NCBI GenBank assembly: GCA_011388675.1
Contig: DROW01000002.1
Coordinates: forward strand, 1-37,277
From: Chloroflexota bacterium
Lineage (GTDB): Bacteria > Chloroflexota > Anaerolineae > B4-G1 > DUEL01
Length of the DNA stretch: 37,277 nt
Reading direction: 5' to 3'
The position numbers were made by a program, and so were the translations under genes. The notes below the pieces were generated by a model. The model did not search any database. It had not been told where the DNA came from and saw only the letters and a program-made list of their open reading frames with translations. This document shows positions 1 to 37,277 of this stretch, in pieces (position 1 is the stretch's first letter; each line of letters begins with the position of its first letter).

Positions 1-26
1 CCCCCTTGTGGTATCATCATCCCCGT

Positions 27-1127
27 ATGGAAAGAGAGCCTGCCGTGGTGGGGATCGCCGAACGGCTGCTGGCCTGGTTCGCTGAGCACGCCAGGGATCT
101 TCCCTGGCGGCGCGACCGGACCCCCTATCGGGTGTGGATTGCCGAGGTGATGCTCCAACAGACGCGGGTGGAGACCGTCATCCCGTATTACGGCCGCTTC
201 TTGCACCGTTTCCCCACGCTGGAGGCGCTGGCGGAGGCCCCTTTGGAGGAGGTGCTGAAGGTCTGGGAGGGATTAGGGTACTATGCCCGTGCCCGCAACA
301 TCCACGCTGCCGCCCGGCGGGTTGTGGCGGAGTACGGGGGCCGGTTGCCGTCCGCTTACGAGGCGCTGCTGGACCTTCCTGGGATGGGGCCTTACACCGC
401 AGGCGCGGTTGCCTCTATTGCCTTCGGGGAGCCGGTGGTGGCGCTGGACGGCAACGGCCGGCGTGTCCTGGCCCGGCTCTTCGCTGTGAAGGGGGATCCC
501 CGTCGGGCCGCTGTGCGGAGACGGTTAGAAGCCTACGCCCGCTCCCTGCTTCCCCCCGATCGACCGGGCCTCTTCAACGAGGCGCTGATGGAGTTGGGGG
601 CCACCGTCTGCCTGCCGCGTGCCCCCCGCTGCGGCCGGTGCCCGCTGGCAGGCGACTGTCGTGCTCACCGGATCGGCGCAGCGGAACAGTTCCCCGAGCG
701 ATCGACAGCCCGGTCCATCCCTCACCACCAGGTGGCGGCGGGGGTTCTGCTCCGGGAAGACGGACGGGTGCTGGTCGCCCGTCGGCGGGAGGACGACTTC
801 CTGGGGGGGCTGTGGGAGTTCCCTGGCGGGAAGCAGGAGGATGGCGAAACCCTGCAGGAATGCTTGGCCCGGGAGTTGAAAGAAGAGTTGGATATCGAGG
901 TCGAGGTGGGAGAACGGTTGCTCACCCTGGAGCATGCCTACACCCACTTCCGGATCACCCTCCACGCCTTTCGCTGCGCGCTGCGGAGGGGCGAGCCGCG
1001 TTGCCTGGAATGCGCCGACCTGCGCTGGGTGTTTCCCGCCGACCTGGAAGCGCTGCCGATGTCCGTCGCCGATCGACGGATCGCCCGCGCCGTGCAGAAG
1101 TGGATCCGCGAAGGAGTGCTCACGTGA
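27..1127 (+). CDS. mutY: A/G-specific adenine glycosylase (MutY) with C-terminal NUDIX-like domain
   Basis: ORF 6..1127. Contains VMLQQTRVETVIPYY, the HhH-GPD region LPGMGPYTAGAVASIAFG, the 4Fe-4S pattern CLPRAPRCGRCPLAGDC, and a C-terminal NUDIX-type GGLWEFPGGKQEDGETLQECLARELKEEL. Start at 27 or 6 is uncertain. Confidence 0.95.
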   Translation: MEREPAVVGIAERLLAWFAEHARDLPWRRDRTPYRVWIAEVMLQQTRVETVIPYYGRFLHRFPTLEALAEAPLEEVLKVWEGLGYYARARNIHAAARRVVAEYGGRLPSAYEALLDLPGMGPYTAGAVASIAFGEPVVALDGNGRRVLARLFAVKGDPRRAAVRRRLEAYARSLLPPDRPGLFNEALMELGATVCLPRAPRCGRCPLAGDCRAHRIGAAEQFPERSTARSIPHHQVAAGVLLREDGRVLVARRREDDFLGGLWEFPGGKQEDGETLQECLARELKEELDIEVEVGERLLTLEHAYTHFRITLHAFRCALRRGEPRCLECADLRWVFPADLEALPMSVADRRIARAVQKWIREGVLT

Positions 1128-1828
1128 CCGAACCCAGAACATCGTCGACCGACCGATCCGCTGTACTGGCGCTGATCCCCGCCTGGAACGAGGCGGAGCG
1201 CATCGGCCCTGTGGTCAGGGGAGCGCGGGCCCGCCTGCCCGTCCTGGTGGTAGACGATGGCTCGGTGGATGAGACCGGCGAGGCGGCCCGCGATGCAGGG
1301 GCGATGGTGGTCCGGCACCCCGAGAACCGGGGCAAAGGGGCCGCGTTGAAGACCGGCTTCGCCTGGGCCCTGGAACACGGATACGACGCCGTACTGACCC
1401 TGGACGCCGACGGACAGCACGATCCGGCGGAGATTCCCAAGTTCCTGGCCGCTTTCGAGGCCGGTGCAGGGGATCTGATCATCGGCGCGCGGGATTTCTC
1501 CAAGATGCCGTGGCCCCGTTGGTGGTCTCAGCCCTTGGGGTGCTGGCTCCTCTCCCGCGCGTTGGGCGTGCCGATCCAGGACAACCAGAGCGGCTACCGG
1601 CTGCTCACCCGCCGCCTCCTGGAGCGGATGCGGCTGACCAGCACGGGGTTTGAGATGGAAGTGGAGATGATCGCCGAGGCGGTCCGGCTGGGGCTGCCCA
1701 TCGCCTGGGTACCGATCCGTACCATCTACGGCATCGGCAAGCCGAGCAACTTCCACCCCCTGTGGGACACGATACGGTTCCTTCAGATGGTATGGCGGAT
1801 CTGGAGGGACCGTTGCCGAAGGGGATAA
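1124..1828 (+). CDS. Glycosyltransferase family 2 (dolichyl-phosphate mannosyltransferase-like)
   Basis: In-frame part of ORF 134..1828. GTG start at 1124 overlaps the mutY stop (GTGA). Motifs ALIPAWNEAERI, VVDDGSVDETGE, LDADGQHDP. Confidence 0.88.
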   Translation: MTEPRTSSTDRSAVLALIPAWNEAERIGPVVRGARARLPVLVVDDGSVDETGEAARDAGAMVVRHPENRGKGAALKTGFAWALEHGYDAVLTLDADGQHDPAEIPKFLAAFEAGAGDLIIGARDFSKMPWPRWWSQPLGCWLLSRALGVPIQDNQSGYRLLTRRLLERMRLTSTGFEMEVEMIAEAVRLGLPIAWVPIRTIYGIGKPSNFHPLWDTIRFLQMVWRIWRDRCRRG

Positions 1829-1837
1829 GTCGGCGGG

Positions 1838-1871
1838 AACCCGCGCCCTACGGCAGGTAGGCGCGCGGGTT
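1838..1871. terminator. Candidate (possibly bidirectional) hairpin terminator between convergent genes
   Basis: AACCCGCGC (1838-1846) pairs with GCGCGGGTT (1863-1871) and is followed by TTTGTTGT on the + strand. It lies at the convergent junction and overlaps the last codons of the minus-strand M23 gene. Confidence 0.55.
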
Positions 1872-3020
1872 TTGTTGTACTCCGTTGTACCGGATCTCGA
1901 AGTGGAGGTGCGGGCCGGTGGACCAGCCGGTGTTGCCGGAGGCAGCGATGACCTGCCCGCGCTCGACCGCCTGCCCCGCGACGACGTAGATGTTGCTCAG
2001 GTGGGCGTAGTAGGTGGCGAAGCCGTTGGCGTGGTCGATCACCACCAGGTAGCCGTACCCCACATCGGTCCAGCCAGCGAAACTGACGAACCCCGCATCG
2101 GCCGCGCGCACCGCCGTGCCCACGGGCACCCCGATGTCGATCGCCCGGTGCCCGTACCAGTATCCCTGGGTGATGTAGCCCAGCACTGGCCACTGGAACA
2201 GCCCGGTGCCCCGAGCCCCCTCCGGAATGGGGCCGGTGTAACTGGTGATGACCCGTGGCACGTAGGGCTTCTCCCCTCCGGGGATGATCAGTTTCATCCC
2301 CGGCTCGATAGCGAAGTCGGGCGGCTCCAGATGGTTGTACGGGCAGGAAGTGATCGCCTCCACGTCCACCTTGTACTTCTCAGCGATGGACTCCAACGTA
2401 TCCCCTTCCTGGACGGTGTGGTACACCCCGTCGATGGGGAGGATGATGATCTCCTGGCCGATCCGCAGCAGGTCTGGCGCGTCCTCCACCGCCGGGTTGG
2501 CCCACAGGATCGTGGTCGGCTTCAACCCGAACCGCTCGGCGATGGCCTGGACCGTGTCTCCCAGTTGCACGGTGTAGGTGATGACCTCCAACCGAGGTCG
2601 ATCGGGGATCGTCGTGTGGAGTTCTGTCTTGCGGGTTAGTGGTGCCCACAGATCTGGTGAGGAGGGTTCGCCTTCGGGGGCCAGGATCTCCGTCGGGGTC
2701 GCCTCTGCGGGCAATGCGGCTTCCCCGAACGCACCGACCTCCAGGGCGCCAGGGAGGGGGTGAGCGGCAAGCACCGGCCAGTGGACGCTGCCGGCCACCA
2801 GGACGACGTAGGCGATAGCGAAAACGGCCAGGTGAGCGACGATGCGGCTGAAAATCGGCCGCATCCCCCGCCAATCCCCGCCCACTCGCCAGGTCGCTAC
2901 CGCGAGCCAGGCGAAGAAACGTGGGAGGGCAACCTCTAGCCGCTTTCGCAACCAGCCCTTCTTTTTCAACCGCCTCACCGTCCTATGAGTGATGGCGGCC
3001 TCTTCACTGTTTTCGTCCAA
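1848..3020 (-). CDS. Membrane-anchored LysM-domain M23 family peptidase
   Basis: 390 aa. N-terminal TM segment, two LysM motifs (YTVQLGDTVQAIAERFGL, HTVQEGDTLESIAEKYKV), M23 core (GHRAIDIGVPVGTAVRAADAGFV, STGPHLHFEIRYNG). Confidence 0.92.
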   Translation of the reverse strand: MDENSEEAAITHRTVRRLKKKGWLRKRLEVALPRFFAWLAVATWRVGGDWRGMRPIFSRIVAHLAVFAIAYVVLVAGSVHWPVLAAHPLPGALEVGAFGEAALPAEATPTEILAPEGEPSSPDLWAPLTRKTELHTTIPDRPRLEVITYTVQLGDTVQAIAERFGLKPTTILWANPAVEDAPDLLRIGQEIIILPIDGVYHTVQEGDTLESIAEKYKVDVEAITSCPYNHLEPPDFAIEPGMKLIIPGGEKPYVPRVITSYTGPIPEGARGTGLFQWPVLGYITQGYWYGHRAIDIGVPVGTAVRAADAGFVSFAGWTDVGYGYLVVIDHANGFATYYAHLSNIYVVAGQAVERGQVIAASGNTGWSTGPHLHFEIRYNGVQQNPRAYLP

Positions 3021-3107
3021 TTTTGGCTCCGTCGTGCTCTTCTAGCCCCCGTCAGGGGGCTCTATTATACCCTCAATCGAGCGGAAGGCAAATTCACCCC
3101 CCGCGGG

Positions 3108-3204
3108 ATATTCGAGGTGGATCACGCTACTCGGGAGGTGACCGGCACGTTCAACCCCCTCAGATCGCAAGTGCCGGTCACCTCCCTTGCCTTCCACTTC
3201 GAAT
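3108..3204. repeat. Dispersed nested-palindrome intergenic element, copy A
   Basis: Perfect 16-bp inverted repeat GGGAGGTGACCGGCAC (3133-3148) / GTGCCGGTCACCTCCC (3171-3186), with outer arms ATTCGAGGTGGA (3110-3121) / TCCACTTCGAAT (3193-3204). Its reverse complement aligns with 27082-27231. Confidence 0.85.
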
Positions 3205-3311
3205 CTGAAACGCGCTCGTGGGCAGCGATTTGCTGGCGCAAAATGGAATTCTGTGGCAAAATACCTGTTTGGAACTTCAGTACACAAGTTGCTCCAACAA
3301 GGGGGTTCGTT

Positions 3312-3884
3312 ATGAAAGAACTGATCGAGATCCGCTGGCATGGTCGGGGAGGACAGGGCGTGGTCACGGCAGGGAAACTCTTGGCTGAGACCGCCCTGGG
3401 CACCGGTCGGTATTTCCAGGCCTTCCCCGACTACGGCCCTGAGCGGATGGGAGCGCCCATCCGCGCCTACACCCGCCTCAGCACCCGGCCCATCACCATC
3501 CACTCGCAGATCGAGAGCCCGGACATCGTGCTGGTGCTGGACCCCACCCTCCTCGGCACCGTCCCCGTGACGGAGGGGTTGAAGGAGGACGGGATCCTCC
3601 TGGTGAACACCTCGATGAGTCCCAAAGAGGTGCGCGAGATCACGGGCTTTCACACCGGCAAGGTCTTCACGGTGGACGCCAGCCACATCGCCATCGAGGA
3701 GATGGGGCGGGAGATCACCAACACCCCGATGCTAGGGGCCTTCGCCCGCGCCACAGGCCTGTTCGACCTGAGCGCGCTGGAGGAGCAGATCCGCCACTGG
3801 TTCGGCAACAAGGTCGCTCCGGAGGTGGTCGAGGCCAACATCCGGGCGATGCGCCGGGCGGCGGAGGAGGTCGAAGAGGGATAA
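3312..3884 (+). CDS. porG: Pyruvate/2-oxoacid:ferredoxin oxidoreductase, gamma subunit
   Basis: MKELIEIRWHGRGGQGVVTAGKLLAETAL... typical POR gamma start; followed by delta, alpha and beta genes. ATG at 3312 inside ORF 2985..3884. Confidence 0.9.
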   Translation: MKELIEIRWHGRGGQGVVTAGKLLAETALGTGRYFQAFPDYGPERMGAPIRAYTRLSTRPITIHSQIESPDIVLVLDPTLLGTVPVTEGLKEDGILLVNTSMSPKEVREITGFHTGKVFTVDASHIAIEEMGREITNTPMLGAFARATGLFDLSALEEQIRHWFGNKVAPEVVEANIRAMRRAAEEVEEG

Positions 3885-3900
3885 TGTGGTGTAACGCCGC

Positions 3901-3967
3901 GCATCACGCATCACGCATCACGCATCACGTGTCACACATCACGCATCACGTGTCACGCATCACGCAT
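3901..3967. repeat. Heptanucleotide tandem repeat (GCATCAC)n between porG and porD
   Basis: Nine consecutive 7-bp units: GCATCAC x4, GTGTCAC, ACATCAC, GCATCAC, GTGTCAC, GCATCAC, then partial GCAT. Confidence 0.95.
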
Positions 3968-3997
3968 TCCGCAGTTTATCGGTAAGGAGCAAAGGCA

Positions 3998-4351
3998 ATG
4001 GCTGAACTAAAAGGTTGGCGGGACATCCCCATCGGCGGGATGATCCTGGAAGCGGGCAATGCGGTGGAGTACCCCACCGGCACCTGGCGGGCGTTCCGCC
4101 CCGTGTTCGGTGAGGCAAAGTGTATCCATTGCTTCACGTGCTGGCTCTACTGTCCGGATTCCAGTATCCTGGTCGACCCTGAGAACGAGAAGATGCTGGG
4201 GTTCGACCTGGAGCATTGCAAGGGGTGTGGCATCTGCGCCTCGGTCTGCCCGGTGAACGCCAAGGTGCGCCGGGAGGCCGGAGAGGAATTGGCGCGGGAC
4301 GACCCCCGCCTGTGCATCCGGATGGTCGAAGAAGGGAAGTTCCAGGAGTAG
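3998..4351 (+). CDS. porD: Pyruvate/2-oxoacid:ferredoxin oxidoreductase, delta subunit (2x[4Fe-4S] ferredoxin)
   Basis: 117 aa with CIHCFTCWLYCPDSS and CKGCGICASVCPVNA cluster motifs. Confidence 0.9.
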   Translation: MAELKGWRDIPIGGMILEAGNAVEYPTGTWRAFRPVFGEAKCIHCFTCWLYCPDSSILVDPENEKMLGFDLEHCKGCGICASVCPVNAKVRREAGEELARDDPRLCIRMVEEGKFQE

Positions 4352-4355
4352 GGCG

Positions 4356-5543
4356 ATGAGCAAGTTCGAAGCACTGACCGGTAACGATGCCGTTGCGACG
4401 GCGATGCGTCAGATCAACCCGGACGTGGTTGCGGCATACCCGATTACGCCGCAAACCTCGACGGTGCAGAAGTTCTCCGAGTTCGTCGCCGACGGGCTGG
4501 TGGATACGGAGTTCGTCACCGTGGAGAGCGAGCACAGCGCGATGAGCGCGTGCGTCGGCGCGTCGGCAGCGGGCGCGCGGGTGATGACCGCGACCTCGGC
4601 CAACGGCCTGGCGCTGATGTGGGAGATCGTCTACATCGCTGCCTCCAACCGGCTGCCTATCGTGATGAGCCTGGTCAACCGGGCCCTCTCCGCTCCCATC
4701 AACATCCACTGCGACCACTCGGACGTGATGGGGATGCGGGACAGCGGCTGGATCATCCTCTTCTCCGAGAACGCACAGGAGGCCTACGACAACATCATCC
4801 AGGCGGTCCGCATTGCCGAGCACCCGGACGTCCTCCTGCCCGTGGCGGTCTGCCAGGATGGGTTCATCACCAGCCACGGGATGGAGCGGGTGGAGATCTA
4901 CGAGGATGAGGATGTGAGGGCGTTCATCGGGGAGTACCGCCCCCAGTGGTCGATCCTGGACGTCGATCATCCCAAGACTTACGGTCCGCTGGATTTCTAC
5001 GACTACTACTACGAGCACAAGCGGCAGCAGGTCGAGGCGATGAAGAACGCCCATCGGGTTATCCAGGAAGTGGCCGAGGAGTTCAACCGGAAGTTCAACC
5101 GGAACTACGGCCTTTTCGAGGCTTACCGGCTGGACGACGCGGAGGTCGCCGTAGTGGTCGTCAACTCCACGGCGGGCACAGCGAAGGTCGTGGTCGACCA
5201 ACTGCGCGCGGAGGGGCTGAAGGTGGGTCTGCTGAAGCCCCGCGTCTTCCGTCCCTTCCCCGCGAAGGAACTGGTCGACGCCCTGCGCCACCTGAAGGCG
5301 GTGGCCGTGATGGACCGGTCCATCTCCTTTGGTTCGATGGGCAACGCTGGCCCCCTCTTCCTGGAACTGGCAGCAGCGATGGCCCTCCACGGGGTCCACA
5401 TCCCGATGGCCGATTACGTCTTCGGCCTGGGTGGACGAGACATCCTGCCCAGCGAGATCGAGTCGGTCTACCGGGATATGCTCCGCGCGGCGGAGACGGG
5501 CCAGGTGGAGCGGATGGTGACGTACCTGAGTGTGAGGGAGTAG
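4356..5543 (+). CDS. porA: Pyruvate/2-oxoacid:ferredoxin oxidoreductase, alpha subunit
   Basis: 395 aa; NPDVVAAYPITPQTSTVQKFSEFVADG, SEHSAMSACVGASAAGARVMTATSANGLALMWE. Confidence 0.93.
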   Translation: MSKFEALTGNDAVATAMRQINPDVVAAYPITPQTSTVQKFSEFVADGLVDTEFVTVESEHSAMSACVGASAAGARVMTATSANGLALMWEIVYIAASNRLPIVMSLVNRALSAPINIHCDHSDVMGMRDSGWIILFSENAQEAYDNIIQAVRIAEHPDVLLPVAVCQDGFITSHGMERVEIYEDEDVRAFIGEYRPQWSILDVDHPKTYGPLDFYDYYYEHKRQQVEAMKNAHRVIQEVAEEFNRKFNRNYGLFEAYRLDDAEVAVVVVNSTAGTAKVVVDQLRAEGLKVGLLKPRVFRPFPAKELVDALRHLKAVAVMDRSISFGSMGNAGPLFLELAAAMALHGVHIPMADYVFGLGGRDILPSEIESVYRDMLRAAETGQVERMVTYLSVRE

Positions 5544-5547
5544 GAAA

Positions 5548-6483
5548 ATGGCCACCAAGTTGGCATTGAAAGAACTGATCAAGCAGCCTACGCGGTTGAC
5601 GCCAGGACACCGCCTCTGCGCGGGATGCGGGGCTTCCATCATCGTTCGACAGGTCCTGATGGCGATCGACGATCCGGTGGTCATCACCAACGCCACAGGT
5701 TGCTTGGAAGTGGCGACGACCATCTACCCGTACACCGCCTGGAACGTGCCCTGGATGCACAATGCCTTCGAGAACGCAGCATCCACCATCAGCGGCATCG
5801 AGGCGGCGTACCGCGCTCTGGTGCGCAAGGGGAAGATCCCCGACCGCAACGTCAAGTTCATCGCCTTCGGCGGCGATGGTGGAACCTACGACATCGGTCT
5901 CCAGGCCCTCTCCGGCGCGGCGGAGCGCGGCCACCAGTTCCTCTACATCTGCTACGACAACGGGGCCTATATGAACACCGGCATCCAGCGATCCAGCGCG
6001 ACCCCTATGGGGGCCCACACCACGACCTCCCCGGCCGGCAAGAAGATCCCCGGCAAGCAGCAGTTCCGCAAGGACCTCACGGCGATCATGGCCGCGCACG
6101 GCATCCCCTACGTGGCTCAGGCCGCGCCGAGCCACTGGCGCGATCTGATGAAAAAGGTGCGGAAGGCGGTCAACTGCGGTGGCCCGGCGTTTATCAACGT
6201 CCTCTCCTCCTGCAACCGGGGCTGGCGGCACCCCACCGACGACACCATCGAGATCACCCAACTGGCGGTGGATACCTGCTACTGGCCCCTGTACGAGGTG
6301 GAGAACGGGGAATGGCGGCTGACCTACAAGCCGAAGGAAAAGAAACCGGTGGAGGAATGGCTGAAACGACAGGGTCGGTTCCGCCACCTCTTCCGGCCGG
6401 AGAACCGGCACATCATCGACGAGTTACAGGCGGAGGTGGACCGCCGCTGGGAGCGGCTGCTGCATCTGTGCGGCGAGGCGTAG
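5548..6483 (+). CDS. porB: Pyruvate/2-oxoacid:ferredoxin oxidoreductase, beta subunit (TPP-binding)
   Basis: 311 aa; HRLCAGCGASIIVRQ, GDGGTYDIGLQALSGAAERGHQFLYICYDNGAYMNTGIQRSSATP. Confidence 0.93.
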   Translation: MATKLALKELIKQPTRLTPGHRLCAGCGASIIVRQVLMAIDDPVVITNATGCLEVATTIYPYTAWNVPWMHNAFENAASTISGIEAAYRALVRKGKIPDRNVKFIAFGGDGGTYDIGLQALSGAAERGHQFLYICYDNGAYMNTGIQRSSATPMGAHTTTSPAGKKIPGKQQFRKDLTAIMAAHGIPYVAQAAPSHWRDLMKKVRKAVNCGGPAFINVLSSCNRGWRHPTDDTIEITQLAVDTCYWPLYEVENGEWRLTYKPKEKKPVEEWLKRQGRFRHLFRPENRHIIDELQAEVDRRWERLLHLCGEA

Positions 6484-6507
6484 AACGAACCTGCGACATC
6501 ACTGCCG

Positions 6508-6543
6508 AACAGCCCTGCGAGCCCCGTGAGCCGCAGGGCTGTT
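6508..6543 (+). terminator. Candidate intrinsic terminator after the por operon
   Basis: AACAGCCCTGCG (6508-6519) / CGCAGGGCTGTT (6532-6543): 12-bp perfect stem, 12-nt loop, followed by TTGTCTG. Confidence 0.65.
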
Positions 6544-6585
6544 TGTCTGAATCGCAAAAACCGCAAAGGGCACGAGGGCCCCTTG

Positions 6586-7416
6586 TCACCTTCTCTCCGT
6601 GTTCCTTGCGGTGGATCGTCGCTTCGGCCTGAGCAGGGCGGCGAGGGCCTGGAGTTCCTCCTCCGTGAGTTCCCGCCACTGGCCCGGCCGCAGCCCGGAC
6701 AGCGTCAGCGGGCCGATGCCGATCCGGACCAGCCGCAGGGTCGGGTGGCCGACGGCGGCGGTCATCCGCCGCACCTGCCGTTTGCGCCCTTCGTAGAGGA
6801 CCATCCGCAGCCACGCGGTGGGGACGTTCTTCCGATGGCGGATAGGCACGGGGCGGGGCGGCAGGTCCGGCTCTTCCGCCAGCAGTTCCACCTCCGCCGG
6901 GCGGGTGCGGCGGCCCTCAACGACTACGCCCCGCCGAAGGGTTTCCAGCGCCTCCGCGGATGGGACCCGCTCTACTTGGACCAGGTAGGTGCGGGGATGG
7001 CCGAAGCGGGGGTCGGTGAGCCGGTGGATGAGCCAGCCGTCGTCGGTAAGTAGCAGTAGCCCCTCGCTGTCGAAGTCGAGCCGCCCGGCAGCGTAGACCC
7101 CGGGGACGGGGACGTAGTCGGCTAGGGTGGACCGCCCCAGCCGGTCGGTGAAGTAGGACATCACGCCGTAGGGCTTGTAAAACAAGATGTAGCGGCAGAA
7201 GGGAAGGCCCAGAGGCTTGCCATCCAGGGCGATCTCGTCTCGAAGGGGGTCCGCCCGCGCCCTCGGATCTCGCACCGGGCGGCCGTTTACCCACACCCGG
7301 CTCTCCCGCAGCACGCGCTCGGGGTCGGTCACGCCCGCGACCGCCAGAAGCACGGTCAGCAATTGCCGGCCGGCTATTCGGCTGGCGCAGCGGGGGCGGG
7401 GGGGACGCTTGGTCAT
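6586..7416 (-). CDS. Pseudouridine synthase, RsuA/RluB/RluE family
   Basis: 276 aa; S4-like N-terminus, [23 protein letters not shown], catalytic [47 protein letters not shown]. Confidence 0.92.
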
Positions 7417-7457
7417 GGTCTAATTCCTGTGCTTTGCGGTGTCGCAGGGGGAGGGAT

Positions 7458-7538
7458 CAGCGGATTGAGCGGATGGAGCAGATGGAGCGGATGAGGCAGG
7501 TGGAGCGGATTGAGCGGATGAAGCGGATGAAGCGGGGG
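7458..7538. repeat. 9-bp tandem repeat, consensus GAGCGGATG
   Basis: Nine successive 9-mers between two minus-strand genes: CAGCGGATT, GAGCGGATG, GAGCAGATG, GAGCGGATG, AGGCAGGTG, GAGCGGATT, GAGCGGATG, AAGCGGATG, AAGCGGGGG. Confidence 0.93.
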
Positions 7539-7552
7539 GATGGGGGTGGAGG

Positions 7553-8188
7553 TCATTTCCCTATGGTTGTGTCGTCCCACGTGGCCGCCCGTGTGCCCAG
7601 GTCGAAGGCTTCCTCCAGGACGTGGGGGTTGCGCAGTACGTCCCCTTTGGCGTCCACCCCGCCGACGAGGAGTTCGCCCCAGTAGTCGGCCTCGTAGACG
7701 CCGAAGAAACCCTTCACCGTGCGCACCGCTCCGTCGAAGTACGGCTCGGCCTCCCCGCCCGCGGAGATGAAGACCCCACGGCGGCGGGGCCGGCCGGAGA
7801 GGGTGGGCCGCAGGGGGATCTTGACGATGAACTTCCGCGCCCACTGGCACTGGCTGCGGTCGATCGCGGCCTTCACCTGGGCGGGCAGGTTCCAGAAGTA
7901 GAGGGGAGCGGCCAATGCGACTACGTCGGCGTCGACGATCTGCTCGCACAGTTGCTGGAAGTCGTCCTGGACCACACACCGACCGTCCTCCCAGCATCCG
8001 TCGCAGGCGCGGCAGCCCGCGATCCGCAGCCGCGCCACGACCACCTTCTCCACCTCCGCACCGACGCTCTTCGCCCCGGCCAGGAACCGGTCGAGAAGGG
8101 TCTCGGTGTTCCCACGCCGCCGGGGACTCCCCGCGATGCCCAGGACCCGGATCTTCCCGTCCCCCATTTCCCTGCTATTCAGAAACAC
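7553..8188 (-). CDS. NAD(P)H-dependent FMN reductase / flavodoxin-like iron-sulfur flavoprotein family
   Basis: 211 aa; VLGIAGSPRRRGNTETLLDRFLAGA, C-x2-C-x3-C-like CRACDGCWEDGRC, APLYFWNLPAQVKAAIDR. Confidence 0.85.
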   Translation of the reverse strand: MFLNSREMGDGKIRVLGIAGSPRRRGNTETLLDRFLAGAKSVGAEVEKVVVARLRIAGCRACDGCWEDGRCVVQDDFQQLCEQIVDADVVALAAPLYFWNLPAQVKAAIDRSQCQWARKFIVKIPLRPTLSGRPRRRGVFISAGGEAEPYFDGAVRTVKGFFGVYEADYWGELLVGGVDAKGDVLRNPHVLEEAFDLGTRAATWDDTTIGK

Positions 8189-8257
8189 CGCGCAGGCCCG
8201 GAGGATACTGAGTCCTCTCGGGAATGTAGGGTGGCCCTTCCGCGTTCCCCGCGCCGC

Positions 8258-9574
8258 TCACAGGTCCACACGGACGTAGTCGATGTACCTGTAGCCGCTC
8301 CCCCAGGGATCGCCGGCCTCGAAGGTGCCCAGCCCCCGGTCGGCCGCCAGCCGCAGGTAATCGTAGGCATCGCCAGGGATCCCACGCCATTCACTCCGCA
8401 ATAGGTCGCACATCACGCAGTCGATCGCCACCGGGTCCCGGCTGAAGAAGAGGCTGTTGGGCGCGCCACCGAACGTCTTCCACGGGATCGGCGGCTGGAC
8501 CGCCCCCGGCGCACCGAAGAGCCCGTCCCCCATCGTGAGCACCGTCTTGCCGGCGATGTTGGGGTTGGCGTAGATGTCCACCAGCGGGCTGAGAGTCGGC
8601 TGGTACAAGGGCGACCGCGTGGTCAGGTACTGGTGAAGGTCGTCTTCCCCTCCGCGGACCACGTTGTCGATGCTCCCGAAGTGGTTCTTGAACCCCAGCG
8701 TCACCGGATGGATGCCGTGCCGCTTCAGGATGGGGATGTTGATGAGATAGGTGGCCCAGTACAGCAGGTCGGTCAGCCAGCGGTCGGTCAGGGTGGGGGC
8801 GGAGAAGGAGATGCGGAGGCTCTCGTCTACGTGGTCGAAGGGGGGAGGCTGGGCGCACTCCTTCCGGCCCCAGAAGACGATCCCCGGATAGGCCGCCTGG
8901 ATGGGCAGGCGGAACCGATCGGGCAGGAACCGTCCTCGACCGACGGTGGCGTCGTAGATCCAGATGTCGGCCGGATCGACCCCGCGCCCCTCGACCAGGG
9001 TGCGGACCAGGGCCAGCACCGGCTGCGGCAGCCCGTCGATGATGTTCCCCTGCTGGGAGCAGTTCCCGCCGTTCCGGTCGCTGTTGTTGAAATTGACCTT
9101 GATGGCGATCTTTTGACCCGGCCGGTAATCGGGCAGCAGAACCGTCCAGGCGTCCGCCGCCGACGATGCGCCGGTCAGTTGGCGCAGTCCTTCCTCAACC
9201 ATCGCGTCCACCACGGCCTGGTCCACGTGGTCCCCGTACCACCCGCTGGCGAAATCCCAGTACGTGGCAGCGGGGGAGTGGACGTGGGCCACCCGGTTGG
9301 CCCTGGGCGGCGAAGGGGGAGCGGTAGGGGACGGCGTGGAGGTGGCGGTGGCGGTCGGAGAGGGGACGGAGGTCGCGGTGGGGGCGATCGCCGCCTGCGG
9401 GGCAGGCGTGGGAGGGGCCCCGGTCGGGGTCGGCGAGGGCGCGACGCCCGCCGTAGGGGGGGCGGACGTCACGGTGGGGGGAGAGGGAACCGCCGGCCGG
9501 CAGCGGGCCAGAAGCCACGCCCCCAGGCCAGCGAGGACCCCCTTCAGGAACCGACGACGGTCGATCGATTTCAT
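8258..9574 (-). CDS. DUF362-domain protein with Tat signal and Pro/Thr-rich linker
   Basis: In-frame start MKSIDRRRFLKGVLAGLGAWLLARC (twin-arginine type) at 9574, then a P/T/A/S linker, then a DUF362-like core (KVNFNNSDRNGGN, INIPILKRHGIHPVTLGFKNHFGSIDN). Overlaps the upstream GT gene by 4 bp. Confidence 0.75.
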   Translation of the reverse strand: MKSIDRRRFLKGVLAGLGAWLLARCRPAVPSPPTVTSAPPTAGVAPSPTPTGAPPTPAPQAAIAPTATSVPSPTATATSTPSPTAPPSPPRANRVAHVHSPAATYWDFASGWYGDHVDQAVVDAMVEEGLRQLTGASSAADAWTVLLPDYRPGQKIAIKVNFNNSDRNGGNCSQQGNIIDGLPQPVLALVRTLVEGRGVDPADIWIYDATVGRGRFLPDRFRLPIQAAYPGIVFWGRKECAQPPPFDHVDESLRISFSAPTLTDRWLTDLLYWATYLINIPILKRHGIHPVTLGFKNHFGSIDNVVRGGEDDLHQYLTTRSPLYQPTLSPLVDIYANPNIAGKTVLTMGDGLFGAPGAVQPPIPWKTFGGAPNSLFFSRDPVAIDCVMCDLLRSEWRGIPGDAYDYLRLAADRGLGTFEAGDPWGSGYRYIDYVRVDL

Positions 9575-10794
9575 ACGGCCTCCTTTTTGCCCGCCCGTGC
9601 CGCCTCGTAGACGGCGGTCAACTGGCGGGCGCTGTCTTCCCAGTCGTGGTGCGCTTCCACGTACCGCCGCCCGGCCTCTCCCAGACGACGGGCGCGGTCG
9701 GGGTCGGTGCAGAGGCGCAGGACATATTCGGCGAAGGTGTCTGGATCGTCGGCGACCAGTGCGTCCCGCCCCGCTTCTGCTTGAAGTCCGGCGAACGCGG
9801 CCCGGCTGCAGACCACGGGGGTCGCCATCGCCATCGCCTCCAGCACCTTGTTCTGGATGCCCACGGCGTACAGGGCGGGGCAGACCGCCACCCCGGCCCG
9901 GGCCAGGTACGGGCGCAGGTCCTCCACGTAGCCGGTCACCTCGATCCGCCCGTCCGCCGCCAGCCGCCGCACCGATTCTGGAGGGTCCTTGCCCACGATC
10001 TGGAACCGGACGTAGGGAGCCTTCGCCCAGATACGGGGCAGCACTTCGCGGGCGAAGTAGAGGACGCCCGCCACGTTGGCGTGATAACTCATCTTGCCGG
10101 TGAAGACCACGGTGTGGGGGTCCCGCCCGTCCCCTTCCAGGGGGCGGAAATACTCCAGGTCCACCCCGTTGGCGACCACCGTCACGGGTGCGGGGCGGGC
10201 CTCGGGGGGGAGATACCGTCGGGCCAGGGCCTCCAGGGCCTCCTTGTCCCGACGGGAGGTAACCACCACGTGGTCGAACTGGGTCAGCAGGCGGGCCTCG
10301 TACCGGCGGGTGCGGGCCAGATCCAGCCGCGCCTTCCACCGCGCCGCGCGCTCCGGGCTGGCCCGCGCCGTCTGCTCGAACAAGAAGGTGATGCAGTCGA
10401 CCGCGTCGTAGACCACCGGATGGCCCTTCACCGCCCGCACCAGCCGGGCTGCCCGCAGATGCTCGATGTGGACGATGTCGAAAACGCTCTCCCGGAGCAA
10501 CGTCCGCAGGCGACGTTCCATCTGGGGATGGTAAGCGTAGACGGCCTGCAGGGGCTCGTAGGTGGGAAGCGCCCGCAGACAGTTCCAGAGGGAACGGGCC
10601 GCCGGAACGGAGAAGGTCTCGACCTCCACGCCCCACTCCCGCAGCATGTCCGCCTGCCGCTGGTCTTCCGGCCCGGTGCCCGCCGCGGTCAACAGCGTGA
10701 TCCGGTGACCGAGGCGCACCAGGGCGCGGATCAGATTGTAAGGGCGGGTGCGGATGGGGGAGGGGACGTAGGGGGTGATGTAGAGAAGCCTCAT
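9571..10794 (-). CDS. Family 1 glycosyltransferase, resembling PEP-CTERM/XrtA-associated sugar transferases (TIGR03087-like)
   Basis: 407 aa; MRLLYITPYVPSPIRTRPYNLIRALVRLGHRITLLT, VVANGVDLEYFRP, VVFTGKMSYHANV, CPALYAVGIQNKVLEAMAMATPVVCSRAA. Confidence 0.88.
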   Translation of the reverse strand: MRLLYITPYVPSPIRTRPYNLIRALVRLGHRITLLTAAGTGPEDQRQADMLREWGVEVETFSVPAARSLWNCLRALPTYEPLQAVYAYHPQMERRLRTLLRESVFDIVHIEHLRAARLVRAVKGHPVVYDAVDCITFLFEQTARASPERAARWKARLDLARTRRYEARLLTQFDHVVVTSRRDKEALEALARRYLPPEARPAPVTVVANGVDLEYFRPLEGDGRDPHTVVFTGKMSYHANVAGVLYFAREVLPRIWAKAPYVRFQIVGKDPPESVRRLAADGRIEVTGYVEDLRPYLARAGVAVCPALYAVGIQNKVLEAMAMATPVVCSRAAFAGLQAEAGRDALVADDPDTFAEYVLRLCTDPDRARRLGEAGRRYVEAHHDWEDSARQLTAVYEAARAGKKEAV

Positions 10795-11864
10795 CCGACG
10801 CTCCCCCTCCCGGGCGAAGGGATGCTCCCCAGTTTCACCGAGACGGCCGCGATCACCTCGGGCGCGGGCTCCTCCTCCAAGCGGGCGAGGGCTTCTTCAC
10901 GGCTCATATATCCTTCCCGAACCAGCCCGGCCAGTTCCATCACGTAGGGATGGAACCCCATCTTCTGCTGGTGGACCTGGCAGGCGAAGCCGTTGAGGAG
11001 GCAGTTGGTGGAGTTGGGGTCGGTGTCCCGAGGCGATTCCCACCCCAATCGACGGATGGACCGGAGCATTTCTTCCTCGTCGTACTCCAGAAACGCCAGG
11101 GGGGAGACGAAGTAGGGGAGCGAGCCGGCCCCCTCCAGCAGCCGGTCCGATGGGAAGTACGGATGGGCCTGTTCGCCGACTACCTCCTCCAGCGGAGCCT
11201 TCGCCGTCTGGAGGAACGCTTCGAGCATCGAACGATTGGTGCGAAAGAGGGCGGATGCGAGGGGGACCTGCCCCGGCGACCAGCCGTAGACCACGAGTGG
11301 GATCGAACGGGTGAGGGCAATCCGCAGGCCGATCCCCTTAGCGAGGGACATACAGGCGTTGCAGATGCCGCTGGCCCGTTCCAGCGCGCGGAGCGGGTAC
11401 AGGTCCGACTGTATCGAGGCGAGGAAGATCCGCCGCAGCATGTCGAAGGGAGGCTTGACGATGACGTGGGCGATCCTCAGGTTTTCGGACACGACCCGCA
11501 TATTCTTGAAGGCCGCCGGGGAGACGAAGCCGTTGTCGAACGTGAAGGCCAGGACCCGCAGCCCGTACCGCTCTTTCAGGAGCCAGAGGGTGTAGGTGCT
11601 GTCCTTTCCGCCGCTCCACCCCATCAGGGCGTGATAACCTGGCCGCGCGCGGATCTGCTGGACCAGCGTCTCGAAGCGGGTGCGAAGGCGGGCCCGTTGC
11701 GCAGCCAGACGTTCCGGCGGCGGCGTTCGTCGGCAATACTGACATACCCCTTCCTCATCGAACTGGATGCCGGGGAAGGTCTCCGGCAGAACGCATCGGG
11801 TACATCGTTTCACGCTTTTCCCCACTTCCGCCCGCTCCTGGACGGTGTGTATCACTGTGTGCAT
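10791..11864 (-). CDS. PP-loop ATPase related to N-acetyl-sugar amidotransferases (WbpG/WbuX-like), N-terminal zinc ribbon
   Basis: CTRCVLPETFPGIQFDEEGVCQYC zinc ribbon and GWSGGKDSTYTLWLL PP-loop. Start MHTVIHTV at 11864, overlapping the AsnB-like gene end by 13 bp. Confidence 0.8.
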   Translation of the reverse strand: MHTVIHTVQERAEVGKSVKRCTRCVLPETFPGIQFDEEGVCQYCRRTPPPERLAAQRARLRTRFETLVQQIRARPGYHALMGWSGGKDSTYTLWLLKERYGLRVLAFTFDNGFVSPAAFKNMRVVSENLRIAHVIVKPPFDMLRRIFLASIQSDLYPLRALERASGICNACMSLAKGIGLRIALTRSIPLVVYGWSPGQVPLASALFRTNRSMLEAFLQTAKAPLEEVVGEQAHPYFPSDRLLEGAGSLPYFVSPLAFLEYDEEEMLRSIRRLGWESPRDTDPNSTNCLLNGFACQVHQQKMGFHPYVMELAGLVREGYMSREEALARLEEEPAPEVIAAVSVKLGSIPSPGRGSVG

Positions 11865-13864
11865 ATCTCTGCCTTTCCGAGCGGCTCGCGCCGCCCATCT
11901 CCCCTGCAGATCCGCACGGGCTCGACTTCCCGCACGGGGCGCGGGGGGAAGGTTGCGACAAACAGGTGGTGGAGCAACTGGATGGAGAGCACCCCCACCA
12001 ACGCCATATCGTCTCGCTCCCCGGCCCGACGTCCGCTCCGGCACTTTCTCACCAACTGAGCCACCGCTGCCGGGTCGAACAGGCCCGCCTCCTGGATCGC
12101 CTCCGGCGAGAGCACCGCTTCTACGTAGTCCGGGGGAGGGCTGAGGAAGGCTGGATGGATGGGAGCGCGATAGGGCTGCTTCCGTCGCCGCCACACCTCC
12201 GGTGGGAGGAGCCCCTGCGCGCTCTTGCGCAGGATGTACTTCTCCTGAAGCCCGCGGATCTTCAGGTGCGGCGGGAGACGGGCGGAGAACTCCACCACCC
12301 GATGGTCGAGAAAAGGAAAGCGGCCCTCCACGGAGTTGGCCGCCATCATTCGATCGCCCTGGGAGGAGAGAAGGTAGGGGGACATAAACGTGGCGACCTC
12401 CAGGTACTGCGCCTGGGCCAGCGGGCTCCAGCGGGACAACGCGCCGTCGAGGGTGGAGAGGAACTCCTCGATGGGGTCGTACTCCCCCAGCGCCTTCCGC
12501 AGCGGGGCGGAGAAGAGTCGGTGGAGCGAGCGAGTGTTCTGCCAGCGGATCTGATGGGAGTAGCCAGGCCGGTCCACCTCCGTCAGTCCGCGGCGGAAGA
12601 AGGCCCGCAGGAACGCACCGCCACCCCGGGAGAGGTCGGCCACGTAGGGGTACAATCGATGAAGGAGCAATGGACGCCAGGCCGAATCGGGCTGACGGGC
12701 CCAGAAACGGCGGACTTTGTCCTCCTTGAAGATGTTGTAGCCGCCCAGGAACTCGTCCGCCCCCTCGCCGGTCAGAACGACTTTGATCCCGCTCTCGTGG
12801 ACCAATCGGGAAAGGAGGAACATCGGCGCGGGGGAGGTGCGCAGGAGCGGGGCCTCGGCGTGCCAGACGACCTCCGGGAAAACGGCACCGATGTCGGCGT
12901 TGGAGCACTCGGCGCGGCGATGGGCGGTCTTGAGGAACGCCGTTGCGACCTCCTGGTAGGGCCGCTCGTCGAAGGCTTTTTCCTGAAAGGCGATAGAGAA
13001 GGTGCAGAGAGTATCCGGCACGTGCTGACGGATCAGGGCGGCGATGAGGGTGGAGTCGAGCCCGCCGCTGAGGTAACTGCCCACCGGCACGTCGGCCCGC
13101 AAGCGAAGCCGCGTGGCGTCGGCCAGCAGATCCCGCAGTTGAACCGCCGCCTCCTCCACATCGATCCGCTCCTCCTGGCCTGCCTCGGGGAAGGAGAGGC
13201 CCCAGTAGCGGGCGACGGTGTGGGAGCCGGCGCGGACCCGCATATAGTGGCCCGGCGGCAGTTCCCAGATCCCCTGGAAGGAGGTGCGCGGTGCCAGTGG
13301 GGCCCAGAAGGTGAACGCCTGGGCCAGCGCATAGGGATCCAGCCGCGCTTCCACCCGGGGATCGAGCAGCACCGCCTTGATCTCCGAGCCGAAGACCAAC
13401 CCCTGGGGCGGGAGGGCGTAGAAGAGGGGACGGATCCCCAACCGGTCGCGGGCCAGAAACAGTTCCTCCTTGCGGGTGTCCCAGATGGCGATGGCGAACT
13501 GACCGTTGAGCCGGTGGAGGCATTCCGGCCCCAGATCCTCGTAGAGATGGAGGATGACCTCCGTGTCGGTGCGGGTGGAGAAACGGTGGCCCCTCCGCTC
13601 CAACTCTGCCCGCAGTTCGGGGTGGTTGTAGACCTCACCGTTGAAAACGATCCACAGAGTGCGGTCCTCGTTGGGGATCGGCTGGCTGCCGGTGTTCAGG
13701 TCGATGATGCTCAGACGGGCGCAGCCGATGCCTACCTTACGGTCGACGTACACGCCGAACTCGTCTGGCCCACGGTGGCGGATGATGCCCAGCATCCGCC
13801 GGAGCAGGTTGATCTCAGGGGGACGTGTTCCGGTCCAATCCACCGTGCCGACGATGCCGCACAT
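11852..13864 (-). CDS. Glutamine-hydrolysing asparagine synthase-like amidotransferase (AsnB family)
   Basis: 670 aa; MCGIVGTVDW (N-terminal nucleophile Cys2), RHRGPDEFGVY, SYLSGGLDSTLIAALIRQHV, GEGADEFLGGYNIF. Confidence 0.93.
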   Translation of the reverse strand: MCGIVGTVDWTGTRPPEINLLRRMLGIIRHRGPDEFGVYVDRKVGIGCARLSIIDLNTGSQPIPNEDRTLWIVFNGEVYNHPELRAELERRGHRFSTRTDTEVILHLYEDLGPECLHRLNGQFAIAIWDTRKEELFLARDRLGIRPLFYALPPQGLVFGSEIKAVLLDPRVEARLDPYALAQAFTFWAPLAPRTSFQGIWELPPGHYMRVRAGSHTVARYWGLSFPEAGQEERIDVEEAAVQLRDLLADATRLRLRADVPVGSYLSGGLDSTLIAALIRQHVPDTLCTFSIAFQEKAFDERPYQEVATAFLKTAHRRAECSNADIGAVFPEVVWHAEAPLLRTSPAPMFLLSRLVHESGIKVVLTGEGADEFLGGYNIFKEDKVRRFWARQPDSAWRPLLLHRLYPYVADLSRGGGAFLRAFFRRGLTEVDRPGYSHQIRWQNTRSLHRLFSAPLRKALGEYDPIEEFLSTLDGALSRWSPLAQAQYLEVATFMSPYLLSSQGDRMMAANSVEGRFPFLDHRVVEFSARLPPHLKIRGLQEKYILRKSAQGLLPPEVWRRRKQPYRAPIHPAFLSPPPDYVEAVLSPEAIQEAGLFDPAAVAQLVRKCRSGRRAGERDDMALVGVLSIQLLHHLFVATFPPRPVREVEPVRICRGDGRREPLGKAEICTQ

Positions 13865-13871
13865 CGCGCAT

Positions 13872-15407
13872 CTACCTCAGGGCCGACCGTCGGATCTTGC
13901 CCGAGGGTGTCTTGGGCAGGCTCTCGCGGAACTCGATGTACTTGGGGACCATAAAGTCCTCCAAGTGCTGTCGGCAGTGGCGGAGGACGTCCCGCTCCGT
14001 GAGGGTGTGGCCGTCGCCGCAGACGATGAACGCCTTCACCGCCTGGCCCAGCAGGTCGTCCGGCACGCCGACGACGGCGGCCTCCACCACGCCGGGCAAC
14101 TGGTAGAGGACGTTCTCCACCTCTTTGGGGGCGACCTTCTCCCCACGGCTCTTGATGATGTCGTCCTTACGGGCGACGAAATAGAAGAACCCCTCCTCGT
14201 CCATCCAGAACAGGTCGCCGGTGTAGAGGAGCCGTTCCGCCGGATACCGACCCGGCCGATACCGCTTCGCTGTTTCCTCCGGATCGCCCCAGTACCCTTG
14301 CATCACGTGGGAGCCGCGGATCACCAGTTCGCCGACCTCCCCTGGGCCGAGACGGTTGCCCTCCTCGTCCTCGATCCAGGCCTCGGTCCCGGGGATGGGG
14401 ATGCCGACCGAGGCGGGGCGACGGTCCAGTTCCTCCGGCGGAAGGTACAGCGCCCGCTTGCACTCGGTGAGGCCGTACATCGAATAGAGGCGGGCGTGGG
14501 GGAAAGCCTCCCGCAACCGCCGGATGTGCTCCACCGGCAGGGCAGCGCCGGTGTTGGTCAGGTAGCGCAAGGAGGAGAGGTCGAACCGGCTCAGGTCCAT
14601 CTGCAGGAGCATCGCGAAGAGGGTCGGCACCCCCGGCAACCCGGTCACGCGCTCCTCCTCGATCCGCTTGAGCACCGCTGCCGGGTAGGCGAAGGACCGC
14701 TCCAGCACCAGCGTGCCGCCGAACTTGAAGACCATCAGCAACTGGTACAGGCCGTAGTCGAACGAGAGAGGAAGGACGTTGATCACGATGTCCTCGGGCG
14801 TGTTCTCCAGGTACTGGATGATCGAAGAGGCGGCGAAGACGACGTTGGCGTGGGTGGACATCACCCCTTTGGGGTCGCCGGTGCTGCCGGAGGTGTAGAT
14901 GAGGCAGGCCAGGTCGATGTCGATGGTGCGGGTGGGGGGAGGATCGGGAGGGTAGGTTTCCAGCAGGTGACGGAACTCAAGGGCGCGGAAGGAAGGAAGC
15001 GAGGAAGCGGGGGAAGCAGGGCCACAGAGAACGCCGAGACGGAGGGAGGAAACGGCTTCGAACAGGCCCTGGATCTGCTCCATCCGGCGGGCGGGCGCGA
15101 AGAGGCCCCAGGCCTCGCAGTTGTTGAGGATGTAGGCCAGTTTCCCCGGTTTGGTGGTGGGATTGACGACGGTGAAGACCCCCCCGGCCTTCAGGATGCC
15201 GAAAATTGCCACCACCGTCTCGACGGAGTTGGGCAGCCACACCGCCACCCGGTCCCCCCGCCGCAGCCCCAGGTCCAGAAGGCCGTTGGCGATCCGGTTG
15301 GCCTGCGCCTCGATCTCGGCGTAGGTCCAGCGATGGCCGTCACAGACGAGAGCCACCTTGTCCGGAAAACGGTCCGCGCTACGCTGCAAGAACTCGTTCA
15401 CCAACAT
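13872..15407 (-). CDS. AMP-forming acyl-CoA/acyl-ACP ligase (exosortase-A-associated ligase-like)
   Basis: 511 aa; LIYTSGSTGDPKGVMSTHANVV, YSMYGLTECKRALYLPPEEL, LYTGDLFWMDEEGFFYFVARKDDIIKSRGEKVAPKEVENVL, PKTPSGKIRRSAL. Confidence 0.92.
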   Translation of the reverse strand: MLVNEFLQRSADRFPDKVALVCDGHRWTYAEIEAQANRIANGLLDLGLRRGDRVAVWLPNSVETVVAIFGILKAGGVFTVVNPTTKPGKLAYILNNCEAWGLFAPARRMEQIQGLFEAVSSLRLGVLCGPASPASSLPSFRALEFRHLLETYPPDPPPTRTIDIDLACLIYTSGSTGDPKGVMSTHANVVFAASSIIQYLENTPEDIVINVLPLSFDYGLYQLLMVFKFGGTLVLERSFAYPAAVLKRIEEERVTGLPGVPTLFAMLLQMDLSRFDLSSLRYLTNTGAALPVEHIRRLREAFPHARLYSMYGLTECKRALYLPPEELDRRPASVGIPIPGTEAWIEDEEGNRLGPGEVGELVIRGSHVMQGYWGDPEETAKRYRPGRYPAERLLYTGDLFWMDEEGFFYFVARKDDIIKSRGEKVAPKEVENVLYQLPGVVEAAVVGVPDDLLGQAVKAFIVCGDGHTLTERDVLRHCRQHLEDFMVPKYIEFRESLPKTPSGKIRRSALR

Positions 15408-15663
15408 CGATCGGCACCTCTCCGCCTTTTCGGCGCACGTAGGCAGCCAGTTGGCTCACCGAATCGAAATTCTCCGGCAGGATCTCCTCGTCCTCGACGG
15501 TGATGCCGAACGTCTCTTCGACGAACATCACCAGTTCCAGCACGCCCGTCGAATCCACCACCCCTGCCTCCAGGAAAGAAGTATCGTCCTGTAGCACACT
15601 CTCGTCGTCCGTGAAGAGAAAGTTCTCCAGGATGTAACGGCGGATCAAGGCTTCTACCGACAT
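15379..15663 (-). CDS. Acyl carrier protein
   Basis: MSVEALIRRYILENFLFTDDESVLQDDTSFLEAGVVDSTGVLELVMFVEETFGITVEDEEILPENFDSVSQLAAYV; phosphopantetheine-type VDSTGVLEL site. 29-bp overlap with the ligase gene. Confidence 0.9.
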   Translation of the reverse strand: MSVEALIRRYILENFLFTDDESVLQDDTSFLEAGVVDSTGVLELVMFVEETFGITVEDEEILPENFDSVSQLAAYVRRKGGEVPIDVGERVLAA

Positions 15664-15807
15664 CTCCTCACTCCTTTGGGATTTCGCCCTCATTCTATTA
15701 GCCTGGGGTCGGTTTATGGTGAGCAGAACATTAGAAAAGCCCTAGAAGCCGCCCGACTCGCTCGTCCAGCGGGCGGGGTGGGGCTGTTGCTCCAGGGAAC
15801 TTCGAAC

Positions 15808-15960
15808 GGCCCCGCCCAGGCAGACGGCCTGCGCTACTTCCTGCTCGATCCGTTCCGGTCGCACTCCAATTATTGGGCGTGACCAAAATGAGTTGGCCTC
15901 GCGCAGGCTAGACGGCCTGCGCCACTTCCTGCTCAACCTGTTTCAGTCGCACTCTAATTA
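15808..15960. repeat. Imperfect direct repeat pair in the divergent promoter region
   Basis: Copy 1 at 15808-15872 and copy 2 at 15895-15960. The 51-bp cores (15822-15872, 15910-15960) match except for 7 positions, all transitions. Confidence 0.9.
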
Positions 15961-16160
15961 ATTTTCAGGAAGTTCCTCACCGAACTCTGACGTATCTTCC
16001 CTAGAATGAGCGTTGGGGGAAATTCCCTGGGGTAGACCCTCCTGCAGCACTGGACGGCACGTGCAGATTTACCCGTCTAGGGGGGTGGACGGCTGGAGGA
16101 ACACGGGGCGAGGTCTGCGGGAGGGTCCCCTCTACTCTGTAGAACGGGAAAGCGGAGGGT

Positions 16161-17663
16161 ATGGCACAGTTGGAGGGAGAGGACTTTCAGCATGCAAGCG
16201 GGATGCCGGTCGCGATCAAGAAGCGGCCGGCGGTTGCGGAGAGGCGAGCCCGCCCGTCGATTTTCTGGGCGGTCGCGCCTCTCGTTCTGCTGGATGCTCT
16301 CTGCATCAGCGGGAGCCTGATCGCCGCGTACATCTTCCGCTTCCAGTTGATCCCGTACCACGCGCCGTTTTCGGTGATCTTTTATCGGCGTCTCGTCTAC
16401 GTCGGCGTGCCGATGTGGCTGCTCATCTTCGCCGCCCACCGGCTGTACCACCCCGACCACATCTTCGGCGGGTTGCAGGAGTACGCCAGCGCGGTCAACG
16501 CCAGCACGCTGGGCCTGGTCGCTCTCATCCTCTACAGTTTCCTCGACCGGCGCACGGAGTACGACATCTCCCGTGGATGGCTGATGATCCTGTGGCTTTT
16601 CTCCGTCGTCTCCGTCGTCGGCACCCGTTTCGGCTACCGACGGCTGATCTACCGGCTTCGGGAGCGGGGGTTGTTCGTCCGTCGGACGGTGGTGGTGGGG
16701 GCGAACGAGGAGGGAAGGGTCGTCGCCGAGCAGTTGCGCTCCGTCCCCCGCGCCGGACTCGAAGTGGTTGGCTTCGTCGATCCCAACCTGCGGCTGGGGA
16801 GCCGGGTGGACGGCCTGACCGTGCTGGGTCGGCCGGAGGGGCTGGAGGGTGTGGTGGAACGGTACGGCGTGGAGGAGATCGTCGTCATTCCCACCGCCCT
16901 GGACCGCGAGACGTTGTTGGATCTCTACCGGGACTGGGGGACGGACCGCCGGGTGCGTATTCGGCTCTCCTCCGGCCTGTACGAACTCTTCACCACCGGC
17001 GTACAAGTCCAGGAGGTCGGTTTCATCCCTCTGGTGAGCCTCAACCGGACCCGCATCACCGGGATCGACGCCGTGCTCAAGACTCTGCTCGACTACGGGG
17101 GAGCGCTGATCGGCGTGCTTCTCCTCTCTCCCCTTTTCCTGCTCATCGCCATCCTGGTCCGGCTGGATTCCCCGGGGCCGATCATCTACCGGCGGCGGGT
17201 GGTGGGCCTGGGCGGCAGGGAGTTCGATGCCTTCAAGTTCCGCACGATGATCCAAGACGCCGACGCCTACCTGGAGGCCCACCCCGAGTTGAAGAGGGAA
17301 TGGGAGGAGACCGGCAAGATCCGGAACGACCCGCGGGTCACGCGGCTGGGGCGGTTCCTCCGACGGTACAGCCTGGACGAGTTGCCTCAGTTATTCAACG
17401 TCCTCCGCGGGGAGATGAGCCTGGTGGGGCCCCGGATGATTACTCCGGCGGAATTGCGCCACTTCGGACGGTGGCGACATAACCTGCTTACCGTCAAGCC
17501 GGGGATGACCGGCCTGTGGCAGATCAGCGGCCGATCCGACCTCTCCTACGAGGAACGGGTCCGGCTGGATATGTACTACATCCGTAACTACACCATCTGG
17601 CTGGACCTGAGGCTGCTGGTCAACACCTTCTTGGTAGTGGTCAAGGGACGGGGGGCCTACTGA
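16161..17663 (+). CDS. Exopolysaccharide polyprenyl glycosylphosphotransferase (undecaprenyl-phosphate sugar-1-P transferase)
   Basis: 500 aa; N-terminal multi-TM region, CoA-binding-like domain, C-terminal bacterial sugar transferase domain (DSPGPIIYRRRVVGLGGREFDAFKFRTM, LRRYSLDELPQLFNVLRGEMSLVGPR, VKPGMTGLWQISGRSDLSYEERVRLD). Confidence 0.94.
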   Translation: MAQLEGEDFQHASGMPVAIKKRPAVAERRARPSIFWAVAPLVLLDALCISGSLIAAYIFRFQLIPYHAPFSVIFYRRLVYVGVPMWLLIFAAHRLYHPDHIFGGLQEYASAVNASTLGLVALILYSFLDRRTEYDISRGWLMILWLFSVVSVVGTRFGYRRLIYRLRERGLFVRRTVVVGANEEGRVVAEQLRSVPRAGLEVVGFVDPNLRLGSRVDGLTVLGRPEGLEGVVERYGVEEIVVIPTALDRETLLDLYRDWGTDRRVRIRLSSGLYELFTTGVQVQEVGFIPLVSLNRTRITGIDAVLKTLLDYGGALIGVLLLSPLFLLIAILVRLDSPGPIIYRRRVVGLGGREFDAFKFRTMIQDADAYLEAHPELKREWEETGKIRNDPRVTRLGRFLRRYSLDELPQLFNVLRGEMSLVGPRMITPAELRHFGRWRHNLLTVKPGMTGLWQISGRSDLSYEERVRLDMYYIRNYTIWLDLRLLVNTFLVVVKGRGAY

Positions 17664-18148
17664 TGATGGGAGCCGGCTCGGCCCTCCAACGAAGTCAAGG
17701 TCGCTTTCCCTTTTCTTCGTCCGGTTTGTCTGAAGGTCTCGATAAGATGGAAGATCGTGTGAAGCAAGCGGAGCAGGAGGAGCACGGGGAGCCGATCGGC
17801 CGTCTGATGGCGGGTGTGGACCCGGAACTCCTCGCCTTTCTTCGAGCGCAGGTGGACTCGTTCACCAAGTGGGATCTGCTTCACTTCTTTTACGAAAACC
17901 CCCACGCCGCCGACACCGCCGGCAACATCGCCCTTTACATCGGCCGGAATTCCGCCAACGTTGAAGCGGACCTGGACGACCTGGCGAAGCGGGGGGTACT
18001 GACGGTCCGCCATCTGGGGGGGATGAGGGTGTACTCCCTCTCCTCCGATCCGGTCATTTGGGAACAGATCCGTCGGTTTATCCAGGCCTGCGGCGACCGG
18101 GAGTTTCGGGTCAAAGCGATCTACCACATCGTTCGCGGCATGCGCTGA
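17663..18148 (+). CDS. Small winged-helix-like protein of unknown function
   Basis: 161 aa. FTKWDLLHFFYENPHAADTAGNIALYIGRNSANVEADLDDLAKRGVLTVRHLGGMRVYSLSSDPVIWEQI reads as HTH + wing. Start overlaps the upstream stop (TGATG); an internal start at M 17747 is possible. Confidence 0.65.
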   Translation: MMGAGSALQRSQGRFPFSSSGLSEGLDKMEDRVKQAEQEEHGEPIGRLMAGVDPELLAFLRAQVDSFTKWDLLHFFYENPHAADTAGNIALYIGRNSANVEADLDDLAKRGVLTVRHLGGMRVYSLSSDPVIWEQIRRFIQACGDREFRVKAIYHIVRGMR

Positions 18149-18152
18149 TGCC

Positions 18153-18863
18153 GTGTGCCTGAACGGTGAGGAAATCTGGGTGAGGAGGAGAAGATTGGAA
18201 CGGGACAGCGTCGTAAGGTATCTGGACGAGGTGCAGGAGGTATTGGGGAACCTTCCTCTCGCCGCCATACGAGAGGTGGCGGACGTGCTGCTCAGCGCAA
18301 ACTACGTGGGGAGCACCGTCTTCACGATGGGCAACGGGGGGAGCGCAGCGACGGCCTCTCACTTCGCCTGCGACCTGGCGAAGGGAACGATCCGGCCCGG
18401 TCGTCCCCGCTTCCGGGTGATGGCCCTCACCGACAACGTTCCTTTGATGACGGCGTGGAGCAACGACGCGGCGTATGAGGATCTTTTCGCCGAGCAGTTG
18501 CGCAACCTGATCCAGCGGGGGGACGTCGTCGTCGCCTTCAGCGGCAGCGGTAATTCCCCTAACGTGCTGAACGCGGTGGAACTGGCTCACCGGATGGGCG
18601 GGATCACCATCGGCTTCTCCGGCTTCGACGGCGGGAGGTTGAGCACGATGGTGGACGTGCCGGTGGTCGTCCCCTCCCACTGTATGGAGCAGATCGAGGA
18701 CGTCCACCTGGTCCTGTGCCATCTCATCACCACGGTGCTACGGGAACGACTGGAGCGGATCGAGCCTCCCGTCAGCCTGATGCTGGACCTGGGGGTTCAA
18801 ACCCTCGTGCGTTGGCCTTCTTCCGGCGGGACGGAGGGGGGCTCGAACGGGCACCGACCGTAG
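18153..18863 (+). CDS. gmhA: SIS-domain sugar phosphate isomerase (phosphoheptose isomerase GmhA-like)
   Basis: [70 protein letters not shown]; adjacent to a GmhB-like phosphatase. Confidence 0.85.
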
Positions 18864-18883
18864 CCCCCGGCGGAGGGACGACG

Positions 18884-19474
18884 ATGCCCAGGGCCGTGTT
18901 CATCGATCGGGACGGGGTGGTCTGCCGCAACCGAGAGGACTACGTGAAGAGTTGGGAGGAGTTCCATTTCCTCCCCGGCGCGCTCGACGCCCTGGCCCGG
19001 CTGGCCCAGACCGACCTGCGGATCGTCGTCGTCACGAACCAATCCGCGATCAACCGGGGGATCGTGCCGGCCGAAGTGGTGGAATCGATCCACGCCCGAA
19101 TGGTCAGCGCGATCGAGGCCAACGGAGGGCGGGTGGACGGCGTCTTCTACTGCCCTCACCGCCCCGACGAGGGGTGCTCCTGTCGCAAGCCCCGGCCTGG
19201 CCTGCTCCTCCGGGCAGCGGAGCAGTTGGCACTGGACCTGGAGGGGTCTTACCTCGTCGGGGATGCGGAGAGCGATATGCGGGCCGGGCGGGCCGTGGGG
19301 TGCCGTCGGTTCCTGGTCCTCACCGGCCGGGGGCGGCGGCAACTGCTCCGCTGCCTGATCCACGGCGAGCGGGGGTTCGCCGTCGTGCCCGACCTGCAGG
19401 CCGCGGTGGGCCGCATCCTGCGTCTGGAACGGCAACGGCGGACCGTTCCGCTGGAGGAGACGGTTGGATGTTGA
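18884..19474 (+). CDS. gmhB: HAD-family D-glycero-D-manno-heptose-1,7-bisphosphate phosphatase-like
   Basis: [100 protein letters not shown]. Confidence 0.9.
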
Positions 19475-20211
19475 CGACCCAGAAGATGGAGGCCGTATCC
19501 CGGGCGCCGGACGCGGCCGTCGCTGCCGCCCGGGAGGGCCGCCTGCGCTACTACCTGCGAGGCCAGTCCACCGGCATCGGCCGCTACGTGCTGGAGCAGA
19601 CGCTCTACTTCTTCCTGCACGGCGTCCCCGGCCTGCTGGGCATCGGCCTGCGGGCGCTGGCTTATCGGCTGATCCTGCACAGCGACGGCCTGCCGGTGAT
19701 CGAGGACCACGTCCGTCTCGCCCAGCCGGCCAACATCCACCTGGGCCGCCACGTCTACCTCGACCACGGCGTCTACCTCCACGCTTGCCCACAGGGGATC
19801 TTCATCGGCGACGAGACCTTCGTCATGCACGGGAGCGAACTCCACGTCTACAACTTCCGCGACCTGCCCAACGCGGGGATCTGGATCGGTCGGAAGTGCT
19901 TCATCGGCGAGTTCTGCCTGATCCGCGGACAGGGCGGCGTCCACATCGGCGACGAGGTTTTGCTGGCCCCGCGGGTCCAGATCCTGGCGGTGAACCACCT
20001 CTTCGACGATCCAACCCAGCCGATCATCCGCCAGGGGATCTCGGCACAGGGGATCGTGGTGGAGGATGGGGCGTGGATCGGGGCGGGCGCGATCTTGCTG
20101 GACGGCGTGCGCGTGGGGAAGGGAGCGGTGGTGGGGGCCGGAGCGGTGGTCACCCGGGACGTGCCGCCGCACACGGTGGCCGTAGGGGTGCCTGCCCGGG
20201 TGACTGGGTGA
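19468..20211 (+). CDS. Hexapeptide-repeat (left-handed beta-helix) acyltransferase
   Basis: Start ATG 19468 inside ORF 18952..20211. Hexapeptide repeats ([65 protein letters not shown]). Confidence 0.88.
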
Positions 20212-20242
20212 CTGGGTGAGTGGGTGACTGGGGGAGTGGGAG
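20198..20242. repeat. 8-bp tandem repeat, consensus GGGTGACT
   Basis: GGGTGACT, GGGTGACT, GGGTGAGT, GGGTGACT, GGGGGAGT, then GGGAG. It encodes the last residues and stop of the acyltransferase. Confidence 0.93.
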
Positions 20243-20267
20243 ATCAAGGGATTTGGGAGGTCGCAAT

Positions 20268-21479
20268 ATGAATGTACTTTCGGTAGTGATTCCGGCATAC
20301 AACGAGGAGGGGGGCATTGCGCAGATCATCGAACGGGTCCTCTCCATCCGCCCGCGGCTGCCGGAGGTCGGGGTGGACGATCTGGAACTGATCGTCGTGG
20401 ACGATGGATCGCGAGATCGGACGGCGGAGATCGCTGCCCGCTACCCCGAGGTCCGTCTGATCCGCCACAAGGTGAACCAGGGGTACGGGGCTGCGCTGAA
20501 GACCGGCTTCAGCCACGCCCGGGGGAACCTGCTGGGTTTCCTCGACGCCGACGGGACCTACCCGCCGGAGCACTTCCCGGAACTGTGTAAGGTAGCCCTG
20601 AAGGAAGGGGCCGATCTGGTGATCGGGTCGCGGATGGCGGGGGAGGAGAACGAGATGCCCCTGGTCCGCCGGATCGGCAACCTCATCTTCGCCAACTTAG
20701 TGAGCCTTCTGGGCAACCACCGGGTCAGCGACAGTGCCAGCGGGATGCGGGTCATCCGCCGCGAAGCGTTGCCCCGTCTCTACCCCCTGCCCGACGGGCT
20801 GAACTTCACCCCGGTGATGAGCACCCGCGCGCTCCACGAGGACATCCGGTGGAAAGAGGTCCCGATCCCCTACAGAGAACGGGTCGGCCGGTCGAAACTG
20901 AGCGTCGTCCGGGACGGGATGCGGTTCTTCAGCACCATCGTCTGGACCGCCCTCAACTACAACCCGGTCCGTATCCTCGGCGGGCTCGGCCTGTTCCTGC
21001 TGGCCGTTACCGGCCTGATCGGCGCGGTGGTGGTCGGGATGCGGCTCTCGGGCATCACCCGCCTGGGACCGTGGGGTGTGGTCGCCGTCTTCACCGCTGC
21101 CCTCAGCGCCGTCTCCGGCGTAACCCTCTTCTCGTTGGGGGCTACCTTCAACTATCTGGTCTCCCTCTTCCACAAACGCCCGGTTCGCCAGGGCCTTCTC
21201 GGTCGCCCCCTCTTCAAGCAGCCGTTGGAGCGCCACTTCGGGTGGATGGGGTTGACGGCCCTCGTCGCTGGTCTGGCCCTCGGCGCGGCGAGCCTGACCC
21301 TCTCGCTCACTGGCTGGCCCGTCGAGCGGCTCTGGCTCTACCTGCTGGGCGCGGCGATGGTCAGTCTGGTGGGCCTGCAACTCGCGGTCTTCTGGCTGAT
21401 TATGCAGGTGCTGGCGGAACTGAGCCAGCGCGAGGTCCAGGTGGCCCAGGATATGGAGGGCTCCCCGTGCAGCGAGTAA
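20268..21479 (+). CDS. Membrane GT2 glycosyltransferase (DPM1/GtrB-like with C-terminal TM segments)
   Basis: MNVLSVVIPAYNEEGGIAQ, VVDDGSRDRTAEIAARYP, FLDADGTYPPEHFPEL; C-terminal hydrophobic segments. Confidence 0.9.
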   Translation: MNVLSVVIPAYNEEGGIAQIIERVLSIRPRLPEVGVDDLELIVVDDGSRDRTAEIAARYPEVRLIRHKVNQGYGAALKTGFSHARGNLLGFLDADGTYPPEHFPELCKVALKEGADLVIGSRMAGEENEMPLVRRIGNLIFANLVSLLGNHRVSDSASGMRVIRREALPRLYPLPDGLNFTPVMSTRALHEDIRWKEVPIPYRERVGRSKLSVVRDGMRFFSTIVWTALNYNPVRILGGLGLFLLAVTGLIGAVVVGMRLSGITRLGPWGVVAVFTAALSAVSGVTLFSLGATFNYLVSLFHKRPVRQGLLGRPLFKQPLERHFGWMGLTALVAGLALGAASLTLSLTGWPVERLWLYLLGAAMVSLVGLQLAVFWLIMQVLAELSQREVQVAQDMEGSPCSE

Positions 21480-23143
21480 ACCGTGGGGCGGGGATGCGGG
21501 AGCGGGTTCACCCCCCCCGCTTTCCCGACGCCGACGAGGTGGTGCGGAGAGCGGTGGAGGCCCGCCCGGGGGGGGCGGTGGACATCCTCTTCGTCAACCC
21601 GCCCGCCCCCGACCGGGGGATCTGGATCCGAAGCCAGCACCGGGTGGGGCGGCGGTCGCGGGAGGGGATGATCTGGCCCCAGGTGAGCCTGGCCCAACTG
21701 GCCGCCCTCTTCCCCGATTACCGAGTCGAGGTGATCGACGCCATCCCCCTGCGGATGGACTGGGCCGAGTTCGAGCGACTGTTGGAGGAGAAGCGGCCCC
21801 GGTACTACGTGACCCAGGTCACCGCGCCGACGCTGCGCAACGATATGTACGGCACATTCCTAGCCCGCAGCCTCGGCGCGACGACCATCGCCTTCGGCAC
21901 CCACGTCACCCCCATCCCCCGCGAGACGATGCGCGCCTTCCCCAGCCTGGACTTCGCCCTGCGGGGGGAGCCGGAACTGACGCTGCGGGAGTTGATCGAC
22001 ACGCTGGAAGGGAACAAGGAGCAGGGAGCAGGGAGCAGGGAGCAGAGGTGGTGGCCGGGGGTGGAGCCGGGGTTCGCAGCGCGGCTGCGGAAACTCTTCA
22101 CCGACGCCGATCCCGACTGGCAACCCGCCTGGCTCAACCTGAAACCTGAAACTCCGAGACCCGCAACCCTGAGGCACATCAAGGGTCTCGTCTGGCGAGA
22201 TGGCAGCGAAATCGTCGTTAACCCCGACCGCCCCTTCATCCGCCACCTGGACGACCTGCCCATCCCCCGCCACGACCTCCTCCCGTTGGAGAAGTACCGC
22301 GCTCCTCTGGTCCGTGGCCCCTACGCCTTCGTCGTCACCAGCCGGGGTTGCCCCGGTGGGTGCCGGTTCTGCATCAAACACGTCTCCTACGGCTCCTCCG
22401 TCCGCTTCCGCTCCCCGGAAAACATCCTCGAAGAACTGGAACTCCTGGTCGATCTGGGTGTCCGCTCCGTGCACATGTACGCCGACCTGTTCACGGTGAG
22501 CCGGGAGCAGGTGATGGGGCTGTGCGAGTTGATCCTCCAGCGAGGGCTGCGGATCCGGTGGACCTGCAACAGCCGGGTGGACTTCGTGGACCCGGAGATG
22601 CTGCGGATGATGGGGAGGGCTGGCTGCTGGATGATCTCCTGGGGGATCGAATCGGGTAGCGAGGAAATCCTGCGCCGGGCGCACAAGGGCATCTCCCTCG
22701 ACCAGGTGGAGCGGGCCCTCCGCTGGGCCCACGAGGCCGGCATTCGCAATTGGGGCTACTTCATCATCGGCCTCCCCGGGGAGACGGAGGACACCATCAA
22801 AGAGACCATCCGTTTCGCCAAACGGCTCCCCCTCGATCTTGCCCTCTTTCACATCGCCGCTCCTTACCCCGGCTCTCCCTTCTTCTTCGAGGTGGTCGAA
22901 AAGGGATGGTTCCGCCCCGGCACGCGGTGGGAGGAGGTGGATATGGACCGCTCGACGGTGCTGGACTACCCCCACCTGGGGGCGGAGGAACTGGAGAAAT
23001 GGGCCCGGCGGGCGTTCAGGTCCTGGGCGTTGCGACCGGGTCCGATGTGGACCTACCTGCGGATGCTGCTGGGAGCCCCGTCGATGTGGCGGCCCGCGCT
23101 GGAGATCGGCCTGGAAAGCCTGGGCTGGGCCGTGGGCAGTTAG
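21467..23143 (+). CDS. B12-binding domain radical SAM protein
   Basis: DILFVNPPAPDRGIWI...; radical SAM CxxxCxxC in SRGCPGGCRFCIKHVSYGSSVRFRSPENILEEL, WGIESGSEEILRRAHKGIS, YFIIGLPGETEDTIKETI. GTG 21467 or ATG 21494 start. Confidence 0.92.
   Translation: MQRVNRGAGMRERVHPPRFPDADEVVRRAVEARPGGAVDILFVNPPAPDRGIWIRSQHRVGRRSREGMIWPQVSLAQLAALFPDYRVEVIDAIPLRMDWAEFERLLEEKRPRYYVTQVTAPTLRNDMYGTFLARSLGATTIAFGTHVTPIPRETMRAFPSLDFALRGEPELTLRELIDTLEGNKEQGAGSREQRWWPGVEPGFAARLRKLFTDADPDWQPAWLNLKPETPRPATLRHIKGLVWRDGSEIVVNPDRPFIRHLDDLPIPRHDLLPLEKYRAPLVRGPYAFVVTSRGCPGGCRFCIKHVSYGSSVRFRSPENILEELELLVDLGVRSVHMYADLFTVSREQVMGLCELILQRGLRIRWTCNSRVDFVDPEMLRMMGRAGCWMISWGIESGSEEILRRAHKGISLDQVERALRWAHEAGIRNWGYFIIGLPGETEDTIKETIRFAKRLPLDLALFHIAAPYPGSPFFFEVVEKGWFRPGTRWEEVDMDRSTVLDYPHLGAEELEKWARRAFRSWALRPGPMWTYLRMLLGAPSMWRPALEIGLESLGWAVGS
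22018..22045. repeat. Intragenic heptanucleotide tandem repeat (GGAGCAG)4
   Basis: Four exact 7-bp units inside the radical SAM gene, encoding part of NKEQGAGSREQRWW between the B12-binding-like and radical SAM portions. Confidence 0.92.
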
Positions 23144-23157
23144 AAAGGCGGCGGGGA

Positions 23158-23601
23158 ATGGACGACGGTTCCAAACTCATTATGTGCATCGACGACGATC
23201 CCGAGATCATCACCTTGATGCGGTTGATCTTCCGCCCCAAGGGGTTCCGGCTGATCGGCGCGGTCAGCGGCCCGGAGGGGCTGGAGGTGATGCGGCGCGC
23301 CAAGCCGGACCTGGTCCTCCTGGACCTGATGATGCCGGGGATGAGCGGGTGGGAGGTCTATCGTCGGATGAAGGCCGACGAGGAACTGAAGAACATCCCG
23401 GTCGTCATCGTGACGGTCCGCGCCCAGCCGATCGAGAGGACGATCGGCCTCCACGTCTTCGGCGTGGACGATTACATCACCAAACCGTTTGAGATCCGGG
23501 ACCTCGTCCGGAGCGTGTGTCGCGTCCTCGGTGTCTCCGACTCGATCAACGACCGGAACGGGCCGGCTTTCGGCCTCTCCGGGGGGGCTGGGGCAGCGTG
23601 A
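23158..23601 (+). CDS. Single-domain (REC-only) response regulator
   Basis: 147 aa; MCIDDDPEIITLM, LVLLDLMMPGMSGWEVYRRM, VVIVTVRAQ, DYITKPFEIRDLV. Confidence 0.92.
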   Translation: MDDGSKLIMCIDDDPEIITLMRLIFRPKGFRLIGAVSGPEGLEVMRRAKPDLVLLDLMMPGMSGWEVYRRMKADEELKNIPVVIVTVRAQPIERTIGLHVFGVDDYITKPFEIRDLVRSVCRVLGVSDSINDRNGPAFGLSGGAGAA

Positions 23602-24685
23602 AGTAGAAGAGGCTGCCCTGGCCGACCTCGCTTTCCACCCCGACCTCCCCGCCCAGTTTCTCCACGATGCGGCGGGCGATGGAAAGCCCCAATCCGTGCC
23701 CTCCTCCGCGCTCTTGCCCCCTTTTCAGGCGTCGGAAGGGGATGAAAAGGTTCTTTTGCTCCTCTGGGGAGATCCCCGCCCCGTTGTCCCGCACCCAGAA
23801 ACGAACCATCCCGTTCGGCAGCACGTCCGTCCCCAATTCGACCTGCGGCGGTCGTCCTCCGTATTGAAGGGCGTTGCTGATGTAGTTGTACCATACCTCC
23901 TCGACCCACGGTCCGTACCCTAGCGCCTGCGGCCAGCGATCGGGGAGGATGATGTCTGCTTGATACTTTCGTATCAGGTGGTTCAGGCGGTGCTGGATGA
24001 CCTCTTTCACGATGGTTCCCATATCGAGCGTCTCCAGGGTTACCTCCTCGTCCCGCACCCTGGCCAGGAGAAGCAGTTCGTCGATGGTGCGGCTCATCTT
24101 GCGCCCCGTCCGCTCGATGATCTCCAGGCTCTCCTCGAACTCCTTCTTCGACATCGTCGCGTGATACCTGCGCAACGCTTCGGCAAAGCCGATGATCAGC
24201 GCCAACGGGTTCTGGAGGTCGTGGGCCACGGTGTGGGCAAAGGCGTCCAACTCCTCGTTCCGCTTCTCCAGTTCCCGATTCAGCCTGCGCAGTTCCATCA
24301 GGTCCTGGAACCGGGCGACGGCGATGCCGATAGAGCGGTCCAGTTCGCGCAGGTCGGGCGGCTTGACCAGGTAGGCGGCCACGCCCGCCTCCGCGGCCCG
24401 CTCGACCAGTTCCGGCATCTCGTAGGCGGTGAGGATGATCACCGGCGTCGGGCATTCTGCTTGAATGCGCCGCGTCGCCTCGATGCCGTCCAGATCGGGC
24501 ATACGAATGTCCATCAGGACCACGTCCGGCCGGAGGGAACGGGTCATCTCGACGGCTTCCTGCCCGTTGTTCGCCTCTCCGGCGACACTGTAGCCCGCTT
24601 CCCGCACCAACCCCTTGATCATCTCGGCGACCAGGTAGTCGTCTTCGACGATCAGCACCCGAATGTCCTTGTGCTCCTTCACCAC
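23546..24685 (-). CDS. REC-HisKA-HATPase response-regulator/histidine-kinase fusion (soluble)
   Basis: REC: VLIVEDDYLVAEMIKGLVREAGY, VVLMDIRMPDLDGIEATRRI. HisKA: DAFAHTVAHDLQNPLALIIGFAEAL. HATPase: FWVRDNGAGISPEEQKNLF, GLGLSIARRIVEKLGG. The GTG start near 24685 has an upstream GAGGAGGAG; the ORF track gives 24754. Confidence 0.9.
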   Translation of the reverse strand: MVKEHKDIRVLIVEDDYLVAEMIKGLVREAGYSVAGEANNGQEAVEMTRSLRPDVVLMDIRMPDLDGIEATRRIQAECPTPVIILTAYEMPELVERAAEAGVAAYLVKPPDLRELDRSIGIAVARFQDLMELRRLNRELEKRNEELDAFAHTVAHDLQNPLALIIGFAEALRRYHATMSKKEFEESLEIIERTGRKMSRTIDELLLLARVRDEEVTLETLDMGTIVKEVIQHRLNHLIRKYQADIILPDRWPQALGYGPWVEEVWYNYISNALQYGGRPPQVELGTDVLPNGMVRFWVRDNGAGISPEEQKNLFIPFRRLKRGQERGGGHGLGLSIARRIVEKLGGEVGVESEVGQGSLFYFTLPQPPRRGRKPARSGR

Positions 24686-24698
24686 CGCGTGCTCCTCC

Positions 24699-26801
24699 TC
24701 ACCTCTCCTCCGCCACCGCTTTGAAGCGGATCTCAACGACTGCCCCGTTATCATTATATAACTTCCATTCCCCTCTGAGGTTGCGCTCGATCAGGTTGCG
24801 GACCAGGTCGAATCCCACGCCGTGTCGGTTCATCCGCAGCACCTCATCTGAGTAGCCCGGTCCGTCGTCCCGGAACTGGAGGACGACTTCACCTCCGTCG
24901 CTCTGGATTCCCACCTTTATAGTCGCTGTATCCCGCCCTCGGAGGGCATGTTTGACCACGTTGGTCGCCAGTTCGTTCAGCACGAGGGCCAGGTGGTGGG
25001 CCTGCTCTGGCGCGATGCGGACCGGCGAGGGGGTTACCTCGAACAAGACGTTCTTCCCCCGTGGCAGGGCCTGCAGGGTCGAGCGGATGACGTGCGTGGC
25101 GAGGTCGCTGAGCAGGATGGGACGCCACTCGGATGTGGAAAGCAGCGTGTGGGCGGTGGAGAGGCCCTGTACACGGGCCACCAGCCCGCTCAGCAGGGAA
25201 CGGCAGGCTTTCTGGACCTCCGCATCCATGTACCGCAGTTCGGCGTAGAGGAGCCCCACAATGGTCGAGAGGATGTTTTTGACCCGGTGGTTGACCTCCC
25301 TCAACAGCAGCGCCTTGGTATCTGCATCCTCCCGCGCCTGCTCGTACAGCCGGGCGGTCTCAATGGCGACCGCAGCCGTCGCGGCCAGTGGCTCCAGGAG
25401 TGCCAGGTCCACCGGACCGAACCGGCCTGCCTCCCGGTCCACCGCCTGCAGGACGCCGATCACCTGTCCGCGGACCTCCAGTGGCACGGTGATGGCGGAT
25501 CGGATCACCAGTCCGGTCCACTGGTCCACGTCTCGGAAATGGCGAGGGTCCGTTTGTGCGTCGGCGACGATCAGGCTCCTGCCGTGGCGGACGACCCAGC
25601 CAGCGAACCCCTCCCCTGGCGCCAGCCGCAGCCCGTGGACTACATGGCTGCGGGGGCCGGTGACCTGTCGGCAGACCAGTTCCCCGGTCTGCGGATCGAC
25701 CAGCCAGACGGAGGTGGAAACGACCCCTAGGACCTGGCGGACTTCTTCAAGGACGATGGAGAGCACCTGGTCGAGATCGAGGGTGGAGACGAGGGCCTGG
25801 ACGGCGCGGTTGAGCAAGGCCAGTTCCCGCGTCCGCCGCTGAAGCGAGGCCTCTACCCGGACCCGGGCGGTCACCAGCGTCCCGATCAGCAGCCCCGTCA
25901 GGGAGAGGGATAGGATGAAAAGGGAGAGGGCCAGGGGGGGCTCCGTCCCCGTGCCGTACAGGCGGGCCGATAGGACAACGGCCGCCGCGATCGTCGGCGT
26001 GGCAATGGTGGCCCCGTGCAGGCCGTACCGGAAGGTAACCTCGATGAGCGGGACGAAACAGAGGAAGTACAGCCGGTGCCCGCTGTACAACGGCCCCAGG
26101 GCGATCCAGAGGAGGATAGCGCTCCCGCCGATCTCGCCCAGCATCAGAAGCCGCAATTGAAGAGGGGATCTCTTCTCCCGTGGCGCGACCGGAGACGGCT
26201 TCCGCTTGCTCAGCCGGATGATCCCCGGGACCACGTGGATGATGAAGAAGGGGGTGAGGCAGATCATGCTGAAGATCTCCCGGAGGCCCTCCCTCGTCGC
26301 CGCGACAAGGCACGGCTCGGAGTGGGGGATCAGCCACACGACTGCCAGACCGGAGATCAGCGCAGCGACGAGCATGGCGAAGAAGAAGCAGGCCACGTGG
26401 CGGACCCGTTCCATCCTCCAGCACCGGAACCGCGTCGTCATCGCTGCACCCACACCGTACCCCGCGGCCGTGAGAAGGGTCAGGGCCAGAAGCCGGAGGA
26501 AGGGGAGCGGAAGGGGGCGGATCACGAGGCCGACCAGCAGCCCGCCTAAAACCACGGCAGGGAGGAAACGGAGGCCAAAGCCGATGAGGAGGGCCAGGCT
26601 CAACCCGGGTAGAGCGAACCACGGCATATGTGTACCGGGCTGAGCGAGGAAAAAGACCGTCTCCTCTAGGGCGGCGAGGGTGGCGAGGTAGGCCAGGCCC
26701 ACGGCGACATCGTTCGCCAGGTGTCGCCCCCGCCGCGACGACCCCTTGTTGATCACGTCGTATATGCTGTCCATAGCCAGCCCGCGCAAGAGAAGGTCCA
26801 T
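24699..26801 (-). CDS. MASE1-like membrane sensor, GAF domain, HisKA_2-type histidine kinase
   Basis: 700 aa; multi-TM N-terminus (WFALPGLSLALLIGFGLRFLPAVVLGGLLVGLVI), GAF (RSAITVPLEVRGQVIGVLQAVDREAG), LLREVNHRVKNILSTIVGLLYAEL, C-terminal ATPase (LALVLNELATNVVKHAL, LQFRDDGPGY). Confidence 0.9.
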   Translation of the reverse strand: MDLLLRGLAMDSIYDVINKGSSRRGRHLANDVAVGLAYLATLAALEETVFFLAQPGTHMPWFALPGLSLALLIGFGLRFLPAVVLGGLLVGLVIRPLPLPFLRLLALTLLTAAGYGVGAAMTTRFRCWRMERVRHVACFFFAMLVAALISGLAVVWLIPHSEPCLVAATREGLREIFSMICLTPFFIIHVVPGIIRLSKRKPSPVAPREKRSPLQLRLLMLGEIGGSAILLWIALGPLYSGHRLYFLCFVPLIEVTFRYGLHGATIATPTIAAAVVLSARLYGTGTEPPLALSLFILSLSLTGLLIGTLVTARVRVEASLQRRTRELALLNRAVQALVSTLDLDQVLSIVLEEVRQVLGVVSTSVWLVDPQTGELVCRQVTGPRSHVVHGLRLAPGEGFAGWVVRHGRSLIVADAQTDPRHFRDVDQWTGLVIRSAITVPLEVRGQVIGVLQAVDREAGRFGPVDLALLEPLAATAAVAIETARLYEQAREDADTKALLLREVNHRVKNILSTIVGLLYAELRYMDAEVQKACRSLLSGLVARVQGLSTAHTLLSTSEWRPILLSDLATHVIRSTLQALPRGKNVLFEVTPSPVRIAPEQAHHLALVLNELATNVVKHALRGRDTATIKVGIQSDGGEVVLQFRDDGPGYSDEVLRMNRHGVGFDLVRNLIERNLRGEWKLYNDNGAVVEIRFKAVAEER

Positions 26802-26887
26802 ACGGATGTGACGAAACGGAGGGAAAAACGTCGTCCCGCAGGTTTGCCCGATCTTAGGCTATCACAAAGCGAAGGTTTCAGCAAGTG

Positions 26888-26986
26888 AGGTGACCGGCAC
26901 TTTCCTCAAACGTGCGTCTCGGCTCCTTCGCAGCGACCTTCAACGCCGACCGGTTGGCTCCAGAAGGGCAGAGGTGCCGGTTACCT
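26888..26986. repeat. Variant copy (C) of the dispersed palindromic element
   Basis: AGGTGACCGGCAC (26888-26900) and GTGCCGGTTACCT (26974-26986), inverted with one mismatch; right flank TTCCGGGTTGAT resembles TTCCGGGTGGTGTGAT of copy B. Confidence 0.65.
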
Positions 26987-27081
26987 TCCGGGTTGATAAG
27001 CCCTGGCCCCAAGGGACTACCACTTGCGCAATCGGCCCAACAAGATACCATGAAAACGCAGAGGTTGCCCTGCACTGTTCG

Positions 27082-27231
27082 GGTATTCGAAGTGGAAGGC
27101 AGGAGAGGTGACCGGCGCTTGCGAAACGAAGGCAAGAGTGCCTGTAGGGAGCCTCTAGAGGTCGGCAACGACCCCTGAGGGGGCTGAACGTGCCGGTCAC
27201 CTTCCGGGTGGTGTGATTCACTTCGAATACC
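27082..27231. repeat. Dispersed nested-palindrome intergenic element, copy B
   Basis: Outer perfect 13-bp inverted repeat GGTATTCGAAGTG (27082-27094) / CACTTCGAATACC (27219-27231). Inner AGGTGACCGGCGC (27106-27118) / GTGCCGGTCACCT (27190-27202). Aligns with the reverse complement of copy A. Confidence 0.85.
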
Positions 27232-27259
27232 CTATTTTGCAAGCAGCCGGGGGACGATC

Positions 27260-30250
27260 GTGGGCGAGAAACTGGAGGTCCGATTTCTGGGAGGGGTCGA
27301 GATCCTTCGGAACGGCCAGCCGGTCACCGGGATGCTTCCGTTGAAGGCGCTGGCTCTGCTCTGTTATCTCCTCGTTACAAACCGTCCCCACTCCCGCGTC
27401 GCGTTGGCTGGCCTCCTCTGGGGAGAGAAATCCGAGGCCAGCGCGTTGACCAACCTCCGCCAGGCCCTCACTCAGATCCGCCGGGTCCTCTCCCCCTACT
27501 TGCGCATCTCCCGTCACACCGTGGCCTTCAACCGGGAGGCCCCCTACTGGGCGGACGTGGAGGCGTTCGAGGAGGGGATCAGGAGCGGGGAGATCGGCGC
27601 AATGAAGGACGCACTGGCGCTTTATCGGGGGAACTTCTTGGAAGGGTTCTTCGTCCGAGATGCGCCTGCGTTCGACGAATGGGCCGCCCTTCGACGGGAA
27701 TATTTCCACGCCCGTGCGCTAGAAGCACTGCGCGCGCTGACCGCTCACCATCTCGGGCGGGGAGAATACCCCCTGGCGCTCCACTATGTCGATCGGCTCC
27801 TGGCGCTGGATCCCTGGCACGAGAGCGCTCATCGGCAGCGGATGCTCCTGCTGGCCCGGATGGGACGGTACAGCGAGGCCCTGGCCCAATACGAAGCCTG
27901 TCGCCGGATCTTGGCAGAGGAATTCGGCGTAGAGCCATCGGCAGAGACCCAGCGATTGTACGAACGCATCCTGGTCGCACGGCGGATGCACCGTCGTCCC
28001 CTTCCCGCTCAACCCACCCCCTTCGTCGGCCGGGAAGCGGAGTTGGACCGCCTTTCCCGCCTCTTGCTCGACCCCACCTACCGACTGCTGACGTTGATCG
28101 GTCCCGGCGGCATCGGTAAGACCCGCCTGGCGCTCAGGGCGGCGGAAAGATGTAACGAGCGGTTTTTGCACGGCGTCCACTTCGTGCCGCTCAACGGACT
28201 TTCCTCCGCCACGCTCCTTCCTACCGCCATACTGGAGAGGCTGGGGGCTCCCGCGCGGGGAGGGACGGGCCTGACGACGTGGCTTCTGGGCTACTTGCAG
28301 GACAAGGAAATGCTCCTGATCCTGGATGGTTTCGAGCACCTGCTGGAGGGAGCCACGCTGCTGGCGAGGATCTTGGAGACCGCTCCAGACGTGAAGTTCT
28401 TGGTCACTTCTCGAAAACGGCTTGGACTCCGCTGGGAGCATCTCTTCCCCGTCGGAGGGCTGGAGATCCCGCCCCAGGGAGACGAAGGTTCCAACCTCCG
28501 CACCTACAGCGCAGCCCGTCTCTTCCTTCAAACCGCCCATCGAGTCCACCCCGACTTCTCCCTCGACAACGGGGCTCGGTCCGTGGCCCGCATCTGCCGG
28601 TTGGTGGGGGGCTCTCCTCTGGGGATCGAACTGGCCGCCTCCTGGGTCCAGGCCCTTCCCGTGGAGGAGATCGCCCAACGGGTGGAGCAGAGCCTGGACT
28701 TCCTGACCGCCAGGGCACGGGACATTCCGCCGCGTCATCGGAGCCTGCGCGCGGTGTTCGATTCTTCCTGGCTCCTCCTCTCGGAGGAGGAACAGAGGGT
28801 GTTCCGGGCGCTCTCGGTCTTTCGCGGTGGGTTCTCGTCGGAGGCTGGAGCGTTCGTCGCCAGGAGTTTCCCTACACTGCTCGTAGCGCTGGAGGAGAAG
28901 TCACTCCTGCACCGGACCGGTCCGAACCGATATGAGGTCCACGAACTGCTGCGGCAATACGCAGAAGAGAAACTCCGGGAACATCCCGAGGAAGAGGTGG
29001 AGGTTCGGGACCGGCATTGCGCTTACTACGCTCTTTTCCTCCACGACCAGGAAGCCCGTTTAAGGCAAGGGGAAAGGAGAGGTTTAGAGCAGATCGCTCG
29101 GGAGATCGACAACGTGCGAGCGGGCTGGGAATGGGCGATAATACGGGGAAGGGTGGATGACCTGGGGAAAGCGGTGGGGATGCTGGCCCGTTTCTACGAG
29201 GTACGGGGATGGTTCCAGGACGGAGCACTCCTCCTCGGGAAGGCGGTCGACCGACTCCGGGGGCTCGAAAGAACGGAGGCGGTCGAGAGGGCACTGGGGC
29301 GGCTCCTCTCCCGCCAGGGATTCTTCGTCCGCTATTTGGGCGACCAGAACAAGGCCTATGCCCTGCTGAAGGAGGGGTTGGCAATCGCGTTGCGGGTGGG
29401 CGACCGGTGGGAGGTGGGCTTTGCCCTGAACAACCTGGGCATCTTGGCTGCGATGCGGGGGGATTTCGAGGAGCAGAGGCGGCTCTTTCTGGAAAGCCTG
29501 GCCCACTACCGGGCCGCGGGCGACCGGTGGCTGGAGGCGATCGTCCTCAACAACCTGGGTATCGCGGAGCGGTTGGTGGGGAAGTACGAGGAAGCGGAGC
29601 GGTTCAGCCGGGAGAGCCTGAGGCTCAGCCGGGAGATCGGAGCGCGCAGGTCAGAGGCGCGGGCCCTGCAGAACCTGGCGCTGGTCGCCCACGGGCGAGG
29701 GAATTACGCTGAGGCAAAGCGGCTCCACCAAGAGAGCCTCGCCATCCTTCGGGAGGAAGGGGATCTGTGGGGGACGGCGCTCGCCCTCGGCAACCTGGGC
29801 GAGGCGGCCCGCCTCCTGGGAGAGCACGCCGAGGCGAGGCGGTACCTTGAGGAGAGCCTGGACCTCCGCCGACAGATCGGCGACCGCTCGGGGATCGCCA
29901 TCGCCCTCAGCAGCCTGGGGAGCCTCGCCCGCGCGGAGGGGAAATACCCCCTGGCCCGACAGCGCTTCGGGGAAGCCCTGCGGCTGGCCCTGGAGGTCTC
30001 GGCGATCCCTCTGGCGCTGGACGTGCTGGTGGAGTTCGCGGAGGTGTTGATTGGGGAAGGGAAGGACGAGAAAGCCGTGGAAGTCCTTTCCCTTCCCCTG
30101 GTCCATCCGGCCACGGAGGCGTGGGTGCGGGAGAAGGCGGAGACGCTCTTGCAGGAGATCGCCTCCCGCCTGCCGCCTGAGGTGGTCGCTGAGGCGCAGG
30201 AGCGGGGAAAACGCCGGACAATCGAGGCTGTGGCGGAGGCGTTCCTCTAA
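27260..30250 (+). CDS. SARP/BTAD transcriptional activator with STAND NTPase and TPR repeats (AfsR-like architecture)
   Basis: 996 aa; N-terminal winged-helix/BTAD (EVRFLGGVEILRNGQPVTG, FDEWAALRREYFHARALEALRAL), Walker A LIGPGGIGKTRLALRAA, Walker B LLILDGFEHLLEG, C-terminal TPRs. Confidence 0.92.
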   Translation: MGEKLEVRFLGGVEILRNGQPVTGMLPLKALALLCYLLVTNRPHSRVALAGLLWGEKSEASALTNLRQALTQIRRVLSPYLRISRHTVAFNREAPYWADVEAFEEGIRSGEIGAMKDALALYRGNFLEGFFVRDAPAFDEWAALRREYFHARALEALRALTAHHLGRGEYPLALHYVDRLLALDPWHESAHRQRMLLLARMGRYSEALAQYEACRRILAEEFGVEPSAETQRLYERILVARRMHRRPLPAQPTPFVGREAELDRLSRLLLDPTYRLLTLIGPGGIGKTRLALRAAERCNERFLHGVHFVPLNGLSSATLLPTAILERLGAPARGGTGLTTWLLGYLQDKEMLLILDGFEHLLEGATLLARILETAPDVKFLVTSRKRLGLRWEHLFPVGGLEIPPQGDEGSNLRTYSAARLFLQTAHRVHPDFSLDNGARSVARICRLVGGSPLGIELAASWVQALPVEEIAQRVEQSLDFLTARARDIPPRHRSLRAVFDSSWLLLSEEEQRVFRALSVFRGGFSSEAGAFVARSFPTLLVALEEKSLLHRTGPNRYEVHELLRQYAEEKLREHPEEEVEVRDRHCAYYALFLHDQEARLRQGERRGLEQIAREIDNVRAGWEWAIIRGRVDDLGKAVGMLARFYEVRGWFQDGALLLGKAVDRLRGLERTEAVERALGRLLSRQGFFVRYLGDQNKAYALLKEGLAIALRVGDRWEVGFALNNLGILAAMRGDFEEQRRLFLESLAHYRAAGDRWLEAIVLNNLGIAERLVGKYEEAERFSRESLRLSREIGARRSEARALQNLALVAHGRGNYAEAKRLHQESLAILREEGDLWGTALALGNLGEAARLLGEHAEARRYLEESLDLRRQIGDRSGIAIALSSLGSLARAEGKYPLARQRFGEALRLALEVSAIPLALDVLVEFAEVLIGEGKDEKAVEVLSLPLVHPATEAWVREKAETLLQEIASRLPPEVVAEAQERGKRRTIEAVAEAFL

Positions 30251-32322
30251 TCACCTCGTGGGGGCAGTCCGAACACCCGCACAACCCCGTCCCACGCGCT
30301 GAGAAAGACCGCTCTCCCGTCAGGCGAGAACTCCGCCCCGCTCCACTCCACCAGTGCAGGCTCCAAGGTGACCAGAGGTTCCCCTGTCTCCGTGGCCCAT
30401 ATCTCCAATCCCTCACCGGTGGGGACCAGGAGGAGCTGCCCATCCGGCGAGAAGGTCACAGGGGGATAACCCTCCATCTCCAGCGTGTACAGTGTCTCCC
30501 CTGTCCCCACGTCCACCATCTTGACATCGACCCCCACGTTGGCAGCCAACAACTGTCCATCCGGGGAGAAGGAGAGGTTGTAGACGCTCTGGTGTGTTTC
30601 CTCATCAAGGGGGAGGGTGTACAGGCGTTTGTCCGCCTCCAGGTCCCAGACGACGACGTTCCCGTAGGAATCCCCCACCGCCAGGAGGCGGCCGTCCGGC
30701 GAGAGGGCCAGTGCCATCGCCTCGTCCGGTGCCTCCAGGGTCCGCACGAGCCCTCCGGTCTGGGGGTCCCAGAACTTCACCTGGCGGTCGAGGGAGGCGA
30801 GCGAGACCAGCGTCTCGCCGTCCGGGGAGAAGGCCAACCCATCCACGACGTTGAGCGCCCACTCCTCCGCGGGCTTCAGCACGTACAGGACCTCCTCGGT
30901 CTCCACATCCCAGAGAAGCAGGTCGCCGCCCTCGCTGCTCGCAGCGACGAGTTGGCCATCAGGCGAGATGGCGACCGCCTCCGCGTCGTGGGTGAGCCCG
31001 CGGAGGGTATGCAACGGCGTGCCGTCGGCCGCGTCCCACACGAGCACCGTATCGGCGGCCGTGCCCAGGGCCAGCGTCCGCCCGTCCGCCGAGAGGTCCA
31101 TCGCCGCGATGGGGCTGACGTGTCCTTCCAGGGTGTGAAGCCGCTCCCCCGTCGCCGTGTCCCAGATCTGGAGGCTTCCCTCGGTGCTTGAAGCCAGCCG
31201 CTGCCCGTCCGGCGATACGGCCAGGCTATGGACCTTGTTGATGTGACCTTCGGGCTCGTGCTGGAGGGTCGCGAGGCGTTGTCCGGTCTCCGGGTCCCAG
31301 ACCTCCACTGTCCCCTCGAACTTCCCCACGAAGAGCCGCCCGTCGGGGGCGAAGGCCACGCTCCAGGCCCAGTCGTCGAGGGAGAGCGTGCGCCGGAGGG
31401 CGCCCGTCTCCGGATCCCAGATCTGGACGGTGCTGTCCCAACTTCCCGAGGCGAGGAAGCGCCCGTCGGGGGAGAAGGCCACCCCCGTTACGAGGTCTGT
31501 GTGGGCCCTCGTGAACAGGAGAGCCCTCGTCGCCACGTCCCACACAGCCACCGTCCCGTCGCTCATGCCCGCCGCCAGCAGCCGCCCATCGGGAGAGAAG
31601 GCCACACTTTTCACGTCCCCCGTCGAGTCCACTACCCCGCTGCTCAGCACGGTCACCTCCTGGGCCTCCACGTCCCACACGCGGACCTCGGGGTTAAACT
31701 CCTGGCCCATCGCCAGCAGCCGCCCGTCGGGGGAAAAGGCGAGGCTGAAGGCGCTGTCGGGGACGACGGAGGCCATCTCGCCCGTCTCGACGTCCCAGAT
31801 CAGGGTGTAAGGGGCGAACGTCTGCCCCACGGCCACCTGCCGCCCATCGGGCGAGAAGGCGACGCTGACGAAAGGTCCCAGAATTGCCTCCTCGAAGGGG
31901 CTTCCTGTCAGGAAACGAACCTCCTCCAGCGTCTCGGCGTCGTAGAGGAAACACCCCAGGGGGGAGACGACGGCCAGCAGGTCGCCCTGGGGGGACCAGG
32001 CGATCTCCTGGATCCTGCCTTTGCCCCAACGGGCCAGGAGGGCGGCTTGATCCACGTTTTCCGGTCCCAGCGGTTCCGATGGAGGTGGGTACGGCGTGCT
32101 GGCCCACACCGGGAAGGCTGGCGTGGGGGTGGGTTCGGGGGTGGGGGAAGGAGGTGGGCTTGGAGAGGGAGTGGGGGGGATAGCGCTCGTAGGGGTGGGG
32201 TGTTCGCCGGGGGAAGGCTGGGGCGTCTGCCCGGCACATCCCGAGATCAGGAGAAGCCCCACGACCATCAGAGCCACTGTTGCCGTTCCCCGCCGCATAG
32301 CGGAAAGTCGTTTGACGTTCAT
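30247..32322 (-). CDS. Secreted lipoprotein with WD40 beta-propeller repeats
   Basis: 691 aa; lipobox-like LLLISGCAG, Pro/Thr-rich linker, then many WD40 units (VAFSPDGRLLAAGMSDGTVAVWDVATRAL...). Confidence 0.93.
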   Translation of the reverse strand: MNVKRLSAMRRGTATVALMVVGLLLISGCAGQTPQPSPGEHPTPTSAIPPTPSPSPPPSPTPEPTPTPAFPVWASTPYPPPSEPLGPENVDQAALLARWGKGRIQEIAWSPQGDLLAVVSPLGCFLYDAETLEEVRFLTGSPFEEAILGPFVSVAFSPDGRQVAVGQTFAPYTLIWDVETGEMASVVPDSAFSLAFSPDGRLLAMGQEFNPEVRVWDVEAQEVTVLSSGVVDSTGDVKSVAFSPDGRLLAAGMSDGTVAVWDVATRALLFTRAHTDLVTGVAFSPDGRFLASGSWDSTVQIWDPETGALRRTLSLDDWAWSVAFAPDGRLFVGKFEGTVEVWDPETGQRLATLQHEPEGHINKVHSLAVSPDGQRLASSTEGSLQIWDTATGERLHTLEGHVSPIAAMDLSADGRTLALGTAADTVLVWDAADGTPLHTLRGLTHDAEAVAISPDGQLVAASSEGGDLLLWDVETEEVLYVLKPAEEWALNVVDGLAFSPDGETLVSLASLDRQVKFWDPQTGGLVRTLEAPDEAMALALSPDGRLLAVGDSYGNVVVWDLEADKRLYTLPLDEETHQSVYNLSFSPDGQLLAANVGVDVKMVDVGTGETLYTLEMEGYPPVTFSPDGQLLLVPTGEGLEIWATETGEPLVTLEPALVEWSGAEFSPDGRAVFLSAWDGVVRVFGLPPRGD

Positions 32323-32443
32323 CGGTTTTCCTCCTGTCTATCGTGGGGGCAGGCACGTGCGACGCACACCCACCGCACGGAGGCCGGTGATGGGCGCATC
32401 GTGCCTCTCCCCCCGGAGCGATTGACCTCCACCCTTGTTGGGA

Positions 32444-32476
32444 CGGCAGGGGACGGGACGACCCCGCCCCCTGCCG
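32444..32476 (-). terminator. GC-rich hairpin downstream of the giant surface-protein gene (candidate terminator or mRNA-stabilising stem)
   Basis: CGGCAGGGGACGGG (32444-32457) / CCCGCCCCCTGCCG (32463-32476), one mismatch, 5-nt loop, 16 bp past the minus-strand stop. No clear U tract. Confidence 0.4.
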
Positions 32477-32492
32477 TTGCCGTGGCGAAAAC

Positions 32493-35400
32493 CTACCGCC
32501 TTCTCAACGTCAGCGGCAGGTAGACCCTGTGCGGAACGACGACCACCGTCCCCTGGTGCCCCGCCGCGTCGGTGTACGTATAGACGCCGGGCTCCCTGAA
32601 CCGCCGCCGGTAGGTCTCCCCCGGCTCCAGGTATCCCCCGTCGAAGCCGAGGGGGTTCTGCAGCGGATCGAGCGCGCTCAGCGGGCGGAGGATGGGGTTC
32701 TCGGTCCAGCGCACCACGTTGGTGAGGGTGTCGGTTTCCCGGATCGTCGAGACCCACTCCACCGCGCTGCCCGAGGTCACCGTGATCACCGCCGGGTCGG
32801 GGCCGTCGGGAGTGAGGCGCACGGTGGCCGCCGCCTCCTCCGGCCACGGCGTGTACGGGACGTTGACGTGGACGATCTGGGTGATGACGTGGATGATCGG
32901 GCTGCGCCAGCGCTGGTATCCGGGGATGCCTTCCACCTCCAGATAGTAGTCGCCCGGCGGGGTGAAGAAGGCGAAGTAGCCGGTGGTGGTGATGCCGTCG
33001 GGGTAGGTAGCGTTGGTGTTCTGGGGGTTCACCTGGCCGTAGAAATGGGCCGGCCAGGGCACCCATCCACCCCACTCAGGCATCGAGACGTAGCAGGTCA
33101 CGGTCACGCCGGAGACTGCCTGCACCGGCGCGAACATCCCGGTCTCGGGGTCGTAGGAGCCGCCCTTGTCCACGTCGAAGACGAAGCCGTCGGGGTCGAT
33201 CAGCACGCTGCCGCCGCTGCACTTCTCTTTGTAGACCGTCTGGCCGTCCACACAGCGGGCGCAGATCTCCACGGTGTGGGCGGAGCCGATGTTGAAGTCA
33301 TAGGCGGTGTTCCCACAGGGGAGCGCCTGGGTGGTGACCGGGGAGTGGGTGACGCCGTCGGCGGTGACCGTCGGCGAGAAGATCCCCTGGTCGCAGAAAC
33401 TGCCGCTGCCGTACAGATGCAGGGTCGTGTTCCAGAAGCCGTAGACGCCGGGGATCTCCCAATCCTCCGTCGAGTAGAGCCCGTTGGTGCCGACGAAATG
33501 GTAAGTGATCATCTCCCCAGCCAGCGGCCCGGCCTGGACCCTCCCCGTCCAGTAGGAACGCTGGGGGTCCCAGGGGACGTTGTTGGTGTTGATAGGCACG
33601 GTAGAGGTTTCGGCCTGGGAGCCCCACTGGGAGACGGCGTACAGGTTGTACGCCCCCTCGGGCAGGGAGAGGGACATGGTAGCGGTGCCGTAAACGTTGG
33701 TGCGCACGCTGCCCAGGTACTGCCCATCGCTCGTCCGCAGGGTGACCGTCGTGTTGGGGTTGGCGGCGATGGTGGCGCTGTAGCAACCGGGGGTGTGCTG
33801 CCCGCCGCCCAGGTCGATCAGGTACGGCGGGAGCAGGGGCGGCGCGTCGTACCCGACGTCCCCCACGGTGTCGGAGAAGGTCTCCCCGCCCACCATGCCG
33901 CTCCAGGTGGTGGTCGCCGAGATCCGGGAGTTGGTCATCACCCCCTCGGCCCGCACGTTCATCCAGTTCTGATCGCCCGACCAGGCGGGCGAGGTGGTGG
34001 TGGTGGAAAAGGCGTTCCCACTGCTGATCTGGCACTTCATCGGCGGCCAGGTGTGGCACCCCTGAACCCGGTCCAGTCGGACGGGGAAGTCGGTCCGCAC
34101 GTGGTAGTCGTAGAGGGGCGGCAGCGAGGGGTCGGTGTGCTCGTACTCATAGAGCAGAAGGTACTCGTAGAGCGCCCGCGCCCCCTGCTCGTTGAGGTAG
34201 TACCGCGAGCGGCTCGACTGCTCGGTCTGCACCCGGAAGGGGTAGATGCGGGCGGTGAAGGTGTCGGGTGCCCCATACGCCGTATCGGTGGGGATGTCGG
34301 TGTCGCGGATCTGGGCGGTCACCGAGTACCCGTGCGCCGACCAAGAGGAGGTGGTGAAGGTGTAGCGGATCGTCCCCGATACCCCGGGGCTCAGGCTGCC
34401 CAGGTTCCACCGCCACTCGTTGGGGCTGGGCTGTTCGTCCGGCGGTGGATAGGCTCCGACGAACTGACCGCCCTCGGCGCGCAGGCTGAGGACCGATTGG
34501 GCCGCCGCGTCGGTGCCCGCGTTGCGGTAGATGACGACGCCCGGGATGTTGAGCGACGACTGGGAGCGACGCCACAGCACCTGGCGGCGGGTTTGCACCT
34601 CCACCCCCAGGTCGTGGTACTTGACGACCGTGTCTCGCTGCGCCGTCCACTGGTAGATGGTGTCCGGCACGGTGATGGTCACCCGGTTGCGGATGAGGCC
34701 GGGCGCGGCCCCGTCGGGGGAGACCACCCGGACCTGGAACTGCATTCCCACCTTATCGCCGGGGCTCAGGTTGCTCTGCATCAGCAGCGTGTCGTTCTGC
34801 ACCTGCACCGTTCCCGAGCCCTGGACGATCTGGGCCGAGCCGGGGACGTACCGGGTTCCCTGGGGGATCGGGTCCCGCGCGGTGATCTGAGCCGCCTCGG
34901 TCCCGATGTTCTGGACGGTGACGTTGTAGGTGATGACGTTATCCCCCGGACGGAGCGTGACCGAGACGGGCTTCGCCCTCTTTCGGACGGTGAAGTTGTG
35001 CCCACCCGTGTAGTAGACGGTCGTGGTGACCGTGGCGAGGTTGTTGGCCAGGGGGTCCAGGGCCGTGATGGTCTTCAGCCCGGCGGTGTTGGTGAGGACG
35101 ATGCCCCCACTGACTCCATCGGGGACGGTGACGGTGATCAGGTAGGTCTGGGCCGTGCCGGTGCTGACGGTCCCCAGGGTCCAGGTGAGGTAGCGGTCGA
35201 CCCGGACCGGGTTGCCGGTGGCGGCGACGAAGTTCACCTGGGAGGGCAGGCGGTCGGTGAGCACGGTCCCTTCGGCGGCCAGTTGCCCCTGGTTGCCCCA
35301 GCGGAGCGTGTAGGTGAAGGTGTGGCCCGGTTCGACGAAAGAGGGCCCCGCCTTGGTCACCCACAGGTCGGGGGCGTAGAGCGCAGGGACGGCCACCGGC

Positions 35401-37277
35401 CCGGCGACGTTGTCGGTGATGACCGGATCGTAGGCGTCCAGCACCTCCATCGAGGCGGTGTCGGTGATCACCCACGAAACCGCCTGGGTGAGCGGCGATC
35501 GCAGCGTCAGCGTCAGCCCCCAGCCGTTGAGGGTGCCGGTGTCGTACTCGGCTGCATCGCACACTCGTAGTGTCCAGTTGCCGTTGGGGTCCTTGCCGTC
35601 GAAAGCGCTCAACGAACCCTCCGGCCGGAACCGCCCGGTGAAGGGCGGGCTGCCGTTTGTGATGGAGGTGGCAGCCTCGTCGTCGAAGATCGTGTCGATG
35701 TAGTTGTCGCCGCTGCCGCCGTTGCCGGTGGAGAGTTCCACCTCGGTGCCGTCCGGCCCCCGCACGTAGATGTTCAGGTCACCGTCGTAAGTGTGCTGCA
35801 GGTTCCCGATGAACACATCCACGTCCACGATGGTGCCGGAGGCGTTGACGTTGAGGGTGTGCTCGGCGTAGTTGTTGCTCCCACAACCGTTGTCGGGGAT
35901 CAGGATCCCCAGGTTATCGGGAGAGGAGACGCCCTGGGTTGTCGCCCTTATCGGCTTTGCGGGCGTGACGACGACGGTGGCGGCACGGACGGCGTCGGTG
36001 GGGACGTTGTGGAAGGTGCAGGTGATGACGCTGCTCGCGGCCTGGCAGGCGACGTTGGGGCCGGAGCCGCTGATCCCGGCCAGCGGGTAAGCCGAGGTGA
36101 TGCGGTCCACCACCCGCACGTCGGCCGTCCACACGGTCCCCTTGAGGGGGGAGACGGCGAGGGTGTAGGTGATGGGCTGGCCGGGGTGGGCCTGGCCGCT
36201 GCCCACGCGGGCCTTGCTCAGCGCGAGGGTGGCGGTGTAGGCCGCCTCGTCCGCCCCGATGTCGGCGAACGGCCCCATCAGGCGGGGCTGGCCGTCGATG
36301 TCGGTATAATCGAAACCGGTGGCGAGCAGCACGTCCTTGGCCGGGGAGTTGTCGGCGATGTGGTAGCCGTCGGCCAGGAAGAGGGGATCGGTGTGGGTCA
36401 TCACCTGCGTGCCCAGCGTCACGTCGCCGGTGATGTCGACCGTGTTGCTCAGGATGGAGTGGGCCACGTGGGCCGTGCTGCTGGAGACGGCCCTCACCCC
36501 TACGGCGTGGCTGTAGATGATGGTGTTGGTGATGTAGGCGGTGGCGGGACAGTTGGTGTTGGGCGGGGCCGGGATTTTCACGGCGGTGGTGTTCCCGTTG
36601 CGGGCCACCGTGTTGTGGACGAAGCGGTAGGTGTGAGCATCGCTGGTGCTGCAGTAGAGGTTGGAGTCCGTATCCAGATGCACGGCGTCGTAGCCGGCGC
36701 CGGGCTGGTTGTCGGCGATGAGGTTGTTCTCGAAGACGACGTTGCCTTCGGCGTAGACGGCGTAAGCGCCGGTGTTGCCGGTGATGACGTTGCCCCGCAC
36801 GGTGAGGGAGCCCCTCGCCGTCAGGCCGCCGGCGGCATAGGAACAGGAGCCACAGGTATGGGAGTTGCCGGTGATGACGTTGCCGCTCACCAGGCCGCTG
36901 CCGGAAGTGCGGATCTCGACGTACAGCCCGCCGGCGGTGTAGTCCGGCCCGGAACTGTTCCCCCACACCCGGTTATCGCTGACGGTGGGGGAGTTACAAC
37001 TCACGTAGAGGCCGCCGGTACCGGAGTTCTGGGCCACGACGTTGCCGGTCACCGTGCAGGAAGAAAGGCTTACCAGCTGTACTCCGCCACCGTAGGCCTG
37101 ACCGCCGCCGCTGGCGGTGTTGCCGGTGATGACGTTGTTGATGAGGATGACATTGGGATCGTTGTAGGCGAAGACGCCGCCACCGCCATACGTCCCGCTG
37201 GCGGTATTGTTGACGATGCGGCAATTCTCGATGCGGATGGTGTAGCCGCTGTTGAGTTTGGCGTAGATGCCACCACC
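32493..37277 (-). CDS. Giant secreted/surface protein: right-handed beta-helix repeats, proprotein-convertase P-domain, DUF11-like repeats (5' end outside window)
   Basis: Frame stays open to the right edge (upstream translation GGGIYAKLNSGYTIRIENCRIVNNTASGTYGGGGVFAYNDPNVILINNVITGNTASGGGQAYGGGVQ). P-domain-like HTYDGDLNIYVRGPDGTEVEL...NWTLRVCDAAEYDTGTLNGWGLTL. DUF11-like DLWVTKAGPSFVEPGHTFTYTLRWGNQG. C-terminus VYLPLTLRRR. Confidence 0.88.
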   Translation of the reverse strand, partial: GGGIYAKLNSGYTIRIENCRIVNNTASGTYGGGGVFAYNDPNVILINNVITGNTASGGGQAYGGGVQLVSLSSCTVTGNVVAQNSGTGGLYVSCNSPTVSDNRVWGNSSGPDYTAGGLYVEIRTSGSGLVSGNVITGNSHTCGSCSYAAGGLTARGSLTVRGNVITGNTGAYAVYAEGNVVFENNLIADNQPGAGYDAVHLDTDSNLYCSTSDAHTYRFVHNTVARNGNTTAVKIPAPPNTNCPATAYITNTIIYSHAVGVRAVSSSTAHVAHSILSNTVDITGDVTLGTQVMTHTDPLFLADGYHIADNSPAKDVLLATGFDYTDIDGQPRLMGPFADIGADEAAYTATLALSKARVGSGQAHPGQPITYTLAVSPLKGTVWTADVRVVDRITSAYPLAGISGSGPNVACQAASSVITCTFHNVPTDAVRAATVVVTPAKPIRATTQGVSSPDNLGILIPDNGCGSNNYAEHTLNVNASGTIVDVDVFIGNLQHTYDGDLNIYVRGPDGTEVELSTGNGGSGDNYIDTIFDDEAATSITNGSPPFTGRFRPEGSLSAFDGKDPNGNWTLRVCDAAEYDTGTLNGWGLTLTLRSPLTQAVSWVITDTASMEVLDAYDPVITDNVAGPVAVPALYAPDLWVTKAGPSFVEPGHTFTYTLRWGNQGQLAAEGTVLTDRLPSQVNFVAATGNPVRVDRYLTWTLGTVSTGTAQTYLITVTVPDGVSGGIVLTNTAGLKTITALDPLANNLATVTTTVYYTGGHNFTVRKRAKPVSVTLRPGDNVITYNVTVQNIGTEAAQITARDPIPQGTRYVPGSAQIVQGSGTVQVQNDTLLMQSNLSPGDKVGMQFQVRVVSPDGAAPGLIRNRVTITVPDTIYQWTAQRDTVVKYHDLGVEVQTRRQVLWRRSQSSLNIPGVVIYRNAGTDAAAQSVLSLRAEGGQFVGAYPPPDEQPSPNEWRWNLGSLSPGVSGTIRYTFTTSSWSAHGYSVTAQIRDTDIPTDTAYGAPDTFTARIYPFRVQTEQSSRSRYYLNEQGARALYEYLLLYEYEHTDPSLPPLYDYHVRTDFPVRLDRVQGCHTWPPMKCQISSGNAFSTTTTSPAWSGDQNWMNVRAEGVMTNSRISATTTWSGMVGGETFSDTVGDVGYDAPPLLPPYLIDLGGGQHTPGCYSATIAANPNTTVTLRTSDGQYLGSVRTNVYGTATMSLSLPEGAYNLYAVSQWGSQAETSTVPINTNNVPWDPQRSYWTGRVQAGPLAGEMITYHFVGTNGLYSTEDWEIPGVYGFWNTTLHLYGSGSFCDQGIFSPTVTADGVTHSPVTTQALPCGNTAYDFNIGSAHTVEICARCVDGQTVYKEKCSGGSVLIDPDGFVFDVDKGGSYDPETGMFAPVQAVSGVTVTCYVSMPEWGGWVPWPAHFYGQVNPQNTNATYPDGITTTGYFAFFTPPGDYYLEVEGIPGYQRWRSPIIHVITQIVHVNVPYTPWPEEAAATVRLTPDGPDPAVITVTSGSAVEWVSTIRETDTLTNVVRWTENPILRPLSALDPLQNPLGFDGGYLEPGETYRRRFREPGVYTYTDAAGHQGTVVVVPHRVYLPLTLRRR

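Follow-up and report, generated by a model that had tools for sequence, protein, structure and literature searches.

A family of short palindromic elements dispersed in the genome of this Chloroflexota bacterium appears to record a transposon aiming at promoters. The fixed distance between element ends and promoters is the main feature of the family, and was overlooked in an earlier sequence-only reading of the window (the whole 37,277-nt stretch analysed, contig C2 of a 2.63-Mb genome assembled in 268 contigs and 81% complete). Promoter targeting by bacterial transposons has been described for few IS and ICE families. We consider it likely that the elements are a MITE family with two subfamilies, placed by Mutator-superfamily (p-MULT 4 / ISKra4-like) targeting, and that later recombination between copies rearranged the chromosome.

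The first copy noticed, copy A, contains the perfect 16-bp inverted repeat attributed to it (Table 1) and, as had been stated, no open reading frame: codon usage supports no gene within 2865-3311. Its right edge had been placed correctly at 3204, while its start lies at 3106 and not at 3108. Both outer and both inner arms of copy A align with copy B1 in opposite orientation, as proposed; the alignment does not run over the full length, about 50 bp of the core being deleted in copy A.

Table 1. Features of the window around copies A, B1 and B2.
Feature	Position	Strand	Remarks
LysM / M23 peptidase	1848..2864	-	copy A neighbour
-10 box TATAAT, predicted M23-gene promoter	3064..3069	-	36 bp off copy A end
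-35 box TTGCCT, predicted M23-gene promoter	3086..3091	-	14 bp off copy A end
Copy A, type 1 element	3106..3204	+	core ~50 bp shorter, right tip decayed
Left inner arm of copy A, GGGAGGTGACCGGCAC	3133..3148	+	half of perfect 16-bp inverted repeat
Right inner arm of copy A, GTGCCGGTCACCTCCC	3171..3186	+	half of perfect 16-bp inverted repeat
POR gamma-domain protein (PF01558)	3312..3884	+	copy A neighbour
GAF / HWE-type histidine kinase	24699..26801	-	B2 neighbour
Copy B2, type 2	26887..27005 (approx.)	+	type 1 inner arms, other core, other outer tip CAGGGCTTATCAACCC; left tip decayed
-35-like TTGCGC	27024..27029	+	18 bp off B2 right end
-10-like TACCAT	27046..27051	+	40 bp off B2 right end
Copy B1, type 1	27081..27232	-	complete (152 bp) with two perfect tips; no clear promoter anchoring
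BTAD-TPR transcriptional activator (SARP-like)	27260..30250	+	B1 neighbour

Copies were delimited by motif matching, and the coordinates of decayed ends are approximate. Copies B2 (type 2) and B1 (type 1) stand in tandem at 26887-27232, with B1 apparently lying between the promoter of B2 and the BTAD gene.

The sequence-only reading had named a genome holding only these copies as speaking against its proposal. A genome search turned up about 46. The sequence GGTGACCGGCAC matches the genome exactly 27 times, against once for its reversed control, and BLAST searches in the same genome returned 50 pieces with a full copy as query and 20 with a type 2 copy; joining the BLAST pieces by hand gave the figure of about 46. 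Copies measure 48-163 bp, are built as nested palindromes and have no coding capacity. Two types can be told apart. Type 1 has tips GGGTATTCGAAG, left arm TGAATCACGCTACCCGGA and right arm GCGGAAGGCAAGAG, type 2 has tips CAGGGCTTATCAACCC, and both share the inner arm AGGTGACCGGCACTT. The terminal inverted repeats of type 1 consist of perfect tips of 12-14 bp plus inner arms of 13-16 bp (15 bp in the comparison with type 2, whose arms are near-perfect over 34 bp). Both types have C or G at their termini. Repeats resembling target-site duplications flank 2 of 17 two-ended copies (TTGCCC and CTTCA, 6 and 5 bp; permutation P = 0.017); among the full-length copies whose tips are intact, these two have diverged least.

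At 41 of the 56 ends that carry a recognisable terminal motif, a strong outward-facing sigma-70/A-type promoter has its -10 box 34-41 bp away, promoters here being predictions from a simple -35/-10 score read outward from each element end. The -10 box falls at 36-37 bp in 25 of these 41 anchored ends. Set against these 41 ends, the highest count from shuffled flanks was 6; over the range of score thresholds, shuffles averaged 2-4 anchored ends and never exceeded 8. Of 35 type 1 ends, 18 have a -35 box that starts exactly 14 bp away and 28 have one at 13-15 bp; in type 2 it lies slightly further out, at 15-18 bp. This spacing would put the element end at about -51 relative to the transcription start. 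Either arm, left or right, serves as the anchored end. The remaining 15 of the 56 ends, among them copy B1, are intact but have no predicted promoter at the fixed distance. Judged by called protein genes, 24 copies occupy divergent gaps, 20 co-directional ones and 1 a convergent gap, and 1 lies at a contig end. Divergent gaps are enriched among those with an element, as only 12 of 76 element-free gaps of at least 80 bp, drawn from the same sampled neighbourhoods as the copies, are divergent (P = 2.5e-5). Several of the genes facing copies are tRNAs, recognised from the flanking sequence.

A comparison with a species of the same genus (G001, 83-89% identity) separates the promoters from the elements. 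G001 contains no copy, and neither do 39 other relatives. At orthologous sites in the part of G001 that was compared, about 1.2 Mb, the promoter is conserved, that of the M23 gene next to copy A included; homology mostly stops a short way upstream of the -35 box, within 0-20 bp of where the element ends. It follows that the element came to pre-existing promoters, or that copies elsewhere were joined to them. The idea that promoters travel with the element was rejected: from the element end to the -10 box, the flanks of different copies show no homology, whereas the elements themselves are about 90% alike, and the promoters also occur in the sister species. The proposal of a MITE-like mobile palindrome is supported by the dispersed copies, their sharp ends, the element-free orthologous sites and the two repeats resembling target-site duplications. 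With about 40 natural insertions in one genome and element-free promoters in its sister, the spacing can be read with a precision of one or two bases.

A cis-regulatory module, in which the tips are binding sites for an activator or the alpha-CTD and copies are kept only when the tip stands at about -51 of a promoter, would also suit the exact spacing, the tendency of intact tips to go with promoters and the presence of tRNA promoters among the targets. We find this unlikely. Identity to the consensus is even along the element (tips 0.88-0.89, spacers 0.86-0.88, core 0.89, inner arms 0.92-0.93), so that the tips, at 0.88, are no better conserved than core or spacer. In addition, the two unrelated tips of types 1 and 2 share the same position, the same promoters are in use in the sister species, which lacks the element, and ISKra4-like ISs keep the same spacing with a sequence that is common in the first bases only. 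A MITE inserted without targeting, with purifying selection sparing the copies just upstream of promoters as the nearest harmless place, is quite improbable: intergenic space is indeed short (87% of the sequence in the sampled loci is coding), but a broad spread upstream of about -40 would be expected, and the peak that is seen spans only two bases, few copies lying beyond it. Very improbable is a hairpin that works at the transcript level, as structured RNA, terminator or REP-like sequence, since the stable fold that favours it (-27.9 kcal/mol for the copy A region as single-stranded DNA; shuffles average -14.7, z = -5.2) goes with a location on the promoter side of genes, promoters that point away, a stem with no T tract behind it, no match in an Rfam search of the window and no covariation, the inner stem showing 42 one-sided changes to 1 compensated.

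These results leave the earlier interpretation as a mobile palindrome or hairpin partly supported. The terminator it offered is not supported, given the single convergent gap among 46 copies (by called genes), in which the copy faces a tRNA gene, and the lack of a terminator T tract in the palindrome; the transcribed regulatory hairpin finds neither an Rfam match nor covariation in its favour; and the REP-like label does not suit elements of 50-160 bp on the promoter side of genes. Given the even decay, the lack of covariation and ends that are not specially conserved, a conserved function as RNA or operator is unlikely. BIME/REP and Correia- or ERIC-type repeats are, like the element, dispersed intergenic palindromes of mosaic make-up. 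Unlike them, the element keeps a fixed distance to promoters and does not lie at gene ends, and it is larger than REP, the RAYT-associated palindrome having 20-40 bp against 48-163 bp for the nested palindrome.

The preferred reading, targeted insertion, has counterparts among known transposons. The insertion site of TnGBS/ISLre2 elements (p-MULT 3) lies upstream of sigma-A promoters, 15-17 bases from the -35 region, and contact between transposase and polymerase has been proposed for them (Guerillot and colleagues, PMC3942029). In the same study, an ISKra4 subgroup with near-perfect inverted repeats was found with promoters on both sides, and p-MULT 4 / ISKra4 elements were characterised by direct repeats of 8-9 bp, inverted repeats of 18-39 bp with a terminal C, and a Mutator-like DDE transposase (PMC3942029). 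By our analysis, the geometry of the element fits this published ISKra4/ISLre2 insertion specificity, and suggests a link to such a transposase. As in the promoter-targeting ISKra4 subgroup (p-MULT 4, PMC3942029), the position upstream of sigma-A -35 boxes is fixed, the ends are near-symmetric, so that either can face the promoter, and the terminal base is C (G on the other strand). The element differs in having no transposase gene, in the distance to the -35 box (14 bp in type 1 or 15-18 bp in type 2, against about 16), in the length of its putative target-site repeats (5-6 bp against 8-9 bp) and in its nested palindrome, whose inner module also occurs in distant genomes. TnGBS and ISLre2 (PMC3942029) are ICEs or ISs that carry their transposase and are oriented with IRr toward the promoter; the element has no transposase and uses both arms.

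On this basis, a Mutator-superfamily (p-MULT 4 / ISKra4-like) transposase supplied in trans would mobilise the ORF-less element and place it about 14 bp upstream of a -35 box, the insertion probably being guided, by the TnGBS proposal, by RNA polymerase holoenzyme on the promoter. The insertion set and the sister genome together make this polymerase-contact model testable. Multi-copy ISs are often missing from incomplete assemblies. Searches of the element's own genome, at 81% completeness, with PF00872, PF06782 and NF033572 (ISKra4) returned no transposase. Among genomes of the same family, 13 of 41 gave ISKra4-like matches at E <= 0.001, with none over the curated cut-off. Three G001 contigs (L245, L250 and L252) terminate in an IS, and its last piece gives a match to the C-terminus of the ISKra4 model. 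The end of this ISKra4-like IS, GGGTGTGCTTCAGTTTGGGG, is located upstream of promoters, including that of a tRNA, and the contig ends represent assembly collapse. ISs in this family of genomes with ISKra4-like transposase remnants and ends GGGTGYGCTTCAGTTTGGGG are often found at the element's promoter distance: at about 10 ISKra4-like IS ends in several genomes the -35 box lies 16-17 bp off, counted from GG. In G006, the family-level IS (L234) differs in its ends and lacks a promoter at the distance in question.

Traces of later events are found in the copies and in the gene order around them. Chimeras of types 1 and 2 occur at C46, C204:35558 and C242, and the C230 copy has two left-type outer arms, from which we conclude that copies recombine with each other. 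Compared with G001, synteny is broken at 13 of 16 element-bearing gaps and at 9 of 29 element-free gaps of at least 80 bp (P = 0.002), a comparison of gap classes that is based on a small sample and counts breaks irrespective of the direction of rearrangement; in short element-free gaps, breaks number 3 in 28. All six comparable copies with promoters on both sides lie at breaks (C27, C230, C258, C203, C125 and C225). The C96 copy, with one anchored end and the CTTCA repeat on both sides, lies in conserved gene order. This is the distribution predicted by recombination between one-sided insertions, and both the two-promoter copies and the chimeras fit recombination between copies. Such recombination would have rearranged the chromosome after insertion and joined promoter-facing halves, which would yield both the copies flanked by two promoters and the surplus of divergent gene pairs. 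If this is true, the elements reshape operon order and leave promoters intact.

Of 396 genomes of the class, 6, belonging to five families, contain the pair GGTGACCGGCACTT ... AAGTGCCGGTCACC, usually with a distance of 94-98 bp, and the reversed control gave no match. A scan of genome contigs gave just two chance-like matches, and none for the inner pair was obtained in viral contigs. In G152, from another family, there are 85 exact inner arms with other cores, several other outer arms and no clustering of promoters; at loci L293-L322 of that genome AGGTGACCGGCACTT is exact and the cores are unrelated, one outer arm resembling GTAAGCGTTC. The inner pair being scattered in the class, and unanchored in G152, the inner arm is a separate, patchily spread module. 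The possibility that the inner arm alone targets promoters was discarded, as promoters cluster at no distance where it is combined with other outer arms in G152; promoter anchoring is therefore a property of the outer tips of the element in its own genome. Among the papers searched, none described a promoter-anchored MITE or the inner-arm sequence. We hold tentatively, with chances that seem somewhat below even, the wider view that promoter-anchored MITEs act as chromosome joints, in which recombination between copies, each bearing a single promoter at a set distance from its end, joins promoter-facing halves into back-to-back divergent pairs, and in which a class-wide inner hairpin module gains lineage-specific outer arms.

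Other repeats were encountered along the way. A third palindromic element of about 50 bp, GGTGCGCTTCAGTTTGGGG...CTGAAGCACACCC, is present at L268 (G000:C35:449) and L289 (G000:C133:3157), with ends similar to those of the sister genome's ISKra4-like IS. Intergenic DNA of both genomes contains a recurring CACAGAGGCACAGAGAACACAGAG-type repeat, seen at the G001 sites opposite C96, C94 and C230. Finally, a tandem array of CGCATCA-type heptamers occupies positions 3900-3967 of the window, between two por genes, and the sister genome has similar stretches in four contigs or more.
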